A stretch of DNA of 64,000 nucleotides from an uncultured Spirochaetales bacterium (GTDB taxonomy: Bacteria; Spirochaetota; Spirochaetia; Sphaerochaetales; Sphaerochaetaceae). Both the position numbers and the translations under genes were made by a program. A model generated the notes under the pieces. It saw nothing but the letters and a program-made list of their open reading frames with translations. It searched no databases and had not been told where the DNA came from. How positions within the stretch are numbered: position 1 is the first letter of the stretch; each line of letters opens with the position of its first letter. The DNA lies in the NCBI GenBank assembly GCA_949288415.1, contig CASEKE010000004.1, forward strand, positions 1-64,000. The letters run 5' to 3'. Positions 1 through 64,000 of this stretch are shown here, piece after piece.

Positions 1-1
1 C

Positions 2-172
2 TACAAGACCATCCCTGTCGCAATACAGTACCTCAGGGGCGGCTACGGCTCGGTCGACATGGGCGCCATGATGGCCATGCTGGTCCTCGCTATGCTACCG
101 GTGATCGTATTCTATCTATCCTGCCAGAAATACATCATCAAGGGCGTCCTCGCCGGCGCAGTTAAAGGCTGA
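2..172 (+). CDS. Carbohydrate ABC transporter permease, MalG family (3' end only)
   Basis: Only the last 56 residues are present; the gene begins upstream of the window. The visible part has a hydrophobic segment (MMAMLVLAMLPVIVFYLSC) followed by QKYIIKG and a C-terminal GAVKG. This is the standard ending of MalG/LacG-type inner-membrane permeases of sugar ABC importers. The gene stops 21 bases before a LacI regulator and is followed by 4-alpha-glucanotransferase, so an alpha-glucan, maltose or maltodextrin importer is the likely context. The substrate is inferred from the neighbours. Confidence 0.85.
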   Translation, partial: YKTIPVAIQYLRGGYGSVDMGAMMAMLVLAMLPVIVFYLSCQKYIIKGVLAGAVKG

Positions 173-193
173 GACAGGAGAAAGGAGGCACAT

Positions 194-1237
194 ATGAAGA
201 GAGGAAAAACCACTATAGCGGACATAGCCAGGAAAAGCGGCTACAGCAAGACTGCGGTGTCCTTTGCGTTCAATGCGCCCTCCAGAATCTCGAAGGAAGC
301 CTGCGACACTATACTCCAGGTGGCAAGGGAACTGGACTACATACCCGACCCGATGGCCAGGAACTTCGTGAGCGGAAAACACATGTCGCTGGGCTTCCTT
401 CTACCCCAAAAGATCGAGAGCAGTCTCAACAACCCGTACACCATAGGCGTTATCCGAGGCATAGCAGCCGTCTGCGAGCAGAACGGTTACAATCTCACGA
501 TGATACCGCCCCTTCACTCCTCGCTGACGGAAGCCGTGAGGAATGCAACGGTCGACGGGCTGATAACTATGGGACATGCGCTCTCCGCGCAGGTGTACGA
601 GATACTGATCAAGAGAGGGCTTCCCGTAGTTACGATCGACAGCGCGGTCGTGGACGGAGTGACCAGCGTCAACGTCGACGACGAGAAGGCGGCAGAGACT
701 GCGGCCGAACACGCGATAGCAATGGGACACAGGAATTTCGCAATCATAACTCTCCCGGATCCGGACTACACGAGTTCTCCCGAGACAAAAACCTCGAGTA
801 CAGCGATAAAGAGACTGAGAGGATACAGGAATGTGCTTGAAAAGAACGGAATCCCCTTTTCTTCGGTCAAGATACTTACGGCGGAAGCCACCTACGAGGC
901 TGGAAGAAAAGCGGGAAAGGAGCTATTCGCCGACGCCGGCGACACTACCTGCATCCTTGCCATGGCGGACATCATCGCACTTGGAATCATCAAGACTGCA
1001 CAGGAGATGGGAATAAAGATTCCGGAGGACTTTTCGATCGTCGGATTCGACGACATAAAGGAAATCAGCAGCATGTTCATCGAGCTCACGACGGTCAGCC
1101 AGAGCGCAGAGGAGAAGGGAAAGACCGCTGCAAATGCCCTTTTCGAACTGATCGAAGGAAAAATCTCCGAGAACAGGACATACTCCATCCCCTACTCGTT
1201 CATCGATAGAAAAACCCTTATGAGGAACATCAAATGA
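194..1237 (+). CDS. LacI family transcriptional regulator
   Basis: A 347-residue regulator with the LacI layout. Residues 6-55 hold the helix-turn-helix and hinge (TTIADIARKSGYSKTAVSFA). Residues 60-345 form the periplasmic-binding-protein-like sensor with the family motif IVGFDD near residue 285. The ATG follows a good Shine-Dalgarno (AAAGGAGG, 5 bases spacing). The gene sits between a MalG-type permease and malQ and overlaps malQ by ATGA. It therefore probably represses or activates this alpha-glucan operon in response to a maltodextrin-like ligand. The ligand and operator are not visible here. Confidence 0.93.
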   Translation: MKRGKTTIADIARKSGYSKTAVSFAFNAPSRISKEACDTILQVARELDYIPDPMARNFVSGKHMSLGFLLPQKIESSLNNPYTIGVIRGIAAVCEQNGYNLTMIPPLHSSLTEAVRNATVDGLITMGHALSAQVYEILIKRGLPVVTIDSAVVDGVTSVNVDDEKAAETAAEHAIAMGHRNFAIITLPDPDYTSSPETKTSSTAIKRLRGYRNVLEKNGIPFSSVKILTAEATYEAGRKAGKELFADAGDTTCILAMADIIALGIIKTAQEMGIKIPEDFSIVGFDDIKEISSMFIELTTVSQSAEEKGKTAANALFELIEGKISENRTYSIPYSFIDRKTLMRNIK

Positions 1238-2811
1238 ATACGGATTACAGAAGATATCTGGGAATACTGATGCACATCACATCGCTTCCGTCCATATACG
1301 GAATCGGAGAGCTTTCAAGCGAGGCATATCGCTTTGCCGACAAGGTAAAAAAAGCCGGGGCCACGCTCTGGCAGGTCCTTCCGCTCGGTCCCACAGGATA
1401 TGGCAACAGTCCGTATGCCGCAAGAAGCGCCTTTGCAGGAAACGAGCTTCTTATCAGCCTGGAGCTTCTTCTCAAGGACGGGCTTCTCGAACCGAACGAC
1501 CTTGTCAACATACCGCAATTCGACGAGGAGAAGGTCGATTTCGACAAAGTCATCACCTACAAGCTCCCGCTTCTCAAGACAGCTGCGAAAAACTTCATTG
1601 CCCGTGATGGGCTCTCGAGCGACGGCTTCAGGAAATTCGTTCTCGACTCGTCGTACTGGCTCGGAGACTATGCCGCATTCATGGTGCTCTACGAGAAGTA
1701 CAACGATGCACGATGGTTCCTCTGGCCGGAAGAAAACCGAAGGCATTCTCCGAAACTCGTGGAGAAAATAAGGGAGGAAAACGGCGACCTGTTTTCCATA
1801 TACGAGGTCATGCAGTACTTCTTCCGCGAACAATGGGCGAAGTTCCACACCTACTGCAGCGAAATAGGCGTGGAACTGATCGGCGACATTCCCATGTTCG
1901 TCGGAGCGGACAGCTGCGACTCGTGGTCGCACACGGATCTTCTCAAGTGCGACAAAAACGGTGCATACTCCGCGATAGCCGGTGTGCCGCCGGACAATTT
2001 CAGCGCGACGGGACAGCTTTGGGGCAACCCGGTCTACAACTGGAAGGAGTGCGAAAGGACCGGCTACAGATGGTGGATCGAAAGACTCAGAAACGAGCTT
2101 TCCCGCGTCGATGTCCTGAGAATAGACCACTTCAGAGGATTCGACGCATACTACGAGATCAAGGCGGGAAGTCCTACTGCAGAACATGGCAAATGGACAA
2201 AGGCCGGAGGCAAGCAGCTCTTCAAGACCGTGCGGGAGACGCTCGGGGACGTGAGGATAATCGCCGAGGATCTCGGCCTGCTTACGGACAGCGTGATAAA
2301 GCTCAGAACGGACAACGGATTTCCAGGGATGAAGATAGCCCAGTTCGGATTTACACGCGACGAACACGGCGCTTTCAATCCATACGACACTTTCCTGCCG
2401 CATAACTACACCAGGGACTTTGTTGCCTACACGGGAACGCATGACAACGAAACGACGCGTGGCTGGTTCGATGCCTTGGATCCGGAAGATCGCCACATGG
2501 TGCGCGAATACCTTTCGTCGAACGACGACGAGATCGTATGGAATCTCATCAGGGCCATAATGATGAGCCCGGCGGACTACGCGATCGTCCCAATGCAGGA
2601 CATACTGGAGCTCGGCTCCTGGGCCAGGATGAACTTTCCTTCCACCTGCAACGAGAAGAACTGGGCCTGGAGAATGAAGAAAGATGCATTTTCCGACTAC
2701 AGGATCAACCGGCTTGCCCTGCTTTCAAAGACATCCGGCAGGAACGGCCTCTCGTACGAGGAAAAGCAGAAGAGCTATTCGACAGGCCTTCCCTGGAAGG
2801 AAAAAAAGTGA
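1234..2811 (+). CDS. malQ: 4-alpha-glucanotransferase (amylomaltase, GH77)
   Basis: Transfers alpha-1,4-glucan segments between maltodextrins in the cytoplasm, releasing glucose and longer chains. The 525 residues match the usual MalQ length. The catalytic set is visible: nucleophile Asp298 in RIDHFRG, acid/base Glu345 in IAEDLG and Asp404 in GTHDNET. The N-terminus has the typical GILMHITSLPS start. The ATG overlaps the regulator's stop codon (ATGA), so the two are translationally coupled. An intrinsic terminator follows 10 bases after the stop, which makes this the last gene of the operon. Confidence 0.97.
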   Translation: MNTDYRRYLGILMHITSLPSIYGIGELSSEAYRFADKVKKAGATLWQVLPLGPTGYGNSPYAARSAFAGNELLISLELLLKDGLLEPNDLVNIPQFDEEKVDFDKVITYKLPLLKTAAKNFIARDGLSSDGFRKFVLDSSYWLGDYAAFMVLYEKYNDARWFLWPEENRRHSPKLVEKIREENGDLFSIYEVMQYFFREQWAKFHTYCSEIGVELIGDIPMFVGADSCDSWSHTDLLKCDKNGAYSAIAGVPPDNFSATGQLWGNPVYNWKECERTGYRWWIERLRNELSRVDVLRIDHFRGFDAYYEIKAGSPTAEHGKWTKAGGKQLFKTVRETLGDVRIIAEDLGLLTDSVIKLRTDNGFPGMKIAQFGFTRDEHGAFNPYDTFLPHNYTRDFVAYTGTHDNETTRGWFDALDPEDRHMVREYLSSNDDEIVWNLIRAIMMSPADYAIVPMQDILELGSWARMNFPSTCNEKNWAWRMKKDAFSDYRINRLALLSKTSGRNGLSYEEKQKSYSTGLPWKEKK

Positions 2812-2821
2812 AATGAAAGCG

Positions 2822-2849
2822 GATTCCTCCGGAAGGGGGAATCTTTTTT
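2822..2849 (+). terminator. Intrinsic terminator after malQ
   Basis: A 9-bp stem (GATTCCTCC with GGGGGAATC, one G-U pair) closes a GGAA tetraloop and runs straight into six T residues. It ends the alpha-glucan operon. Confidence 0.93.
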
Positions 2850-2923
2850 GCCATTTAACTCCTTGCTGTTCTGCAAGATAGCTGGAAAGAACACGTTTTT
2901 TTCAATTATTTTACTCAAAAGTG

Positions 2924-2952
2924 TTGCAAAAAAGCCTCAAATCTGCCATATT
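2924..2952 (+). promoter_or_regulatory. Putative promoter of tRNA-Val
   Basis: TTGCAA and CATATT are separated by 17 bases, and the expected start lies about 7 bases before the tRNA. The -10 box matches the consensus at only four of six positions. Confidence 0.4.
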
Positions 2953-2966
2953 ACATGAGGTAGCGC

Positions 2967-3038
2967 GGACGATTAGCTCAGTGGGAGAGCATCTGCTTGA
3001 CGTGCAGAGGGTCGTAAGTTCAATCCTTACATCGTCCA
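2967..3038 (+). tRNA. tRNA-Val (anticodon GAC)
   Basis: A full cloverleaf of 72 bases can be drawn. The acceptor stem is GGACGAT/ATCGTCC, the D arm GCTC..GAGC, the anticodon arm TCTGC/GCAGA with loop TTGACGT, and the T arm GTAAG/CTTAC with TTC in its loop. The anticodon GAC reads valine codons GUC and GUU. The 3' CCA is not encoded after the discriminator A, so it must be added by CCA transferase. An intrinsic terminator follows four bases later, so the gene is transcribed alone. Confidence 0.95.
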
Positions 3039-3042
3039 AAGG

Positions 3043-3067
3043 GCACTCGGAAACGAGTGCTTTTTTT
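3043..3067 (+). terminator. Intrinsic terminator after tRNA-Val
   Basis: Stem GCACTCG/CGAGTGC, GAAA tetraloop, then seven T residues. The T-run ends three bases before the start codon of the next gene. Confidence 0.93.
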
Positions 3068-3070
3068 ATT

Positions 3071-4234
3071 ATGAAAGAACGAACCACCGATTGCCCGATT
3101 GCATATAAGTGCGGAGGATGCATATACTCCGATGTCCCCTATGAGACCGAACTCAGGGAGAAGACCGACTACGTATTCTCCCTATTCGGCGATCTATGTC
3201 CCGTATACAGGATAAAGGGAATGGACGATCCCTATCGCTATCGCGACAAGGTCCAGGCCGTATTCGGTACCGACAGGACACGACGCACAATATCAGGACT
3301 ATATATAAGAGGAACCCATCACCTGATCGAAGTGCGCGACTGTCTGCTCGAGTTCAAGGAGGCCTCATCCATCCTTCTTGCCGTCAGACGGCTGATGAAG
3401 AGCTATGGCCTTCACAGCTACGACGAGGACGAGATGAGAGGAGACATCAGACACGTGCTTCTGAGAAAGGGACACAACTCGGGAGAGATTCTCTGTACTC
3501 TCATTTTCGGAAACGACAACTTCAAAAGGAAGAAGGAATTCGCGAATGCACTCCATGCGATGTGTCCTGAAATAAACACCGTCCTATTCCAGATCAACGG
3601 AGAGAAGACAAGCATGGTCCTCTCATCCGGCAGGATACATACGCTCTACGGCAAAGGATATATCGAAGATACCCTTTCCGGCCTCAGGTTCAGGATCTCC
3701 GCATCCTCCTTCTACCAGATCAACAGCAGGCAGACCGAGGTACTGTACGACATGGCGCTTCTGATGGCGGATCTCAAGGGGAACGAAAGAGTGCTCGATG
3801 CATACTCCGGTACGGGAACCATCACCCTTCTCGCCGCAAGGAAGGCTCGCAGTGCCGTAGGAGTCGAACTCAACGAGGAAGCGGTCAGGAACGCCACCGA
3901 GAACATGATGCTGAACAATATCGGAAATGCACGCTTCATCCAGGCGGATGCATCGGCATACTGCAAGCAGATGGCAAAGGAAAAAGAAAAATTCGACGTC
4001 GCTTTTCTCGACCCTCCACGTTCAGGATCCGACGAGAGATTCCTCTCGTCCCTTATCAGGCTCTCCCCGGAAAAGATCGTCTACATCTCATGCAATCCGG
4101 AGACGCAGAGACGGGATGTCGACTACCTCGAGAAGTTCGGTCCATACAGGACGACGGCAATACAGCCTGTGGACATGTTCCCAAGGACGGAGCATGTCGA
4201 AACGGTCGCCCTGCTTGAAAAGACGAAAGATTGA
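3071..4234 (+). CDS. 23S rRNA (uracil-5-)-methyltransferase, RumA/RlmD family
   Basis: SAM-dependent RNA m5U methyltransferase of the TrmA/RlmD family, 387 residues. Cys8, Cys14 and Cys17 (motif CGGC) with Cys91 (VRDCLLE) match the family's [4Fe-4S] ligands. The SAM site is LDAYSGTGTITLLAA near residue 240. The catalytic Cys341 lies in YISCNPETQRRD, after FLDPPRSG. There is no N-terminal TRAM domain, unlike RlmD. The open frame extends upstream through the tRNA, but the ATG at 3071 is the only sensible start because Cys8 must be included. It has no Shine-Dalgarno and abuts the tRNA terminator. The exact target uridine (747 or 1939) cannot be told. Confidence 0.88.
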   Translation: MKERTTDCPIAYKCGGCIYSDVPYETELREKTDYVFSLFGDLCPVYRIKGMDDPYRYRDKVQAVFGTDRTRRTISGLYIRGTHHLIEVRDCLLEFKEASSILLAVRRLMKSYGLHSYDEDEMRGDIRHVLLRKGHNSGEILCTLIFGNDNFKRKKEFANALHAMCPEINTVLFQINGEKTSMVLSSGRIHTLYGKGYIEDTLSGLRFRISASSFYQINSRQTEVLYDMALLMADLKGNERVLDAYSGTGTITLLAARKARSAVGVELNEEAVRNATENMMLNNIGNARFIQADASAYCKQMAKEKEKFDVAFLDPPRSGSDERFLSSLIRLSPEKIVYISCNPETQRRDVDYLEKFGPYRTTAIQPVDMFPRTEHVETVALLEKTKD

Positions 4235-4373
4235 CCAGCCGATACGGCTTCCTGCGCAACTAACACGGATCGCAGCGGATGCCGAGCCTCCGGGATGCGA
4301 CAACTCCCCCTGTATACAAAACTCAGACTTTTGCCAGATTATCAATTTTTCTTTGAATATTTTATGCATATTA

Positions 4374-4402
4374 TTGACATAAATATGCAAAATATGTATA
4401 TA
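4374..4402 (+). promoter_or_regulatory. Sigma-70 promoter of the amino-acid-binding protein gene
   Basis: Perfect -35 TTGACA, 17-base spacer and -10 TATATA in very AT-rich sequence. Several ATGCAT/TGCATA half-sites surround it and could be operator sequences. Confidence 0.85.
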
Positions 4403-4427
4403 AAGTGCATATATTTGAAAGAAACAT

Positions 4428-5183
4428 ATGATGAAGAAAACAATTGCTCTGATTGTCACGGCCTGCATGATACTTTCTGCCGCCTTCGCATCCGGCGCGG
4501 GAGAAAACAAAGGAAAACTGTCTTACATGGTCGCATCCGACTGCACATGGCCACCTATGGAATACATTGACGAGAACGGCGATATCGTCGGGTTCGACAT
4601 CGACCTCATCGCGCTGATCTCTGAAAAGACCGGTGTAGAGTTCTCGGTGAAGAACGTGGCATGGGACACGATCTTCGCTGGACTTGCAAACGGACAGTAC
4701 GACGTGGTCTGCTCATCTGTGACCATCACGGAGGACAGGATGAAGGCCCTCGACTTCACTGCACCGTACACGACTAACGGGCAGGTTGTCGTGGCTCCGA
4801 CCGAAAGCACTTTCGAAAGCGTTTCGGATCTTGCCGGACTGTCAGTAGGTGTTCAGATCGGCACAAGCGGAGACTTTGCCCTGGACAGCTACGGAACCGA
4901 TACGAAGAGGTATGACGACATCGGACTCGCGATCGAGGATATGCTCAACGGCAATCTCGATGCATGCGTGTGCGATGCGCTCATCGCAGCGGACTACGTC
5001 ATGAAGAACGAGAAATATGCGGGACTGATGAAAATCGTCGGAGAGCCCTTTACCGACGAGCAGTTCGGAATCGCGGTGAAAAAGGGAAACAGCGAGGCCC
5101 TCGACATACTCGACGAGGGACTCAGGATCGCAGAGGAAGACGGATCCCTTGCTGAGCTCAAAGCAAAGTGGGGTGTTGTTTGA
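4428..5183 (+). CDS. Amino acid ABC transporter substrate-binding protein (SBP family 3)
   Basis: A 251-residue periplasmic binding protein. A signal peptide (MMKK, hydrophobic core, AFA then SG) should be cut by signal peptidase I near residue 22. The mature part has the SBP_bac_3 pattern (WPPMEYIDENGDIVGFDIDL; later SSVTITEDRMKALDFTAPY). That family binds polar amino acids such as Gln, Arg, Cys or His. No permease or ATPase gene is adjacent. It has its own strong promoter and terminator, so it is an orphan receptor that must dock on a transporter encoded elsewhere. The ligand cannot be predicted. Confidence 0.92.
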   Translation: MMKKTIALIVTACMILSAAFASGAGENKGKLSYMVASDCTWPPMEYIDENGDIVGFDIDLIALISEKTGVEFSVKNVAWDTIFAGLANGQYDVVCSSVTITEDRMKALDFTAPYTTNGQVVVAPTESTFESVSDLAGLSVGVQIGTSGDFALDSYGTDTKRYDDIGLAIEDMLNGNLDACVCDALIAADYVMKNEKYAGLMKIVGEPFTDEQFGIAVKKGNSEALDILDEGLRIAEEDGSLAELKAKWGVV

Positions 5184-5210
5184 TAGACTTTCCGCAAGGG
5201 ACGTCGCTTG

Positions 5211-5242
5211 CCGCGGGAAAACATTTTCCTGCGGCGTTTTTA
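5211..5242 (+). terminator. Intrinsic terminator after the amino-acid-binding protein gene
   Basis: Long stem GCCGCGGGAA paired with TTCCTGCGGC (one G-U) around a short A/T loop, followed by GTTTTT. Confidence 0.92.
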
Positions 5243-5281
5243 TTGCCGAAGCACCTTGCGATCCGTGACAACAGAATTCTT

Positions 5282-5310
5282 TTGACCAATCACCGCACCG
5301 GTCTTAGACT
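5282..5310 (+). promoter_or_regulatory. Putative promoter of the DUF3307 gene
   Basis: TTGACC, 17 bases, TAGACT. The transcript would carry a leader of about 110 bases in which no known riboswitch was recognised. Confidence 0.5.
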
Positions 5311-5427
5311 GTTCTTGAGGGACGATGTCCTGCGGCATATTGCATGATCGGTCCGACAATAGAAGAGCTTGGACGGCTCATAAAGCCAGAATAGGACAAG
5401 AGCAACTCAAAAAGTGGGGATGAAATC

Positions 5428-6174
5428 ATGTACGAAAGAATAATGTTTCTGGAACTTCTTCTTGTATGCCATGTCCTTGGAGACTTCGTATTGCAGTCCG
5501 ACAGGATCGAAGCAGACAAGGAAAGCGTCGTGGGAGCATACTTCAAGCACATACTGCTCTACGCGCTTCCGTTTCTCGGATGCTATCTTCTTTCCTATAT
5601 CGGATTCAGGACGGCGGAATTGATATTTTCTATCCTCAGCTGCGTCTTTGTACATGCGCTCATCGACCTGACTAAGATAAAGGTTGCAGGAAGGATCGAG
5701 GAAAGACACGGCGAAGACGACTCGGGAAGGCGCGAGACATGGCTGTTCGCGGTCGACCAGGGCCTGCATCTCGCTACTCTCATATCGGTAGTCGTCCTCT
5801 CCCAGCCCGGTCCGATGGACATGCCGAAGATCGCAGAAAGGACGGTTCCTTTCGTCCTTTACCTGCTTTGCCTCGCAAAACCGGCGAACATCGTTTTTCC
5901 TAAGCTCTTTCCCGGACTTCACGAAGAAGAGGAAAACACTTCGGGAAAGCTGATAGGAACTCTCGAGCGCCTGATGGTCGGTCTTCTCATCCTTCTTTCG
6001 CAGTATACGGCGATCGGCCTTGCGATGATTGCGCAGTCCGTCGCGAGGTATGCAAGGACGGACAGGAACCCAGGTGCCGTGGAGTACTACATAATGGAGA
6101 CGCTTTACAACGTGCTCTGCCCGCTTGCTCTGTACTTCATCGTATTCCGCATCCCTGCGTTCATCGCGGCCTGA
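5428..6174 (+). CDS. DUF3307 family membrane protein
   Basis: A 248-residue inner-membrane protein. The N-terminus LVCHVLGDFVLQSDRI and the later VHALIDLTKI are the signature of DUF3307, a family of unknown function often found near phage-defence or metabolic genes. About six hydrophobic segments are visible, at roughly residues 8-24, 40-60, 65-80, 110-125, 132-150 and 175-200, with the last at the C-terminus. The start is supported by GGGGATGAAATC before the ATG. Its 3' end overlaps the convergent esterase gene by 14 bases. No function can be assigned. Confidence 0.8.
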   Translation: MYERIMFLELLLVCHVLGDFVLQSDRIEADKESVVGAYFKHILLYALPFLGCYLLSYIGFRTAELIFSILSCVFVHALIDLTKIKVAGRIEERHGEDDSGRRETWLFAVDQGLHLATLISVVVLSQPGPMDMPKIAERTVPFVLYLLCLAKPANIVFPKLFPGLHEEEENTSGKLIGTLERLMVGLLILLSQYTAIGLAMIAQSVARYARTDRNPGAVEYYIMETLYNVLCPLALYFIVFRIPAFIAA

Positions 6175-7057
6175 CGAGGCGGCGGAAGAAATCGCATTCC
6201 TCGGCATTGCACGAAGCGGCTTCGGGACGCCTCATGTCGCAATGGAAGTCGTGAGGCAGCCTGTCGTTTCTGTTTCCGTACACGCGGTACGAGAACTCCA
6301 CATCGGCCTTCTCCAGGCTCAAGACCATCAAAGGAGCCTGCGAACGCAAAAAATCTCCAGTACTCGTCATGACGAATGTCACAGGATACGACGACGTCAC
6401 ATGACGCGTGACATCTATGAGCTCAAGCTCCTTCGGGCTTCCTCCATCGGGAAGAAGATCCTGCAGCAGCGCCCTCGTCCTTTCGTCGATCCGAAGGTCT
6501 CCGTCTTTTATGCTGTATACCCCGCAGTTGAGCGCGATCGACATAAGCGTGAACCCCGTCGCGGGTAAAAATGGATAGCATGACGCATAGTCCGCGTTCG
6601 TAAGAAAAGCGGAATAAAGTCCGAGAAGATGGGCTCCGGCCGAGTCCCCTACCGCAAAAACGTTGCGACAATCGAGGCCGAAGCGCTCCGCATTTTCCAC
6701 GACCCAGCCGAATACCATGTTCGTATCCTCCAACGAGGACGGAAACTTGAATTCGGGAGCGAGCCGGTATGTGAAATTCACTACCGCAAAGCCGTGCTCC
6801 GCAAGACTCATCGCATAGTACTGGTATCTCTCCTTGTCCCCATAGACCCATCCGCCGCCGTGCACACTGACTATCACGGGCAGAATTCCGTCTCCCGCGG
6901 CCTTGGGGCGATAGAGATCCAGGCGCTGCCAGAATTCGTCCGGACCATAGATAATGTCATCGAACCTCTCGATGCCTTCGGGAGCGCAAAGCCCTGCGTC
7001 CCTGATGTCGTCCCCCATCTTGAATTCCTTCCTGACCTGATCGCTGACCGCAGACAT
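6161..7057 (-). CDS. Alpha/beta hydrolase (esterase/lipase family)
   Basis: A 298-residue cytoplasmic hydrolase of the hormone-sensitive-lipase type. The oxyanion-hole motif HGGGW follows a beta strand (IVSVHGGGWVYG, about residue 65). The nucleophile elbow is GDSAGAH (Ser near residue 139). A late His in LPHDFH is a plausible third member of the triad. Such enzymes hydrolyse short carboxylic esters; the natural substrate is unknown. The start has a strong site, AAAAAGGAGG with six bases to the ATG. It is monocistronic and convergent with the DUF3307 gene. Confidence 0.88.
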   Translation of the reverse strand: MSAVSDQVRKEFKMGDDIRDAGLCAPEGIERFDDIIYGPDEFWQRLDLYRPKAAGDGILPVIVSVHGGGWVYGDKERYQYYAMSLAEHGFAVVNFTYRLAPEFKFPSSLEDTNMVFGWVVENAERFGLDCRNVFAVGDSAGAHLLGLYSAFLTNADYASCYPFLPATGFTLMSIALNCGVYSIKDGDLRIDERTRALLQDLLPDGGSPKELELIDVTRHVTSSYPVTFVMTSTGDFLRSQAPLMVLSLEKADVEFSYRVYGNRNDRLPHDFHCDMRRPEAASCNAEECDFFRRLVRPR

Positions 7058-7120
7058 GGAATACCTCCTTTTTCAGAATGATAACATGAGAGCGAAGGAA
7101 TATAAGGAAAAAAGACGCAA

Positions 7121-7149
7121 TTGCGACCATGTCCGTTTTCTGATATACT
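7121..7149 (+). promoter_or_regulatory. Promoter of the MATE-yaaA operon
   Basis: TTGCGA, 17 bases, TATACT. The start of transcription would fall near 7156, giving a leader of about 60 bases. Confidence 0.65.
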
Positions 7150-7215
7150 CGGCCATATGGAAACGGGCCGCTCTACGATCGTCGGATCCGATCGGGAGGA
7201 CAAGGAGATTCCGTC

Positions 7216-8637
7216 ATGGAAGAAAGACATTCGGATTCAAGATCCAATCCGCTGGGCATCGACGACACGAGAAAACTTCTCGTACGCTTCGCGGTTCCCA
7301 GCATCATCGCGATGCTCGTCTCGAGCCTGTACAACATAGTCGACCAGATATTCATAGGACAGGGAGTCGGATACCTCGGAAACGCGGCGACCAACGTCGC
7401 CTACCCTTTTTCGACGATATGTCTCTCGATCGCGCTTCTGATCGGAATCGGAAGCGCTGCCAATTTCAATCTTTCGCTCGGGGCAAAGGACGAAGAGACG
7501 GCAGCGAGAACCGTAGGCAACGCTGTGATCCTCCTTGCCGTTCTTGGTCTTTCGCTCATGACAGTGACACTGGTTTTCTCTAGAAGACTTATATATCTTT
7601 TCGGGTGCACGCCGGAGATAGAACCGTACGCCATGACCTATGTGCGGATATGTGCGCTGGGATTTCCCGCCCTGATTTTCACGAACGGACTTTCGTCCCT
7701 TGCCCGTGCTGACGGATCACCGCGCTATTCCATGGCAATGATGCTGCTCGGGGCGGTGATCAACACAATACTCGACCCTGTATTCATCTTCGTATTCGAT
7801 TGGGGGATTGCAGGTGCGGCATGGGCCACGATCATAGGGCAGTATGCATCCTGCATCCTCGGAGCATGCTATCTCGGGCGCTTCAGGACAGTCGCTCTGG
7901 CCAAGTCGGCTTTCAGGTTCTCTCACACAATAGGAGGCAGGATATGCCAGCTTGGACTTTCCAACAGCCTGAATCAGCTTGCCATGACGCTCGTGCAGAT
8001 AGTCCTGAACAACAGTCTGACCTACTACGGCGCCCTTTCTGTGTACGGTGCGGAGATACCGCTTGCCTCGTCGGGGATAGTGATAAAGCTCAACTCGATC
8101 ATGATAAGCATAGTCGTGGGAATAAACCAGGGCAACCAGCCCATCCTCTCATTCAACTACGGCGCAAAAAAGTATTCCAGGGTAAAAAAGGCATATTTCA
8201 ACGGGATCGCAGCCGGTCTCGTCGTCACCTGCACAGGCTATGTGCTGGCAAACGTCTTCCCTGACGAGATAATATCGTTCTTTGGACGCGGCAACGCACT
8301 TTACATGCAGTTCGCAGTCAGATTCCTGAGGTACTACATGACCTTCAGTTTCCTAAATGCGGTACAGATACTCACCTCCAACTACTTCGCGGCGATAGGA
8401 TTCCCGATGAAAGGCGTGTTCCTCTCTTTGACCAGGCAGGTGATACTGCTCATTCCCATCGTCCTTGTCCTGCCACTGTTCCTCGGCCTCGACGGAATAC
8501 TCTACGCGACGCCTGCAGCGGATCTGCTGAGCTTCCTTATAGCCGTCGCCCTAATGGCGAAGGAGATGGGAAGGATGAAACATTTGATCGCCCATGAAAA
8601 TGATGATATCACCGGCAAAGAAGATGAAACGGCCTGA
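7216..8637 (+). CDS. MATE family multidrug/metabolite exporter
   Basis: A 473-residue inner-membrane antiporter with about twelve transmembrane segments. It shows the MATE repeat twice: LVRFAVPSIIAMLVSSLYNIVD near the N-terminus and the equivalent LGLSNSLNQLAMTLVQ after residue 240. PSIIAMLVSSLYNIVDQIFIG is the MepA/NorM hallmark. MATE proteins extrude cationic drugs or metabolites using Na+ or H+ gradients. The start has AAGGAG nine bases upstream. The last 44 bases overlap the start of yaaA in another frame, so the two genes are coupled. A second, different MATE gene lies downstream in opposite orientation. Confidence 0.93.
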   Translation: MEERHSDSRSNPLGIDDTRKLLVRFAVPSIIAMLVSSLYNIVDQIFIGQGVGYLGNAATNVAYPFSTICLSIALLIGIGSAANFNLSLGAKDEETAARTVGNAVILLAVLGLSLMTVTLVFSRRLIYLFGCTPEIEPYAMTYVRICALGFPALIFTNGLSSLARADGSPRYSMAMMLLGAVINTILDPVFIFVFDWGIAGAAWATIIGQYASCILGACYLGRFRTVALAKSAFRFSHTIGGRICQLGLSNSLNQLAMTLVQIVLNNSLTYYGALSVYGAEIPLASSGIVIKLNSIMISIVVGINQGNQPILSFNYGAKKYSRVKKAYFNGIAAGLVVTCTGYVLANVFPDEIISFFGRGNALYMQFAVRFLRYYMTFSFLNAVQILTSNYFAAIGFPMKGVFLSLTRQVILLIPIVLVLPLFLGLDGILYATPAADLLSFLIAVALMAKEMGRMKHLIAHENDDITGKEDETA

Positions 8638-9328
8638 ATGGCCGGCGCCTCGAACCAATCCTCTGCTTCTCGAAAGAACTCTCGCTCTTGCCGACGGCCT
8701 GCGTAAAGCCGACCGGGCAAGTCTGAATGAGGCATTCGGATGTAGCGATCGCCTCTTTTCGGAAGCTATGCGTATGCTAAAAGGATTCGAACTTCCTGGC
8801 CGACAGCACTACCCTGCTCTTCTATCCTACGACGGAATACAGTACACGTACATGGCTGCCGACGTGTTCACCGACGCCGAATACCTCTATCTGGAAGACA
8901 GACTGAGGATAATTTCGGCTATGTACGGAATTCTCGGCCCGATGGACGCAGTGATGCCGTACAGGCTGGAGATGCAGACGATTCTTCCCGATCCGCTTCC
9001 GCGGACGCTCTACCGCTACTGGGGCGCTTCGATTGCGAAGGAGATGGAGGACGATCTTGTGATCGACCTTGCTTCCTCGGAATACTCGAAGGCGGTGCTT
9101 CCGCACCTTCCTTCCACCACTAAGGTCGTCAAGCCGGTATTTGCCGAAATAGTCGGCAACAGGCCGAAGGAAAAGGGAGTGTACGTCAAGATGGCACGCG
9201 GTGCCATGGTGCGGTTCCTTGCGGAGAACCGCATAGAAAAAGCCGAGGACATCAAGGCTTTCACCTTCCTCGGCTTCCGATACTCGAAGGAGCTTTCAAC
9301 CCCTTCACTTTTTCTCTTCGCAAGATAA
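8594..9328 (+). CDS. yaaA: YaaA family peroxide-stress protein (UPF0246)
   Basis: The 244 residues follow Escherichia coli YaaA along their length: MKMMISPAKKM start, LYGILGPMDAVMPYRLEM, YRYWG, IDLASSEYSKAV, KPVF and ARGAMVRFLAENRI. In E. coli YaaA lowers free iron and limits DNA damage during H2O2 stress and binds DNA; the role here is inferred from that. The ATG lies inside the 3' end of the MATE gene (44-base overlap). A second ATG two codons later is also possible. The 3' end overlaps the convergent second MATE gene by 24 bases. Confidence 0.93.
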   Translation: MKMMISPAKKMKRPEWPAPRTNPLLLERTLALADGLRKADRASLNEAFGCSDRLFSEAMRMLKGFELPGRQHYPALLSYDGIQYTYMAADVFTDAEYLYLEDRLRIISAMYGILGPMDAVMPYRLEMQTILPDPLPRTLYRYWGASIAKEMEDDLVIDLASSEYSKAVLPHLPSTTKVVKPVFAEIVGNRPKEKGVYVKMARGAMVRFLAENRIEKAEDIKAFTFLGFRYSKELSTPSLFLFAR

Positions 9329-10675
9329 CGGCATGATTTCCTTCCTGTATACCCTGAGGATGAAGACGGTAGTCAGCACGAAGCACACGAGCTCGGCGAA
9401 CGGGAAGGCAAGCCAGAGCGCATCGAGGCCGAACAGACGCGAAAGGATGTAGGCCGCCGGCAGAAGCACGATCAGCTGTCTCATGACCGAAACGATCAGA
9501 GAAAGCACTCCGTGCCCGAGCGCCTGGAATACCGACGAGCATATAACCGAATAGCCTGCAAGGAGGAAACTGAAACTCACTATCCTCAGCGCCACCGTTC
9601 CGATTGCGATCATGTGCTCGCTTGCATCGAAGATCGAAAGAAGGAGTTCCGGGAACAGCTGGAAGATCGCAAAGCCGATCAGCATGATCAGGAATGCATA
9701 TAGCACGCTCAGTTTTATGACCTTGACTATCCTGTCCGGCTTTCTTGCACCATAGTTGTACGCTATGATCGGCACCATGCCGTTGTTCAGTCCGAATACC
9801 GGCATGAACACGAAGCTCTGGAGCTTGAAATATACACCGAAGACTGCCGCTGCGGTACTCGTGAAACCCATCAGGATCTTGTTCATGCCGAACGTCATCA
9901 CGGAACCGACGCTCTGCATGATTATCGATGGCACTCCCACCGCATATATGCCCTTGATTATGAATGCGTCCGGCCTGAAGTGCCTGAAGTCATAGTGGAT
10001 CTCCTTGTTGACGGTGAAGTTGAATATGATCGCCAGCACTGCGGCGCATATCTGTCCTATCACTGTCGCGATGGCGGCTCCGGCGACCTCGAGTCGCGGG
10101 GCTCCGAAAAGTCCGAAGATGAAGACAGGATCGAGAACGATGTTTATTATCGCTCCTGTGGCCTGGGTTATCATGGTGTAGAACGTCCGCCCGGTGGACT
10201 GGAGAGTCCTTTCCGCCGCGAACTGGAAGAAAAGGCCGAAGGACATCAGAAGGCAGATGTACATGTAGCTCTCGCCGTACGCGATGATTTCCGCATCGTT
10301 CGTCTGCAGGCGGAAGAACGCGGAAGAGAACGCAAGACCGATGACTGCAAATACGATATAGCTGGCAAGGGCAAGGAACATACCGTTCATCGCCACCTTG
10401 TTTGCCTTCTCGAAATTCTTCTCTCCAAGACATTTCGAAAGCAGCGCATTCATACCGACGCCCGTTCCTCCCGCGACGCTTATCATCAGCGTCTGGATCG
10501 GGAATGCGAGCGAAACGGCAGTGAGCGCGTTTTCGCTGACCTTGGCGACGAATATGCTGTCGACCACGTTGTAAAGAGCCTGCACGAGCATACTGACTAT
10601 CATCGGGATGGACATAGTCACCAGAAGCTTGTTGACGGGCATGATGCCCATCTTGTTCTCCTTGACCTCGCTCAT
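9305..10675 (-). CDS. MATE family exporter (second copy)
   Basis: A 456-residue MATE exporter with about twelve membrane spans. Motifs are LVTMSIPMIVSMLVQALYNVVDSIFVAK at residues 17-44 (shown here by its start SIPMIVSMLVQALYN) and the second repeat GVPSIIMQSVGSVMTFGMNK. The open frame extends 49 codons upstream, but the ATG at 10675 is chosen. It overlaps the stop of the kinase-like gene by ATGA, follows GGGGAGGTC, and gives the usual MATE N-terminus. It is co-transcribed with the cytidylate-kinase-like gene behind a promoter divergent from marR, so it is probably an efflux gene under MarR control. Confidence 0.93.
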   Translation of the reverse strand: MSEVKENKMGIMPVNKLLVTMSIPMIVSMLVQALYNVVDSIFVAKVSENALTAVSLAFPIQTLMISVAGGTGVGMNALLSKCLGEKNFEKANKVAMNGMFLALASYIVFAVIGLAFSSAFFRLQTNDAEIIAYGESYMYICLLMSFGLFFQFAAERTLQSTGRTFYTMITQATGAIINIVLDPVFIFGLFGAPRLEVAGAAIATVIGQICAAVLAIIFNFTVNKEIHYDFRHFRPDAFIIKGIYAVGVPSIIMQSVGSVMTFGMNKILMGFTSTAAAVFGVYFKLQSFVFMPVFGLNNGMVPIIAYNYGARKPDRIVKVIKLSVLYAFLIMLIGFAIFQLFPELLLSIFDASEHMIAIGTVALRIVSFSFLLAGYSVICSSVFQALGHGVLSLIVSVMRQLIVLLPAAYILSRLFGLDALWLAFPFAELVCFVLTTVFILRVYRKEIMPLSCEEKK

Positions 10676-11262
10676 ACGACCTCCCCTAGATATGCCTTTA
10701 CTATCAGAGCCACGGTCTCGTCGATGCCTATGGAGCTGTCTATCATGAGCTGGTAGTTGGCCCTGTCGCCCCACTTTCGTCCTGCATAGTGCATGTAGTA
10801 CTGGGCTCTCTGTCTGTCGCACTTCTCGAGATACTTCACGGCATCCTTCTCGCCGGTCTCTCCGTATTCCTTGCTGGCACGGACAGCCTTTTCCTCCATC
10901 GGCGCATATATGAAAACATTGAGCACATCCTTCTCGTCCCTAAGGACATAGTCGCTACAGCGTCCCACTATCAGAGCAGGCTCCTTCCTGTAGACGTCCT
11001 TGATCAAATTCGACTGGAAGATGAAAAGCTGATCCTCCAGCGGAAGATTCCTGGACGAGAAAGACACGTTGTAGAAGAAACTGAATATCCGCTTCATGTC
11101 CGTTTCCTTGATATACGTCTCGCTCAGTCCGCTCTCCTTGGCAAGCATGCTTATCAGAAGCTTGTCGTAAAGCTTCAGGCCGAGCTTATCTGCGACCTTT
11201 TCGGCAATCGTCCGTCCTCCCGAGCCATGCTCCCTGGAGATGGTGATCGTTTTGTAGTTCAT
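10672..11262 (-). CDS. Cytidylate kinase-like P-loop protein
   Basis: A 196-residue protein of the cytidylate-kinase-like family (Pfam Cytidylate_kin2). It has ITISREHGSGGR as a P-loop variant, then IAEKVADKLGLKLYDK, VGRCSDYVLRD near residue 88, and a C-terminal LMIDSSIGIDETVALI. These proteins are widespread in anaerobes, often beside MATE or regulatory genes, and their substrate is not settled. True CMP kinase is usually longer and has a CMP-binding insert. It is the first gene of a two-gene transcript with the MATE exporter. Its 5' leader carries a 16-base inverted repeat (11290-11305). Confidence 0.82.
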   Translation of the reverse strand: MNYKTITISREHGSGGRTIAEKVADKLGLKLYDKLLISMLAKESGLSETYIKETDMKRIFSFFYNVSFSSRNLPLEDQLFIFQSNLIKDVYRKEPALIVGRCSDYVLRDEKDVLNVFIYAPMEEKAVRASKEYGETGEKDAVKYLEKCDRQRAQYYMHYAGRKWGDRANYQLMIDSSIGIDETVALIVKAYLGEVV

Positions 11263-11289
11263 TTGATTACCCCTGATTTTCCATTACTT

Positions 11290-11305
11290 GGTTTCAGATG
11301 AAACC
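11290..11305. promoter_or_regulatory. Inverted repeat, candidate MarR operator
   Basis: GGTTTCA-GA-TGAAACC, 7-bp perfect arms. It covers about +3 to +18 of the kinase-MATE transcript predicted from the -10 box at 11316-11321. Binding there would block that operon. That the neighbouring MarR protein binds it is inferred. Confidence 0.5.
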
Positions 11306-11315
11306 TGACATCCGG

Positions 11316-11344
11316 ATTATATTTCCATTTTCGGAATTCGTCCA
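11316..11344 (-). promoter_or_regulatory. Promoter of the kinase-like/MATE operon
   Basis: On the minus strand, TGGACG (-35), 17 bases, TATAAT (-10), facing away from marR. Confidence 0.7.
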
Positions 11345-11353
11345 TCGGCTCGG

Positions 11354-11382
11354 TGCACAAAGGTGTCCGAAGGGTATATAAT
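11354..11382 (+). promoter_or_regulatory. Promoter of marR, predicting a leaderless transcript
   Basis: TGCACA, 17 bases, consensus TATAAT. The hexamer ends 7 bases before the ATG at 11390, so transcription should begin at or next to the start codon. Confidence 0.7.
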
Positions 11383-11389
11383 CCCAGAT

Positions 11390-11809
11390 ATGACAAATTG
11401 CAACGATACGCTGAAGATGATAAGCATCCTCTACAGGAAGATGCAGATCATATTGAACGAACAGAACAAGGATATAGACGTCACAAGCGGGCTCGTACCG
11501 TTTCTTTTCGAAGTAAAAGACGGAGAGCCGCTTACGCAGAACGACATCGCGGCAAGGCTAGACATCGGGAAGAGCACCGTCGCAAAGAGCGTCGCGAAGC
11601 TGGAAGAGATGGGCTATCTTATCCGCAGCGGGAACGAGGATGACGGAAGAAGCATCATCGTCACCCTCTCCGAAAAGGGCCGCCAGGTCATTCCCGAGCT
11701 TGAAAAGGGAGGATACGGGACATACGAAAGGATGTTCGGATGCCTCACCGACATCGAAAGGACCCTGTTTATCGCGCTGCTGGAGAAGATAACGGCGAAC
11801 CTAGCGTGA
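11390..11809 (+). CDS. MarR family transcriptional regulator
   Basis: A 139-residue winged-helix regulator. The recognition region is LTQNDIAARLDIGKSTVAKS (about residues 52-71) and the wing GNEDDGRSIIVTLSEKG (about 82-98). MarR proteins bind palindromes as dimers and are released by small phenolic or drug-like ligands. An upstream GTG at 11363 would add nine residues, but it lies upstream of the -10 box and would not be transcribed from that promoter. The ATG at 11390 has no Shine-Dalgarno and is probably leaderless. The divergent kinase-like/MATE operon is the likely target. Confidence 0.88.
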   Translation: MTNCNDTLKMISILYRKMQIILNEQNKDIDVTSGLVPFLFEVKDGEPLTQNDIAARLDIGKSTVAKSVAKLEEMGYLIRSGNEDDGRSIIVTLSEKGRQVIPELEKGGYGTYERMFGCLTDIERTLFIALLEKITANLA

Positions 11810-13081
11810 TAAAAATGCTCTGAAAAGTGATAGCAGGTATCCGGGATCGTCCGATCCGGCAGTCTCGTACGGCGAGTGCATGGCAAGCTGCGCCATGCCG
11901 ACATCCGCAGTGCGCAGACCGACCTTCTGTGCGGAAAGATTGCCCAGCGTGCTTCCTCCGACAATGTCGCTGTTGTTGACGAATACTTGGAGAGGAATCC
12001 CGTTTTCCCGGCAGAGAGTTCTGACCAGGCTGCCCGAATCGGCATCCGTAGTGTACTTCTGGTTCGCGGAGTACTTCAGAAGCACTCCGCCGTTCATCCT
12101 TGGCTTGTTGACTATGTCGGTCGTCTCCGGGTAGTTCGGATGCAGGGCATGCCCGTTGTCCGCACTCATCATGAAGGACGAGGCGATCGTCATATAGCGC
12201 AGTTCCTCGTCGAAGGAAAGCGAAAAGAATATCCTATCGAGCGTGGTTCTCAGGAAATCCGAAAGAGCACCCTGCCTGGTGCCGCTGCCGGTCTCCTCGT
12301 TGTCGAACAGGGCCACGAGAGGGAAAGTCCGTCCCGTTTCCATGCCGACGATAGCCCTTAGAGCAGTGTATGCGCAGCCCAGATCGTCTATTTTCGGAGA
12401 GCTGAAGAATCTCTTTCCAAGTCCCCAGAAGCTTCCCTTCATCCTGTTGTACAGAAAGAGATCGCAGTCCACGATCTGTTCGGGATCGACTGCAAGCCTT
12501 TCGGCCACAAGCGAGACGAACCTGCCCTTCTCGACTCCCTCCGCAAAGATGGGCAGGAGCTCCTTCTGCACCTTGTATGCGATTCCCTCGTTGGCCTTTC
12601 TGTTCTGATGGATCGCAAGATTGACGATGCCGACAAGATCCTCGTCGAAATCCAGCAACCTCGCCTCGAGTCCGTTGCCGCATCGGACGATCACACGGCC
12701 GGCGATCGAAAGCGGCCTGTCGAACCATGGAGCCATGAGCATTCCTCCGTAGCCCTCGACATTGAGAGTCGTATAAAGGCCGGAGGACGTGACCTCGGGA
12801 TCCGGCTTTATCTTGAAAGACGGGCTATCCGTATGGGCGCTGACGATCGAAAAAGAATCGAAACCGCTTTCTGGAACTCTGAATGCGATCAGAGCAGTGC
12901 CGTTGCGGTCAATGAAATAGCTCCGTCCCTTTTCCAGGTTGAAGCGCCGTCTCTCGTCGAGCGCCGTGAAACCATCCGACTCGAGCATCTTTTCCATGTT
13001 GGAAACCACATGGAAAGGACTCGGACTTTTTTCTATGAAGGACATAAGGTCCTCTGCAATCTTCATGTTCTTGTCATCCAT
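11801..13081 (-). CDS. M18 family aminopeptidase
   Basis: A 426-residue zinc aminopeptidase that removes N-terminal, often acidic, residues from peptides in the cytoplasm. Metal-site motifs in order are SAHTDSP (His near residue 80), DDLGCAYTAL, DNEETGS (Glu near residue 258) and a late His-Pro (GHALHPNYPE). In-frame starts exist at 13120 (GTG), 13090 and 13081. The last has the best ribosome site (ATGGAAACC) and the usual N-terminus. It is the last gene after the peptide ABC operon, so it probably digests imported peptides. Its 3' end overlaps convergent marR by 9 bases. Confidence 0.92.
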   Translation of the reverse strand: MDDKNMKIAEDLMSFIEKSPSPFHVVSNMEKMLESDGFTALDERRRFNLEKGRSYFIDRNGTALIAFRVPESGFDSFSIVSAHTDSPSFKIKPDPEVTSSGLYTTLNVEGYGGMLMAPWFDRPLSIAGRVIVRCGNGLEARLLDFDEDLVGIVNLAIHQNRKANEGIAYKVQKELLPIFAEGVEKGRFVSLVAERLAVDPEQIVDCDLFLYNRMKGSFWGLGKRFFSSPKIDDLGCAYTALRAIVGMETGRTFPLVALFDNEETGSGTRQGALSDFLRTTLDRIFFSLSFDEELRYMTIASSFMMSADNGHALHPNYPETTDIVNKPRMNGGVLLKYSANQKYTTDADSGSLVRTLCRENGIPLQVFVNNSDIVGGSTLGNLSAQKVGLRTADVGMAQLAMHSPYETAGSDDPGYLLSLFRAFLSR

Positions 13082-13130
13082 GGTTTCCATTCTAGCCGCA
13101 TGGGATCGCGGATGCAACACGTGGGGTCAT

Positions 13131-13745
13131 TCACTCATCGATGGCAGGTATCTTTTCGATGTCGCAATCGAAGATCCGGCCCTGATCGGAGCAAATACGG
13201 AATATGTAGCCGCGTCCGTTGGGAACATCCAGCGTGAGAAAATCCTCCGCCGGACGGTTCTCGATGCTCATGATCATGCTTCTGATGAACCCAGCATGGC
13301 TTACTATCGTGGCAGAACCGAAACCTTCCCGCTCCATCTTGGCAAGAAAGGACGAGAGAGCGGCCATGCTCCTTTTCTCCAATTCAAAAAGCGTCTCCTC
13401 GTCCTCGATTCTTTCGCCCTTCACCCACCTGGCGAAGAAGGCTTCCATCTCCGTCGGCGAGAGCTTGATTCCATCCAGACAGCCGAAGCATACCTCCCTG
13501 AATTCCGGAAGGACGCCGGAAAGGTCATGTTCAGGAGAAAAAAGAAGGGAGAATGTGTCCCGGCATCGCACAAGATCGGAGCTGTAGTAGCGATCGGTGT
13601 CCAGAAAGCGATAAAGCCTGCGGATCCTTGCCAGATTTTCGATGCCACGTTTCGAAAGCCCGACATCGGTCCAGCCTGCAAGCACTCCGTTCTCGTTCGC
13701 CACGCTTATGCCATGACGCACGAACTGCAAAGTGAAATCGGGCAT
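13131..13745 (-). CDS. Histidine phosphatase family protein (phosphoglycerate-mutase-like)
   Basis: A 204-residue member of the histidine phosphatase superfamily. The phospho-His motif is VRHGISVANENG with LAGWTDVGLSKRG (residues 9-35). The second catalytic His lies in VSHAGFIRSMI (about residue 146). Relatives include CobC, PhoE and GpmB, so a phosphatase rather than a glycolytic mutase is likely; the substrate is unknown. The ATG follows GGAGGAG and overlaps the MBL gene's stop by one base. It sits inside the peptide-use operon. Confidence 0.88.
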   Translation of the reverse strand: MPDFTLQFVRHGISVANENGVLAGWTDVGLSKRGIENLARIRRLYRFLDTDRYYSSDLVRCRDTFSLLFSPEHDLSGVLPEFREVCFGCLDGIKLSPTEMEAFFARWVKGERIEDEETLFELEKRSMAALSSFLAKMEREGFGSATIVSHAGFIRSMIMSIENRPAEDFLTLDVPNGRGYIFRICSDQGRIFDCDIEKIPAIDE

Positions 13746-14473
13746 CAGAACTCCTCCAGAGGATGGGCGTATGCAACAGGTCCGTCATAGAATCCTGCGA
13801 CCTCGCCGATAAGGCTCTGCTCGTCGGCATAGGTCGGTGTATGGACGAGCACGAGCATCTTCGGAGCCGCAGCCGAAGCTAGGGCGGCGACATCCCGCGT
13901 ATTCATGTGTCCAATCGGACGGCCATCGTATTTTCTCTCCAGAGAACACTCCGCCAGCAGAAGATCTGCAGAGGAGGAGAACTCGACAAGGCCGTCGTCC
14001 AGGGCTCCGTCGGAGGTGTATACAAAACGTTTCCCTTCCCCTTCGATCATCACGGCATAGCACTCCATCGGATGGATTGTCCGATGGAAACGTATAGTGA
14101 ACGGTCCGATATGCAGCACCGAAGAACCGTCTATGGCTTCGACCGACGAGAATCCGGAATCAAGAACATCGGAACTTTTCACGCCCTCCGTGGTATAAAA
14201 GCGGAGCTTGCCGACGTTTCTTCCGAGATTTGTCGAGATAAGCCGGTCGTATATGGCTACCGAAGCATCGGCGATGTGGTCCGCATGGCCATGGGTCACT
14301 ATCACGTCGTCTACAAGATCGAAGGAAAAGAGTCCCTTGAGCGTCATCAGCACTCCTGATCCGATGTCTACGAGCACCTTTGTCTTTCCGTCGTCGCTTT
14401 CCACCAGGTATCCGCTCGTCGGCCTTCCTGCCGCCGGCGCTCCGCTGGCGGAGCCCAGAACTATGAGCTTCAA
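13745..14473 (-). CDS. MBL-fold metallo-hydrolase (RNase Z/PhnP-like)
   Basis: A 242-residue metallo-beta-lactamase-fold protein. The N-terminus MKLIVLGSASGAPAAGRPTS gives the typical first strand. The metal motif is VTHGHADHIAD (about residues 58-68), followed by a later HRTIHPME and YTSDGALDD. The layout resembles RNase Z and PhnP-type phosphodiesterases, but the RNase Z exosite insert is not evident. It starts with TTG, which overlaps the ATPase stop codon (TTGA) behind GGGGGAGG. Translational coupling to the peptide importer is clear; the functional link is not. Confidence 0.87.
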   Translation of the reverse strand: MKLIVLGSASGAPAAGRPTSGYLVESDDGKTKVLVDIGSGVLMTLKGLFSFDLVDDVIVTHGHADHIADASVAIYDRLISTNLGRNVGKLRFYTTEGVKSSDVLDSGFSSVEAIDGSSVLHIGPFTIRFHRTIHPMECYAVMIEGEGKRFVYTSDGALDDGLVEFSSSADLLLAECSLERKYDGRPIGHMNTRDVAALASAAAPKMLVLVHTPTYADEQSLIGEVAGFYDGPVAYAHPLEEF

Positions 14474-15255
14474 TTATTCTCCTCCCCCAGAACCAGACGT
14501 CTGGTATACTCCTCTCTCGGATCGAATATGACCTTGTCGACAGGGCCGCTCTCCACCACGTGCCCCTTGAGGAGCACCATCACGCTGTCGCTCATGTATC
14601 TTATCACTCCGATGTCGTGGCTGATGAATATGTACGACGTGCCATCCTCCATCTGTATCTTCTTCAGAAGATTCAGTATCTGTGCCTCGACCGACACATC
14701 GAGACTGGCGACGGCCTCGTCGCATATGACCACCCTCGGCGAAAGAAGCAGAGCGCGCGCTATCGCTATCCTCTGGCACTGCCCTCCCGAAAGCTCCGAA
14801 GGGTATTTAGAAAGCACTTCAGAACTCAGGCCCACCCTTTCGAGCATATGGAGGCTTCGTTCCGTCATCTCTTCTTCGTCCCTCAGGCCGAGCATCACAG
14901 ACATAGGCTCGAAGAGGACCTTGCGGATCGTGAAGAACGGGTTCATCGACTCCTTTGGATTCTGGAAGATGAACTGGACGTTCTTCCTGAAATCCTTCCA
15001 GTCGTCCCTGTCCAGACTCCTTATGTCGCGCCCTTCGTACAGCACGATTCCCGAAGACGGCCTCTGCAGATCGCCCAGAATCTCGCCCAGCGTGGATTTT
15101 CCGCTGCCGCTCTCGCCGACGATTCCGAGCGTCGTTCCTTCCTCGAGAAACAGCGACACATCGTCCAAGGCCCGGAACGTGCGGTTTCTCTCGAAAAGCC
15201 TGCTCCTCTTGCCGGGGAAATCCTTCACTATTCTTCTTCCCTCAAGAATCGGCAT
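14470..15255 (-). CDS. Oligopeptide/dipeptide ABC transporter ATP-binding protein (OppF/DppF type)
   Basis: A 261-residue cytoplasmic ATPase. Walker A is VGESGSGKST (about residue 50), the Q-loop is FIFQNPKESMNP, the signature is LSGGQCQRIAIARAL, Walker B is RVVICDEAVASLD, and the switch His follows (FISHDIG). It drives peptide import together with the OppD-type ATPase upstream. It lacks the long C-terminal oligopeptide extension, ending soon after the core fold. Its start overlaps the OppD-type gene by 14 bases. Confidence 0.94.
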   Translation of the reverse strand: MPILEGRRIVKDFPGKRSRLFERNRTFRALDDVSLFLEEGTTLGIVGESGSGKSTLGEILGDLQRPSSGIVLYEGRDIRSLDRDDWKDFRKNVQFIFQNPKESMNPFFTIRKVLFEPMSVMLGLRDEEEMTERSLHMLERVGLSSEVLSKYPSELSGGQCQRIAIARALLLSPRVVICDEAVASLDVSVEAQILNLLKKIQMEDGTSYIFISHDIGVIRYMSDSVMVLLKGHVVESGPVDKVIFDPREEYTRRLVLGEENN

Positions 15256-16210
15256 GGCTTTCCTCCCTGTACAGATTGCAAAGCACGCTGCGTCCGTCCA
15301 TGCAGATCCTCGACACGCTATTCACGCACTCGTCCATGCGATGCGGACACCTGTCGTAGAATATGCACCCCGGTCGATCCCTGTCCTCGTCCGGCACGAA
15401 CCCGGGAAGCTCCGGGAGCTTCTTCGTCCTGTCGTAGCAGAAATCAGGGACAAGCGAAAGGAGCGCCTTGGTGTACGGATGGAGCGGAGAAGAGAAGATG
15501 TCCTCTGTAGGCCCTTCCTCGACTATCGAACCGGCGTACATCACGATTATCCTGTCGCAGTATGTCCTCATGAACTCCAGGTCGTGGGACACGAGCAGGA
15601 TCGAGAACTCCGAGCGTTCCCCAAGGTCGAAGTAAAGTCTGGCAACCTGGCGCCTGACAATGGAATCGAGAGCGCTAGTCGGCTCGTCGGCTATTATCAG
15701 GCGAGCCGAGCACATCATTGCCATCGCGATATTGACGCGCTGCCGCATGCCGCCGGAAAGCTCGGCGGGATAGCTTTTCATCACTCTCTCGACATCGTCT
15801 ATCCCCGTGGAGGCAAGGAGCATGCGGGCCTTTTCCAGTGCCTTTGCCCGGGATGTCTTCTCATAGGTCATGTAGCCGTCTATCATCTGTTCGGAAATCC
15901 GTAGATACGGATGGAGGTAGTCGACTGTGTTCTGCGGGACGAACCCTATACGGGTGCCGCGGAGACGTCGCTTCTCGCTCCGTGACAGTCTGGACATGTC
16001 TATCCCGTCGATCTCGAGCTTTTCCCGACTCATCGAGACATCCGGGGGGAGAATGCCGAGCAGAGCCTTTATCGTCATGGTCTTGCCCGAACCGGACTCC
16101 CCGATTATTCCGACCGATTCCCTTTCGTGGATGACGAGCGAAATATCGTTTATGAGCACTCCCTTGCTATCCCGTACGCAGAGATGTTCAAGTCTAACCA
16201 CATCACTCAT
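15242..16210 (-). CDS. Oligopeptide/dipeptide ABC transporter ATP-binding protein (OppD/DppD type)
   Basis: A 322-residue ATPase with Walker A GESGSGKTMT, signature LSGGMRQRVNIAMAM, Walker B LIIADEPTSALD and switch LLVSHDLEF. The C-terminal extension carries the oligopeptide-type Cys cluster (GCIFYDRCPHRMDEC), which often holds an [Fe-S] cluster in OppD/DppD proteins. It pairs with the next ATPase to energise the two permeases. It overlaps the permease gene by 4 bases. Confidence 0.94.
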   Translation of the reverse strand: MSDVVRLEHLCVRDSKGVLINDISLVIHERESVGIIGESGSGKTMTIKALLGILPPDVSMSREKLEIDGIDMSRLSRSEKRRLRGTRIGFVPQNTVDYLHPYLRISEQMIDGYMTYEKTSRAKALEKARMLLASTGIDDVERVMKSYPAELSGGMRQRVNIAMAMMCSARLIIADEPTSALDSIVRRQVARLYFDLGERSEFSILLVSHDLEFMRTYCDRIIVMYAGSIVEEGPTEDIFSSPLHPYTKALLSLVPDFCYDRTKKLPELPGFVPDEDRDRPGCIFYDRCPHRMDECVNSVSRICMDGRSVLCNLYREESHADS

Positions 16211-17025
16211 CTCGACCCCCTTCTGACGAAATAGTCGTTGAGGCCGTCCCCGACGAGATTGAAGCCGAGAACCGCTACGAGAAGCACTGCTCCGGGAGCT
16301 ATCGCGATGTAGGGATAGGTGAGAACATACTGTCTGGCCTCCGAGAGCATCATGCCCCAGGATGCATTCGGCGGCTGTATGCCGAGCCCAAGAAACGAAA
16401 GTGAGCTTTCTGTGAGGATCGCGCTTCCGATCGCAGATGAAAGTTGGGTGATGAGACGGGCAAGAACGCCGGGAAGCATATGGGAGAAGATCATCCGGAA
16501 CCGTCCTACCCCGTAGCTTCGCGCAGCCTTCACGAAGAGCCTTGTGCGGTTTTCGAGTATCATCGAGTAGCTCAGCCTTGCGAAAGTCGGAATCATGAAC
16601 ACGGCTATAGCCAGCACGGCATTCATCACTCCCTTGCCGAAGACCGCACAGAGCATAAGGGCAAGCAGAATCCCGGGGAAAGCCATGAGACCGTCGATTA
16701 TCCTCATCAGGACGATCTGCACTCCCCTGGGACTCATTGCAGCGAGACTTCCGGTGGCAAGTCCGACGATGGCACCGGAGAACACGCTCAATATCCCTAC
16801 AAGAAGCGCCGAGCGGCTTGCGACCATGATGCGCGACAAAACGTCCCTGCCGAACTGGTCGGTTCCGAGCAGATGCTCCGCAGTAGGAAGCGAGAAACGG
16901 TTCGATATGTCCATAGCCTCGTAATCGTACGGAAGATATATGAAGCTCGCGACGCAGAGAAGAACGACGAAGGCCACGAGTACGAGACCGAGCTTCAATG
17001 ACAGATTCATGTCCTTTTTTCTCAT
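16207..17025 (-). CDS. Peptide ABC transporter permease (OppC/DppC type)
   Basis: A 272-residue inner-membrane permease. It has the OppC N-terminal helix, then HLLGTDQFGRDVLSRIM and the permease EAA-like loop (AARSYGVGRFRMIFSHMLPG), with six spans in total. The open frame extends 73 codons upstream, but the ATG at 17025 follows GAGGAGGACAG and overlaps the OppB-type stop by ATGA. It forms the channel with the OppB-type subunit. Confidence 0.94.
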   Translation of the reverse strand: MRKKDMNLSLKLGLVLVAFVVLLCVASFIYLPYDYEAMDISNRFSLPTAEHLLGTDQFGRDVLSRIMVASRSALLVGILSVFSGAIVGLATGSLAAMSPRGVQIVLMRIIDGLMAFPGILLALMLCAVFGKGVMNAVLAIAVFMIPTFARLSYSMILENRTRLFVKAARSYGVGRFRMIFSHMLPGVLARLITQLSSAIGSAILTESSLSFLGLGIQPPNASWGMMLSEARQYVLTYPYIAIAPGAVLLVAVLGFNLVGDGLNDYFVRRGSR

Positions 17026-17981
17026 CGCCTGTCCTCCTCGCTGATTCCGATCATTGGATTTGCGAGAAACACCAGCATGTCGGATATGAAATTCAGCAGG
17101 ATCACCATGAAGGTTATGAAAAGCACTATGCCCTGCAGGAGCTGTATGTCCCTCTGCTCGACCGAGGTCAGAAGAAGTCTTCCAAGCCCGGGAAGCGCGA
17201 AGATCGTCTCTATGACGACAGTGCCGCCGAACAGCTTTGCGCACTGGGTCCCGATAAGGGTTATCGGCGCCACGATGGCCTTTCTAAGAGCATAGGAAAA
17301 GATTGTCCTCCTGTAGGAAAGCCCCTTAACGTTCGCGCTCTGCATGAAATCCTCGCCGAGGGCCTGTATCATGGATGAACGGAACATCCGGATGAGAAGT
17401 CCGCATTCCTGAAGGGCAAGGATCACCGATGGCAGGGTTATGCTGTTCAGAAACGGAAGAAAACCCTCTCTGGGGCTTACGAATCCCGTGATGGGAAACC
17501 ATCCTAGCCTGGAGGCGAAAAAGATCATGAATATCATCCCGAGCCAGAAAGAAGGCATCGCGGATGCGATCTGCACGAGGCTGCGGGAGACGCCGTCGAC
17601 GAATCCTCCCCTGTGGAGCGCGGAGTATATTCCGAGCACGGCGGATACAAGGACGGCAAGCGTCATGGAAAAAACCGTCAGGCTCACTGTAACGGGCAGG
17701 CGCTGGGCTATCAGCGTGGTTACCTTCTCGCCATATACGTAGCTGTTGCCCCAGTCTCCCCTGAGCAGGTTGCCGAGCCAAGAGAAGTACTGCACATACC
17801 ACGGCTCGTCGAGTCCCATGGACGAACGAAGCGCCGCGGCCTTCTCCGCCGTGGCGTCCGTTCCGAGGATGAGGAGCGCCGGATCCCCGGGAATCCACAT
17901 CAGTACCACGAAGGTGATGAAGGATACCGTGAAAAGTACCGCCAGCGCTCCGAGAGCTCTCCTGAGACTATAATTGAGCAT
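17022..17981 (-). CDS. Peptide ABC transporter permease (OppB/DppB type)
   Basis: A 319-residue permease beginning with the classic OppB N-terminus (RRALGALAVLFTVSFITFVV, then WIPGDPA). It has GLDEPWYVQYFSWLGNLLRGDWG and the conserved cytoplasmic loop ARGLS-like region (SANVKGLSYRRTIFSYALR). Six membrane spans are visible. It starts one base after the binding-protein gene's stop, so the subunits are made together. Confidence 0.94.
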   Translation of the reverse strand: MLNYSLRRALGALAVLFTVSFITFVVLMWIPGDPALLILGTDATAEKAAALRSSMGLDEPWYVQYFSWLGNLLRGDWGNSYVYGEKVTTLIAQRLPVTVSLTVFSMTLAVLVSAVLGIYSALHRGGFVDGVSRSLVQIASAMPSFWLGMIFMIFFASRLGWFPITGFVSPREGFLPFLNSITLPSVILALQECGLLIRMFRSSMIQALGEDFMQSANVKGLSYRRTIFSYALRKAIVAPITLIGTQCAKLFGGTVVIETIFALPGLGRLLLTSVEQRDIQLLQGIVLFITFMVILLNFISDMLVFLANPMIGISEEDRR

Positions 17982-17982
17982 T

Positions 17983-19521
17983 CTATTCTCCGATGGTGAT
18001 TCTCTTCATATCATACAGCTCGATCGGATAAGTTACAAACCCCTCGACATCCTTCTGCGTGACATACAGCATTATCGGATCCTGGAGATAGAGGGCGGGA
18101 ACGTCGTTGGCGAGGATCCTTTGAAGTTCCTCGACAAGTTCCGTACGGATTTTCCCGTCGCTTTCCTTCTGATACAGGGCAAGGATCTCGTCTACCCTCT
18201 TGTTCGAGTAGTTGAAGTAGTTCTCTCCAGACGTGCTCGTGTACCTCTGGAGAAGGCCATATGGATCCAGACGTCCTGTATGTCCTACTACGGTCAGATC
18301 GTAGTCACGGCCGGTGTAGACCCGCTCGAGCCAGTCGGACCACTCCACTATCTCTATCGAGCATTCGATTCCGACCTTCTTGAGCTGGTCGGCGATGACT
18401 ATTCCAGCATTCACGTACTCCTGATAGCTCTTCGGCAAAGACAGACGAAGCTTCAGACCGTTCCCGTATCCGGCCTCTTCCAGCAGCTTTCTCGCACTTT
18501 CCGGATCGTAGCCGTAGGTCCCGCTCAGGTCGACGTATTCCGGGAGCACGACAGGATAGTGGCTTCCGATCTCTATACCATAGCCCCACCAGACCGCGTC
18601 GATGACGGCCTGCTTGTCGACGGCGAGGTTTATCGCCTGGCGGACACGTATGTCCGAGAGAGCCTCGTTTGCGAGGTTCATAGCCATCAGCTGGACTCCG
18701 TTTCCGGGGCTTTCTATGAGGTTGTATTCCCCCTTTCCGTCGATCGCAGGAAGCTGGTCTCCGGTTATCAGCATGATGTCTATCTCCCCGTTCAGAAAAC
18801 TGGAAATCTGGCTCGCAATGTCCGGCATGATCACGAATTCGACCTTGTCCACACCCACAAAACCGGGATAGCTCTCGTTCCTGACCAGCACGATGTCCTG
18901 CTGTGCAATCCAGCTCTGGAGCTTGTAGGCCCCGGTTCCGACGGGTTTCATCCTGAGCTCGTCTCCCTGCGAGACATCCACTATGGCGGCCCAGGAATAA
19001 CAGAAGTTGGAAAGTGCGGCGACATCAAGCGAAGAATAGCGGAAACGTACGGTTCTGTCGTCGATGGCCTCGATGCTCTCGATGAGGCTGTAATAGTCCC
19101 TGCGTGGACTTGTAGGATCCATCAGACGCTCGAAAGAGGCGATGACGGCCGCGCTGTCGCAGGGCTTCCCGTTAGAGAAAACCGCATTCTCCCTCAGCGT
19201 GAAGTCGATCTCGAGCCCGTCGTCGGAGACAGACCAGCTCTCGGCAAGAGCAGGTACGACATTTCCTTGCTCGTCCACCGTGACGAGGGTCTCGTATATG
19301 TTGCTTGTGATCTGGAACGTCGATGCAGCGGCGGTACGCTGCGGATCGAGACCATCGGGATCGACCGGAATCGCCATTATGATGTGGCTATGGCTTCTTC
19401 CGCCCTGGATGGTCGGATCGGATCCTGTCTTCTTCATGCACGAGGAAAGCAGGACGGACGAGATTGCGAATATGGTCAGAAGGATGAGCAATCCTTGTGT
19501 TCTACGGGATTTCTGCTTCAT
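17983..19521 (-). CDS. Peptide ABC transporter substrate-binding lipoprotein (SBP family 5)
   Basis: A 512-residue lipoprotein. After a basic N-terminus and hydrophobic core comes the lipobox LLSSC (Cys near residue 28). The SBP_bac_5 hallmark is AIPVDPDGLDPQRTAA, followed by a long alpha/beta binding domain. It captures peptides (or sometimes nickel or sugars) outside the inner membrane. The frame is open 13 codons further, but the ATG at 19521 gives a proper signal peptide. The start is 6 bases after a TATAAA box, and GAGGAC lies between, so the mRNA may be leaderless or nearly so. It is the first gene of the peptide operon. Confidence 0.93.
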   Translation of the reverse strand: MKQKSRRTQGLLILLTIFAISSVLLSSCMKKTGSDPTIQGGRSHSHIIMAIPVDPDGLDPQRTAAASTFQITSNIYETLVTVDEQGNVVPALAESWSVSDDGLEIDFTLRENAVFSNGKPCDSAAVIASFERLMDPTSPRRDYYSLIESIEAIDDRTVRFRYSSLDVAALSNFCYSWAAIVDVSQGDELRMKPVGTGAYKLQSWIAQQDIVLVRNESYPGFVGVDKVEFVIMPDIASQISSFLNGEIDIMLITGDQLPAIDGKGEYNLIESPGNGVQLMAMNLANEALSDIRVRQAINLAVDKQAVIDAVWWGYGIEIGSHYPVVLPEYVDLSGTYGYDPESARKLLEEAGYGNGLKLRLSLPKSYQEYVNAGIVIADQLKKVGIECSIEIVEWSDWLERVYTGRDYDLTVVGHTGRLDPYGLLQRYTSTSGENYFNYSNKRVDEILALYQKESDGKIRTELVEELQRILANDVPALYLQDPIMLYVTQKDVEGFVTYPIELYDMKRITIGE

Positions 19522-19527
19522 GTCCTC

Positions 19528-19536
19528 TTTATACCA
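19528..19536 (-). promoter_or_regulatory. Extended -10 promoter of the peptide-transport operon
   Basis: Minus-strand TGGTATAAA, an extended -10 element six bases before the ATG at 19521. No good -35 is seen. Confidence 0.6.
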
Positions 19537-19661
19537 CAAAAGACAGGTTTGAAATATCATCCTTTGTCAAGGCCGTGTTAATTGGGTATTAATTCTGCGT
19601 TCCGCGGCCGGAGAGTACGCCGGACAATGGAAATGCCGTACTCTTGCAAATGTCCGTTTTG

Positions 19662-19670
19662 TGGTAGAAT
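19662..19670 (+). promoter_or_regulatory. Extended -10 promoter of the isochorismatase-like gene
   Basis: TGGTAGAAT six bases before the ATG at 19677, with CTTGCA 16 bases upstream as a weak -35. This predicts a leaderless mRNA. Confidence 0.65.
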
Positions 19671-19676
19671 AAAGCC

Positions 19677-20198
19677 ATGAACAAGGTTTTGATCGTAGTC
19701 GACTACCAGAACGACTTCGTCTCGGGAGCCCTGGGCTTTCCCGGAGCGGAGAAGCTCGATGCAAGGATCGCGGAAAGAATAAGGAAATACAGAGCAGACG
19801 GCGACGACGTGATATTCACGCTCGACACCCACGGGGAGGAATACCCTGGCACGCAGGAAGGTCGGAAGCTTCCGGTTCCTCACTGCATATTTTTCACGCC
19901 CGGACATGACCTGTACGGTCTCACGGGAAAGGAAAGGTGCGACACCGACAGATGCTTCGAGAAGGATACTTTCGGTTCCGACCGGCTCTACGAGTACCTC
20001 AAGGGCATGAACTATTCTTCAATAGAACTATGCGGTCTCGTCCTGGACATATGCGTGCTCGCAAATGCCGTTTTGGCAAAGACGGCGCTGCCCGAGGCGG
20101 AAATCATCGTCGACAGCAATCTGGTGATGAGCTTCGACGAGGAAGCGGCGAAGGCGACCTTCAAGGTGATGAAAAGCCTTCAGATCGAAGTGATCTAG
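19677..20198 (+). CDS. Isochorismatase/nicotinamidase-family cysteine hydrolase
   Basis: A 173-residue cytoplasmic hydrolase. The catalytic triad is recognisable: Asp9 in VVDYQNDFV, a Lys near residue 95 (FEKDTFG), and the nucleophile Cys in CGLVLDICVLANA (about residue 125). LDTHGEEYPGTQEGRKLPVPHC is close to the nicotinamidase metal-site region (its TLDTH and LPVPHC ends). Conversion of nicotinamide to nicotinate for NAD salvage is plausible, but other amides are possible. There is no Shine-Dalgarno; the -10 box is 6 bases upstream. The stop overlaps the convergent vsr gene by 4 bases. Confidence 0.88.
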   Translation: MNKVLIVVDYQNDFVSGALGFPGAEKLDARIAERIRKYRADGDDVIFTLDTHGEEYPGTQEGRKLPVPHCIFFTPGHDLYGLTGKERCDTDRCFEKDTFGSDRLYEYLKGMNYSSIELCGLVLDICVLANAVLAKTALPEAEIIVDSNLVMSFDEEAAKATFKVMKSLQIEVI

Positions 20199-20647
20199 AG
20201 CGGAGGAGGAAATTCCACGTAGCATGCCTTTCCGGTCGTTATCTCCTCATGGAGAGCCATGACCAGATGGGCGAATTTGTCCTCGTCGCCGAAAGCGCAC
20301 TGCCATACGACAATCACCCGGAAACCCATCTCATTCAGTTTCGAATGATTCTCCGCATCGCGCTTTCTGTTCCTTTCGAGCTTCGCATCCCAGAATTCCA
20401 CGTTGCTTTTCGGTCTGGTTGCATATCTGCAGTTTTCGTGGCTATGCCAGAAACATCCGTTGACGAAAATCGCCGTCCTGTACTTCGGCAGCAGAATGTC
20501 GGGGGATCCCGGGTATCGTCTGTCGTTCTTCCTGTATCTTAGGCCGTACGAGAAGAGCGCGTGGCGCAACAGCACCTCAGGTCTGGTGCCTTTGCCTTTT
20601 ATCCGGCTCATAATCCTGCTTCTTTCCTCTTTAGTCGAATAATCCAC
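20195..20647 (-). CDS. vsr: Very short patch repair (Vsr) family endonuclease
   Basis: A 150-residue nuclease matching E. coli Vsr in order: STKEERSRIMSRIKGKGTRPE, YPGSPDILLPKYRTAIFVNG with the catalytic Asp, and GCFWHSHENC with the active-site His residues and a zinc-type Cys. RNRKRDAENHSKLNEMG and VVWQCAF follow. Vsr nicks 5' of the T in T:G mismatches left by deamination of 5-methylcytosine, and is normally paired with a DNA cytosine methylase. No methylase gene is in the window. It starts with GTG, six bases after a TATGAT box, without a ribosome site. Confidence 0.93.
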   Translation of the reverse strand: MDYSTKEERSRIMSRIKGKGTRPEVLLRHALFSYGLRYRKNDRRYPGSPDILLPKYRTAIFVNGCFWHSHENCRYATRPKSNVEFWDAKLERNRKRDAENHSKLNEMGFRVIVVWQCAFGDEDKFAHLVMALHEEITTGKACYVEFPPPL

Positions 20648-20653
20648 AAAACA

Positions 20654-20662
20654 ATCATAACA
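20654..20662 (-). promoter_or_regulatory. Extended -10 promoter of vsr
   Basis: Minus-strand TGTTATGAT six bases before the GTG start. No strong -35. Confidence 0.6.
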
Positions 20663-20680
20663 TGATCCACCTCATTCTGT

Positions 20681-20686
20681 TATACT
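20681..20686 (+). promoter_or_regulatory. -10 box of the Gfo/Idh/MocA gene
   Basis: TATACT, 19 bases before the ATG at 20706. A strong AAGGAGGAAC site lies between, so this transcript has a normal short leader. The -35 is weak. Confidence 0.5.
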
Positions 20687-20705
20687 CCTTGGATAAGGAG
20701 GAACA

Positions 20706-21701
20706 ATGATCAAGGTCGGAATCATCGGATGCGGACACATCGCCCGCACAATGGCGGATACACTATCGGGAATGGAGACGGCAAACCTCGTCGCCGTGGC
20801 ATCGAAGGACAGGACAAGGGCCGAGAACTTCGCGAAGGAATTCGGCGTCGAAAAAGCGTACGGAAGTTACAAGGAGCTCTTCGAGGACGAAGAGGTCGAG
20901 CTGGTATATGTCGCCACTCTCATGAGCCAGCACAAGGACAACATGCTCGAGGCCATTTCCTATGGAAAGCCGGTACTCTGCGAGAAGTCGTTCACAGTGA
21001 ACACCGAAGAGGCGGAGGAAGTGTTCAAGGCCGCCAAGGAGAAAGGCGTATATGTCGCGGAGGCGATCTGGACACGGTACATGCCGGTAGTTTCCTACAT
21101 CAGGAACTTCATCTCTTCCGGCAGGTTGGGAAACATCAGGACGATCACAGCGAATCTCGCATACCCGATCGCGGAAAAGGAAAGGATACGCGACCCGAAG
21201 CTCGGTGGCGGAGTGATGCTCGACATCACTGTATATCCGCTCAACTTCGCACTTATGTTCCTCGAGGGACAGAAGATACTCTACCAGTCCGGATCATGCG
21301 CAAAGAACGAGTTCGGAGCGGACATAAGGGAATCGTTGACAATAGTCACCGACAAGGGAGTATGCTGTTCCCTGATGGCAGACGGCGATACCCTGAGCGA
21401 CAGGAAGGGAATGATCTATTTCGACAGAGGCCGCATCGAGGTAGAGAACATAAACAACCCGGAGACCGTCAGGGTCTACACCCTCGATCCTGGCTCCAGA
21501 AAGCTTTCCCTCATCGAGGAGAAAGCGTTCAGACACAGGTGCAACGGCTTCGAGTACGAGGTCGAGGCGGCCGAACGTGCCATAAGGCAGGGGAAGCTCG
21601 AACCGGATGAGATGCCATGGAGCGAGACGCTGCGCGTGATGGAGCTCATGGACACTTTCCGCCAGAGCTGGGGAGTGCAGCTCGGAAGCGAGCTTTCATG
21701 A
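20706..21701 (+). CDS. Gfo/Idh/MocA family NAD(P)-dependent oxidoreductase
   Basis: A 331-residue dehydrogenase. The Rossmann motif is VGIIGCGHIA (residues 3-12), followed by YVATLMSQHKDN, and the family signature CEKSF contains the catalytic Lys (about residue 95). The trans-dihydrodiol dehydrogenase-like IWTRYMP and GGGVMLDITVYPLNF follow. Such enzymes oxidise sugars, inositols or dihydrodiols; the substrate cannot be chosen. It is monocistronic, with a strong ribosome site and a strong terminator downstream. Confidence 0.93.
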   Translation: MIKVGIIGCGHIARTMADTLSGMETANLVAVASKDRTRAENFAKEFGVEKAYGSYKELFEDEEVELVYVATLMSQHKDNMLEAISYGKPVLCEKSFTVNTEEAEEVFKAAKEKGVYVAEAIWTRYMPVVSYIRNFISSGRLGNIRTITANLAYPIAEKERIRDPKLGGGVMLDITVYPLNFALMFLEGQKILYQSGSCAKNEFGADIRESLTIVTDKGVCCSLMADGDTLSDRKGMIYFDRGRIEVENINNPETVRVYTLDPGSRKLSLIEEKAFRHRCNGFEYEVEAAERAIRQGKLEPDEMPWSETLRVMELMDTFRQSWGVQLGSELS

Positions 21702-21761
21702 CTTTTATCAAAGAGCGTTCGTAAAAATGCTCTCTGCTTCTTCTCTTTAAAAGCGACAGAT

Positions 21762-21812
21762 GATCCCGTCTTCGGATGGCAATTGCAATCGGAAGACGGG
21801 ATCGGCTTTTTT
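21762..21812 (+). terminator. Intrinsic terminator after the oxidoreductase gene
   Basis: A 12-bp perfect stem GATCCCGTCTTC/GAAGACGGGATC with an 18-base loop, then GGC and six T residues. Confidence 0.92.
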
Positions 21813-21819
21813 CATCCGA

Positions 21820-23415
21820 TCAGAAAAGATTGAAATGCCAGACCAGGTTTCCCCCACCCCTGTGCTCTCCGTCGTAGATGTAGAAGCCCTCCACCGAAAG
21901 ACTGTCCACGATTCTCCAGCATACCTTCAGCTCGTTCTCGATCCGTAGGCTGTCGTATACCGTCGAATAGAGCATGAGATCGAACCTGTCCGCGATCGCC
22001 ACCGGTCCCAGACGGAGAAAAAGAAGGCTTCTTGCCGCAAGGCTGTACTCCCAGCCGTACGAGGAGAATCCGTTGTCGAGGCCGACGGACAGCAGCGCGT
22101 CGGAGCAGCCGAACGAGATTCCTGCATATAGATGTCCTGATACGAAGAACGTCTTTCCCTGAAATCCGGCGGAAAACGACGACGAGAAGCTCATCCTCTT
22201 CTTCAGGGCAGTGATCGGCAGATAGCTGTCGAACGAGAACACATCCAGGACGAAGCGGTCGAAATCGGTTCCGGCGAAAGCAATGGAGAATCCGAGCGCC
22301 TTCAGGTCCATTACCTCGTGATCGACATAGTTCTGCTCGCCGAAGGAATTGAACACAGGCTCGAACGACAGCGAAAACACTCCCCGTGGCGCCTCATAAC
22401 CCAAGGACAGCGACGAGAACCTGTTGGATACAGTCTTCCTCGTCGGCCTGGACGGTTCGGGATTGACGAACGGTGCAGCGGCATGGCCAGGGATGGCCGC
22501 TCCGTGGATTTTCCTGTAGAGCTCCCTCAGCGGCTCAGGGGAACTTCCGTCTATCATGTCCATCCATGCCGGAAATATCAGCCTTGCCTCCGCAATGATT
22601 CCCATTTCCCTGAGTACCTGGACGGCAGTCTGGGGCGAAAGGGCCCTGTCCATCGGGAATTTTCTGTCGACATATATCTTCGAAAGTGCATCGAAAAAAC
22701 CGTGGGTACAATTGTTGAACAGGAAATTGTAGTTCGGGAAACTCCCGTCGTGGAGACTTTCCACGGCAGAGGCGACTCGAGACTTCTCATCCTCATCCAT
22801 GATGAACGGAAAGAGAATGAGCGAACGGTCCAGTCTGGCCGTATATTCGATATAGTGATAATAGAACGGCCTGATCTCATAGTAACTTGGAAGCCTCCCG
22901 GCAAGGCCGTCCACCACCCTCCTGATTCCTGACGAGGCTGTTATGTCCCCGAAGAAGTTTATGCAAGGGGAAATGAACGGTGCCTCGTCGTCGTAGAATA
23001 TGAGGAAGCTGTGTCCGAAATAGGACATAGGTGAATCGAGGGTCGGAGAAACGAACATCAACGAAGCCCCGTTTGGACAAAACAGAATGTCGAGAACCTC
23101 GTCCTCTCCCATTCGCTCGCCGCATTCGACTATTCCCGCTACGTATTGCTTCAGCCCTTCTGTATCCATGGCGGCCACAGCGGCCTTCAGTCCGTCTGCA
23201 TCAAGCGATCGATCGAAGAACCCGAGGGCCTTCTCGAAAGACCTGTAGAACGGCCCTGTCCCATCTTCCGAAGCAAGGTCGTTGATAATCAGCTGGTCGT
23301 ATCGCGATATGAAATCGTCGAAATCGAAATCGTAATATGGCAGGATGTTTGCCGCCGCAAGAGACGATGCAAAAAGAAGCAGATATACCGCAAAGGACAT
23401 GAGTTTCTTTGGCAT
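21820..23415 (-). CDS. DUF4105 (Lnb N-terminal-like) protein with probable C-terminal outer-membrane barrel
   Basis: A 531-residue exported protein. A signal peptide covers residues 1-21 (hydrophobic core, SLAAA). Residues 90-250 carry the DUF4105 pattern: SPMSYFGHSFLIF, a papain-like His region, and NFLFNNCTHGFFD with the conserved Cys. The C-terminal 180 residues alternate polar and hydrophobic residues and end in HFNLF, as in beta-barrel outer-membrane proteins. Some DUF4105 relatives (Lnb) transfer acyl chains between lipoprotein residues; the role here is unknown. There is no Shine-Dalgarno; the ATG is 6 bases after a TATGAT -10 box. Confidence 0.83.
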   Translation of the reverse strand: MPKKLMSFAVYLLLFASSLAAANILPYYDFDFDDFISRYDQLIINDLASEDGTGPFYRSFEKALGFFDRSLDADGLKAAVAAMDTEGLKQYVAGIVECGERMGEDEVLDILFCPNGASLMFVSPTLDSPMSYFGHSFLIFYDDEAPFISPCINFFGDITASSGIRRVVDGLAGRLPSYYEIRPFYYHYIEYTARLDRSLILFPFIMDEDEKSRVASAVESLHDGSFPNYNFLFNNCTHGFFDALSKIYVDRKFPMDRALSPQTAVQVLREMGIIAEARLIFPAWMDMIDGSSPEPLRELYRKIHGAAIPGHAAAPFVNPEPSRPTRKTVSNRFSSLSLGYEAPRGVFSLSFEPVFNSFGEQNYVDHEVMDLKALGFSIAFAGTDFDRFVLDVFSFDSYLPITALKKRMSFSSSFSAGFQGKTFFVSGHLYAGISFGCSDALLSVGLDNGFSSYGWEYSLAARSLLFLRLGPVAIADRFDLMLYSTVYDSLRIENELKVCWRIVDSLSVEGFYIYDGEHRGGGNLVWHFNLF

Positions 23416-23421
23416 TGCGTA

Positions 23422-23450
23422 ATCATATACAGAAACATCGTCTTTGGCAA
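23422..23450 (-). promoter_or_regulatory. Promoter of the DUF4105 gene, predicting a leaderless transcript
   Basis: Minus-strand TTGCCA, exactly 17 bases, TATGAT, then TACGCA and the ATG. The predicted transcription start is the A of the ATG. Confidence 0.75.
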
Positions 23451-23479
23451 GAGCCTCTTTCCCGCATGATTTTCCCTAC

Positions 23480-23506
23480 AAAAAACATGAATTTCCGCAT
23501 TGCGGA
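23480..23506 (-). terminator. Possible terminator after the UPF0164-like gene
   Basis: A short hairpin TCCGC/GCGGA next to the stop codon, followed after about eight bases by six T residues on the minus strand. The distance makes it weak. Confidence 0.35.
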
Positions 23507-23507
23507 T

Positions 23508-24728
23508 CTACCTGTCCAAGCCGATGTTCACCCTTACTGTCAGATAGTCCAGGCATTCCCCGTACCGGGAAGGACCATATGCCTTGAGCCCATATGTCAT
23601 GTCGAGCGTCACAGCAAAGATATCAAGCCCGAGGCCGCATGTGAAGTATCCTCTGTCCAGACCGGCTCTCGCTATCAAGGACGTGAGGAGGTATACCTCG
23701 GCACCCATGCGCAGATGGTCGACGAAGGCACCTCTTTCCAGCGGTCCGTTCCTGAAGAATCCCACAATGTCGACAAAGTCTACCGCTATTGTCGGTTTGA
23801 AAAGATACTTCCACATTCCCTCGTTTCCCCAGCTCCAGCTTGCACCTATATCCAAGGTCATAGGCGTCTCAAGCACATAGCTTCTCTCGCTACCATCCTT
23901 CTGGCGTACCCTCATGTCGTAGTTTCCGTTGATATTGTTGAGCGCAAGGGCGAAGGAAAATCCGTACGGAACCTCAAGCTTGGTGCCAACGGACACAGGG
24001 AATGCCCAACCTACGGAAAGCGGGATATCGGAAAGGACCTCGAGAATGGCGTTTCCTGCTCCCTGCAAATCCTCGCTTTTGTTGAACACATCGGAAACAG
24101 TGGTAGCTCCTATTCCCGTCAGATACACATCGTCTGCAGTGAGATTCTTGTACATCGCCCTGACTCCCAGTCCTACGGATAGAGCCAGATCGTCAGAGAA
24201 TTCATGCCTGTAGGAAAAAATCGAGGTAAGTGCAAGATTGATGTCCACTCCTATGTTGCTGCTGATATCCCCGGGACCGAAAGTGAAGATGTCGGCATTA
24301 GCATCCACGGAGAACGAAAAAAACTTCATGGCCAGACCTGCCCCCGCATCGAGGGACATAAAATCCTTCACGCCGCCTGGGATGTTGTTTATGAAGCCAA
24401 CCGCGGAATCGAGAATCCCGGCCTCGTCGGTGCTCGAGATGACATCCTTGACGACAGGTATGTTGTTTCTGAGATTGTAGGCAGTAAACGACAGCGATGG
24501 CACCGACAGACCGAAAACGCCTGCGGCATTTGCGGGATTGAGGAATCTGGCACCGTAGGTTCCATTCACGGCAAGTCCCGCACCTCCCATCGCTGCGGTT
24601 CTTGCGGAAGTCGGATTGTAAGACGATATCATCGTGCTGTCGGCGCTCGGGAACTGGGACGGACTGACAGCCGCAAGGTCTGCAAGGACGAGAGACAGCA
24701 GGCATACGGCAACGACTTTTCTGATCAT
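23508..24728 (-). CDS. UPF0164/FadL-like outer-membrane beta-barrel protein
   Basis: A 406-residue exported protein. The N-terminal signal peptide (about residues 1-19) precedes SARTAAMGGAGLAVNG and FLNPANAAG, a pattern seen in FadL/PorV-like barrels and in the UPF0164 family of treponemes. The rest is rich in alternating amphipathic strands with glycine and aromatic residues, as expected for a barrel. FadL-type proteins move hydrophobic compounds across the outer membrane; that role is inferred only. It starts four bases inside the end of the lipoprotein gene (ATGA-type overlap), so the pair forms one unit. Confidence 0.72.
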   Translation of the reverse strand: MIRKVVAVCLLSLVLADLAAVSPSQFPSADSTMISSYNPTSARTAAMGGAGLAVNGTYGARFLNPANAAGVFGLSVPSLSFTAYNLRNNIPVVKDVISSTDEAGILDSAVGFINNIPGGVKDFMSLDAGAGLAMKFFSFSVDANADIFTFGPGDISSNIGVDINLALTSIFSYRHEFSDDLALSVGLGVRAMYKNLTADDVYLTGIGATTVSDVFNKSEDLQGAGNAILEVLSDIPLSVGWAFPVSVGTKLEVPYGFSFALALNNINGNYDMRVRQKDGSERSYVLETPMTLDIGASWSWGNEGMWKYLFKPTIAVDFVDIVGFFRNGPLERGAFVDHLRMGAEVYLLTSLIARAGLDRGYFTCGLGLDIFAVTLDMTYGLKAYGPSRYGECLDYLTVRVNIGLDR

Positions 24729-25570
24729 TGGGTACCTCCCTGCAAAATGGATCCAAGCTTTCCGACATCGAACATTGTTATAGAGGAATTGTACTTGTTG
24801 AGGAAAGTATATGTATAAGTGACCTGGTCGATCACTTCCGTACCGCCAAGAAGGACCTTGAACAGATCGAAATTCTCGAGATAGGTCTTCACATCCGCAT
24901 CCTGAACAGAGTCCATATACGAGGCATAGTCCCTAGCCACGGCCTCCGGGATGGCCTTGAAGACGATGGAGACGATCATCTGCGTCGCTATGAAATCCCC
25001 GATCTTGAGACCATCCGTCCCATCCGGTATGTCCATGGCCTCCCCGAGCGTGAAAAGGCTTCCCGAGGACTCCTCATTTCCGAATATGCTCGTCAGCAGC
25101 CTGAAGAAGTCACTCATGGCCTCATAGGATTTTTCCTCCGAAGACAGGGACAAGGACAGGAGATCGCCCATCACCGCTATGTCCTTCTCGCTGTTGAGGC
25201 TCAGCAGTGCATAGACAAGCTCACGATCTACCACAGGAATCGTCTTTATCTGCACTCCAAGAGGAATCTCGTTATCGCCAATGATGCCTATGACAAGATC
25301 ATCGATATCATCTGGCGGGATTTCCAGACCAAGTTTATTGCTTAAATCGGAAATCGTATTACAAAGAAATTCCTTCAAGGTGATATCCTTGTTACCTATA
25401 TCGATTTCCGATGGCATCGCAAGATAGTTTTTTACCGTTGCGACCTTCTCTCCGGCGGTACTGTCGGCTTCCGGACTGACAAGAAGGTTGCCGTCGAAAA
25501 TCGCATTCTCGCAAGATAAAAGAGAAAACAGCAGAACGGTGACAACTGCAACTAAAGCGATCTTTTTCAT
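24725..25570 (-). CDS. Hypothetical lipoprotein
   Basis: A 281-residue lipoprotein not matched to a known family. MKKIALVAVVTVLLFSLLSCE gives a signal peptide with lipobox LLSC (Cys at residue 20). The mature part is mostly helical and acidic, with no recognised catalytic motif. The open frame continues 90 codons upstream, but the ATG at 25570 follows AAGGAG and gives the signal peptide. It is co-transcribed with the UPF0164-like barrel gene, so a periplasmic partner of that protein is a reasonable guess. Confidence 0.8.
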   Translation of the reverse strand: MKKIALVAVVTVLLFSLLSCENAIFDGNLLVSPEADSTAGEKVATVKNYLAMPSEIDIGNKDITLKEFLCNTISDLSNKLGLEIPPDDIDDLVIGIIGDNEIPLGVQIKTIPVVDRELVYALLSLNSEKDIAVMGDLLSLSLSSEEKSYEAMSDFFRLLTSIFGNEESSGSLFTLGEAMDIPDGTDGLKIGDFIATQMIVSIVFKAIPEAVARDYASYMDSVQDADVKTYLENFDLFKVLLGGTEVIDQVTYTYTFLNKYNSSITMFDVGKLGSILQGGTQ

Positions 25571-25590
25571 CAGCCCACTCCTTACAGAGT

Positions 25591-25599
25591 ATTCTACCA
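25591..25599 (-). promoter_or_regulatory. Extended -10 promoter of the lipoprotein/UPF0164-like pair
   Basis: Minus-strand TGGTAGAAT, 20 bases before the ATG. The -35 region is poor. Confidence 0.5.
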
Positions 25600-25624
25600 C
25601 AGATGCGAGGAACAAAAAGATTAT

Positions 25625-25658
25625 TTGAGCACTATTCAACAAAAACCTCAAATGAGGT
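25625..25658 (+). promoter_or_regulatory. Putative promoter and palindrome upstream of the ABC-F gene
   Basis: TTGAGC, 17 bases, TCAAAT. The -10 lies inside the perfect inverted repeat ACCTCA-AA-TGAGGT at 25645-25658, a possible operator. Confidence 0.4.
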
Positions 25659-25691
25659 ACAAGAGAAGAAGAAACATTTCCGGAGAAGACA

Positions 25692-27302
25692 TTGATAAAA
25701 CTCAGCAACATCGGCATGCATTTCGGAGGACGCACGATTCTCAGCGGTGCGGACATGCTCGTCAGAAACGGGGACAGAATCGGTCTTGTCGGCCCCAACG
25801 GAGCAGGAAAATCGACGGTATTCAAAATCATTGCAGGCATCGAGATTCCTGACGAGGGCGAGATGATTTCGGATCCAGGACTTTCGATAGGATATTTTTC
25901 TCAGGACACAGGCGAGATGAGAGGCTCGTCCGTCATCGAGACAGTGATGGGCGGTGACAAGGTCACTTACGACATAGGTCTACGTCTCAGAAAGCTCGAG
26001 GAGAGGATGGGCGATCAGGGCGATGCGATAACGGAAAGGGAAATGGACGAATACGGTCAAATCCAGACGATGTTCCTCGAACGCGACGGATATGGCCTCG
26101 AGGATAGGGCAAGGACCATACTAACGGGACTGGGAATACCTCAGGATCGTCAGGATGAGGACGTTTCGACTTTTTCCGGAGGCTGGAAGATGAGGATAGC
26201 GCTTGCCAGGATTCTTGCCGGGAATCCAGATGTGCTGCTCATGGACGAACCGACGAACCACCTCGACGTTGAATCCATCGTCTGGCTCGAACAGTGGCTG
26301 AAGAGTTTCAAAGGGGAAATAGTCATGATCTGCCATGACCGGGAATTCATGACGAAACTTTGTTCGACAACCGTCGAGGTTGCTGGCGGGAAGTTGGTAT
26401 CCTACTCTGGAAACTACGATTTCTACCTCAGGGAACGCGAGATACGAAGACGACAGATTGAAGCTACTTATGCCCGTCAGCAGGCCCAGATAGCAAAGGA
26501 CGAGGAGTTCATTTCCCGCTTCGCCGCAAGAGCTAGTCATGCGAATCTGGTACAGTCACGGATAAAGATGCTTGAAAAAATCGAGAGGATCGAGCTTCCA
26601 AAAGAGGATAGGACGATGAGCATCGCCTTTCAACCATGTCCACGAAGCGGAGAACAGGTAGTGGTGATGGACGATATCTTCAAAAGCTACAAAAACCGTA
26701 GCGTCCTCAAAGGAATCTGCGGCATTGTCAGGCGACTTGACAAGATTGCTCTTACAGGAATCAACGGAGCAGGAAAATCCACTCTGCTAAAAATCATCGC
26801 AGGAGAAATCGAACCCGATTCCGGGTCATCGACGCTCGGTTCAAGCGTAAGAATGGGATATTTCTCGCAGTATTCGTTCGAAAGCCTCGATCCGGAGCTC
26901 ACCGTATTCGAGGAGATGTGCCATCGTCTTCCCCAAGCTACGACAGGAGAGATAATGAGCATTCTCGGAGCATTTCTGTTCTCCGGAGACGACACGAAAA
27001 AGAAAATCTCCGTGCTTTCAGGAGGAGAGAAAAGCCGAGTGATGCTCGCAGCCATCCTTTCGCAACCTGTAAACTTTCTTGTGCTCGACGAGCCGACAAA
27101 CCATCTTGACATAGGATCCCGAGAGGTGCTGCTGAAAGCGTTGAACGACTTCGACGGCACGATAGTGATCGTAAGCCACGACAGATACTTTCTGAGCAGA
27201 ATGGCAAATCGGGTGTTCGAGATAGACGACGGAATGCTCGTCGTATACGAAGGGGACTACTCCTACTACCTTGAAAAAACAGGAAGAGAATACTTTCTCT
27301 AG
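25692..27302 (+). CDS. ABC-F family ATP-binding protein
   Basis: A 536-residue soluble protein with two ABC domains and no membrane segment, so it acts on ribosomes rather than in transport. The first domain has GPNGAGKST (about residue 36), FSGGWKMRIALARIL and DEPTNHLD. A charged linker follows near residues 250-310, then the second domain with GINGAGKST, LSGGEKSRVMLAAIL and DEPTNHLD. The TTG start at 25692 is chosen because family members begin with this IKLSNI segment; GGAGAAG precedes it. The next ATG (25716) would cut the first strand. Whether it is a translation factor or an antibiotic-protection type cannot be told. Confidence 0.92.
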   Translation: MIKLSNIGMHFGGRTILSGADMLVRNGDRIGLVGPNGAGKSTVFKIIAGIEIPDEGEMISDPGLSIGYFSQDTGEMRGSSVIETVMGGDKVTYDIGLRLRKLEERMGDQGDAITEREMDEYGQIQTMFLERDGYGLEDRARTILTGLGIPQDRQDEDVSTFSGGWKMRIALARILAGNPDVLLMDEPTNHLDVESIVWLEQWLKSFKGEIVMICHDREFMTKLCSTTVEVAGGKLVSYSGNYDFYLREREIRRRQIEATYARQQAQIAKDEEFISRFAARASHANLVQSRIKMLEKIERIELPKEDRTMSIAFQPCPRSGEQVVVMDDIFKSYKNRSVLKGICGIVRRLDKIALTGINGAGKSTLLKIIAGEIEPDSGSSTLGSSVRMGYFSQYSFESLDPELTVFEEMCHRLPQATTGEIMSILGAFLFSGDDTKKKISVLSGGEKSRVMLAAILSQPVNFLVLDEPTNHLDIGSREVLLKALNDFDGTIVIVSHDRYFLSRMANRVFEIDDGMLVVYEGDYSYYLEKTGREYFL

Positions 27303-27341
27303 CATGCAGACGCAAGAATGTCCTATACCGACATCGACAAA

Positions 27342-28055
27342 TCAGAGAACGATCATCCGGCCATCCTCCGAGATCTTACGCAGCACTCCGTCTACGGCCT
27401 CGTAAGCTCTCCCGTACAGAACTGTTTTTTCATCGTCCACCTTTATGTATGAACCATCCGGTATCAGCACGAATCTTCGCCCCATGCTGTCAGACAGAGT
27501 GATGTCCTCGACGATTCTCATTCCGTCCAGGACCGCGTCACGGATCGAGTCATAGTGCGGGATTATATTCACTTCAGTGATACCAAGCCCCTCCAGGAAA
27601 CGCTCGTAGGTCGGACTCGAAGCCTCCCCTTCCTCCTCAGGTTGGGCATATACGACCTTGGCCGCGTTCATGCTTCCTGCGCTTATCGCAAGCAGGACAT
27701 TGCCATATCCGGCAAGCTTCTCCTTGAGCCCGATCCTCCTGAAGAAGGCGTTCTGCGTCGGAACATGGCCGCCGGCAAGAATTGCAAGGTCGATTCCGTC
27801 AAGATCAAAAGAAAGGCCGTCAAAGCCATCCACGACACGAAGGAGCGAAAACTCGATACCGGCGTTGCGGAACGAACGCTCGATCCACCTTGCCTGTCCC
27901 AGGGAACCTTCGCTGTCCGCGGGATCCGAGGGGAAAAACATCGTCCGTATAAAATTCTTGCCCAGCGACTTCGCTATTGCGGATGCGAATCCGTTCTTCT
28001 CTTCGAGCTCCTCGCTCCAACCCTTTGTGGGACTGCTTGTCAGAAATGCCTCCAT
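27342..28055 (-). CDS. Peptidase S51 family (dipeptidase E-like) protein
   Basis: A 237-residue cytoplasmic protein with a class I glutamine-amidotransferase-like fold. LAILAGGHVPTQN is followed by the nucleophile elbow AISAGSMNAA (Ser near residue 122) and NIIPHYD with the catalytic His (about residue 165). Dipeptidase E cuts Asp-X dipeptides; cyanophycinase is a relative. Exact specificity is unknown. The start has AGGAGGAGAG directly upstream. It is convergent with the ABC-F gene. Confidence 0.87.
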   Translation of the reverse strand: MEAFLTSSPTKGWSEELEEKNGFASAIAKSLGKNFIRTMFFPSDPADSEGSLGQARWIERSFRNAGIEFSLLRVVDGFDGLSFDLDGIDLAILAGGHVPTQNAFFRRIGLKEKLAGYGNVLLAISAGSMNAAKVVYAQPEEEGEASSPTYERFLEGLGITEVNIIPHYDSIRDAVLDGMRIVEDITLSDSMGRRFVLIPDGSYIKVDDEKTVLYGRAYEAVDGVLRKISEDGRMIVL

Positions 28056-28103
28056 CTCTCCTCCTAAAGTGGAATCTACACTACCAAAGGGATCGAAAGC
28101 AAC

Positions 28104-28133
28104 AAAAAACGGGACTTCCCGCAGGAAATCCCG
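28104..28133 (-). terminator. Intrinsic terminator of the PTS operon
   Basis: Minus-strand stem CGGGATTTCC/GGAAGTCCCG (one G-U) with loop TGCG, then six T residues, 20 bases after the IICB stop. Confidence 0.93.
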
Positions 28134-28153
28134 TATTCTACAGCAGCTGACGC

Positions 28154-29587
28154 TTACTTGCAGAGTGCCTTGAACTCGTCGGCGACGAACTGTACCTTCG
28201 GTCCGATGATGACCTGGACTGCAGTCTTGCTCGGGCGGATGACACCCTTGACGCCTGCACTCTTGATCACCTTCTCGTCGACCTTGAGTCTGTCCTTGAC
28301 CTCGAGGCGGAGACGTGTGATGCAGTTGTCGATGCTCGTGACGTTTTCCTTTCCGCCGACACCCTGGAGAATGATCTTTGCGATCTCTGTGTAGTCGTTG
28401 GAAGCAAGCTCGACCTTGAGCTCATCCTCTACATCATCCTCTCTTCCAGGAGTCTTGAGGTTGAGCTTCTTGATCAGGACGTAGAATACCACGAAGTAGA
28501 TGGCACCTACGATAACGCCGATGACCAGCAGCCATGCCGGATGGAGAGCATGAGGAGCCTTGAAGGAAAGGATCCAGTCGACGAGTCCTGCGGAGAAGTT
28601 GAAGCCGGCTCTTACTGGGAGAGCTGCAACGATTCCGACAGAAAGTCCTGTGAGGATCGCATGTGCGAGATAGAGCTGCGGAGCAAGGAACATGAACGAG
28701 AACTCAAGAGGCTCCGTAACGCCGGTGAAGAAGGAGCAGAGAGCTGCAGCGAAAAGGATACCGGCAGCATTCTTCTTGTTCTTCTCCTTCGCAGTGAGAT
28801 ACATCGCATAAGCACCTGCAGGAAGACCGAACATCATGACAGGGAAGAATCCGGCCATGTACATTCCGGTCTGTCCGGTGATGCCGGTACCTGCCCAGAA
28901 GTTTCCGAGGTCGTTGATTCCTGCTACATCGAACCAGAATACGCTGTTGAGAGCATGGTGGAGTCCGACAGGGATGAGAAGTCTGTTGAAGAAGCCATAG
29001 ATTCCTGCTCCGACAGCGCCGAGACCGACGATAGCCTCGCCGAACTTGACGAGTGCACCGTAGATGAACGGCCATACGAATGTCATCGGGACACAGATGA
29101 TGAGAGTGGCGATCGCGGTGACGATTGCAACGGATCTTCTTCCGGAGAAGAAGGAAAGGAACTCAGGAAGCTGCGTCTTGTGGAATCTGTTGTAGCAGTA
29201 TGCACCGATGAGACCGGCAAAGATACCGATGAACTGGTTGTTGACCTTTGCGAAAGCCGCTGTGTCGAGCCAGGAGATGTTTGCTACGACAGTCGGGGAA
29301 ACTCCGCCGAGAATGGCCTGGAATACGAGCCAGGATACAAGTCCTGCAAGAGCGCTGGTACCCTCCTGATCCTTGGACATTCCGACTGCGACACCGATCG
29401 CGAAGAGAATTGCCATGTTGTCGATGAGGGAGCTTGCAGCCTTGATCATGAACAGTGCGACGACGCTGTTCGAGCCCCAGCCTACCGGGTCGATCCAATA
29501 ACCGATACCATAGAGAATTCCGGCGACAGGAAGACATGCAACCGGAAGCATGAGAGACTTACCGAGTCTCTGTAGAGTTTTCATCAT
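28154..29587 (-). CDS. PTS glucose/N-acetylglucosamine-type IICB component
   Basis: A 477-residue membrane permease that imports and phosphorylates its sugar. The IIC domain (residues 1-370) begins LQRLGKSLMLPVACLPVAG and has about ten membrane segments. The IIB domain (about 400-477) carries the phosphocysteine Cys422 in SIDNCITRLRLEV. The IIA domain is encoded separately upstream. The family covers glucose, N-acetylglucosamine and maltose; the NagE-like N-terminus does not settle the substrate. It is the last gene of the licT-controlled operon, with GGAGGGG before the ATG. Confidence 0.92.
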   Translation of the reverse strand: MMKTLQRLGKSLMLPVACLPVAGILYGIGYWIDPVGWGSNSVVALFMIKAASSLIDNMAILFAIGVAVGMSKDQEGTSALAGLVSWLVFQAILGGVSPTVVANISWLDTAAFAKVNNQFIGIFAGLIGAYCYNRFHKTQLPEFLSFFSGRRSVAIVTAIATLIICVPMTFVWPFIYGALVKFGEAIVGLGAVGAGIYGFFNRLLIPVGLHHALNSVFWFDVAGINDLGNFWAGTGITGQTGMYMAGFFPVMMFGLPAGAYAMYLTAKEKNKKNAAGILFAAALCSFFTGVTEPLEFSFMFLAPQLYLAHAILTGLSVGIVAALPVRAGFNFSAGLVDWILSFKAPHALHPAWLLVIGVIVGAIYFVVFYVLIKKLNLKTPGREDDVEDELKVELASNDYTEIAKIILQGVGGKENVTSIDNCITRLRLEVKDRLKVDEKVIKSAGVKGVIRPSKTAVQVIIGPKVQFVADEFKALCK

Positions 29588-29650
29588 GTGAAATACCCCT
29601 CCTAAGAATATTCAACATTCTATGAATGTATGTCTGATTCCAGAATCTCC

Positions 29651-29908
29651 TCAGAGATTCGCCTTGAAGAATGCCTCGAGCTCTGCGGCCGCGACATCTT
29701 CGTCCTCGCCCTCTACCTTGACAGTCACTGTATCGCCCTTCTTGACGACAAGCTTCATGACCGCCATGATCCTCTTCGCATCCGCACTTCCTTTTGCGGA
29801 AGAGAGAGTGACGGAGCTCTTGAAACCGGAAGCCTTCTTTACGAACTGGCCTGCCGGACGTGCGTGAATACCGAGTTCATCGGTGATTGTGTAGGTGAAT
29901 TCCTTCAT
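29651..29908 (-). CDS. ptsH: Phosphocarrier protein HPr
   Basis: An 85-residue phosphocarrier that takes phosphate from EI on His15 (GIHARPAG) and passes it to IIA. The second conserved stretch, usually KSIMGVMSL with regulatory Ser46, reads KRIMAVMKL, so residue 46 is Arg. It therefore cannot be phosphorylated there by HPr kinase. It starts 2 bases after the EI gene. GCGAGG lies 7 bases before the ATG. Confidence 0.95.
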   Translation of the reverse strand: MKEFTYTITDELGIHARPAGQFVKKASGFKSSVTLSSAKGSADAKRIMAVMKLVVKKGDTVTVKVEGEDEDVAAAELEAFFKANL

Positions 29909-29910
29909 TT

Positions 29911-31527
29911 CTATACCTCGCTTTCTATTACGTTCTTTCTAAGTGGCAATATCCTGGACGGACTCACACTGAGCTCGTCGTAGCCCATCTCCAGGAATGT
30001 ATCCGTAAGAGAAAGGTCCGCTGCAAGCTCTCCGCAGATTCCGGCCCAGATGCCGGCCTTGTGCGCATTGTCGACGATCAGCTTGAGAAGCCTGAGCACC
30101 GCAGGATGATGGGCGTCGTAGAAGTAGTCGAGCTTTGCGTTCTGCCTGTCGATCGCAAGCGTATACTGCGTCAGGTCGTTCGTTCCGACGCTGAAGAAAT
30201 CGACTTCCTTCGCAAGCTCGTCGCTGATGATGGCCGCGGCAGGCGTCTCCACCATGATTCCCAGCTCCGTATCCTCTCCTATCCTGTATCCGTCGTTTCG
30301 GAGCTCCTCCCTGATGCCGGCGCAGAACTCCTTTATCTCTTTCACTTCCTTGACGCTGATGATCATCGGGAACATCACGGAGACCGGACCGAAGGCGCTT
30401 GCTCTGTAGATCGCCCTCATCTGGGTACGGAATATATCCTTCTCGAGAAGGCAGATCCTTATGCCTCTGTAGCCGAGTGCAGGATTCTCCTCGCTGTCGA
30501 GCTTGAAGTAGTCGACCTTCTTGTCGGCCCCGATGTCCAGGGTCCGGATGACGACTCGCTTTCCTTTCATTCCCTCGACGACCGCGCGATACTTCGAGAA
30601 AAGCTCTTCCTCCGTGGGATAGTCATCCCTGCCGAGATAAAGGAATTCGGATCTGAGAAGTCCTATGCCCTCCGCATCTCCAGCGATGACGTACTTGAGG
30701 TCGTCGACATTGCCGATGTTCGCAAAAAGATTGATCTTCCTTCCTTTCTTGGACACGGACGGCTTTCCTCTGAACTGCTCCAGGCCTTCCTTGACGGCCT
30801 TGGCCTCCTTCTGCTTGGCGAGCATCCTGTTCATCGTCTCCTCGTCGGGATCGATGTAATATTCTCCGGAGAAACCATCGACGATCATCGTCCTGCCGTT
30901 GAGGGAAAGCTCTATGTCTATGTTCGTCTGGACCAGCGAAGGAAGATTCATAACGCGGGCCAGGATCGCCGTATGGGAATTGCTCGACCCCTGCCTGGTG
31001 ACGAAAGCCAATATCTTGTCCTTCTCGAGCTGTACCGTCTCGCTGGGCGTGAGGTCCTCCGCTACAAGGATTCCAGGCGTTGCCATCCTGAAAGTCGTAT
31101 CCGATCCCAGAAGGATCCTCACGAGCCTGTCCGATATGTCCCTGATATCCGTGGCGCGGGCTTTCATGTACTCGTCGTCGAGCGATGCAAAGAACGTGGC
31201 CTGGGCATCGCCGGTCTCATGCACGGCGAAAGCGGCATCGCAGCCCTGCTCTATCATCGCCTCTATCCCTTCCTGGAAATCGAGATCGTCGAGGAACATG
31301 ATCTGCACGTCGATGATTCCGGCCTGCTCCTCGCCGATGTCCTTCAGCGTCTTCTCGTAGAGTGCCTGAAGCTGCTCGTGGGCCGTTTCCTTTGCCTTGT
31401 GGAATCTTTCAAGCTCCTTCTTCTTGTCGCTTGCATTCTTCTTCAACTCGGTCTCGACCTTCCTATATACGTATATAGGACCGATCGCAACCCCGTCATA
31501 GACGGGTCTACCACTTCCCTTTATCAT
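29911..31527 (-). CDS. ptsI: PTS enzyme I (phosphoenolpyruvate-protein phosphotransferase)
   Basis: A 538-residue cytoplasmic enzyme, slightly shorter than the usual 570. It moves phosphate from PEP to HPr. The HPr-binding helical domain covers residues 25-140. The phospho-His is His185 in GSSNSHTAILARVMNLP. The PEP-binding barrel has GIGLLRSEFLYL, LDIGADK, GYRGIR and GIMVETPAAA. The start has TAGGAG upstream. It sits between the IIA and HPr genes in one transcript. Confidence 0.96.
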   Translation of the reverse strand: MIKGSGRPVYDGVAIGPIYVYRKVETELKKNASDKKKELERFHKAKETAHEQLQALYEKTLKDIGEEQAGIIDVQIMFLDDLDFQEGIEAMIEQGCDAAFAVHETGDAQATFFASLDDEYMKARATDIRDISDRLVRILLGSDTTFRMATPGILVAEDLTPSETVQLEKDKILAFVTRQGSSNSHTAILARVMNLPSLVQTNIDIELSLNGRTMIVDGFSGEYYIDPDEETMNRMLAKQKEAKAVKEGLEQFRGKPSVSKKGRKINLFANIGNVDDLKYVIAGDAEGIGLLRSEFLYLGRDDYPTEEELFSKYRAVVEGMKGKRVVIRTLDIGADKKVDYFKLDSEENPALGYRGIRICLLEKDIFRTQMRAIYRASAFGPVSVMFPMIISVKEVKEIKEFCAGIREELRNDGYRIGEDTELGIMVETPAAAIISDELAKEVDFFSVGTNDLTQYTLAIDRQNAKLDYFYDAHHPAVLRLLKLIVDNAHKAGIWAGICGELAADLSLTDTFLEMGYDELSVSPSRILPLRKNVIESEV

Positions 31528-31540
31528 CTGCGATCTCCTA

Positions 31541-32038
31541 TTACTTGGTCCTGATCTCTATTACAGTATCTCCGGGAACGACATCCTTTCCAGTGATTCC
31601 CTTGACCTCGGCATAGTCGTCCGTGTTGCAGATGACCATCGGAGTGATGATATCGAATCCCTTCTCGAGCAGAAGCGCTCTGTCGAACTCGATCAGAAGA
31701 TCGCCCTTCTTGACGGTGTCCTCGTTCTTCTTGAACGTCTTGAAACCTTCGCCCTTCAGACTGATCGTCTCCAAGCCGACATGGATGAGCACCTCGACCC
31801 CGTCCTTGCTCTTTATATTGACGGCATGTCCCGTATCGAACATGAGATCGATCGTCCCGTCGCACGGGGCATATACCTTGCCCTCCTCGGGATATATCGC
31901 CATGCCCTTTCCCATGATCTCCTCTCCGAACGTGGGATCCGAAACCTCGCTCAGAGGTACGGCCTTGCCCTTGACGTGAGCCGCAAGTGCGATCGTACCG
32001 TCATCCTTTGTCTTGAACAGCTTGTCGAATAATCCCAT
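31541..32038 (-). CDS. PTS glucose-type IIA component (Crr family)
   Basis: A 165-residue soluble protein that passes phosphate from HPr to the IICB permease. The active His86 lies in VLIHVGLETISLKGEGF. The Crr fold is recognised from MGLFDKLFK, YAPCDGTI and the second conserved His region replaced by HAVNIKSKDG. In enteric bacteria the homologue also regulates other transporters; here only its PTS role is supported. It lies 4 bases after licT, with AAAGGAG upstream. Confidence 0.94.
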   Translation of the reverse strand: MGLFDKLFKTKDDGTIALAAHVKGKAVPLSEVSDPTFGEEIMGKGMAIYPEEGKVYAPCDGTIDLMFDTGHAVNIKSKDGVEVLIHVGLETISLKGEGFKTFKKNEDTVKKGDLLIEFDRALLLEKGFDIITPMVICNTDDYAEVKGITGKDVVPGDTVIEIRTK

Positions 32039-32042
32039 TTCT

Positions 32043-32891
32043 TCATCTTCTCCTTTCTATGTACTTCTCATAGCAATATATATTCGCTTCCAGAAGCGCC
32101 CTGTCGACGCCCGAAAGCTTCCGACGGCTACCTTTGAAGAGCAACGCGGCAACCTCGTCGGCAATTTCCTTCACTCTGGGGCATGCATGCTCGATCAGAT
32201 TCGACAGCATGTCCTCGCCGTCGTCGGTATCGCCGGACTCCCCATACACCCGGAACACCAGGAACTTGAGGAAGCTGATGAGCTCCGAGCTCTTCGGATC
32301 GTCCTCGCTCGAACCGACCCCCAGCCGGGAATCTATGAGGAACAGAGTATCCCTTATCGTCCCGGTGATTCCGACCACGGATCCTATCTGGCTGGAGAAC
32401 TCCGCGTTTACTATATGGAGCGCGATCGAGCAGGCCTCGTCCTCTGGAAGAATCACACCCAGCTCCTTTCGTATCGCGGAAAGGGCGTACCTGCCAACGG
32501 AATACTCCCTCGGATAGAATATCCTGACCTCGCTCGTCAGCGCAGATCCGACATGCATTCCTTCCCTGAAGCGCGAGATCGCGAAGTTCACGTGGTCCGT
32601 AAGGGTCAGATACACACTGTCGTTGAGGCTTGTCGAGAGTATCTCCTTGGCATAGTCGATTATCCCGACGCAGACTTCGATCTGCTTTTCGGGAAGCTTC
32701 GAAAAGAGGTTCTTGATGCTGTCGTATCCGCTCTGTTCGCTGATTTCGAAAATCTTCTCCACTCTCTTCATGTCGAGTGTGGCTCCGGCCTTGAAATCGA
32801 ATCCCAGTCCGCGGCCCATCGCGATCGACTCCCTGCCATCATCTCCTATGCAGGCAACGATGTTGTTGTTGATCGTCTTTGTAACCAGCAA
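32043..32891 (-). CDS. licT: BglG/LicT family transcriptional antiterminator
   Basis: A 282-residue RNA-binding regulator. Residues 1-55 form the CAT RNA-binding domain (LVTKTINNNIVACIGDDG). PRD1 covers about 65-170, with a conserved His in TDHVNFAI. PRD2 covers about 175-280, with His in SIALHIVNAEF. These PTS-regulated domains are phosphorylated according to sugar flow. The start is TTG at 32891, with AAAAAGGAG seven bases upstream; the frame remains open to 32930, but that part overlaps the terminator T-run. The protein should bind the RAT site at 32990-33018 and keep its own operon transcribed. Confidence 0.93.
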   Translation of the reverse strand: MLVTKTINNNIVACIGDDGRESIAMGRGLGFDFKAGATLDMKRVEKIFEISEQSGYDSIKNLFSKLPEKQIEVCVGIIDYAKEILSTSLNDSVYLTLTDHVNFAISRFREGMHVGSALTSEVRIFYPREYSVGRYALSAIRKELGVILPEDEACSIALHIVNAEFSSQIGSVVGITGTIRDTLFLIDSRLGVGSSEDDPKSSELISFLKFLVFRVYGESGDTDDGEDMLSNLIEHACPRVKEIADEVAALLFKGSRRKLSGVDRALLEANIYCYEKYIERRR

Positions 32892-32919
32892 AAGAATACT
32901 CCTTTTTCCGTCCTGAAAC

Positions 32920-32995
32920 AAAAAAACCAAATTCTATAGATACTCAAATGCGGAAGAAACTCTCCCACAGTTGAAAAACTATAAAATTTGGTTTT
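32920..32995 (-). terminator. Conditional terminator in the PTS operon leader
   Basis: On the minus strand the arms AACCAAATTTTATAG and CTATAGAATTTGGTT pair across a 40-base loop and are followed by TTTTT. The left arm shares AAAACC with the antiterminator site, so the two structures exclude each other. Confidence 0.85.
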
Positions 32996-33018
32996 GCCCT
33001 CGAGTAGGTAACAATCCT
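32990..33018 (-). promoter_or_regulatory. LicT-type RNA antiterminator (RAT) site
   Basis: The 29-base minus-strand element begins AGGATTGTTACC and ends GAGGGCAAAACC. These two halves are the conserved boxes of RAT hairpins recognised by LicT/SacT/BglG proteins. It lies between the promoter and the conditional terminator. Confidence 0.9.
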
Positions 33019-33030
33019 TAACTACTGAAT

Positions 33031-33059
33031 ATTAGAACATCGAAAAACGAAGCTGTCAA
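33031..33059 (-). promoter_or_regulatory. Promoter of the PTS operon
   Basis: Minus-strand TTGACA, 17 bases, TCTAAT. Transcription would start near 33024, just before the RAT site. Confidence 0.85.
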
Positions 33060-33129
33060 ACAAATTCTTTCAAAATGCTATAAATTGTCTAAAAACCGCA
33101 ATAAAGTATCCGAAACAGGCTATCGGACG

Positions 33130-33165
33130 AAAAAAAATGGCCGCCGGAAAACCGATTCCGACGGC
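33130..33165 (-). terminator. Intrinsic terminator of nhaC
   Basis: Minus-strand 10-bp stem GCCGTCGGAA/TTCCGGCGGC (one G-U) followed by CA and eight T residues. Confidence 0.92.
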
Positions 33166-33190
33166 ACGAGTACGATAGCGGAAATCCCTC

Positions 33191-34807
33191 TTACCTGTTC
33201 AGAACCTTCGGCATGACGAAAAAGAATCCGATTCCGAACACTAGCAAGGTCGCGAACCATGCGACGAGCAAGTTCAGGCTCAGGCCTCCGGCAAGCGCTC
33301 CGACCATGGCGCAGAACGCCGTAAAGAACGCGTAAGGCAGCTGTGTCGTCACATGCTCGAGATGCGGACATCCGGCACCTGTCGAGGAAAGGATCGTCGT
33401 ATCGCTTATCGGGGATGCATGATCTCCGAAAACGGCACCGCCGAGGACCGACGAAATGCAGATCAGCGTGGCGTTGAGAAGAGCATCCTGTCCAAGGCCC
33501 TGTGCCTGGCCGAGGCCGACAGCTATCGGCATGACGATCGGTATCATTATGGCGAATGTGCCCCAGCTGGTTCCGGTCGCGAATGCGATCAGCGCCGAGA
33601 GTACGAACACTATCACAGGTACGATCGAAAGCGGGAAGCCTCCACCGACGACCACTTCGCTCAGGAACGAGGCAAGTCCGAGTCCGCCGTCTGCAGGACT
33701 GCTCTTGATTATCGAACCGATGCTCCAGGCCATCGTCAGGATGATGATCGCAGGAACCATGCTCTTGATGCCTTCTATGAGAGCGTCGCTTGCCTCCTTT
33801 ATCGAGAAAAGCCTCCTGGCGATATAGTAGATGTAAGTGAGAGCCACAGTCAGTACACCGGCATACCAGAGTGCCATCGAAGCGTCGGTATTGAGGAACG
33901 CATCCGAAAGACCCATCATGGAGAACGCCTCGGAAAGCCCTACTCCCTCGGAGGAAGCAAGTCCCATGTATGTCGTGAGAGGGAAGAAGACGAGCGCCGT
34001 GACGATAAGTACGATTATCGGCAAAAGCATGTCGATCGTCCTTGCCTTCGCGCTCTTGTCGTCCCCTGCGAGCTCGACCTCGCCCGGCGCCTCCCCGTAG
34101 CTTCTGTCGAAGATCTCTCCCTTCTCAGCAAGCATCTGACTCTTTCTCATGGGTCCGAAATCGCGTCCGGTGAAAATCACCGCAAGAACCATGACCAGGG
34201 CCAGGATGGCATAGATGTCATAGGGAACGGCCTTCATGAAGAAGGCGAATTCGGTCATGCCGAACGTCTCGAATCCCTCGCTTCCCTTGACGATGCTCAT
34301 GACGGTTATGACCCAGCTCGACACAGGGACAAGGATGCATACGGGAGCCGCGGTCGAATCGAGGATATATGCAAGCTTCGCACGCGGAACCTTGTTCTTG
34401 TCCGTAATCGGGCGCATTACCGTTCCGACCGCAAGAGAATTGAAGTAGTCATCGATGAAAATGACAAGTCCGCAGAACCATGCCATCAGCATGGTCGTCT
34501 TGGGACTATGGAGCTTTTTCGATGCCCAGTTGCCGAAGGCTCTGGCGCTTCCGGTACGCGAGAGCATGCCTACAAGCCCTCCGAGCAGCGAGCAGAAAAG
34601 CACTATCCTGATGTTCCAGCCATCCGAAAGGACGGATGCAAGAAGATCGGTGAGATTGAGAACCGCCGTGAAAGGATTGCCGCCGGCGACTATAAGCGCG
34701 CCCGAAAGAATCCCGAGGAACAGGGAAATGACGACATCCTTTGTGATGAAGGCAAGTGTGATTGCCAGAACCGGGGGAATGAGTCCCCACGCTCCAAAGT
34801 TTTCCAT
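33191..34807 (-). CDS. Na+/H+ antiporter, NhaC family
   Basis: A 538-residue inner-membrane transporter with about twelve hydrophobic segments. The NhaC core is visible: GMLSRTGSARAFG, FIDDYFNSLAVGTVMRP, SSWVITVMSI, FATGTSWGTFAIMIPI and GDHASPISDTTILSS. The family exchanges Na+ for H+, or in some members malate/lactate or amines. The start ATG has GGAG about 12 bases upstream, which is rather far. It is monocistronic with a terminator downstream and a 16-base perfect palindrome about 100 bases upstream. Confidence 0.92.
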   Translation of the reverse strand: MENFGAWGLIPPVLAITLAFITKDVVISLFLGILSGALIVAGGNPFTAVLNLTDLLASVLSDGWNIRIVLFCSLLGGLVGMLSRTGSARAFGNWASKKLHSPKTTMLMAWFCGLVIFIDDYFNSLAVGTVMRPITDKNKVPRAKLAYILDSTAAPVCILVPVSSWVITVMSIVKGSEGFETFGMTEFAFFMKAVPYDIYAILALVMVLAVIFTGRDFGPMRKSQMLAEKGEIFDRSYGEAPGEVELAGDDKSAKARTIDMLLPIIVLIVTALVFFPLTTYMGLASSEGVGLSEAFSMMGLSDAFLNTDASMALWYAGVLTVALTYIYYIARRLFSIKEASDALIEGIKSMVPAIIILTMAWSIGSIIKSSPADGGLGLASFLSEVVVGGGFPLSIVPVIVFVLSALIAFATGTSWGTFAIMIPIVMPIAVGLGQAQGLGQDALLNATLICISSVLGGAVFGDHASPISDTTILSSTGAGCPHLEHVTTQLPYAFFTAFCAMVGALAGGLSLNLLVAWFATLLVFGIGFFFVMPKVLNR

Positions 34808-34910
34808 AAGAAAAAACCACTCCGATTGATTTGATTACGGCAATACTCTATCGCAAAAGAAAAACAATTGATAGTGGGTTTTCAAGATTTTTGTTAATAT
34901 TTCTACTTTT

Positions 34911-34926
34911 TGTTATTATAATAACA
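34911..34926. promoter_or_regulatory. 16-base perfect palindrome upstream of nhaC
   Basis: TGTTATTATAATAACA is identical to its reverse complement. It lies in AT-rich DNA between the PIG-L gene and nhaC and looks like a regulator site. No binding protein can be named. Confidence 0.45.
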
Positions 34927-34942
34927 GAAAACTATACAAATC

Positions 34943-34979
34943 ACCTGCCGGAATCAGGGTAAAAAGGAAACCGGCAGGT
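34943..34979 (-). terminator. Possible terminator after the PIG-L gene
   Basis: An 8-9 bp stem CCTGCCGG/CCGGCAGG with a 19-base loop, followed on the minus strand only by TGATTTG. The lack of a T-run makes it doubtful. Confidence 0.4.
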
Positions 34980-34992
34980 CGAATGCAGTCAC

Positions 34993-35748
34993 CTACATAG
35001 GAATATAATCGTCGGCTTCGGTGAAACAGTGCATCATCAGAGGAGGAAGGATCTTGAGCCCTGCGCCGAAAGTATAGTCCTCGTTCACCGCCAGCTGGGT
35101 CGCCCTGTTTGTGAAGTACACCCTGTAAAGGGCAAGGAGTTCGTCGCTGAACTGGCTCTTGTGGAACTCCATCGCCTTGAAGCGCCGTACCAAAGTAGTG
35201 GATACGTCGAGTATGACGTTCGGCTTCGCAGTCAGGTAGTAGGCCATCAGAGTGACCGAATGGGGAGTCGTCGACGTTCCGCGCGGATACTCCATCAAAG
35301 AAGACGAGATCACCGCCTGGCTCGTGGCCTTTGCCGTGACGATGTGGTCCATATGCGACTCGTATGGAAGATACGGATCCGGAGAGAGCACTAGATCGGG
35401 CCTGTAGCTTCTTATCACCTCCGCGATGCGTCCTGCAAGCGCGGGCACATCCTTCAGCGCTCCGTCCTTCTCGTCGAGATATGTGAATCCGTCGACTCCC
35501 AGATATCTTCCACTGGCCTCCGTCTCCATTTTGCGTATGGCCACGATGCTCTCCTTTGGAATGTCGGGGGAATTGACGCCGAGAGAGCCGTCCGTCACCG
35601 TCAGGTAGTGGATCTCCGCCCCGCTGTCATGGAGCTTCGCGATCACGTCGCCAGCGCCTACCTCGGCATCGTCGGGATGTGGCTGGACGACCAGCACTCT
35701 CCTCATTGAAAGAATGTCATACTTAGGAAGCAATTCGCCAAGTTCCAC
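34993..35748 (-). CDS. PIG-L family deacetylase
   Basis: A 251-residue zinc hydrolase of the LmbE/PIG-L family. The metal motif QPHPDDAEVGAG (His and Asp near residues 23-26) and the later HMDH (about residue 132) are present, with TVTDGSLG between them. Relatives remove acetyl from N-acetylglucosamine-type groups in glycolipids, mycothiol, bacillithiol or chitobiose. It begins with GTG at 35748, behind AAGGAGGG. It is downstream of manA and a uridine-kinase-like gene, so amino-sugar or mannose metabolism is a possible context. Confidence 0.9.
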   Translation of the reverse strand: MELGELLPKYDILSMRRVLVVQPHPDDAEVGAGDVIAKLHDSGAEIHYLTVTDGSLGVNSPDIPKESIVAIRKMETEASGRYLGVDGFTYLDEKDGALKDVPALAGRIAEVIRSYRPDLVLSPDPYLPYESHMDHIVTAKATSQAVISSSLMEYPRGTSTTPHSVTLMAYYLTAKPNVILDVSTTLVRRFKAMEFHKSQFSDELLALYRVYFTNRATQLAVNEDYTFGAGLKILPPLMMHCFTEADDYIPM

Positions 35749-35770
35749 TTTTCATGCCCTCCTTAGGCTT

Positions 35771-35788
35771 AAAACGGGCACAGCCCGT
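35771..35788 (-). terminator. Small hairpin with T-run between kinase-like and PIG-L genes
   Basis: Minus-strand ACGGGC-TGT-GCCCGT then TTT. The stem is only 6 bp; it could reduce rather than stop transcription into the PIG-L gene. Confidence 0.45.
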
Positions 35789-36351
35789 CAAGAATTCTCT
35801 ATGATCTCATATCCGCCGAAGTCGTAGAAATCGAAATATCTGTCCTCCAGCGGTATCCACACGTTCACGAACTTCACCATCTGCTCCTCGCCGCTGCGCA
35901 CCCAGATCCTGTCCAGCCGCCTTCTGTAAGGCGCGTCGAGTATGAAACCCATGTCGTAGAACTTCCTGAATGCGGGAAGGAGACTGTAGACGCCCTCAAC
36001 TATCACCACGTCCTTGTCCACGGCGATTTCCCTCTCTTCGATTGTATCCTTTCCGCAGTCATATGGACGATAGCAGAACGGCTTTCTATGCGAAAGAGGT
36101 ATCATCACCTCCTCCAGCAGGCGTTCGCTGTCCACGTTTCCGCCCGGCATCTCGAGCCTTTCGCGGGTCCTTTTGGACGAAGGCAGGAAAAAATCGTCCA
36201 CATGGATGATCGAACAATCGATGCATTGCGAGACAAGACGCGCAAGATGGCTTTTTCCCGTCCCGCTCTTTCCGTCGATCGCGACAACTACCATGTCTCG
36301 GGACTTCTTTCCGTCCTCGATGGCGGCGATCACCTTGTTCAGCGCATCCAC
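35788..36351 (-). CDS. Uridine kinase-like P-loop kinase
   Basis: A 187-residue kinase of the uridine kinase/phosphoribulokinase group. Walker A is AIDGKSGTGKSHLA (about residues 24-37), followed by IIHVDDFFLP with the catalytic Asp pair, and VIVEGVYSLLP. RRRLDRIWVRSGEE is typical of the lid. It is shorter than true uridine kinase (about 210), so another nucleoside or small alcohol may be the substrate. It starts 10 bases after manA ends. Confidence 0.82.
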   Translation of the reverse strand: MDALNKVIAAIEDGKKSRDMVVVAIDGKSGTGKSHLARLVSQCIDCSIIHVDDFFLPSSKRTRERLEMPGGNVDSERLLEEVMIPLSHRKPFCYRPYDCGKDTIEEREIAVDKDVVIVEGVYSLLPAFRKFYDMGFILDAPYRRRLDRIWVRSGEEQMVKFVNVWIPLEDRYFDFYDFGGYEIIENS

Positions 36352-36361
36352 CGGCGACCTC

Positions 36362-37546
36362 TCAGTTTCCCAGTTCCTCGTCCGTCGGGACGGTGGCCTG
36401 GAACAGTCGGCCGGAGACGAACACTTCGAGCTTGCCGATGCAGGCCGGAACGAAACAGCACTCGCCCTTCTTCAGCTCGAGACTTCCAATCTTCGCAGAC
36501 CCGTCCGTACATAGCAACATGGACGGAACGTCGTCGTTGAGCACATATGACGAATCGCTCATCACCTTGAGAAGGAAATCATCGCTTGGAGTGCGGACGA
36601 CGGAACGCCCTTCTGCATCCGGGGAGATTTGTGCCTTCCCTCCGGAAAAAGGCTCCGCAATCATGACTCTCATAAGCTCCGGTACGTCCACCTTCTTGTG
36701 CGTAAGACCGCCACGCAGGACATTGTCGGACAGGCTCATGAGCTCGATGCCGTTTCCGAGCACATAGGCATGGAGCGTCCTGGGCTCAAGGTAAAGCGCC
36801 TCGCCCACATCCAGCTCCATGACGTTGAGAAGATACGGACAGAGAAGCCCGGGATCGTAGCCATAGAGTTTCCATGCCCTTTCCGCGATTCCTCTGCGCG
36901 TAAGGAACACCTCCCTGTCCCAGACGGGCTCCCCGCTTCTTGCGAGGGAGTCGACGTATTCGTCTATGACCTGCGAGAGATCGTCGCCGGAAAGGGTGTA
37001 TAGTCTTTCAAAAAGCTGCGCGATGTTCTTCATCGAAGAGAAGTACTTGGCATATGCAGCCGGAATGAGCCTTCCAAGGTCTTCGACGATTTCGTCGAAG
37101 CTGCGGAAACCGCACATGGCAGTGACCGGAGTAAGCGCATATATCACCTCGGCCTTCTGGTTCGGGTCCTTGTAATTGAGCTCAGACAGAGGAACTCCCT
37201 TCTCTCTGAGAGGAGCTTCCTTTGCATAGCCTTCCCTTGCAATCTCGCGCGTCGGGTGGCACTGTATTGAAAGCGGAGTGCTTATCGCCAGCACCTTGAA
37301 AAGCATCGGAAGACTGTTTCCGAGCCTGTCGACGGTCGTGCGCCCGAGATATTTTTCCGGATCTTCGGAGATCAACGAGGAAAGAGTCCTGCCATCCTCG
37401 AGCAGAGCCTCACCCAGCGGATGGGTTCCGAACCACGCCTCTGCCTGCGGCTTTCCCGTCTCTGGGTAACCGAACAGTCCGGGAAGGAAATCCTTGCTTC
37501 CCCAGTCGTATTCCTTTATAGTTCCACGAATCTTCAATGCTTCCAT
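36362..37546 (-). CDS. manA: Mannose-6-phosphate isomerase, class I
   Basis: A 394-residue zinc enzyme that interconverts mannose-6-P and fructose-6-P. The cupin metal ligands are visible: QCHP (LSIQCHPTREIA), Glu in NQKAEVIYAL, and EPRTLHAYVLGNG. The N-terminus IKEYDWGS is typical. The ATG follows AAGGAGTC. It is the first gene of a transcript with the kinase-like and PIG-L genes. The promoter overlaps an inverted repeat, so it is probably controlled by a repressor. Confidence 0.95.
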   Translation of the reverse strand: MEALKIRGTIKEYDWGSKDFLPGLFGYPETGKPQAEAWFGTHPLGEALLEDGRTLSSLISEDPEKYLGRTTVDRLGNSLPMLFKVLAISTPLSIQCHPTREIAREGYAKEAPLREKGVPLSELNYKDPNQKAEVIYALTPVTAMCGFRSFDEIVEDLGRLIPAAYAKYFSSMKNIAQLFERLYTLSGDDLSQVIDEYVDSLARSGEPVWDREVFLTRRGIAERAWKLYGYDPGLLCPYLLNVMELDVGEALYLEPRTLHAYVLGNGIELMSLSDNVLRGGLTHKKVDVPELMRVMIAEPFSGGKAQISPDAEGRSVVRTPSDDFLLKVMSDSSYVLNDDVPSMLLCTDGSAKIGSLELKKGECCFVPACIGKLEVFVSGRLFQATVPTDEELGN

Positions 37547-37573
37547 GATTGCCGACTCCTTGATTTTTTAGAA

Positions 37574-37611
37574 TGATAACACATTATCACGTAATAAAAG
37601 CGAAAATTCAA
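37574..37611 (-). promoter_or_regulatory. Promoter of manA with operator-like inverted repeat
   Basis: Minus-strand TTGAAT (37606-37611), 17 bases, GATAAT. The -10 is embedded in TGATAA-TGTG-TTATCA (37574-37589), a perfect 6-bp inverted repeat placed where a repressor would block RNA polymerase. Confidence 0.65.
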
Positions 37612-37613
37612 CG

Positions 37614-37638
37614 AAAAAGGCCGTCCGAAGACGACCTT
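37614..37638 (-). terminator. Intrinsic terminator of the ilv-leu operon
   Basis: Minus-strand stem AAGGTCGTC/GACGGCCTT (one T-G pair) on a stable TTCG tetraloop, followed by TTT after the stem's own TT. It lies 22 bases after ilvB. Confidence 0.93.
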
Positions 37639-37659
37639 TGTCCTGCATTCATCCTATTC

Positions 37660-39339
37660 CTAGTTCTCCAGGTCGACGAATCCTATCATGTCGTTGATGC
37701 TTGCGCCCGGGGCGACCATCGGAAGCACTTTGTCGTCCGTAGGAATCTCGCAGTCGATGACCACGGCCTCACCGAGTCCGATGGCCTCCTTGAGCTTCTC
37801 CTCCGGATCGTCGTCGAGGGATATTCTCATTCCCTTGATTCCGTATGCTCCCGCGAGCATCACCCAGTCGATCGGGGTATCGAGCGTGGTCTCGCTGTAA
37901 TGCCCCTCGTAGAACAGGGTCTGCCACTGGCGCACCATGCCGAGGCAATGGTTGTTCATGATGAGGATTATTATCGGCAGGCGGTACCTGGCGATCGTCG
38001 CAAGCTCGTTGCAGTTCATCCTGAACGATCCATCTCCTGCGACGTTCACGACCCTTGTCCTGGGGTGGGACACCTGTGCTCCTATGGCAGCCCCGGTGCC
38101 GTAGCCCATCGTCCCGAGTCCGCCGGAAGTAAGGTAACGGTTCGCCCTGAGACTCTTGACGAACTGCGCAACCCACATCTGGTGCTGTCCTACCTCCGTC
38201 GTGATTATGTTGTCCTCGGGCAGCTGATGGACAAGCGCCCTCAGAATCTCCCTGGCTCTTTTGCTCTCCGTCGTCGTCTTCATCGGGAAACGACGTCTGG
38301 CATTCTGGATGAACTTTAGCCATTCCGAATGGTCAAGATTCTCGTCAAGCATGCTGTCGAGCCGCTCGAGCACGACCTTTATATCGCCCATCACCTGGTG
38401 ATGCGTGATGATGTTCTTGTTGAACTCCGCCGGATCGACGTCTATCTGGAGCACCTTGGCCTGCTTGGCGAAAGAGTTCGGATTAGAAATGACCCGGTCC
38501 GAAAACCTTGCACCGACCACAACGAGCAGGTCGCAACGGTTGACGCTCATGTTCGAAAGCTTCGTGCCATGCATGCCAACCATCCCCGTGAAGCGCGGAT
38601 TCTGGCTGAATACCGCACCAAGTCCCATGAGAGTCGAGCATACGGCCGAGTCCGTCCTGTCGAGGAATCTGTTGAGAATCTCGCTGGCCCTGCTGCGGAT
38701 CACGCCTCCGCCGATGTAGAACATCGGTCTCTCAGAGGCCTTGATCATCTCGAGAGCCTTCTCGAGGTCCTTCTGTCTCAGATGCTTGACGACAGGCTCC
38801 ACCTTGCGCGGGACGGCAGGAGTGAACTCCGTGGAGTTGACCTGGAGGTCCTTCGGCACATCGATCAGAACAGGTCCCGGACGGCCTTCGCGGGCGATGT
38901 AGAAAGCTTCGCGGATGGTATCTGCAAGCTCTTCTATGTCCTTGATGATGAAATTGTGCTTCGTGATGGGCATTGTTATGCCTGTGATGTCCACCTCCTG
39001 GAAGCTGTCCCTTCCGAGCAGGTTGAGCGCAACGTTGCCTGTTATGGCTACCACGGGGACGCTGTCCATGTACGCAGTCGCAAGACCGGTTACGAGGTTG
39101 GTCGCTCCCGGGCCGCTCGTAGCGATGCATACCCCGACGTTGCCTGTGCTCCTCGCATAGCCGTCGGCGGCATGGCTCGCGCCCTGTTCATGGGCCGTAA
39201 GAATATGCCTTATCCTGCCTTTGTTCTCGTACAGGGCATCGTAGATAGGAATGACGGCACCTCCCGGATAGCCGAAAACGGTGTCGACACCTTCCTCAAT
39301 GAGACATTCGATTATAATTTCAGCACCTTTGAGCAGCAT
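37660..39339 (-). CDS. ilvB: Acetolactate synthase large (catalytic) subunit
   Basis: A 559-residue thiamine-diphosphate enzyme that condenses two pyruvates, or pyruvate with 2-ketobutyrate. The N-terminal ThDP Glu lies in LTAHEQGASHAADGYAR (about residue 47). The FAD/middle domain has GVIRSRASE and GMHGT. The C-terminal ThDP-Mg site is GDGSFRMNCNEL with NNHCLGMVRQWQ. The start is taken as the ATG overlapping the ilvD stop (TGATG); a GTG one codon earlier is equally readable. It is the last gene of the operon, far from its small subunit ilvN. Confidence 0.96.
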   Translation of the reverse strand: MLLKGAEIIIECLIEEGVDTVFGYPGGAVIPIYDALYENKGRIRHILTAHEQGASHAADGYARSTGNVGVCIATSGPGATNLVTGLATAYMDSVPVVAITGNVALNLLGRDSFQEVDITGITMPITKHNFIIKDIEELADTIREAFYIAREGRPGPVLIDVPKDLQVNSTEFTPAVPRKVEPVVKHLRQKDLEKALEMIKASERPMFYIGGGVIRSRASEILNRFLDRTDSAVCSTLMGLGAVFSQNPRFTGMVGMHGTKLSNMSVNRCDLLVVVGARFSDRVISNPNSFAKQAKVLQIDVDPAEFNKNIITHHQVMGDIKVVLERLDSMLDENLDHSEWLKFIQNARRRFPMKTTTESKRAREILRALVHQLPEDNIITTEVGQHQMWVAQFVKSLRANRYLTSGGLGTMGYGTGAAIGAQVSHPRTRVVNVAGDGSFRMNCNELATIARYRLPIIILIMNNHCLGMVRQWQTLFYEGHYSETTLDTPIDWVMLAGAYGIKGMRISLDDDPEEKLKEAIGLGEAVVIDCEIPTDDKVLPMVAPGASINDMIGFVDLEN

Positions 39340-41012
39340 CACTCCTCCTTGATTATCGCACCTTCGTCGGCACTGCTCACGTGCCTGGCATAGCGTGCGA
39401 GATATCCTGTCCTTATCGGAGCCGTATACGGCTTCGCCTCTTTTCTTCTTTTCTCTAGGGTCTTCTCGTCAACGAGAAGGTCCAGCGTCCCGTTCTCGAT
39501 GTCGATCCTGATCATGTCCCCTTCCCTGACAAGGGCTATCGGACCTCCGTCGGCGGCCTCAGGAGAACAGTGGCCTATGGATGCGCCGCGCGTGGCTCCG
39601 GAAAAGCGTCCGTCCGTGATAAGCGCGACTTCCTTGTCCAGACCCATGCCTGCGATCGCGCTCGTCGGCGAGAGCATCTCGCGCATTCCCGGACCGCCCT
39701 TCGGTCCCTCGTAGCGGATGATGACGACGTCTCCGCTTACGATCTTGCGTCCGAAGATGGCCTTAATGGCCTCCTCCTCGCTGTCGAACACACGTGCCGG
39801 TCCCTCGTGCTTCATCATTTCAGGTGCGACCGCACTTCTCTTCACGACCGCGCCAGACGGGGCGAGAGAGCCCTTGAGAACCGCAATTCCTCCAGTCGGG
39901 GAATAAGGATCGTCTATCGGCCTTATGACGGAAGTATCGTAGTTCACGGCATTGAGGAAGGATTCCCCGATTGTGCGCCCGGTGACCGTCATGAGATCCG
40001 TGCGAAGGAGATTCTTCTTCGAGAGCTCGTGCATGACCGCCATGACACCTCCCGCAAGCTCGAGGTCCTCCATATGATCGGGTCCAGCAGGTGCCAGATG
40101 GCAGAGATTCGGAGTCGTCGCGCTGAGGCGGTTTGCGTCGAAGATGTCGACCTTGATGCCCGCCTCGTGGGCGATTGCCGGAATGTGGAGCATCGTGTTC
40201 GTGCTGCAGCCGAGCGCCATATCCACCTTGAGAGCGTTCTCGAACGCATCCTTTGTCATTATGTCGAGAGGACGGATATTTTTCTCAAGAAGCTCCATGA
40301 CCTTGTATCCGGCCTCCTTTGCAAGACGCTCGCGAGCCGAATACACGGCGGGAATGGTTCCGTTGCCGGGCAGGCCCATTCCGATCGCCTCCGTAAGGCA
40401 GTTCATGCTGTTCGCAGTATACATGCCGGAGCAGGATCCGCATGTCGGGCATGCGGAGTTCTCCCATTCGAGGAACTCCTTGTCGTCCATTTTTCCGGCC
40501 GCCTTCTTTCCGACCGCCTCGAACATGGACGAAAGGCTCATGCCCTTCTTAGAGCCTCCGCGGACGTGTCCGGCAAGCATCGGGCCTCCGGATACGAAGA
40601 TGGACGGGAGGTTGAGCCTTGCTGCGGCCATGAGCATTCCGGGCACTATCTTGTCGCAGTTGGGGACGAACACCAGGGCATCGAACGGATGCGCCGTGGC
40701 CATGACCTCTATGCTGTCCGCGATCAGTTCCCTGGAGGCGAGCGAGTACTTCATTCCCTTATGTCCCATCGCGATTCCGTCGCAGACGCCGATGACGGGG
40801 AACACGACAGGATTTCCTCCGGCTTCCCTCACCCCGGCCTTGACGGCCTCGACTATTCTCGCGAGCTCCTTGTGTCCGGGAATTATCTCGTTCTGTCCTG
40901 ATACTATGCCGACGATCGGCATCTCTATTTCCCTGTCGGTCCACCCAAGAGCCTTCATCAGGGATCTGTGGGGAGCCCTGTCGTCTCCCCTCTTCATAAG
41001 GTCCGATCTCAT
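39339..41012 (-). CDS. ilvD: Dihydroxy-acid dehydratase
   Basis: A 557-residue Fe-S dehydratase for the third step of valine/isoleucine synthesis. Cluster cysteines occur in [10 protein letters not shown] and [19 protein letters not shown]. Also visible are [22 protein letters not shown] and [11 protein letters not shown] near the C-terminus, where the catalytic Ser lies. The start follows AAGGAGGATTGT and overlaps leuB by ATGA. Confidence 0.97.
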
Positions 41013-42076
41013 ACAATCCTCCTTGCAATCTCATCGCCCATTGCGGAAGTGCCGATCCAGGCCCCGCCTTCGGAAGCGATGTCCTTGGTTCTCAGTCCGT
41101 CCGAGAGTGCGGAGGCTACGGCTTTCTCCACCGCATCCGCCTCCCTGGCCATCGAGAAGCTGTATCTGAGCATCATCGCGGCGGAAAGTATCGTCGCGAT
41201 CGGATTTGCCACATCCTGGCCGGCGATGTCCGGCGCCGATCCATGTATAGGTTCGTACATGCCGTAGCTGTCTGTCCTGAGCGAAGCGGACGGAAGCATG
41301 CCGATAGATCCTGTTATCATGCTGGCCTCGTCCGAAAGAATATCCCCGAACATGTTCTCCGTGACGATGACGTCGAACTGCGCAGGATTGCGCACCAACT
41401 GCATCGAGGCATTGTCGACATAGAGATTCGAAAGCTCCACGTCCGGATAGTCCTCCGATACTGCCTTCACTGTCTCTCTCCAAAGTCTCGACGTCTCGAG
41501 CACGTTGGCCTTGTCGACGCTGGTGACCTTTCCTCTCCTCCTGCGGGCGATCTCGAAGGCCTTGCGTGCAATCCTGTCGATCTCCCCCTTCGAGTACGAC
41601 ATCACGTCATAGGCTTCGTTCCCGTCGTCGATCCTGCCCTTCTTTCCGAAGTAGATTCCGCCAGTGAGCTCCCGCACGACCATCACGTCAAGTCCATCGC
41701 CGACGATATCGCTTCTGAGAGGACAGGCGTCTGCAAGTTCCTTGTACAGGATCGCAGGACGGAGATTGCAGAAAAGTCCGAGACCGCTTCTGAGTCCCAG
41801 AAGCGCCTTCTCGGGGCGCATCGCGCCCGGAAGGGAATCCCATTTCGGGCCGCCTACTGCTCCTAGAAGCGTGCTGTCAGCCTTTTTCGCCCTGTCGAGC
41901 GTCTCGTCGGTCAACGGCACACCGTACTCGTCTATGGAGCATCCGCCGGCCAGCAGATAGTCGTATTCGAACTCGTGGGAATACGCCTTGGCCACCTTGT
42001 CGAGAACCTTGACAGCCTCTCTGACGATATCGGGTCCGATCCCGTCCCCGGGAATGACGGCAATTCTCTTTTTCAT
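41009..42076 (-). CDS. leuB: 3-isopropylmalate dehydrogenase
   Basis: A 355-residue NAD-dependent decarboxylating dehydrogenase that makes 2-ketoisocaproate. It has [12 protein letters not shown] at the N-terminus, [36 protein letters not shown] and the metal-binding [14 protein letters not shown]. The length is typical. It overlaps leuD and ilvD by 4 bases each. Confidence 0.97.
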
Positions 42077-42567
42077 TTTCCGGCCTCCTTTGCCATGTAC
42101 GGAGCAAGTCCGCCGGCCTCTATCAGAGCCTGCATGAACGGAGGGAACGGCTCGGCATGGTAACTCCTGCCGCTCGTGATGTCGTCTATTCTGCCGGACG
42201 TGAAGTCGACCACGACCTCATCTCCGGCGGCTATCTCCCGGCTCGCTTCGGGACACTCTAGGATCGGAAGACCTATGTTAATGCTGTTGCGGAAGAATAT
42301 CCGGGCGAAAGTCTCGGCGATGACGCAGCTCACTCCCGATGCCTTTATCGCGATCGGTGCGTGCTCGCGGGAAGATCCGCAACCGAAATTCCGTCCTGCA
42401 ACGATGATATCGCCTCTGGCGACATTGGAAACGAAGTCCTTGTCGATGTCCTCCATGCAGTGGAGAGCAAGCTCCTCGGGCTTCGACGTATTGAGATATC
42501 TGGCCGGTATGATCACGTCCGTATCGACGTTGTCTCCGTATCTATGTACCTTTCCTTCTGCCTTCAT
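42073..42567 (-). CDS. leuD: 3-isopropylmalate dehydratase small subunit
   Basis: A 164-residue swivel subunit of the short (archaeal/LeuD2) type. [14 protein letters not shown] near the N-terminus and [12 protein letters not shown] identify the family. It works with LeuC to isomerise 2- to 3-isopropylmalate. The frame is open 96 codons upstream inside leuC, but the ATG at 42567 follows GAGGTTATGGA and overlaps the leuC stop. Confidence 0.96.
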
Positions 42568-43829
42568 TCCATAACCTCCTCGGGATGGGCTATCCTGCCC
42601 AGCACCGCACTTGCCGCGGCGACGTACGGGGATGCCAGATACACCTCGCTTCTGACGTGTCCCATTCTTCCGACGAAGTTGCGGTTCGTCGTGCTGATGC
42701 ATCTCTCGTTCTCTGCAAGTATGCCCATGTAGCCTCCCAGACACGGTCCGCATGTGGGAGTGGAAATGACGCAGCCCGCATCCAGGAATACGTCGAAGAG
42801 GCCTTCCTGCATGCACTGCCTCCAGATTTTCTGGGTCGCCGGAATCACGATGCATCTCACTCCGTCTGCTATCTTATGCCCTCGGAGTATCTCCGCTGCA
42901 GCCCTCATGTCGGAAATCCGTCCGTTCGTGCATGATCCTATCACTGCCTGATCGATCCCGACATTTCCCGAATCCTTTACAAGATGCGTGTTCTCGGGAA
43001 GATGCGGGAAGGCCACGGTGCATTCGATATCTCCGAGGTCGATCTCGATCTTCCGGGAATATGTGCAGTCCGCATCGGCCTCGAATATGCGCGGTTCTCT
43101 GGCACCCGATTCCCTCAGGTATTCCAGAGTCTTTTCGTCGACGGGGAAGATTCCGGCCTTGCCTCCAGCCTCGATGGCCATGTTCGAGATCGTGAACCTG
43201 TCGTCCATGCTCAGGTTTGCGACGCCATCGCCGGAGAACTCCATCGATTTGTAGAGTGCCCCATCAACTCCGATCATTCCTATCAGGTGGAGTATTACGT
43301 CCTTTCCCGTGACGTAGCGCCCGAGCTTTCCCTTCAGGACGATTCCGATGGTTTCGGGAACCTTGAACCAGGCCTTTCCCGTCGCCATGCCGCAGGCCAT
43401 GTCGGTGGATCCGACGCCGGTCGAGAACGCGCCGAGCGCGCCGTATGTGCATGTATGGCTGTCGGCACCGATGACGACGTCGCCGGCGGTCACGAGCCCT
43501 TTCTCAGGAAGAAGTGCATGCTCGATGCCCATCTGACCGACCTCGAAATAGTTCTTGATGCCTTCCTTCTTTGCGAATGCCCTGACACAGGCACACTGCT
43601 CGGCGGCCTTTATATCCTTGTTCGGCGCGAAATGATCAGGTACCAGGGCGACCTTGTCCGTATCGAACACGTGGTCCCTGCCGAATTTTGCGAATTCCCT
43701 TATTGCCACGGGACTCGTTATGTCGTTTCCGAGGACCATATCCAGGTCGGCCATGATAAGCTGACCGGGATGGACGCTGTCAAGTCCGGCGGCACGTGCG
43801 AGAATCTTCTCGCTCATCGTCATGCCCAT
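42564..43829 (-). CDS. leuC: 3-isopropylmalate dehydratase large subunit
   Basis: A 421-residue aconitase-family protein of the short LeuC2/homoaconitase-like clade. Cluster ligands are in VIGSCTNGR and [28 protein letters not shown] is the substrate-binding signature. Members of this clade can also act on homoaconitate or citraconate, but the operon fixes the leucine role. GGGAGGAG lies ten bases before the ATG. Confidence 0.95.
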
Positions 43830-43833
43830 ATTT

Positions 43834-45447
43834 CTACTCCTCCCCTTTCTTGTCCGTGTGCTCGAAGAGCATGTCGTTCTCGAATGAGAGCTTCGTGGCC
43901 GTATTCACCCCGTCTGCCCCCCTGATTGCGCCTTCCTGCTCGCAGAGCATCTTGTTGACGGCATTGAGACAGGCCAAGATGCTTGCCTCGACGACGTCGG
44001 TCGAAACGCCGCGTCCGCGGTATGTACCGCTGCTGTCCGTCACCTTGACGAGCGCCTCTCCGAGAGCATCCTTGTGTTCGGTTACCGCCTGGAGCTGGTA
44101 CTCGTCCAGGCTGAACGGATGCTTTATTATTTTCTCCACGCATCGAAGCGACGCGTACACGGGTCCTGTACCCGCAGCCACCTCCTGATAGAGCTTTCCG
44201 TCGGAAATCTTTTTGAGTGTCATGCAGGCGGTACTCGTCATATGGTTTCCGCTGTTGACTACGAAGCTCTCGAGGGCCCAGATGGTCCTTTCGGGATTCT
44301 CCTTGGCCTCGACGAGGGCGACGATGTCCCTGTCGGATATCTTTTTCTTCTTGTCGCAGAGGTTCTTGAAGTCCTGGAAAAGACTCGTCTCCTCTTCCTT
44401 CGAGACAATGTAGCCGAGCTCCTCGAGCTTCTTGGAGAAGGCGTGCTGACCCGAGTGCTTTCCGAGCACCAGGCTCGTCTTGACCACGCCGACCGACTCC
44501 GGGGTCATTATCTCGTATGTCTTCTTGTTTGCCAGCATCCCGTGCTGGTGTATTCCGCTCTCGTGGGCGAACGCGTTGTCTCCGACGATCGCCTTGGACG
44601 GATTGATCTTGACACCTGTGGTGTTCGACAGCAGACGCGCCGTCCGGAATATCTCCTCGGTCACGATGCCGTTCGTGTATTCGAACTTGTCCCCTCTGGT
44701 CTTCATAGCCATGACAAGTTCCTCGAGGGCGGCATTTCCTGCCCTCTCTCCGATACCGCATACCGTACACTCGATCTGCCGTGCACCGGCCTCTATGCCG
44801 GCAAGCGAATTTGCAACCGCGAGCCCGAGATCGTTGTGGTTGTGCATGCTGATCACGGCCTTGTCTATATTGCGTACATGCTCTTTGACGTACATGACCA
44901 TCGCCTTGATCTCGTCAGGCGTGGAATACCCCACGGTGTCCGGAAGGTTCACCGTAGTAGCTCCGCACTCGATCGCCTTCTCGACTGCCGCGGCAAGGAA
45001 GGCAAGATCCGTCCTTGTCGCATCCTCGCAAGAGAATTCGATGTCGTCGCAGAGACTCTTTGCGTACGTCACGTTCTCCTCGATGCGTCTGAGAGCCTCC
45101 TCGCGGGAGATTTTCAGCTTGTATTCGAGGTGCAGATCGCTCGTCGCGAGGAACACGTGGATCCTCGGATGTCTGGCCTTTTTGACTGCATTCCATGCGG
45201 CGTCGATGTCTTTCTTCAGTGCTCTGGCCAGAGATGCGACCACCGGGCGCTCGACAGCGCCCGCAATCGCTTCTACCGATTCGAAATCTCCGGGGCTTGA
45301 TATGGCGAAGCCCGCCTCTATTATGTCGACTCCCAGTGTCTCAAGCTGCTTGGCCATCCTGATCTTTTCGTCGAGATTCATGCTGTAGCCGGGCGCCTGC
45401 TCCCCATCACGGAGCGTAGTATCAAATATAAAGATTCTCTCCGCCAT
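43834..45447 (-). CDS. leuA: 2-isopropylmalate synthase
   Basis: A 537-residue enzyme committing 2-ketoisovalerate to leucine. The TIM barrel starts with [13 protein letters not shown] and includes [18 protein letters not shown] (metal His pair) and [11 protein letters not shown]. The C-terminal regulatory LeuA domain starts near residue 400 and implies feedback inhibition by leucine. The length is slightly above the E. coli 523. GGGGAGGACAGGAT precedes the ATG. Confidence 0.95.
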
Positions 45448-45471
45448 ATCCTGTCCTCCCCTTTGAAAAAA

Positions 45472-46497
<1,026 letters not shown>

Positions 46498-46506
46498 TTA
46501 TGATTC

Positions 46507-47040
46507 TCAGCGATCCTCCACCGAGTCCAGACTCGAAAGAGGTCTGGAACCTCTCTCGAGAGCGGTGATGCCGGTCCTGGAAAGCTCCACGATTCCGAAC
46601 GGCTCGGCAAGGGAAAGGAACGACGCAAGCTTCTCGAGCGAGCCGGTCACCATCAGCGTAACGGTCTCCGGAGTAACGTCGATTATCTTTGCCTTGTAGA
46701 TCTCCCCTATCTCGATGATCTGCGTCCTGGTATTCACATCGGCCCTGAGCTTGATGAGAACGAGCTCCCTCTGTAGGGATCCCGAACCGGTCATCTCGAA
46801 TACGTTCCTTACGTCGAAGAGCTTCCCGACCTGGCGCTTGATCTGCTCGATTATCCGTCTGTCGCCGGTCGTGACGATTGTTATGCGGCTCACGCGGCTG
46901 TCCTCGGTCTCCCCTACGCTTAGAGAGTCGATGTTGTAGCCCCTTCTCGAGAAAAGTCCTACAACGCGCATCAGCACGCCCGCCTTGTTGTTCACAAGTA
47001 TTGCAAGTGTATAGCGTCCGCTCTTTTCGTTTTCGTCCAT
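46507..47040 (-). CDS. ilvN: Acetolactate synthase small (regulatory) subunit
   Basis: A 177-residue regulatory subunit. The N-terminal ACT domain starts TLAILVNNKAGVLMRVVGLFSRRGYN, and the C-terminal ACT-like domain follows residue 85. It binds valine and stimulates the IlvB subunit. The frame opens 16 codons earlier, but the ATG at 47040 follows AAGGAGGTGCCGG and lies after the attenuator T-run. It is the first structural gene of the operon, seven genes away from ilvB. Confidence 0.95.
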   Translation of the reverse strand: MDENEKSGRYTLAILVNNKAGVLMRVVGLFSRRGYNIDSLSVGETEDSRVSRITIVTTGDRRIIEQIKRQVGKLFDVRNVFEMTGSGSLQRELVLIKLRADVNTRTQIIEIGEIYKAKIIDVTPETVTLMVTGSLEKLASFLSLAEPFGIVELSRTGITALERGSRPLSSLDSVEDR

Positions 47041-47056
47041 CCGGCACCTCCTTGAT

Positions 47057-47121
47057 AAAAAAAACGACCCGTGGATTCTCTCTGCCACGGGCCTATACGA
47101 ACATCCAGCTACAACCGTGGT
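47057..47121 (-). terminator. Attenuator of the ilv-leu operon
   Basis: On the minus strand three segments follow the leader peptide: A = CCACGG (47115-47120), B = CCCGTGG (47085-47091) and C = CCACGGG (47068-47074), then eight T residues. B with C makes the terminator; A with B makes the antiterminator. A is next to the leader stop codon, so a ribosome that finishes the peptide covers A and lets the terminator form. Confidence 0.88.
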
Positions 47122-47202
47122 CTAGCAAAAAATAAGTAGGACTACGAGTGTAAGAAGGAGGGAGGACAATCCATGCTTCATCTTTTTTCCATTGCTTGTC
47201 AT
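47122..47202 (-). CDS. ilv-leu operon leader peptide
   Basis: A 26-codon open frame starting ATG at 47202 with a very strong site (GGAAGGAGG) and ending TAG at 47124-47122. Its C-terminal part reads LSSLLLTLVVLLIFC: seven Leu, two Val and one Ile in the last 15 residues. Such a run of regulatory codons is the hallmark of branched-chain amino acid attenuation. When charged tRNA-Leu, -Val or -Ile is short the ribosome stalls here, the antiterminator forms and ilvN to ilvB are transcribed. The peptide itself probably has no other function. Confidence 0.9.
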   Translation of the reverse strand: MTSNGKKMKHGLSSLLLTLVVLLIFC

Positions 47203-47242
47203 CTCTGGCCTCCTTCCGGGATTCTTTCTTTAGATATCATCG

Positions 47243-47271
47243 TTTTTACGCTTTTAACAAAAGAAAGTCAA
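47243..47271 (-). promoter_or_regulatory. Promoter of the ilv-leu operon
   Basis: Minus-strand TTGACT, 17 bases, TAAAAA. The start would be near 47236, giving about 34 bases before the leader peptide. Confidence 0.6.
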
Positions 47272-47487
47272 TCAATTTTCATACATAAATATTCATTTTT
47301 TATGCATCGTTGTTGCATATCGGCATGACAAATCCGCATAATTCCTTCTCGTGCAAGAAAAAGGTTTCAAACCGATGAAACATGTCGGGAAAACGGACAT
47401 GTGTACAATTTCAGCTTCCAGTCGTAATTTGTTGCATAGTAAGCAACATTCGGAAATAAAAAATCCTTTTTTGTTGCATTTTCTCCC
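47272..47487. promoter_or_regulatory. Non-coding region between the ilv-leu and pur operons with repeats
   Basis: The gene-free stretch 47203-47554 holds both divergent promoters. Between them are three direct copies of TTGTTGCAT (47310, 47429, 47471), a hairpin TGTTGC/GCAACA (47430-47448) and an inverted repeat ACATGTC/GACATGT (47380-47402). These may bind regulators of the pur or ilv-leu operon. No riboswitch was recognised. Confidence 0.4.
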
Positions 47488-47517
47488 TTGAAAGCCACTT
47501 GCCTTCTCTGATATGTT
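47488..47517 (+). promoter_or_regulatory. Putative promoter of the pur operon
   Basis: TTGAAA, 18 bases, TATGTT. The leader would be about 30 bases, too short for a riboswitch, and contains AAGGAG before the GTG start. Confidence 0.55.
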
Positions 47518-47554
47518 GTAGCCATCAGCAAATATCGCAACAAGGAGCATTGCC

Positions 47555-48046
47555 GTGAAAAAGGTTGCAATAGTGATGGGAAGCGACTCCGACGTGGAAA
47601 TCGGGAAAAAGTGCGCTTCCACCCTGTCCGAGTTGCTTGTACCCAGCACAGTACATGTCATCAGCGCACACAGAAGCCCGGAAGAAGCTTCCGCATTCGC
47701 ACGCAGCGCCAGAGAAAACGGCTACGGAGCCATAGTCGCCATCGCGGGAAAAGCCGCCCATCTCGGAGGGGTTCTCGCGGCGTACACCACGCTTCCGGTC
47801 ATTGCCGTTCCCGTGTCGTCGAAAGATCTTGGGGGTCTCGATGCGCTGCTGTCGTCCGTTCAGATGCCTCCGGGAATCCCTGTGGCGACTGTCGCGATCG
47901 ACGGCGGAGTCAATGCGGCGATTCTGGCTTGCCAGATCATCGCCGTCTCGGACGACGAGCTTATGTCCAGGCTGGAAGAGCAGAGGACAAGAATGCACGA
48001 GAAGGTTCTTGAGAAAGACAGACAGATAATGGAGAGGATGAAATGA
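47555..48046 (+). CDS. purE: N5-carboxyaminoimidazole ribonucleotide mutase
   Basis: A 163-residue PurE class I enzyme: [12 protein letters not shown] at the N-terminus, SAHRSPEEA with the catalytic His, and [12 protein letters not shown]-like [16 protein letters not shown]. It converts N5-CAIR to CAIR; no purK (the preceding step) is in the window. The start is GTG with AAGGAG nine bases upstream. It is the first gene of the nine-gene pur operon and overlaps purC by 4 bases. Confidence 0.95.
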
Positions 48047-48762
48047 CCAAAGGAAAACAGCTTTACGAGGGAAAGGCCAAGAAGGTCTATGCGACAGAGA
48101 CCCCTGACGAATGCATCGTATCCTACAAGGACGATGCGACGGCTTTCAACGGCCTGAAGAAAGGGACGATCCGAGGCAAGGGGACGATAAACAACCGGCT
48201 TACGAACTATCTGATGGAAAGGCTCGAAAGCGAGGCGGGGATCCCCACTCACCTGATCAGGGAGCTCAGCGACACCGATACCCTTGTCAGGAAGGTCGAC
48301 ATCGTACCGCTGGAGGTGATAGTCAGGAACGTCGTCGCAGGAAGTCTCGCAAAGAGAGTCGGAAAGGAGGAAGGGACACCGCTTGCACGTCCGATACTGG
48401 AATTCTGCTACAAGGACGACGGACTTGGGGACCCGATGGTCAACGACTATCACATCCTCGCCATGGGATGGGCCGACGAGAAGACGCTCGAGACGATCAA
48501 GGACTATGCGTTCAGGATCGACGACTACCTGATTGCGTTCTTCAAGGAAATAGGCATCGATCTGATAGATTTCAAGCTGGAATTCGGCATCACTTCCGAC
48601 GGCAGGCTTGTCCTTGCGGACGAGATAAGCCCTGACACATGCCGATTCTGGGACTCCGTCACGAAGGAAAAGCTCGACAAGGACAGGTTCAGAAGGGACC
48701 TTGGCGATGTGGAGGGGGCCTACAAAGAGGTTCTCGAAAGGGTCTTCGGAGAGAGGAGGTAG
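48043..48762 (+). CDS. purC: Phosphoribosylaminoimidazole-succinocarboxamide synthase
   Basis: A 239-residue SAICAR synthetase. It has [41 protein letters not shown] and [15 protein letters not shown], all family signatures, and the usual length. It joins CAIR and aspartate with ATP. The ATG overlaps purE (ATGA). It stops one base before the purF ATG. Confidence 0.97.
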
Positions 48763-48763
48763 C

Positions 48764-50200
48764 ATGGAAGAGAAAGGAAAGCTCAACGAGGAATGCGGAC
48801 TCTTCGGCATCTGCCTTCCCGAGAAGAAGGACGTGATGCACCTTTCATACTACGCCCTCTATGCTCTCCAGCACAGAGGCCAGCAGGCTGCGGGAATCGC
48901 GGTGGCGACAGACGGCGCGATAGCCTGCAGAAAGGGAAAGGGGCTGACCAACGAGGTATTCTCGAAAGAGGTGCTGGAGAATGCGACAGAAGGCAACATG
49001 GCCATCGCGCACTGCCTGTACGGCCGGCAGGAGAGCGACGCCGCGGAAAACGCACAGCCCCTCTCGACCAGCCATCTCGAAGGTCGCATGGCAATTGCGA
49101 TGAACGGGGCTCTGACGAACGGAAAAATTCTGAAAGAGGCCCTTGAAAGGCAAGGTTGCCTCTTTCATACCAGCAGCGACTGCGAGATAGTGGCATATCA
49201 GATAATAAGGCACCGCTTGAGCGAACCAAGCCTGGAAAAAGCGATAGAAAAGGCTATGGACGAACTCGAGGGTGCCTTTTCAATTCTGGTCATGAGCCCG
49301 ACGGAACTGATCGCGGCCAGGGATCCTTTCGGCTTCAGGCCGCTTGTCCTCGGAACGTTCGAGGGAGGCTGCATAGTAGCCAGCGAGACCTGCGCACTCG
49401 ATTCGATCGGAGCGGGATTCGTGCGCGACATACGTCCGGGCGAGATACTTGTCATGAAGAACGGGAAGGCGACAAGCTACGACGGCCACTGCGGTAAAGT
49501 GCCCAAGAGGCTCTGCGTATTCGAGCACATATACTTCGCCAGGCCCGATTCGTTCATCGACGGCGCATCGGTACAGATAGCCAGGCAGAGGGCCGGAGCG
49601 TTCCTCGCACTCGAGCACCCGGTACAGGCCGACGTCGTCGTCGGGGTACCGGACAGTGGAATCGAGGCGGCCATGGGATATGCCAAGCAATCGGGGATTC
49701 CCTACGGCATCGGATTCATAAAGAACAAGTACATCGGCAGGACGTTCATCGCTCCAGGCCAGCGTACCAGGGAGGACCTTGTGAGGATGAAGCTCAATCC
49801 GGTGGCATCGACAGTCAAGGGAAAGCGTGTCGTCCTGGTAGACGATTCGATCGTCCGCGGAACGACCAGCAGGATCATAGTGAAGCTGCTCAGGGAGGCG
49901 GGCGCAAAGGAAGTACATCTGATGAGTTCCGCCCCGAAATTCCTCTATCCCTGCTTCTACGGCACCGATATCTCCTCGTCGGACTATCTCATCGCATACA
50001 ACCACACGGACCGGGAGATGGAAGAAATCATAGGAGTCGATTCGATCGGATTCCTGTCGGTCGAGAACGTCGTCAAACTCGCGGACAACGGGGACAGAGG
50101 GTTCTGCACGGCATGCTTCGACATGAAGTACCCAACAAAAATCCATGCCGAAGTGAAAAGATGCAGATTCGACCTCGAACCCGGCAAGGAGGACAACTGA
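48764..50200 (+). CDS. purF: Amidophosphoribosyltransferase
   Basis: A 478-residue enzyme starting the pathway: PRPP plus glutamine gives phosphoribosylamine. A ten-residue propeptide precedes the N-terminal nucleophile Cys11 (EECGLFGIC). The PRPP motif is VVLVDDSIVRGTTS. Cysteines in LCVFEHIYFARPDS, YPCFYGTDIS and FCTACFDMKYPT match the four [4Fe-4S] ligands of the Bacillus-type oxygen-sensitive enzyme. GAGAGGAGGT precedes the ATG; the upstream open frame to 48701 is not needed. Confidence 0.97.
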   Translation: MEEKGKLNEECGLFGICLPEKKDVMHLSYYALYALQHRGQQAAGIAVATDGAIACRKGKGLTNEVFSKEVLENATEGNMAIAHCLYGRQESDAAENAQPLSTSHLEGRMAIAMNGALTNGKILKEALERQGCLFHTSSDCEIVAYQIIRHRLSEPSLEKAIEKAMDELEGAFSILVMSPTELIAARDPFGFRPLVLGTFEGGCIVASETCALDSIGAGFVRDIRPGEILVMKNGKATSYDGHCGKVPKRLCVFEHIYFARPDSFIDGASVQIARQRAGAFLALEHPVQADVVVGVPDSGIEAAMGYAKQSGIPYGIGFIKNKYIGRTFIAPGQRTREDLVRMKLNPVASTVKGKRVVLVDDSIVRGTTSRIIVKLLREAGAKEVHLMSSAPKFLYPCFYGTDISSSDYLIAYNHTDREMEEIIGVDSIGFLSVENVVKLADNGDRGFCTACFDMKYPTKIHAEVKRCRFDLEPGKEDN

Positions 50201-51240
50201 TGGTAAAGAGCCACAGCGAGAGCTACATGAAAAGCGGAGTCGATATCACCGCCGGCTACAGGGCGGTGGAACTGATGCGAAGTCATGTCGAGCGGACAAG
50301 GACTGCGAACAGTATCGACTGCATAGGAGGCTTCGGAGGGTGTGTGGACATCTCCGGCGAGAGCGGCGATGTGCTTGTCAGCGGTACCGACGGAGTCGGC
50401 ACGAAGCTCAAGCTTGCATTCCTGATGGACAGGCATGATACAATCGGCATAGACTGCGTGGCGATGTGCGTGAACGACATAATCTGCACGGGGGCGCGTC
50501 CTCTGCTCTTTCTGGACTACATCGCATGCGGTAAAAACATACCCGAAAGGATAGCCGAGATCGTCAAAGGCGTCGCGGACGGATGCGTCGAGGCCGGATG
50601 CGCGCTCATCGGCGGGGAGACGGCGGAGATGCCGGGCTTCTACGGCGAAGAAGAGTACGATCTCGCAGGATTCTCCACGGGAATCGTCGAAAGGCGGAAG
50701 ATGCTCGAGAAGTCGTCCGTCAGGGCAGGCGACGTGCTTATCGCCCTTCCCTCCTCCGGAGCGCACTCGAACGGATTCTCGCTTCTGAGGAAGGTTTTCG
50801 GAATAGACGACGACCCGGCAGTGCTTTCCGGAACTTTCGCCGAGCTCGGCGGAAAAAGCCTCGGTCAAGCGCTTCTGGAGCCTACGAGAATCTACGTCCG
50901 CCCGGTTCTGGACCTGCTTCGTGAAGTAGACGTGTGCTCGATCGCACACATCACCGGAGGAGGGTTCTACGAGAACATCCCCAGAGCTCTTCCGGACGGA
51001 CTGACTGCCCGCATAGAAAAAAAGGATGTGCGCATCCCTCCCCTGTTCGACCTTGTCGCAAGGGTGGGAAACATCCCTGAAAGGGACATGTTCAACACAT
51101 TCAACATGGGCGTCGGCATGGTCGTCGTAGTCCACAGGGAAGACCTTGAAAAAGCGCTCGGCAGGCTTGCCCTGTCGGGAATCGACGCCTACAGACTGGG
51201 AGAGGTCGTCCCGGGAGACGAGGGGGTCGTCCTATGGTGA
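50200..51240 (+). CDS. purM: Phosphoribosylformylglycinamidine cyclo-ligase (AIR synthetase)
   Basis: A 346-residue enzyme of the PurM/PurL superfamily. The N-terminus has SGVDITAGYRAVELM, then GTDGVGTKLKLA, CVNDIICTGARPLLFLDY, GGETAEMPGFY and SSGAHSNGFSLLR. It closes the imidazole ring of FGAM. The ATG shares a base with the purF stop (TGATG); NPGKEDN-type coding with CAAGGAGGAC gives the ribosome site. Confidence 0.97.
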   Translation: MVKSHSESYMKSGVDITAGYRAVELMRSHVERTRTANSIDCIGGFGGCVDISGESGDVLVSGTDGVGTKLKLAFLMDRHDTIGIDCVAMCVNDIICTGARPLLFLDYIACGKNIPERIAEIVKGVADGCVEAGCALIGGETAEMPGFYGEEEYDLAGFSTGIVERRKMLEKSSVRAGDVLIALPSSGAHSNGFSLLRKVFGIDDDPAVLSGTFAELGGKSLGQALLEPTRIYVRPVLDLLREVDVCSIAHITGGGFYENIPRALPDGLTARIEKKDVRIPPLFDLVARVGNIPERDMFNTFNMGVGMVVVVHREDLEKALGRLALSGIDAYRLGEVVPGDEGVVLW

Positions 51241-51845
51241 GGATCGCCGTGCTTGTATCGGGAGGAGGAACGAATCTGCAGGCGCTTCTCGACGCGGAGC
51301 GGAAAGGCATCCTAACCTCGGGGAAAATCGTCCTGGTCGTCGCCGACAGGGAGGGTTGCAAGGCTCTGGAAAAGGCAAAAACGCATGCAGTTCCGTCGCT
51401 GATGCTCGACAAAAATACGCTCGGCAAGGCGGAGTTCGAGAAAAAGCTGGTAGAAGCGCTGGAGGAAAACGGAATCGGACTTGTCATCCTGGCGGGATTT
51501 CTTTCCATACTGTCCGGGGACTTCTGCAGACGCTTCGAAGAAAGGATGATCAACGTCCATCCGTCGCTCATTCCCTCATTTTCAGGGAAGGGGTTCTATG
51601 GACTCAAGGTCCACGAGGCCGCGCTTCTGCGCGGGGTAAAGGTCACAGGAGCGACGGTGCACATCGTCGACAATGTACCGGACGGAGGCAGGATACTGAT
51701 GCAGAAGGCGGTCGAGGTCATGGACAACGACACACCCGAAACGCTGCAGAGAAGAGTCATGGAGCAGGCGGAGTGGATCATACTGCCCCAGGCCGCCGAG
51801 ATGATGTGCAGGACGATCGACGGAGAAAAGGAGAATACGCTATGA
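51234..51845 (+). CDS. purN: Phosphoribosylglycinamide formyltransferase (GART)
   Basis: A 203-residue folate-dependent formyltransferase. It has LVSGGGTNLQALLDA at the N-terminus, LAGFLSILS, and the catalytic stretch INVHPSLIPSFSGKGFYG. VTGATVHIVDNVPDGG carries the conserved Asp. It uses 10-formyl-THF to convert GAR to FGAR. It overlaps purM by 7 bases and the next gene by ATGA. Confidence 0.96.
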   Translation: MVRIAVLVSGGGTNLQALLDAERKGILTSGKIVLVVADREGCKALEKAKTHAVPSLMLDKNTLGKAEFEKKLVEALEENGIGLVILAGFLSILSGDFCRRFEERMINVHPSLIPSFSGKGFYGLKVHEAALLRGVKVTGATVHIVDNVPDGGRILMQKAVEVMDNDTPETLQRRVMEQAEWIILPQAAEMMCRTIDGEKENTL

Positions 51846-52531
51846 CAGTATACGAATACTTGAAAGGAAAGAGATATCCGGGAAGGATAATACTCGCGGG
51901 AACTTCGAGAAGCCACGAAGCGGTGCTTGCCTATGCGATAATGGGCAGAAGCGAGAACAGCCGGAACAGGATATTCGTCCTCGAGGACGGAACGCTCAGA
52001 ACGCTGCCGTACGACAGCGCGAAGGTGGAAGATCCGTCTCTGATAATCTACAACGCCATGAGAAAGTATAACGACACCACGATCCTGACCAACGGGGACC
52101 AGACAGATACCATCTACGACGCTTTGTCGAACGGAAAGCAGCTTGAAGATGCACTTTCGTGCAGGACGTTCGAGCCCGACGGACCGAACTACACCCCGCG
52201 CATCAGCGCAACGCTATCCGAAAAAGATCTTTCGTATACGCTTTCCATAATAAAGAGAGCGGACGACGGCTCCGCGGAGAGGACAATATACCGCTATCAG
52301 GCGAAAGACTCCCTGGTGCACGTCATCCACACGTACGTCGACGACGGGAATCCGCTGCAGTCCTTCCAAGGAAATCCCCGTCCGTTCCTCCTGGAGGAGG
52401 ACGGGATAGACGAATTCTCGGCGGCACTGTGGAACAGTCTGGACGAGGAGAACAGAATAGCACTTTACGTCCGCATCGGCGGACAGGAAAGAATTGTCGG
52501 CAAGGAGAGGGAAAATGACCGAAACTCTTGA
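51842..52531 (+). CDS. IMP cyclohydrolase, PurO-like
   Basis: A 229-residue protein resembling the IMP_cyclohyd (PurO) family: YPGRIILAGTSRSHEAVLAYAIMGRSENSRNR near the N-terminus (its GRSENSRNR end is the clearest mark), then YNAMRKYN, LTNGDQTDTIYDAL and PNYTPRISATL. PurO closes FAICAR to IMP and was described from archaea. Here it stands directly before a transformylase that lacks the PurH cyclohydrolase domain, so the assignment fits the pathway gap. The upstream frame to 51146 is a read-through of purN; the ATG overlaps the purN stop. Confidence 0.78.
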   Translation: MTVYEYLKGKRYPGRIILAGTSRSHEAVLAYAIMGRSENSRNRIFVLEDGTLRTLPYDSAKVEDPSLIIYNAMRKYNDTTILTNGDQTDTIYDALSNGKQLEDALSCRTFEPDGPNYTPRISATLSEKDLSYTLSIIKRADDGSAERTIYRYQAKDSLVHVIHTYVDDGNPLQSFQGNPRPFLLEEDGIDEFSAALWNSLDEENRIALYVRIGGQERIVGKERENDRNS

Positions 52532-53687
52532 ACTGAAATACGGATGCAATCCGAACCAGAGGAATGCGAGCATATCGATCGAGGGCAAGCTTCCTGTGAA
52601 GGTGCTCAACGGCAAGGCAGGATACATAAACTTCCTGGATGCGCTGAACGGATACCAGCTTGTGCGGGAGCTTAGGGAAGCTACAGGTCTTCCGGCCGCG
52701 GCGAGCTTCAAGCACGTCTCGCCTGCAGGGGCCGCAGTCTATACTCCCCTTTCGGAGACTGAGAGGAAGATGTACTTCGTCACGTCGAAAACGGAACTCT
52801 CCGAGCTAGCTGTGGCCTACATAAGGGCACGAGGAGCAGATAGGATGTCGAGTTTCGGAGATTTCATAAGTCTCTCGGACACATGCGACCGCGCAACGGC
52901 CAAGGCAATTGCCAGGGAAGTCTCCGACGGGGTCATCGCTCCGGCATACACCGACGAGGCGCTCGAGATCCTCAAGGCAAAGAGAAACGGCACTTACTGT
53001 ATAATCTCGATCGATCCGGACTACATGCCTTCCCCTGTAGAGACCAAGACTGTCTACGGCATCACCTTCACACAGGAGCACAACTCATTCGTTCCGTCCG
53101 ACAAGGACTTCACGAACATCGTCACGCAGAACAGGAATCTGACGGCGGAAGCAAAACTGGATCTGACGGTAGCCCTGGTCGCACTGAAGTACACGCAGTC
53201 GAATTCCGTGGCGTATGCCTTCCATGGCCAGACGATCGGCGTCGGCGCCGGGCAGCAGTCGAGAATCCACTGCACGCGGCTTGCCGGAGGTAAGGCAGAC
53301 CTGTGGAATCTCAGGCAGAGCGAGAAGGTCCTGACCCTACCCTTCAGAAAGGACCTGTCGAGGAACGACAAGGACAACGTGATCGAACAGTACCTCTCAG
53401 ACGATCCCGAGATCGACGTGATCTCGGCATGGCAGGACTACTTCACCATTCGTCCCGTCCCGTTCAAAACGGAAGAGAAGAAGGCTTTTCTTTCGTCGCT
53501 GTCGGGCATCTGCCTCGCATCCGATGCGTTCTTCCCGTTCGGAGACAACATTTCAAGGGCGGCAAAAAGCGGAGTCGGATACATCTCCGAGCCGGGAGGA
53601 TCCCTCAGGGACGACCTTGTGATCGCAGAAGCCGACAGACACGGCATGGTGATGTGCTTCACGGGCGTAAGGCTCTTCCACCATTGA
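52515..53687 (+). CDS. Stand-alone AICAR formyltransferase (PurH C-terminal domain type)
   Basis: A 390-residue phosphoribosylaminoimidazolecarboxamide formyltransferase without the N-terminal cyclohydrolase domain of PurH. It begins LKYGCNPNQ and includes NGKAGYINFLDALN, AASFKHVSPAGAA (catalytic Lys-His), SNSVAYAFHGQTIGVGAGQQSR and DAFFPFGDNI. It uses 10-formyl-THF to make FAICAR, which the PurO-like protein then closes. The ATG follows AAGGAGAGGG and lies 17 bases inside the preceding gene. Confidence 0.92.
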   Translation: MTETLELKYGCNPNQRNASISIEGKLPVKVLNGKAGYINFLDALNGYQLVRELREATGLPAAASFKHVSPAGAAVYTPLSETERKMYFVTSKTELSELAVAYIRARGADRMSSFGDFISLSDTCDRATAKAIAREVSDGVIAPAYTDEALEILKAKRNGTYCIISIDPDYMPSPVETKTVYGITFTQEHNSFVPSDKDFTNIVTQNRNLTAEAKLDLTVALVALKYTQSNSVAYAFHGQTIGVGAGQQSRIHCTRLAGGKADLWNLRQSEKVLTLPFRKDLSRNDKDNVIEQYLSDDPEIDVISAWQDYFTIRPVPFKTEEKKAFLSSLSGICLASDAFFPFGDNISRAAKSGVGYISEPGGSLRDDLVIAEADRHGMVMCFTGVRLFHH

Positions 53688-53698
53688 AAGGAGGCTGC

Positions 53699-54970
53699 AT
53701 GAACGTACTAGTGCTCGGCTCCGGGGGAAGGGAGGACGCCATCCTCACCTTCCTTGCGGAGAAGAACCCTGATATACGTCTGTTTGCGCTTCCCGGGAAT
53801 GCCGGGATGGAGGACAAGGCAGTGCTGCTTCCATTCTGTGCAACGGACAAGGATGCAGTGCTGGCCGCAGCGAAGGCCAACGGAATAGACTTCTGCATCG
53901 TCACTCCCGACGATCCGCTCGCAATCGGCATGGTCGACCATCTCGAGGAGAACGGCATAGCCTGTTTCGGTCCCGACGGAAAGGCTGCGAGAATCGAATC
54001 GAGCAAGAGCTTCGCGAAGGACCTGATGAGGAAATACGGAATCCCGACGGCCCGATACGAGGTTTTTACCGACAAAGATGAAGCGAAGAGCTACATAAGG
54101 CGTACAGGACTTCCGATCGTCATAAAAGCCGACGGACTCGCCCTCGGCAAGGGCGTCGTGATTCCCTCATCCATGGAGGAGGCCGACGAGGCTTTGGAGA
54201 GGATGCTGTCGGGACAGGCTTTCGGAGAAAGCGGGAAAAAAGTGGTCATAGAGGAGTTCCTAGATGGTCCGGAAGTATCGGTGCTCGCCTTCACCGACGG
54301 GAGGACCATCCGTCCGCTGGTCTCCAGCATGGACCACAAAAGGGCATATGACGGCGACAGGGGACCGAACACGGGTGGAATGGGAACCATAGCCCCGAAT
54401 CCCTTCTATACGAAAGAACTCCAAAGTGAAGCCATGGAGAAGATATTCGTTCCGACCATACGGGCGATGGAGAAGGAAGGCTGTCCTTTCAGAGGCTGTC
54501 TGTACTTCGGTCTCATGCTGACAGCCGACGGGGTCAAGGTGATAGAGTACAACGCGCGGTTCGGGGACCCGGAGACCCAGGTCGTGCTTCCTCTGCTGGA
54601 CGGCAATCTCCTCGAGATAATGCAGGCGACGAGAAACGGATGCCTAGACAAAGTCGGATTCTCGTTCGTCGACAAAGCTACAGCGTGCGTCATTCTCGCC
54701 TCGGGCGGCTACCCAGGTCCTTACAGAAAGGGAATGGAGATATCGATCGGGCAGAATCCGGCGGACTGGATATTCTTCGCAGGTGTGAAAAAAGAGAACG
54801 GCAGACTGTCGACGGCCGGAGGACGGGTGCTCGGCGTCGTTGCCGTGGACGATACGATCCAATCTGCGGTCGGAAGGTGCTACGAAGCGATCGGATACAT
54901 CAGCTTCGAGGACATGCAGTTCCGCCACGACATCGGAGCGCGGGCCATAGGAGGTCTTAATGGTATATAG
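53699..54970 (+). CDS. purD: Phosphoribosylamine-glycine ligase (GAR synthetase)
   Basis: A 423-residue ATP-grasp ligase. It has VLVLGSGGREDAI, LPGNAGM, KADGLALGKGV, VIEEFLDGPEVS, DHKRAYDGDRGPNTGGMG and EYNARFGDPETQ. It joins phosphoribosylamine and glycine. AAAGGAGG sits six bases before the ATG; the longer open frame to 53303 overlaps the previous gene and is not used. It overlaps purL by 11 bases. Confidence 0.97.
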   Translation: MNVLVLGSGGREDAILTFLAEKNPDIRLFALPGNAGMEDKAVLLPFCATDKDAVLAAAKANGIDFCIVTPDDPLAIGMVDHLEENGIACFGPDGKAARIESSKSFAKDLMRKYGIPTARYEVFTDKDEAKSYIRRTGLPIVIKADGLALGKGVVIPSSMEEADEALERMLSGQAFGESGKKVVIEEFLDGPEVSVLAFTDGRTIRPLVSSMDHKRAYDGDRGPNTGGMGTIAPNPFYTKELQSEAMEKIFVPTIRAMEKEGCPFRGCLYFGLMLTADGVKVIEYNARFGDPETQVVLPLLDGNLLEIMQATRNGCLDKVGFSFVDKATACVILASGGYPGPYRKGMEISIGQNPADWIFFAGVKKENGRLSTAGGRVLGVVAVDDTIQSAVGRCYEAIGYISFEDMQFRHDIGARAIGGLNGI

Positions 54971-57900
54971 AATCTACGTCGAGAAGAAGGAAGGATTCAG
55001 GCAGGAAGCCGAAAGCATCCGAAGGGACATCAAGGAAAGCCTGGGACTAGACGTCCCATCGCTCAGGCTGATAAACCGATACGACGTCGAGAACATTCCG
55101 GAACCTCTTTTTTCCCGTGCAGTCCGCGAAGTTTTCTCCGAACCGCCGGTCGACTCCATCTATGCCGTACTGCCGGAGGCGGAACACGCCATAGCGATAT
55201 GCTACCTGCCCGGACAGTTCGACCAGAGGGCGAGAAGCGCAGAGGAATGCATAGGCTTCCTTTCCCCCGGATCGAAGGCGAAAGTCAGATCCTGCAGAGT
55301 CTTCCTCCTCGACGGGATCGCAAAAGAGGAAAAGGACCGGATCAAGGACTTTCTGATCAACCCAGTGGAGGCGATGGAGGACAGACTTGATGAATTCGAC
55401 ACTCTGGAAGAGGAAAACTATGCGCCATCCTGCGTAGAGAGGCTGGACGGATTCATTACCATGGAGGAAAGCGAGCTCGTGCAGTTCATCGCCTCGCGTT
55501 CCCTTGCAATGGACACGGCGGACCTTGCGCTTTTCCAAAGCTATTTCAGAAGCATCGGACGTGATCCCACTATAACAGAACTGCGGGTGTGCGACACATA
55601 CTGGAGCGACCACTGCCGTCATACGACATTCCTCACGGAACTCGATGACGTATCGTTCGAGGACAGCAGTGCAGAGGAGACATACAGAAGGTATCTGGAG
55701 ATCCGCCGGGAGCTCGGAAGGGACGACAGGCCTGTCACGCTGATGGACATCGCGACGATAGGAGCAAAGTATCTGAAAAGCAAAGGCAAGCTTTCAGCCA
55801 TCGACGAAAGCGAGGAAATCAACGCTTGCTCGATCAGAATCGATGCGGAAATCGACGGCCGCAATGTCCCCTACCTTCTCATGTTCAAGAACGAGACGCA
55901 CAACCATCCCACCGAGATAGAGCCGTTCGGCGGAGCCGCAACCTGCATAGGCGGTGCTATCCGCGATCCTCTTTCCGGCAGGGCTTACGTCTACCAGGCC
56001 GCGAGGATCTCCGGAAGCGGGGACATACTTGCGCCGTTCGAAAAAACCCTTCCGGGAAAGCTCAGCCAGAAGAAGATAGGAGTTGCAAGTGCGGCAGGAA
56101 ACAGCAGCTACGGCAACCAGATCGGGCTTGCCACCGGCATGGTCGACGAGATCTACCATCCGGGATACATGGCGAAACACATGGAGCTCGGAGCAGTAGT
56201 CGCCGCAGTCCCGCTTTCGAACGTCAAGCGTGAACGACCTGCACCTGGGGATGTCGTCATCCTCCTCGGCGGAAGGACCGGGCGGGACGGAATCGGTGGA
56301 GCCACAGGCAGCAGCCGGAAGCATGGTACAAAGAGCCTTTCCACCTGCTCAGCCGAGGTCCAGAAAGGGAATGCTCCCGAGGAACGGAAGTTGCAGAGAC
56401 TTTTCCGCAATGCCGAAGCCGCCGGAATGATCAAGAGGTGCAACGATTTCGGTGCGGGAGGAGTCTGCGTGGCGATCGGAGAGCTTGCCGACGGTCTCTC
56501 GATCGACCTTGATAGGATAAAGAAGAAGTACCAGGGACTCGACGGTACGGAACTTGCGATCAGCGAAAGCCAGGAAAGAATGGCGATAGTCGTCGACAGG
56601 AGAAACGAAGCGAGGTTTCTCGAGCTTGCGCGAAACGAGAACCTAGAAGCGGTCACGGTCGCCGTAGTCACTGCCGAACCTGTGTTGAGCATGAGGTGGA
56701 ACGGCAACGAGATCGTGCATATCGACAGGAGCTTCCTCGATACTAACGGAGCGGGAAGGAAAACGTCTGCGACCGTCGAAAGGCCCAAGGACTTCACCTA
56801 CCCGAAGATGGACGTGGAGAGCGCCCTCGGCACCCTCCCCCTCGCATCCAGGCAGGGGCTATCGGAGAGGTTCGACTCCACTATCGGACGCGGCACTGTG
56901 CTGATGCCGTTCGGAGGAATCCGGCAGAAGACTCCGGCAAAGGCGATGTGCGCCCTGATTCCCGTACTCGAGGGCGACTGCCGGACGGCAAGCGTGTTCT
57001 CTTACGGCTTCGAGCCGTATCTGAGCGATTCCAATCCGTACAGAGGTGCCTACGACGCCGTGGTGGAATCCATCGCAAAGCTTGTCGCGACGGGAGCCGG
57101 AAGAAAGGGAATCTACCTTTCTCTGCAGGAATATTTCGGCAAGCCAGGATCCGAGCCGAAGCGCTGGGGACGACCTCTTGCGGCTCTTCTTGGAGCTCTT
57201 CAAGCCCAGCTCGACTTCGAGGTTGCCGCAATCGGCGGCAAGGACAGCATGAGCGGCTCGTTCGAAAATCTGGACGTACCGAACACGCTCGTTTCTTTCG
57301 CCATCAATGTCGTGGACAGGGACAGAGTCATTTCTCCGGAGTTCAAGAAGGCTGGGTCCGGGATATATCTCATGGATGCGGAAAGATATACTAAGGAGTA
57401 TTTCGACCATGCCGCTGCCGAGTTTTTCGAAAAAAAGGTACTTTCCGTCTCCACCGTGAAAAATTCCGACGTGACGAGCGAGATTGCAAAGATGTGTTTC
57501 GGCTCCGGAATCGGGGCAAAGGTCGAGGAAGGTCTTGTCGCAGGATGCGGAGCTTTCATCATAGAATCGGATGTACCTATCGACGGAGCAAGGAAAATCG
57601 GATGCACCATCGAGGAGGAAACGCTTGACGGCAGGAGCCTTGATAATCTTCTGAAAGTATACGAATCTACGCTGGACGGAGTCTATCCGCTGTACGGGCC
57701 AGAGGCCGATGCTCCTGTCAGGACGATCACGTCCCTAAAGACTTCTTGTGCGGAAAGAGTCGCACACTCGGCAAGACCGAGCGTCCTCATCCCGGTATTT
57801 CCCGGGACGAACTGCGAGTACGATGCGGCAAAAGCCTTCAGCGAGGCCGGAGCCGAGCCCCGGATATTCGTCGTCGGCAATCTCGACGACGACATGCTCA

Positions 57901-58571
57901 GGCAGAGCGTGGACCTGTTTGCAAGAACGCTGGACAAATGTCAGATGCTCTTCATCCCGGGCGGATTCTCCGGAGGTGACGAACCGGACGGATCGGGAAA
58001 GTTCATAACCTCCTTCATGCGCAATCCTGCAGTCAGGCAATCCATCGAGAAACTTCTCGGCACCCGCGGCGGACTCGTCGGAGGAATATGCAACGGATTC
58101 CAGGCGCTGATAAAGCTCGGACTCGTTCCGTTCGGAGAATTCAGGGATCTTGAGGACGAGAGTCCCACGTTGACGTTCAACACCATCGGACGTCACGTTT
58201 CGCATCTGGTCAGGACCAGAGTCTGCTCGACCCTCTCCCCCTGGCTTTCCCGTTACAGTCCGGGAGAAATGGAATTCGTGCCCGTGAGCCATGGGGAAGG
58301 ACGTCTTTCGATAAGTCCAGCTCTTGCGGAAAAGCTTGCCCTTTCCGGACAGATTTCCACGCAGTACGTCGATGCTGACGGCATCGCCACGATGGATCCG
58401 AGATGCAATCCCAACGGAAGCACATATGCCATCGAGGCTCTCTCGAGTCCGGATGGCCGTGTCTTCGGTCGCATGGGACACATCGAGCGATGTGCCGACG
58501 GCCTCTACAGGAACGTCGCACCGGGATCCAGCCTCAGGTTCTTTTCCGGAGCGGTGGATTTCTTCAAATAG
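54960..58571 (+). CDS. purL: Phosphoribosylformylglycinamidine synthase, single-chain
   Basis: A 1203-residue FGAM synthetase that carries both the synthetase and glutaminase parts. Order: N-terminal PurS-like region (1-170), then TELRVCDTYWSDHCRHTTF (the WSDHCRH motif), FKNETHNHPTEIEPFGGAAT, two AIRS-type repeats and a C-terminal glutamine amidotransferase. The last has GGICNGFQAL (Cys1044) and VSHGEGRL (His). The start and size match the clostridial/spirochaetal long form rather than proteobacterial PurL (about 1295). It is the last gene of the pur operon. Confidence 0.97.
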   Translation: MVYRIYVEKKEGFRQEAESIRRDIKESLGLDVPSLRLINRYDVENIPEPLFSRAVREVFSEPPVDSIYAVLPEAEHAIAICYLPGQFDQRARSAEECIGFLSPGSKAKVRSCRVFLLDGIAKEEKDRIKDFLINPVEAMEDRLDEFDTLEEENYAPSCVERLDGFITMEESELVQFIASRSLAMDTADLALFQSYFRSIGRDPTITELRVCDTYWSDHCRHTTFLTELDDVSFEDSSAEETYRRYLEIRRELGRDDRPVTLMDIATIGAKYLKSKGKLSAIDESEEINACSIRIDAEIDGRNVPYLLMFKNETHNHPTEIEPFGGAATCIGGAIRDPLSGRAYVYQAARISGSGDILAPFEKTLPGKLSQKKIGVASAAGNSSYGNQIGLATGMVDEIYHPGYMAKHMELGAVVAAVPLSNVKRERPAPGDVVILLGGRTGRDGIGGATGSSRKHGTKSLSTCSAEVQKGNAPEERKLQRLFRNAEAAGMIKRCNDFGAGGVCVAIGELADGLSIDLDRIKKKYQGLDGTELAISESQERMAIVVDRRNEARFLELARNENLEAVTVAVVTAEPVLSMRWNGNEIVHIDRSFLDTNGAGRKTSATVERPKDFTYPKMDVESALGTLPLASRQGLSERFDSTIGRGTVLMPFGGIRQKTPAKAMCALIPVLEGDCRTASVFSYGFEPYLSDSNPYRGAYDAVVESIAKLVATGAGRKGIYLSLQEYFGKPGSEPKRWGRPLAALLGALQAQLDFEVAAIGGKDSMSGSFENLDVPNTLVSFAINVVDRDRVISPEFKKAGSGIYLMDAERYTKEYFDHAAAEFFEKKVLSVSTVKNSDVTSEIAKMCFGSGIGAKVEEGLVAGCGAFIIESDVPIDGARKIGCTIEEETLDGRSLDNLLKVYESTLDGVYPLYGPEADAPVRTITSLKTSCAERVAHSARPSVLIPVFPGTNCEYDAAKAFSEAGAEPRIFVVGNLDDDMLRQSVDLFARTLDKCQMLFIPGGFSGGDEPDGSGKFITSFMRNPAVRQSIEKLLGTRGGLVGGICNGFQALIKLGLVPFGEFRDLEDESPTLTFNTIGRHVSHLVRTRVCSTLSPWLSRYSPGEMEFVPVSHGEGRLSISPALAEKLALSGQISTQYVDADGIATMDPRCNPNGSTYAIEALSSPDGRVFGRMGHIERCADGLYRNVAPGSSLRFFSGAVDFFK

Positions 58572-58585
58572 GCCAGCCATTTCAA

Positions 58586-58617
58586 GGGCGCCGAAAACCG
58601 GCGTCCTTTCTTTTTTT
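58586..58617 (+). terminator. Intrinsic terminator of the pur operon
   Basis: Stem GGGCGCCG/CGGCGTCC (one G-U), loop AAAAC, then TTTC and seven T residues; 14 bases after purL. Confidence 0.93.
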
Positions 58618-58667
58618 CACTGGATTGCAATTCATTAAGAGATAAATATTTATAGATAACGTTTTAT

Positions 58668-58690
58668 AAAATGAAATATAGTTTCATTTT
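58668..58690. promoter_or_regulatory. AT-rich inverted repeat upstream of the GltD-like gene
   Basis: AAAATGAAA-TATAG-TTTCATTTT, perfect 9-bp arms in the 184-base gap before the GltD-like gene, followed by a T-rich run. It could be an operator or a weak terminator. The -10-like TATAAA (58665) touches its left arm. Confidence 0.45.
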
Positions 58691-58755
58691 TTTCGTTTTT
58701 CATCTTTCAATTCCTTTTCATTTGTGCTATCACATTCACAGAAAGGAGTCGACAC

Positions 58756-59976
58756 ATGGTACATGTCATAGCCGAGGCGGAAAGATGCCTGCAGTGCAGG
58801 AAACCGCAATGCATGGAAGGCTGCCCTATCCACACGCCTATCCCGATGATGATCAAGGCCCTCAAGGACGGCCAGACTAGAAAGGCAGGGGCTTTCCTCT
58901 TTGAGAACAATCCCCTTTCGGTCGTATGCTCGCTCGTATGCGACCACGACCTGCAATGCGAAGGGCACTGTGTGCTCGGTCGCAAGGGACAGGCCGTGCA
59001 CATATCCAGCATCGAGAACTACATTTCGGACGCCTGCCTGGACACGCTCGAGATTTCCTCGGCAGAGCCCAACGGAAATATGATCGCTGTAATCGGCGCC
59101 GGACCGGCAGGGATAACCATAGCCATCGAGATGAAGAAGATGGGATACGACGTCACAATCTTCGACAGCAAGGACAGAATCGGAGGAGTACTGAGGTACG
59201 GAATCCCGGACTTCAGGCTCCCGAAGACCATAATCGACAGATATGCCGTGATACTCAGAAAGCTAGGGATACATATCAGGCCGAATACCACTATAGGAGG
59301 CGCTCTAGAAATAAGGGATCTCCTTAGGGACGGCTACAAGGCGATCTTCATAGGAACGGGAGTATGGCGTCCGAAGAAGCTCGGAGTTCCTGGGGAAAGC
59401 CTCGGAAACGTCGCATTCGCAATCGACTTCCTAGCAAATCCGTCATCCTATGTCCTCGGGGAGGACATCGCGATAATAGGAGCAGGAAACACTGCCATGG
59501 ATGTCGCAAGGACGATACTGAGAATGGGCAACCACAAGGTCACGGTATTTGCGCGCAAACTCCGGATCGACGCCTCCGCGGAAGAGAAGGACTATGCGGC
59601 GCTCGATGGAACCGAATTCGAATTCGGGATGAAGTGCATACGCATCGAACCGGACGGACCGGTGTTCCACAGGAACATCTTCGACGAGGAAGGCAATCTG
59701 GTCAAAGAAGACGAAAATGAAATAAAGGTACATGCCGACCAGACCATCGTCGCGATAAGCCAGGGACCGAAATCGAAGCTCGTGAACACGACCGACGGCC
59801 TAAAAGCCACTTCTAACGGTCTTCTCATGACCGACGAAAAGGGTGAGACTACCTGCCCAGGGATATTCGCCGCAGGCGACGTGGTTCTTGGAGCAAAGAC
59901 CGTGGTGCAGGCCGTGAAATACGCAAAAGAGGTCGCAAGGAACATGGATGAATATGTCAGAAGCCTCGAAGGCTGA
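58756..59976 (+). CDS. GltD-like FAD/NAD(P)-dependent Fe-S oxidoreductase, stand-alone
   Basis: A 406-residue flavoprotein of the glutamate synthase small-subunit/NfnB family. Residues 10-80 hold two [4Fe-4S] cysteine sets (CLQCRKPQCMEGCP and CSLVCDHDLQCEGHC). The FAD site is AVIGAGPAGITIA (about 112) and the NAD(P) site is AIIGAGNTAMDVA (about 235). The C-terminal GIFAAGDVVLGAKTVVQAV closes the FAD fold. No glutamate synthase large subunit, NfnA or preA gene is adjacent, so its electron partner is unknown. AAAGGAG lies ten bases before the ATG. The frame is complete. Confidence 0.9.
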   Translation: MVHVIAEAERCLQCRKPQCMEGCPIHTPIPMMIKALKDGQTRKAGAFLFENNPLSVVCSLVCDHDLQCEGHCVLGRKGQAVHISSIENYISDACLDTLEISSAEPNGNMIAVIGAGPAGITIAIEMKKMGYDVTIFDSKDRIGGVLRYGIPDFRLPKTIIDRYAVILRKLGIHIRPNTTIGGALEIRDLLRDGYKAIFIGTGVWRPKKLGVPGESLGNVAFAIDFLANPSSYVLGEDIAIIGAGNTAMDVARTILRMGNHKVTVFARKLRIDASAEEKDYAALDGTEFEFGMKCIRIEPDGPVFHRNIFDEEGNLVKEDENEIKVHADQTIVAISQGPKSKLVNTTDGLKATSNGLLMTDEKGETTCPGIFAAGDVVLGAKTVVQAVKYAKEVARNMDEYVRSLEG

Positions 59977-60003
59977 GGATATAGATAGATTTTCTCCTGC
60001 AGA

Positions 60004-60029
60004 AAGGGCCCGTCGATAGGCGGGCCCTT
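60004..60029 (+). terminator. Hairpin terminator after the GltD-like gene
   Basis: A 9-bp GC-rich stem AAGGGCCCG/CGGGCCCTT, then CTCTCTT. The tail is T-poor but the stem is strong. Confidence 0.7.
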
Positions 60030-60043
60030 CTCTCTTCTGCAAT

Positions 60044-60069
60044 AAAAAAATGGCCGCACATGGCGGCCA
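60044..60069 (-). terminator. Intrinsic terminator of the BMP-type ABC operon
   Basis: Minus-strand stem TGGCCGC/GCGGCCA with loop CATGT, followed by seven T residues. Confidence 0.93.
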
Positions 60070-60085
60070 CGGACAAAAGAGTCCT

Positions 60086-61030
60086 CTAAGTCCTGATCTC
60101 CCTGTTGAATGGCTTTCCGAGACTTGCCGGAGCACCCTTCTGGTTCCTGCTCGTAAAGGAGAGGACGACGATGACGAGAATGTACGGCAGCATGACCGCA
60201 AATTCGTACGGGAAAGGGATTCCGAGTCCCTGCATGATGACCTGGAAGGTCTGTGCAAGCGAGAAGAGGAGTGCTCCGCCCATTATCTGCACGGGATGCC
60301 AGTGTCCGAAGTACACGAGCGCGACCGCGATGAATCCGCGTCCGCTTATCAGTTCGTCGGAGAACATCTTTGCCTGCGCGACGGACAGATAAGCACCTGC
60401 GAGGCCCGCCAGCACGCCACCCACGACGAGGGATTCGTAGCGGATCCTCGTCACGTTTATTCCCATGCTGTCAGCGGCTCTCGGATAGGTACCTACAGCC
60501 CTGACCTTCAGTCCCCACGGCGTCTTGAACAGCACGAAGTAGGAAAGCGGGACAAGAAGGAACGCTATGTACACCATCAGGTTGTGGCTGAAGAATATCT
60601 CTCCTATCGCAGGGATCTTGGAAAGCAGCGGAATCTCGACATCCGGAATTCCGGGAATCGACTGAGTTCCGCCGACGAAGTACCTGAAGAGAGTTCCTGC
60701 AGCTCCGACGCCGAACATCTGCAATCCGATTCCCGCGATTCCCTGCGGTGCCCGGAAGGTGATGACGACGACGCCGAAAAAGAGTCCGAGAATGGCTCCG
60801 ACGGCACCGGCCGCGACAAACCCCAGCAGATTGTATACTTCCCCTACCGGCCCACCATGTCCTGCAAGGAACGGAATGAGCATGCCTACAAAGGCGCCCA
60901 TCGCCATAACGCCTTCGCATCCGAGATTGAATATTCCCGCCCTCTGGTTGAACATCTCTCCGAGTGAGGCAAGAAGAAGCGCCACCGCGCTCGGAATGCA
61001 GATTGAAAGAACGTTTACGACAAGATCCAT
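60086..61030 (-). CDS. BMP-type (nucleoside/simple sugar) ABC transporter permease 2
   Basis: A 314-residue inner-membrane permease of the branched-chain-amino-acid/sugar permease superfamily, like Bacillus NupQ/YufQ. It has SLGEMFNQRAGIFNLGCEGVMAMGAF near the N-terminus (the NLGCEGVM core is diagnostic), VRAVGTYPRAADSMGINV and about nine membrane segments. With the partner permease it forms the channel for nucleosides. It starts one base after the partner's stop. Confidence 0.92.
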   Translation of the reverse strand: MDLVVNVLSICIPSAVALLLASLGEMFNQRAGIFNLGCEGVMAMGAFVGMLIPFLAGHGGPVGEVYNLLGFVAAGAVGAILGLFFGVVVITFRAPQGIAGIGLQMFGVGAAGTLFRYFVGGTQSIPGIPDVEIPLLSKIPAIGEIFFSHNLMVYIAFLLVPLSYFVLFKTPWGLKVRAVGTYPRAADSMGINVTRIRYESLVVGGVLAGLAGAYLSVAQAKMFSDELISGRGFIAVALVYFGHWHPVQIMGGALLFSLAQTFQVIMQGLGIPFPYEFAVMLPYILVIVVLSFTSRNQKGAPASLGKPFNREIRT

Positions 61031-61031
61031 A

Positions 61032-62117
61032 TCAGGCCTCCTTCTTTACGAGCTTCTGCCACCTTCGCCAGACCTTGTCCTGGAGATAGGTGTTCGAGAG
61101 CACCATCTGGGCTGTGACTATCACGAGTATTATGATACCCTGCATGACCTTCGAGATGTTTGCAGGAACCCCTACCTTTCCCGGAGCCAGCGTCGAGCCG
61201 TATATCAGAAGGCCGAAGAAGAACGATGCCGGGATTATCCCAAGCGGATGCAGACCTCCGAACAGGGCCACGACGACACCGGAGAAGCCGTAGTTGTTCG
61301 TTATTCCCTCGATTGCCCTTCTATGCACACCGGCGACCTCGACGCCGCCTGCGAATCCTGCGAAACCGCCGGAGATGGCCATCGCGGCAACAAGGTAGAA
61401 AGGAACGGATATACCACCGTATCTGGCAGCCCTGTCCTGGGCTCCGGCCGCTCTCATCTTGAAACCTATCGTCGTCTTCCACATCAAGACGAAGATGAGA
61501 AAAGCAAGGACGATCGCGATCATCAGACCGTAGTGTAGACGTCCTGAAATCCTTCCGAGCCATACGTTCTCGGTGAGCTTCATGGACATAGGTGTACCGC
61601 CTCCGCTCATCTTCTCTGCGGGGTCCATCATCACGACCCTGAGACAGAACGTATAGAACTGCGCCGCGATGTAGTTAAGCATGACGGTGCTAAGAAGCTC
61701 GGACACGTTCAGCTTCGCCTTCAGGATTCCGGGGATGAAGCCCCAGAACGCTCCTCCAAGGACTGCCGCAATCAGTGCGACGGGAAGGAGGATGAAACGA
61801 GGTACGTCTGGCATCGCAAGAGCCACTGCAGTGAAAGCGAGGATTCCCATCGCCATCTGTCCTTCGGCTCCGATGTTGATTATTCCGCTTCTGTATGCCA
61901 CAGATATTCCGATTGCGATTATACATAGCGGAATCGCCCTGATGAGAACCTCCGAGATATGCAGGCTGTTCGTGAGCGGAAGTATGCATATCGTATAGAA
62001 TGTCAGAGGAATGTCAGCTCCGATGACAAGAAGAATCACGCAGCTGAGAAGGAACGCGGCGATACAAGAAAGGATTATGATGCCGATCTTGTATGCCAGT
62101 TTGAAGCCGTTACTCAT
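61032..62117 (-). CDS. BMP-type ABC transporter permease 1
   Basis: A 361-residue permease like NupP/YufP. It has IPLCIIAIGISVAYRSGIINIGAEGQMAMG (the INIGAEGQ core is diagnostic), LNVSELLSTVMLNYIA and MRAAGAQDRAARYGGI. About ten membrane segments are visible. It overlaps the ATPase gene by 8 bases, in the order ATPase, permease 1, permease 2. Confidence 0.92.
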   Translation of the reverse strand: MSNGFKLAYKIGIIILSCIAAFLLSCVILLVIGADIPLTFYTICILPLTNSLHISEVLIRAIPLCIIAIGISVAYRSGIINIGAEGQMAMGILAFTAVALAMPDVPRFILLPVALIAAVLGGAFWGFIPGILKAKLNVSELLSTVMLNYIAAQFYTFCLRVVMMDPAEKMSGGGTPMSMKLTENVWLGRISGRLHYGLMIAIVLAFLIFVLMWKTTIGFKMRAAGAQDRAARYGGISVPFYLVAAMAISGGFAGFAGGVEVAGVHRRAIEGITNNYGFSGVVVALFGGLHPLGIIPASFFFGLLIYGSTLAPGKVGVPANISKVMQGIIILVIVTAQMVLSNTYLQDKVWRRWQKLVKKEA

Positions 62118-63630
62118 TTTTCACCCCCGCCATCAGTATTCCGAGCTTTGCTCGGGTTGCGTCGTCGCGATCAAGGACCTGCTGGATCTGGCCTTTGTAG
62201 ATTACCGCAATTCTGTCCGAAAGATTCATTATCTCATCAAGTTCCTCGGAAATCAGCAGTATTCCTACCCCTTCCCTTCTCTTCTTGAGAAGCTCCTGAT
62301 GGATGAACTCCACTGCTCCCAGATCGAGTCCTCTCGTCGGATAGACCGCAATGATGAACTTCGCTCCGCGGGTAAGCTCGCGTGCAAGGATCACCTTCTG
62401 GATGTTTCCGCCCGAAAGCGCACCGCTTGCAGCATTGATTCCTGGAGCCCTGATATCGAAATCATCCTTGAGACGTACCGCATTCTCGTCTATCGATTTC
62501 CTTCTGAGCAGCCGCTTGAGCGAGAACGGTTTCTTCTCGACATCTTTGAGGACAAAGTTCTCCCTGAGCTGGAACTGGGGAACGATTCCCTCGATGTTCC
62601 TTTCTTCGGGTATGTATCCCATGCCCTCGCCTATGACCTGGTACGGAGTAAGGTTCTGTATCTCCTTGCCGAAGAAGCGGATGGTCCCGGACTCGGTCGC
62701 CCTGATTCCGTTTATGGCTTCCGCAAGTTCCCTCTGCCCGTTTCCGCTGACTCCGGCAAGCCCTACGATCTCACCGCTTCTTATTGCGAGGGAAAGCTTG
62801 TCAAGAGCCAGGTTGCCGCGATCGCCCCTTACGCAGAGGTCCGCAATGTCCAGAACGACCTCGCCATGCATGTCGGGTTCGCAATTCTTCGGAAGTTCGA
62901 CCTCGTGACCGGTCATCTTCGCGGCTATCTCGCCGGGAGAGTAGTCGTCGGTATTTCCGTTGAACACAACCTTGCCGTGGCGTAGTATAGTGACCTTGTT
63001 AGAGAGCGCCTTCACCTCCTGAAGCTTGTGGGATATGAAGATTATGCTCAGTTCCTTCGTCATGTTCCGAAGCAGCACGATGAGATCGTCCGTCTCCTGC
63101 GGAGTCAGTGCGCTGGTAGGCTCGTCGAGAATAAGGAATTTCGCGCCGAGAGAAAGCGTCTTTACCAGCTCGACGCGCTGTTGCTCACCGACAGAGAGCT
63201 GCCATATGTATGCATCGGGATTCACGGCAAGACCGTACTTCTCGCTGACCTCCACGACCCTGTCGCGGACCATTGCGAGATTGAGTATCCCATGCTTCCA
63301 TGCCTGCTTGAAGCCGAGTGCGACGTTCTCCGTGACGGTCATGTTCTGTACAAGCATATACTGCTGGTGGACCATGCCGAGTCCTGCGTTGAACGCGTCC
63401 TCGGGTCCACGGAAACGGACTTCCTCGCCGTTTATGAGTATGCGCCCCTCGTCCTGCTGGTAGATTCCCATGAGGATGTTCATCAGCGTGGTTTTTCCGG
63501 CACCGTTTTCGCCGACCAGGGCAAGGACATCGCCCTCGCCTACATCGATCGTGATGTCATCGCTCGCAAGCACTCCTGGAAAGCGCTTGGTGATATGTTC
63601 CATCCTCAGTGATCTTATTTTGTTTTCCAT
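62110..63630 (-). CDS. BMP-type ABC transporter ATP-binding protein (two ABC domains)
   Basis: A 506-residue ATPase with two fused ABC domains, as in RbsA or NupO. Domain 1 has VGENGAGKTTLMN, LSVGEQQRVELVK and LDEPTSAL. Domain 2 has GVSGNGQRELAEAI, a degenerate Walker A, and ALSGGNIQKVILARELT with YPTRGLDLGA. It powers the two permeases downstream. The first ATG at 63630 has no clear ribosome site; a second ATG nine codons later (EHITKRFPGV) is possible. Confidence 0.92.
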   Translation of the reverse strand: MENKIRSLRMEHITKRFPGVLASDDITIDVGEGDVLALVGENGAGKTTLMNILMGIYQQDEGRILINGEEVRFRGPEDAFNAGLGMVHQQYMLVQNMTVTENVALGFKQAWKHGILNLAMVRDRVVEVSEKYGLAVNPDAYIWQLSVGEQQRVELVKTLSLGAKFLILDEPTSALTPQETDDLIVLLRNMTKELSIIFISHKLQEVKALSNKVTILRHGKVVFNGNTDDYSPGEIAAKMTGHEVELPKNCEPDMHGEVVLDIADLCVRGDRGNLALDKLSLAIRSGEIVGLAGVSGNGQRELAEAINGIRATESGTIRFFGKEIQNLTPYQVIGEGMGYIPEERNIEGIVPQFQLRENFVLKDVEKKPFSLKRLLRRKSIDENAVRLKDDFDIRAPGINAASGALSGGNIQKVILARELTRGAKFIIAVYPTRGLDLGAVEFIHQELLKKRREGVGILLISEELDEIMNLSDRIAVIYKGQIQQVLDRDDATRAKLGILMAGVKNE

Positions 63631-63653
63631 ATTGTACCCAAAGTAGGAGAATC

Positions 63654-63684
63654 AAAGAAATGGGGACCCCAGAGGCGTCCCCAT
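63654..63684 (-). terminator. Hairpin between the BMP binding-protein and ATPase genes
   Basis: Minus-strand stem ATGGGGAC/GTCCCCAT with a 9-base loop, then TTCTTT. As in many ABC operons, partial read-through would give more binding protein than ATPase. Confidence 0.75.
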
Positions 63685-63702
63685 CCTTCATCCTGCAAAT
63701 GA

Positions 63703-64000
63703 TCAGAGAGTGTTGTAATCGACTTCCTTCCAGTTGGAAAGGACACCAGGAGCAGCCTTGAAAGCCTCGAGAGCCTCATCCACGGCAGCCCGGATATCGT
63801 CCGTCACGACCGAAGAAAGCGCATCGTTGTACTCGAATACGAATCCGTCGTTGTTGAAGTTCATCGGGATGACCTCTCCTCCGAGGACTCCTTCCTGAAT
63901 CTTCTCGACCATGCCGACCACGACGGCCGCATAGTTGTAGGAGGATGCCGCTACGCACTTTGCCTTACCTTCCTCTGTGGTAAGCTGTGCGAGATCCTGT
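63703..64000 (-). CDS. BMP family substrate-binding protein (3' end only)
   Basis: The last 98 codons of a gene that starts beyond the window. SSYNYAAVVVGMVEKIQEG and GEVIPMNFNNDGFVFEYND match the C-terminal lobe of BMP/PnrA (TmpC) lipoproteins, which bind purine nucleosides in spirochaetes and other bacteria. It ends WKEVDYNTL. It is the first gene of the nucleoside importer operon, separated from the ATPase by a hairpin. Confidence 0.88.
   Translation of the reverse strand, partial: QDLAQLTTEEGKAKCVAASSYNYAAVVVGMVEKIQEGVLGGEVIPMNFNNDGFVFEYNDALSSVVTDDIRAAVDEALEAFKAAPGVLSNWKEVDYNTL

Follow-up and report, generated by a model that had tools for sequence, protein, structure and literature searches.

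A probable BglG/LicT-family antitermination switch ahead of the gene for its antiterminator and of a complete N-acetylglucosamine PTS in a gut spirochaete

In the window (the whole stretch of 64,000 nucleotides analyzed), the minus strand carries, in this order, a promoter, a RAT element, a terminator and the genes licT, IIA, EI, HPr and IICB, the same arrangement that an earlier note on this DNA had described. The licT-like antiterminator gene (32043-32891, minus strand) has a TTG start and encodes a protein of 282 aa containing the Pfam domains CAT_RBD and PRD, with matches to LicT structures in the PDB. It is followed on the same strand by a glucose-class EIIA (31541-32038; PF00358, 164 bits in Pfam and above the cut-off of TIGR00830), Enzyme I (ptsI, 29911-31527; found by Pfam and by TIGR01417 with 587 bits, with the active-site SHTAI kept), HPr (ptsH, 29651-29908; Pfam and TIGR01003, with His15 and Arg46 by residue alignment) and an EIICB of the N-acetylglucosamine (GlcNAc) type (28154-29587; TIGR01998 with 609.5 bits, cut-off 553.2), whose IIB cysteine lies in DNCITRL. 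A terminator with an 11-pair stem and a T run closes the operon (28109-28134, minus strand). With EI, HPr, IIA and a GlcNAc-type IICB all bearing their active residues, the predicted products make up a complete GlcNAc PTS.

The genes from licT to IICB are separated by gaps of 4, 13, 2 and 63 bases, and no minus-strand promoter-like site was found inside the operon by a scan for the sigma-70 consensus. Three weak terminator-like matches fall within it, two in licT and one in EI; across the scanned region, 12 such matches were found against 8.8 expected. Being part of one tight unit devoid of an internal promoter-like site, EI and HPr stand behind the same RNA switch as the permease, which agrees with the earlier reading. 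The TTG start of licT at 32891 also holds, in register with LicT residue 1, but it does not come right after the T run as had been stated: it lies 28 nt downstream, preceded by a Shine-Dalgarno-like AGGAG.

Searching named genomes with the operon EI returned 15 loci. Three are uncultured Spirochaetales MAGs (L019, L020 and L021), with EI 77-78% identical to that of the window, and the other 12, mostly from Bacillota, show 35-59% EI identity. The five-gene order with an intact licT is present in 5 of the 15, the three spirochaetes and the clostridial loci L031 and L032, licT starting with TTG in the former and with GTG in the latter. A Lachnospiraceae MAG (L023) has the same order, with an in-frame stop interrupting licT (118-951) and open frames in the rest of the operon; the stop could be either a sequencing error or a real loss. 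The L031 locus, from a MAG labelled Muribaculaceae, is nearly identical to that of the Blautia MAG L032, and its label probably stems from mis-binning of the public MAG. A different layout is seen in Lachnotalea (L027, 2280-7632), where licT stands between two RATs and is followed by genes for a HAD-like protein and a 6-phospho-beta-glucosidase and then by ptsH and ptsI. Here ptsHI come under LicT control by a different route, and all PRD histidines are retained.

The IICB stays below the glucose model (421.1 bits, cut-off 591.8). A nagA gene is present in the genome of the window, nagB and nagA stand behind the operon in L023 and L032 (NCBIfam), and in L031 the operon is followed by ORFs that match nagB and nagA by position and sequence start. 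Given the match to the GlcNAc model together with this nagA/nagB context, GlcNAc is the likely substrate, and likely a better name for it than glucose. Upstream of the neighboring nhaC, at 34993-35748, the window encodes a PIG-L family deacetylase with sub-cut-off similarity to the bacillithiol enzyme BshB1; a link to amino-sugar use is possible.

The licT promoter (33031-33059, minus strand) was recognized by direct reading as TTGACA (33059-33054), a 17-nt spacer and TCTAAT (33036-33031), matching the consensus at 11 of 12 positions. Our mechanical scan did not list it because it requires A at the second position of the -10 box. Promoters of the form TTGACA/T-17-TNTAAT precede the RAT in five homologous leaders (L019, L020, L021, L031 and L032). 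In the window, the RAT begins 12 bases after TCTAAT; it is a 29-nt element of the LicT/SacY type (32990-33018, minus strand), AGGATTGTTACCTACTCGAGGGCAAAACC, which matches the pattern with 0 mismatches. When up to 3 mismatches are allowed, this is the single match in the window, where 0.01 would be expected, and also the single match in the 2.08-Mb assembly, so that the search for further RAT sites that had been proposed found none beyond that of the operon. The genome-wide count is weak by itself, since a reversed control pattern also hits one place, though the true site has 0 mismatches.

The RAT 3' end overlaps a predicted intrinsic terminator (32920-32995, minus strand), composed of a 17-bp outer stem and an inner hairpin followed by a T run. 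Its 5' arm starts inside the RAT, with AAAACC common to both, which makes the two structures mutually exclusive. The terminator hairpin has -34.7 kcal/mol versus -3.3 for the RAT hairpin alone, and for this reason a protein should be needed to form the antiterminator. The fold of the 211-nt leader has a z of -4.5 and is stabler than 200 of 200 shuffles. The leader is conserved in the three other spirochaete MAGs and the two clostridial loci, and the RAT is kept in all of these and in L027. In an alignment of these six leaders with that of the window (seven leaders, six distinct), 94% of the stem cells pair, all 17 outer pairs are retained in 6 of the 7, and double changes occur at 4 terminator stem pairs (1.0 on average after shuffling), a covariation that is modest evidence given the few sequences. 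Searching the window with Rfam at the gathering threshold gave only a tRNA, so that the leader stands outside any curated family at that threshold. Judging from its sequence, it has the build of a RAT/terminator leader downstream of a promoter. Another terminator-like hairpin (33140-33165), after the upstream nhaC, would separate this gene from the licT promoter.

The LicT-like protein has an N-terminal CAT RNA-binding domain (PF03123 with 55.7 bits, cut-off 25; PDB matches 1l1c and 6twr). PRD1 was found by Pfam, and PRD2 by alignment to 1tlv and by the predicted fold (mean pLDDT 77), the model matching the native LicT PRDs 1tlv with a TM of 0.87 by target in Foldseek. PRD1 residues His100 and His159 are invariant in all seven aligned LicTs (window, L019-L021, L031, L032 and L027). 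Having CAT, two tandem PRDs and the PRD1 histidines, the protein can be assigned to the BglG/LicT family of antiterminators. It is not a LicT in the narrow sense of an HPr-activated protein, as the PRD2 histidines are missing and the NCBIfam LicT model (NF046042) gives 226.5 bits, under its cut-off of 300; nor does it classify as a GlcT-type antiterminator (157.3 bits with the GlcT model, cut-off 320). At the first PRD2 site, the four spirochaete proteins have Phe, L031 and L032 have Asp and L023 has Asn; the second site is Asn in all seven of these operon-linked LicTs. In the structure alignments, the first site is His in 1tlv and Asp in 1h99, which we take to be an activated mutant of LicT.

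We aligned LicT-like proteins from 12 of the 25 spirochaete loci L054-L078 (the other 13 gave no LicT in 11 cases and one too short in 2); L077 has neither PRD2 histidine and the remaining 11, as read from the alignment, have both. That HPr is made behind the switch is an attractive reason for the loss of the PRD2 sites, weakened by L027, whose LicT has His at both positions with ptsH-ptsI following licT; placing ptsHI behind LicT does not, for this reason, require the loss. As a necessary result of that placement, the loss is likewise weakened by L027 and L077.

In LicT, phosphorylation of PRD1 by the EII is described as inhibiting and that of PRD2 by HPr as activating, in the available part of PMC7430163, and B. 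subtilis GlcT is described as active when unmodified, in that of PMC12445079. Since both PRD2 histidines are missing here, LicT should not need HPr~P, and the switch could then start before the operon EI and HPr exist. From these rules and the PRD2 loss, the simplest reading is a LicT that would be active unless an idle permease turns it off. When GlcNAc is absent, phospho-IIB would phosphorylate PRD1, leaving LicT inactive, and transcription would end at the terminator. When it is present, the phosphate would go to the sugar, and the unphosphorylated LicT would dimerize and hold the RAT hairpin so that the polymerase passes. We consider it fairly probable that the system starts from slight read-through and that the transporter then shuts the switch off unless sugar is present. 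The earlier suggestion that PTS flux sets the expression of the operon is plausible in this form, but through relief of the EIIB-dependent inhibition and not through HPr.

Classical LicT control would instead have HPr still phosphorylating another PRD2 residue, or a second HPr site, so that LicT depends on HPr~P and the HPr of the operon feeds back positively on its own expression. The preserved PRD2 fold is consistent with it, as is the Lachnotalea homologue, which has all four histidines and ptsHI behind licT. However, both known PRD2 sites are replaced in 7 of 7 operon-linked proteins, two of them with Asp at the first site, and we regard this alternative as unlikely.

The whole-genome search found two EI and two HPr genes. 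The second EI (C7:10161) lies between rny-like and der-like ORFs, in G085 as well as in this genome. The second HPr (C2:18437) clusters with ORFs resembling raiA, rpoN and lptB and adjoins hprK, the one HPr kinase gene of the genome (neighbor names by resemblance). Two IIA-Ntr-type proteins were also found. With these genes present, the operon is not the sole PTS phosphorelay of the genome. The earlier note had proposed that this might be the single PTS of the organism, whose only EI and HPr would set their own expression. One PF02378 permease, no PF03609 permease, one CAT-domain protein and one RAT in the assembly, which is 87% complete, favor the idea, but the second EI, with its der-like neighbor, and the further HPr, next to hprK and to the raiA-like and rpoN-like ORFs, speak against it, together with the IIA-Ntr-type genes, and make it very improbable. 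What survives is a narrower form, in which the operon may be the only sugar-importing PTS, as far as these two permease families go in the 87% complete assembly, but does not hold the only EI and HPr. Of the second constitutive EI/HPr pair that the note had named as a refutation, an EI and an HPr were thus found, which may or may not be constitutive, but the two genes are not a pair. They might also serve the operon IICB.

The two HPr proteins differ at one regulatory residue: the second has His15 and Ser46, and that of the operon His15 and Arg46. None of 25 HPr sequences (the operon HPr of the window and 24 homologues) has Ser at aligned position 46. In Firmicutes, the target of HPr kinase is Ser46, as stated in the available part of PMC2405797, so that the operon HPr should escape the kinase. 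We expect HPr-kinase control to act on the other HPr, and the operon HPr should lie outside it.

Within the family of the window, a CAT-domain protein was found in 3 of 119 sampled genomes, all of the same genus as the window, and within the phylum in 27 of 392 genomes. We fetched 15 family loci (nine from the genus of the window, five from another genus and one from a third), chosen among the EI hits by an EI frame length like that of the window. Fourteen have the IIA-EI-HPr-IICB order with neither a LicT match nor a RAT, and the fifteenth (L093) has only distant EI and HPr. The transport cassette exists, therefore, in two regulatory states. The 14 operons without licT and RAT could be taken to mean that the switch is decaying, with a LicT stuck on or off for lack of PRD2 sites, a vestigial leader and an operon heading to the form devoid of licT. 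The broken licT of L023 fits, as does the divergence of LicT, which changes more quickly than the other four operon proteins (49% identity to L019 versus 67-81%). On the other hand, the reading frames are intact in four spirochaetes, licT is under purifying selection (dN of 0.061 versus dS of 1.7 among L019-L021), the CAT residues and PRD1 histidines are invariant, and the RAT and terminator are precisely conserved. We judge decay to be improbable, somewhat more so than classical control. In the same L019-L021 pairs, HPr (gene 7622-7876) has a dS of 0.24-0.51, lower than that of licT, IIA and EI (0.42-1.73); codon bias and a hidden element are candidate explanations.

In a tree of IIA, HPr and IICB (21 rows), one clade with support of 100/99 unites the four spirochaete operons that carry licT. 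When the tree is rooted on the clostridial operons, whose switch is the same, at least 2 changes of licT state are needed, so that two losses and a loss followed by a regain are equally short. The switchless relatives either dropped the switch or never had it. In two of them (L085 and L086), the operon follows a similar kinase gene and upstream ORFs, with nhaC and licT lacking; gene names there are by sequence resemblance, weak kinase hits being the sole support from family searches. The layout suggests a change at one genomic place. These two loci come from 1.5-Mb genomes of the same genus (G032 and G058, about 95% complete), each having a single EI match, which is the operon EI. It is 60% identical to the EI of the window, and their HPr and IICB are 72-76% identical, a pattern which suggests that EI is replaced or fast-changing once the regulatory EI has been lost. 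Deep placement in the EI tree is uncertain because of the long branches of L010 and L093. The cassette is related to the clostridial licT-crr-ptsI-ptsH-nagE-nagB-nagA operon, and it is likely of clostridial origin.

Taken together, the locus is probably a BglG/LicT-family antitermination switch acting on the gene of its own antiterminator and on a complete GlcNAc PTS, in an uncultured gut spirochaete. Most likely, an antitermination switch of a known type travels along with a GlcNAc operon of the clostridial type. A bolder proposal, which we put forward tentatively and at somewhat less than even chances, is a self-starting, HPr-independent LicT switch that moves together with an entire PTS and lost its PRD2 sites because EI and HPr are made only behind it; with an HPr that lacks the kinase serine, the import unit would be insulated from the regulatory PTS of the host and carried with or without the RNA switch. 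If true, a transport PTS can enter a bacterium with a regulatory EI, HPr and HPr kinase and stay uncoupled from them. Related operons that differ in the presence of licT and RAT, and antiterminators that stand above ptsHI in this lineage without their HPr sites, offer a natural test of the roles of the two halves of PRD control.

The mechanism as such is already known. The unusual part is that, in a spirochaete, a single RAT precedes licT, EI and HPr together, that the PRD2 and HPr sites are altered, and that close relatives are without the switch. We found no LicT-controlled ptsHI operon of a spirochaete in the open-licence literature, which is weak evidence of absence. The Lachnospiraceae/Blautia operons (L031, L032, and L023 with its broken licT) share the gene order and the missing PRD2 histidines, with RAT and terminator in L031 and L032, but they include nagB and nagA, and their LicT and EI are 38-40% and 57-58% identical. 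As far as the consulted portions of PMC7430163 and PMC1489936 describe them, LicT-bglPH of B. subtilis and bglGFB of E. coli have in common with this system the CAT domain, two PRDs, a RAT overlapping a terminator and an EII-dependent inhibition; unlike here, the sugar is a beta-glucoside and LicT is activated by HPr through PRD2, at sites that are missing in our protein. The Borrelia ptsH-ptsI-crr genes, in the portion of PMC2405797 consulted, are likewise an imported transport PTS in a spirochaete beside an older rpoN-linked HPr, but their inferred source is the gamma-proteobacteria, and neither a RAT nor an antiterminator is mentioned in that portion. In the GlcT-ptsGHI system of B. subtilis, the antiterminator is also active when unmodified and inhibited at PRD1 by the EII, and permease and ptsHI also follow a RAT/terminator; in contrast, glcT is expressed constitutively and a strong promoter of their own serves ptsHI, as far as PMC12445079 was available, whereas here the switch precedes licT itself and an internal promoter is not predicted. 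NagY-nagE of Enterococcus faecalis, which is induced by GlcNAc, also begins with the gene of a BglG/SacY-family antiterminator, followed by a GlcNAc permease, and has its own RAT/terminator, but that operon, in the available text of PMC9981650, is nagY-nagE alone and belongs to another phylum, while here IIA, EI and HPr are also included. By this comparison, NagY-nagE comes nearest among described cases in its sugar, and GlcT-ptsGHI in its general genes.

Follow-up and report, generated by a model that had tools for sequence, protein, structure and literature searches.

A predicted ribosome-mediated attenuator precedes the ilv-leu operon in Sphaerochaetaceae

Attenuation through a leader peptide is a known kind of control: it has been described for the leu and ilv operons of enteric bacteria, for trp and ilvB in Actinobacteria, and for the ilv-leu operon of Staphylococcus aureus. 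The statement that Firmicutes use T-boxes for this task instead, made in an earlier sequence-only reading of the DNA studied here, is too simple: in S. aureus a Leu-rich attenuator peptide does this work (PMC5794164). Within the spirochaetes, the "ilvB motif" of Leptospira (PMC8632094) was re-read in 2023 as a uORF attenuator of branched-chain amino acid (BCAA) synthesis, a prediction only (PMC10272879). The sequence-only reading knew of no described case for this spirochaete group, which holds for Sphaerochaetaceae, where we found none, but not for the phylum, where the Leptospira leader had been predicted. Our search for earlier descriptions of attenuation in Sphaerochaeta or Sphaerochaetaceae, which found none, covered few subscription papers and hence is no proof of novelty. 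What we regard as new is the family-wide extent of the element, the likely replacement of a T-box, the presence of a thrS T-box in the same genome, and the existence of sister genera without a recognizable intrinsic terminator.

The locus lies in a stretch of 64,000 nucleotides (the window) from an uncultured Spirochaetales bacterium, whose genome assembly comprises 2.08 Mb and is 87% complete. The leader peptide, MTSNGKKMKHGLSSLLLTLVVLLIFC, is encoded from an ATG at 47202 to a TAG at 47124-47122, and its tail reads LSSLLLTLVVLLIFC; ten of its last 15 codons specify Leu (seven), Val (two), or Ile (one). These counts, the 26-codon frame, its ribosome site, the segments, and the T8 tract had been reported in the sequence-only reading, and sequence and coordinates agree with ours (Table 1). 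The operon that follows has the order ilvN-ilvC-leuA-leuC-leuD-leuB-ilvD-ilvB, with the ilvN ATG at 47040. Given this gene content, its products, Leu, Val, and Ile, are exactly the three leader amino acids. The true start of leuD is probably internal to the longest open reading frame, since the family match begins well inside it. Upstream of the leader, the sequence predicts a sigma-70-like promoter; TTGACA/T with a spacer of 16-18 nt recurs 5' of most sampled leaders. Elsewhere in the window (34996-35748, minus strand), close to a manA-like gene, lies the coding sequence of a protein whose match to the bacillithiol deacetylase BshB family is below the cut-off.

Table 1. Features of the leader region and the ilv-leu operon in the window
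Feature	Position	Strand	Basis
-35 element TTGACT	47266..47271	-	consensus match only
Putative -10 element TAAAAA, 17 nt spacer, 40 nt 5' of leader ATG	47243..47248	-	sequence
Leader Shine-Dalgarno AAGGAGG	47209..47215	-	sequence
Leader peptide frame, 26 codons + TAG	47122..47202	-	ORF; frame kept in 84 distinct leaders
Segment 1 CCACGG, antiterminator 5' arm, 1 base past stop codon	47115..47120	-	sequence
Segment 2 GGCCCGTGG, partner of segment 1 (via CCGUGG, antiterminator) or segment 3 (terminator)	47085..47093	-	
Segment 3 CCACGGGTC, 3' arm of 9-bp terminator stem	47066..47074	-	folding
T8 tract of intrinsic terminator; predicted 3' end of short RNA	47057..47064	-	sequence
ilvN Shine-Dalgarno	47047..47053	-	sequence
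ilvN, acetolactate synthase small subunit, first structural gene	46507..47040	-	NCBIfam PRK11895.1, TIGR00119
ilvC	45472..46455	-	family match
leuA	43834..45447	-	family match
leuC	42564..43829	-	family match
leuD	42073..42855	-	family match starts at residue 101 of longest ORF
leuB	41009..42076	-	family match
ilvD	39339..41012	-	family match
ilvB, acetolactate synthase large subunit, last operon gene	37660..39342	-	family match

The leader frame and the segments after it at 47202-47057 are confirmed as real and not a product of chance. A comparison set of 1.50 Mb from other ilv loci contained, with both strands summed, 25 frames that are preceded by a Shine-Dalgarno sequence and have at least nine Leu, Ile, or Val (L/I/V) codons among their last 15, and none of these 25 is followed directly past its stop by a GC-rich 1:2 stem. 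Two frames in the window reach the same L/I/V content, and one of them, the reported leader, has the stem. The window sequence can form a terminator before the T run (2:3 stem, 9 bp, -16.3 kcal/mol) or an antiterminator (1:2 stem, 6 bp, -10.6 kcal/mol); CCGUGG is common to both, so the two folds are mutually exclusive by sequence overlap. Folded with its flanks, the terminator region has a z-score of only -0.7, and the case for an attenuator therefore rests on relatives rather than on folding energy. No phage match of the leader was found.

A covariance model built on the region from the stop codon to the T run matches its own genome once, at the reported site. It detects the element in 53 of 139 genomes of the family, with one match each, just upstream of ilvN; the family genomes that lack ilvN yield no match. 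Loss of the leader and hairpins in close relatives, which the sequence-only reading had named as an outcome that would speak against it, was seen in one genome only of these two genera: the element is retained in 40 of the 41 ilvN-bearing genomes of the same genus, and all 13 such genomes of the sister genus match as well. The alignment with relatives that it had proposed shows the frame, the L/I/V tail, the order of the segments, and the T run preserved in genomes that have diverged elsewhere, with synonymous choice skewed to CUA, AUU, and GUA. The nearest relatives are Spirochaetales, and one locus in the same IlvN group is recorded as Sphaerochaeta, so that the family is probably Sphaerochaetaceae. 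The sole ilvN-bearing genome of the genus without the leader (G011, locus L120) has a promoter-like TTGACA close to ilvN; its sister, G027, retains the leader, and G011 looks like a recent natural loss of the attenuator. Seven further genomes of the genus (G005, G013, G014, G019, G022, G031, and G040) have neither an ilvN match nor an attenuator; two of the seven are at least 96% complete, and judged by their gene content all seven are likely BCAA auxotrophs.

Ten further genera, sampled by hand, have before ilvN a longer leader of 38 to about 90 codons, with a tail of the same kind and with the 1:2 stem retained; one genome (G117), whose ilvN is of low identity, has no such leader there. Two other families also include spirochaetes with such leaders, three in all (L125, L126, and L090). 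The segment order in L090 is the same by eye, and its letters are wholly different (GAGCCC, GGGCTCCC, GGGGAGTC). A search of about 6 kb upstream of ilvN at 40 loci from other families of spirochaetes gave five frames attributable to chance, and the switch was absent from all 40.

Conservation within the leader is concentrated at its end. Codon -3 specifies L/I/V in 100% of 84 distinct leaders, codons -4 and -8 do so in 96%, and codon -9 in 94%, and Phe, Met, Ala, Gly, and Trp are nearly absent at codons -3 to -9. The N-terminal part varies freely in sequence and length, with a total of 17 to about 90 codons; because the automatic choice of start was too long for L011, L025, L028, L211, and L221, all statistics come from the last 16-20 codons only. 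This pattern points to the codons, and not a function of the peptide, as the conserved feature. Synonymous choice is strongly biased: CUA makes up 29% of Leu codons in leaders versus 2% in the ilvN genes of those genomes (odds ratio 20, p 2e-57), where the p-value, like the other codon p-values, counts codons of related genomes as independent and is overstated, the effect size being the safer measure. AUU accounts for 67% of Ile codons versus 24% in ilvN and GUA for 45% of Val codons versus 15%; AUA and CUG are avoided. On the one hand, Ser and Thr codons in leaders show some bias too (UCU, ACA), so part of the codon bias may be a general A/U preference. On the other hand, UUA shows no such rise, an argument that CUA is preferred in its own right. 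The leu attenuator of Salmonella likewise uses CUA for Leu; there, a CUA-to-CUG swap lowered sensitivity, and theory marks CUA as the most starvation-sensitive codon, which explains the effect of the swap (PMC1183508).

The position of the RNA stem relative to the frame is nearly fixed: its core starts 0-1 nt past the stop codon in 73 of the 79 leaders counted. Judged by the ribosome's footprint, the stem core would be covered during a halt at the stop codon but not during one several codons earlier. A second, inner helix is part of the 1:2 fold when genera are compared. Taken together, the two 1:2 helices show 14 both-side changes versus 4.4 expected, a value reached in none of 500 shuffles; this covariation is far above that of slid registers, with a few alignment rows out of register and counted as unpaired. 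Compared with shuffles, the energy of the inner helix is weak in the window's genus and clearer in other genera, and at the window's own locus this inner helix (P2) is not predicted. No covariation beyond shuffles was detected for the 2:3 stem among close relatives; we treat this result as neutral, because segment 2 hardly varies, which is what a need to pair with two partners would lead one to expect.

We predict from the sequence, with high confidence, that the element governs the operon in its entirety, from ilvN through ilvB, by ribosome-mediated transcription attenuation, and the best reading of its type is a three-segment attenuator that senses the supply of Leu, Val, and Ile. The sequence-only reading spoke of a "translational attenuator": attenuation is supported by the relatives, the codon bias, and the 1:2 covariation, but the label is wrong, as the proposed process is transcription attenuation mediated by translation. 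Likewise, its comparison with enteric ilv/leu geometry stands for the competing antiterminator and terminator but not for the four-segment plan (1:2 pause, 2:3, 3:4), since the window holds three segments only and has no pause hairpin.

From these features we infer how the ribosome would be positioned, where transcription would terminate, and how starvation would act. RNA polymerase would start about 30-40 nt 5' of the leader, and a ribosome would trail it through the leader frame. With charged Leu, Val, and Ile tRNAs plentiful, the ribosome would reach the stop codon, its front over segment 1; segment 2 would then pair with segment 3, and the 9-bp hairpin with U8 would stop transcription before ilvN. 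If any one of the three amino acids were short, the ribosome would stall in the L/V/I-rich tail, several codons upstream, leaving segment 1 free to capture the newly made segment 2, so that no terminator would form and the operon would be transcribed. An untranslated leader should read through in this design, unlike in the four-segment enteric plan, which terminates.

Alternatively, the frame could encode a small functional membrane peptide or lipoprotein, with the hairpin merely its terminator: it has a basic start and a hydrophobic stretch and ends in ...LIFC, where the C near the end loosely recalls a lipoprotein signal. We consider this very improbable, given that the N-terminus and length vary so widely, that the Phe, Met, Ala, Gly, and Trp common in membrane segments are those almost absent from codons -3 to -9, that the bias toward CUA, GUA, and AUU is extreme, that in most leaders just 0-1 nt separate the stop from the antiterminator arm, and that the leader always stands before ilvN. 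We give hardly any credence to the converse view, in which the leader RNA is a riboswitch or a protein-binding element (a T-box, a ppGpp element, or similar) and the frame is incidental. A structured and conserved leader 5' of BCAA genes would suit it, as would the T-boxes that clostridial relatives carry at that place; what is conserved, however, is codons and two simple overlapping helices, which leave no space for a sensor domain. A scan of the window and its relatives against Rfam 15 gave chance matches only and no leader family, even at permissive thresholds, and the T-box model RF00230 has no match in the window.

The leader might also act on ilvN translation, by coupling or re-initiation, and not on transcription termination. 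Leader genes are frequent close upstream of genes in Spirochaetales and may aid re-initiation (PMC4833913), and the sister genera without a U-tract could be read in the same way. At this locus, however, about 80 nt separate the leader stop from the ilvN start, far more than the 10-13 nt of re-initiation, an intrinsic terminator with T8 lies between leader and ilvN, and neither hairpin includes the ilvN ribosome site; we judge control at this level very improbable.

The predicted attenuator is not equally legible in all relatives. A hairpin followed by a T-rich tract was found in 59 of the 84 leaders by a scan that missed L123 and L124, both of which have T8. Several sister genera with the same leader have no U-tract or recognizable intrinsic terminator, and the same mechanism cannot be read directly from their sequences. 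Sphaerochaeta-like genera have a CCCC/GGGG hairpin and then a stretch ending in UUAUACCC in place of the U run. In L118, L201-L206, L218, L053, and L234, the motif UUAUACCC(A) is conserved downstream of the last hairpin and before the ilvN ribosome site; the genomes with it belong to Sphaerochaeta-like genera and mostly lack a U-tract. The genera g6, g47, g51, and g54 have a very stable hairpin that excludes the 1:2 fold and has no U run after it, with -36 to -53 kcal/mol for the whole region in the four that were folded. A second, very stable hairpin of this exclusive kind, UACGCCGAUUCA.../...UGAAUCGGUGUA around ACCGUGG/CCACGGU, which is incompatible with the 1:2 fold, occurs in L209, L210, L212, L213/L058, L122, L129, and L233, where a U run after it is mostly absent; its GGUGCA is complementary to a GCACC-like stretch 5' of the ilvN ribosome site. 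Candidates for the stop of expression in the U-less variants are Rho, an unusual terminator, or translation.

The operon appears to have come from outside the phylum. In an unrooted tree of IlvN, a single short protein, the family's sequences cluster with those of the three other spirochaetes that have the leader (94/93); this cluster falls within a clade that is otherwise Bacillota (100/98) and is separate from the IlvN of other spirochaetes. A T-box lies 150-1870 nt 5' of ilvN in 12 of the 13 clostridial relatives. Because the clostridial IlvN proteins with which the family's IlvN clusters are encoded in operons that have T-boxes, a T-box was probably what the switch replaced; as the simplest story, we infer that a clostridial operon was transferred and its T-box was replaced by a leader-peptide attenuator. 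A fuller history, which we put forward tentatively and with some doubt, is that after this acquisition and replacement terminator-less forms arose, with the long exclusive hairpin of g6, g47, g51, and g54 or the hairpin and UUAUACCC of Sphaerochaeta-like genera, either stopping transcription or blocking translation.

T-boxes as such are not foreign to the family, even though none was counted in the six spirochaete genomes surveyed in 2008 (PMC2494555). The window's own genome has a T-box leader directly 5' of thrS (L244:1501-1750; G000:C29:43000-43249, plus strand; 94.3 bits, over the Rfam cut-off) with ACC (Thr) as its apparent specifier; it is the genome's only one and is located on contig C29, not on the window's contig. 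T-box matches occur in 121 of 138 family genomes, 51 of them over the Rfam cut-off, so the family never lost T-boxes altogether. The match precedes thrS, with an apparent ACC (Thr) specifier, in all three family genomes checked, the window's own included. This further weakens the contrast with Firmicutes drawn in the sequence-only reading.

It thus looks as if a whole spirochaete family controls BCAA synthesis by an apparent leader-peptide switch. More than 80 natural variants are now available for studying the rules of attenuators, namely codon choice, stop-to-stem distance, and leader length. The findings also suggest that an operon moved between phyla and that its RNA sensor was swapped, a ribosome taking the place of the T-box, with the physiological task unchanged; the recipient family nonetheless uses the T-box elsewhere.

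Compared with known systems, the element is like the enteric leu, ilvGMEDA, and ilvBN attenuators of E. coli and Salmonella in its short leader, runs of regulatory codons, competing terminator and antiterminator, and Leu/Val/Ile operon, and it shares the CUA preference of leu. Enteric attenuators, however, have four segments and a pause hairpin; here there are three segments and no pause hairpin, segment 1 lies past the stop, and 1:2 is itself the antiterminator, and no sequence relation between the leaders was found. The actinobacterial trp and candidate ilvB leaders and the Corynebacterium ilvB-II motif (PMC1262725, PMC10272879) resemble it in having a BCAA-rich leader, one per genome, before an ilv operon, and the trp attenuators have one conserved complementary triple, as does this locus with CCACGG-CCGUGG-CCACGG; they differ in sequence and lineage, and their operon begins with ilvB, whereas this one begins with ilvN. 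The Leptospira motif, compared with ours by description, is likewise a BCAA-rich leader before an ilv gene of a spirochaete, but it is confined to Leptospira (seven representatives) and precedes ilvB. The S. aureus ilv-leu leader is close in form, with 26 residues rich in Leu and Ile, an intrinsic terminator, and no T-box, but its antiterminator captures the poly-U, and CodY adds a further control (PMC5794164). Finally, the T-box of clostridial ilv leaders binds tRNA directly, whereas the spirochaete leader, which has no Rfam match, would act via the translating ribosome; in the nearest IlvN relatives the T-box stands at the place in the operon that this leader holds here, and both would sense tRNA charging.
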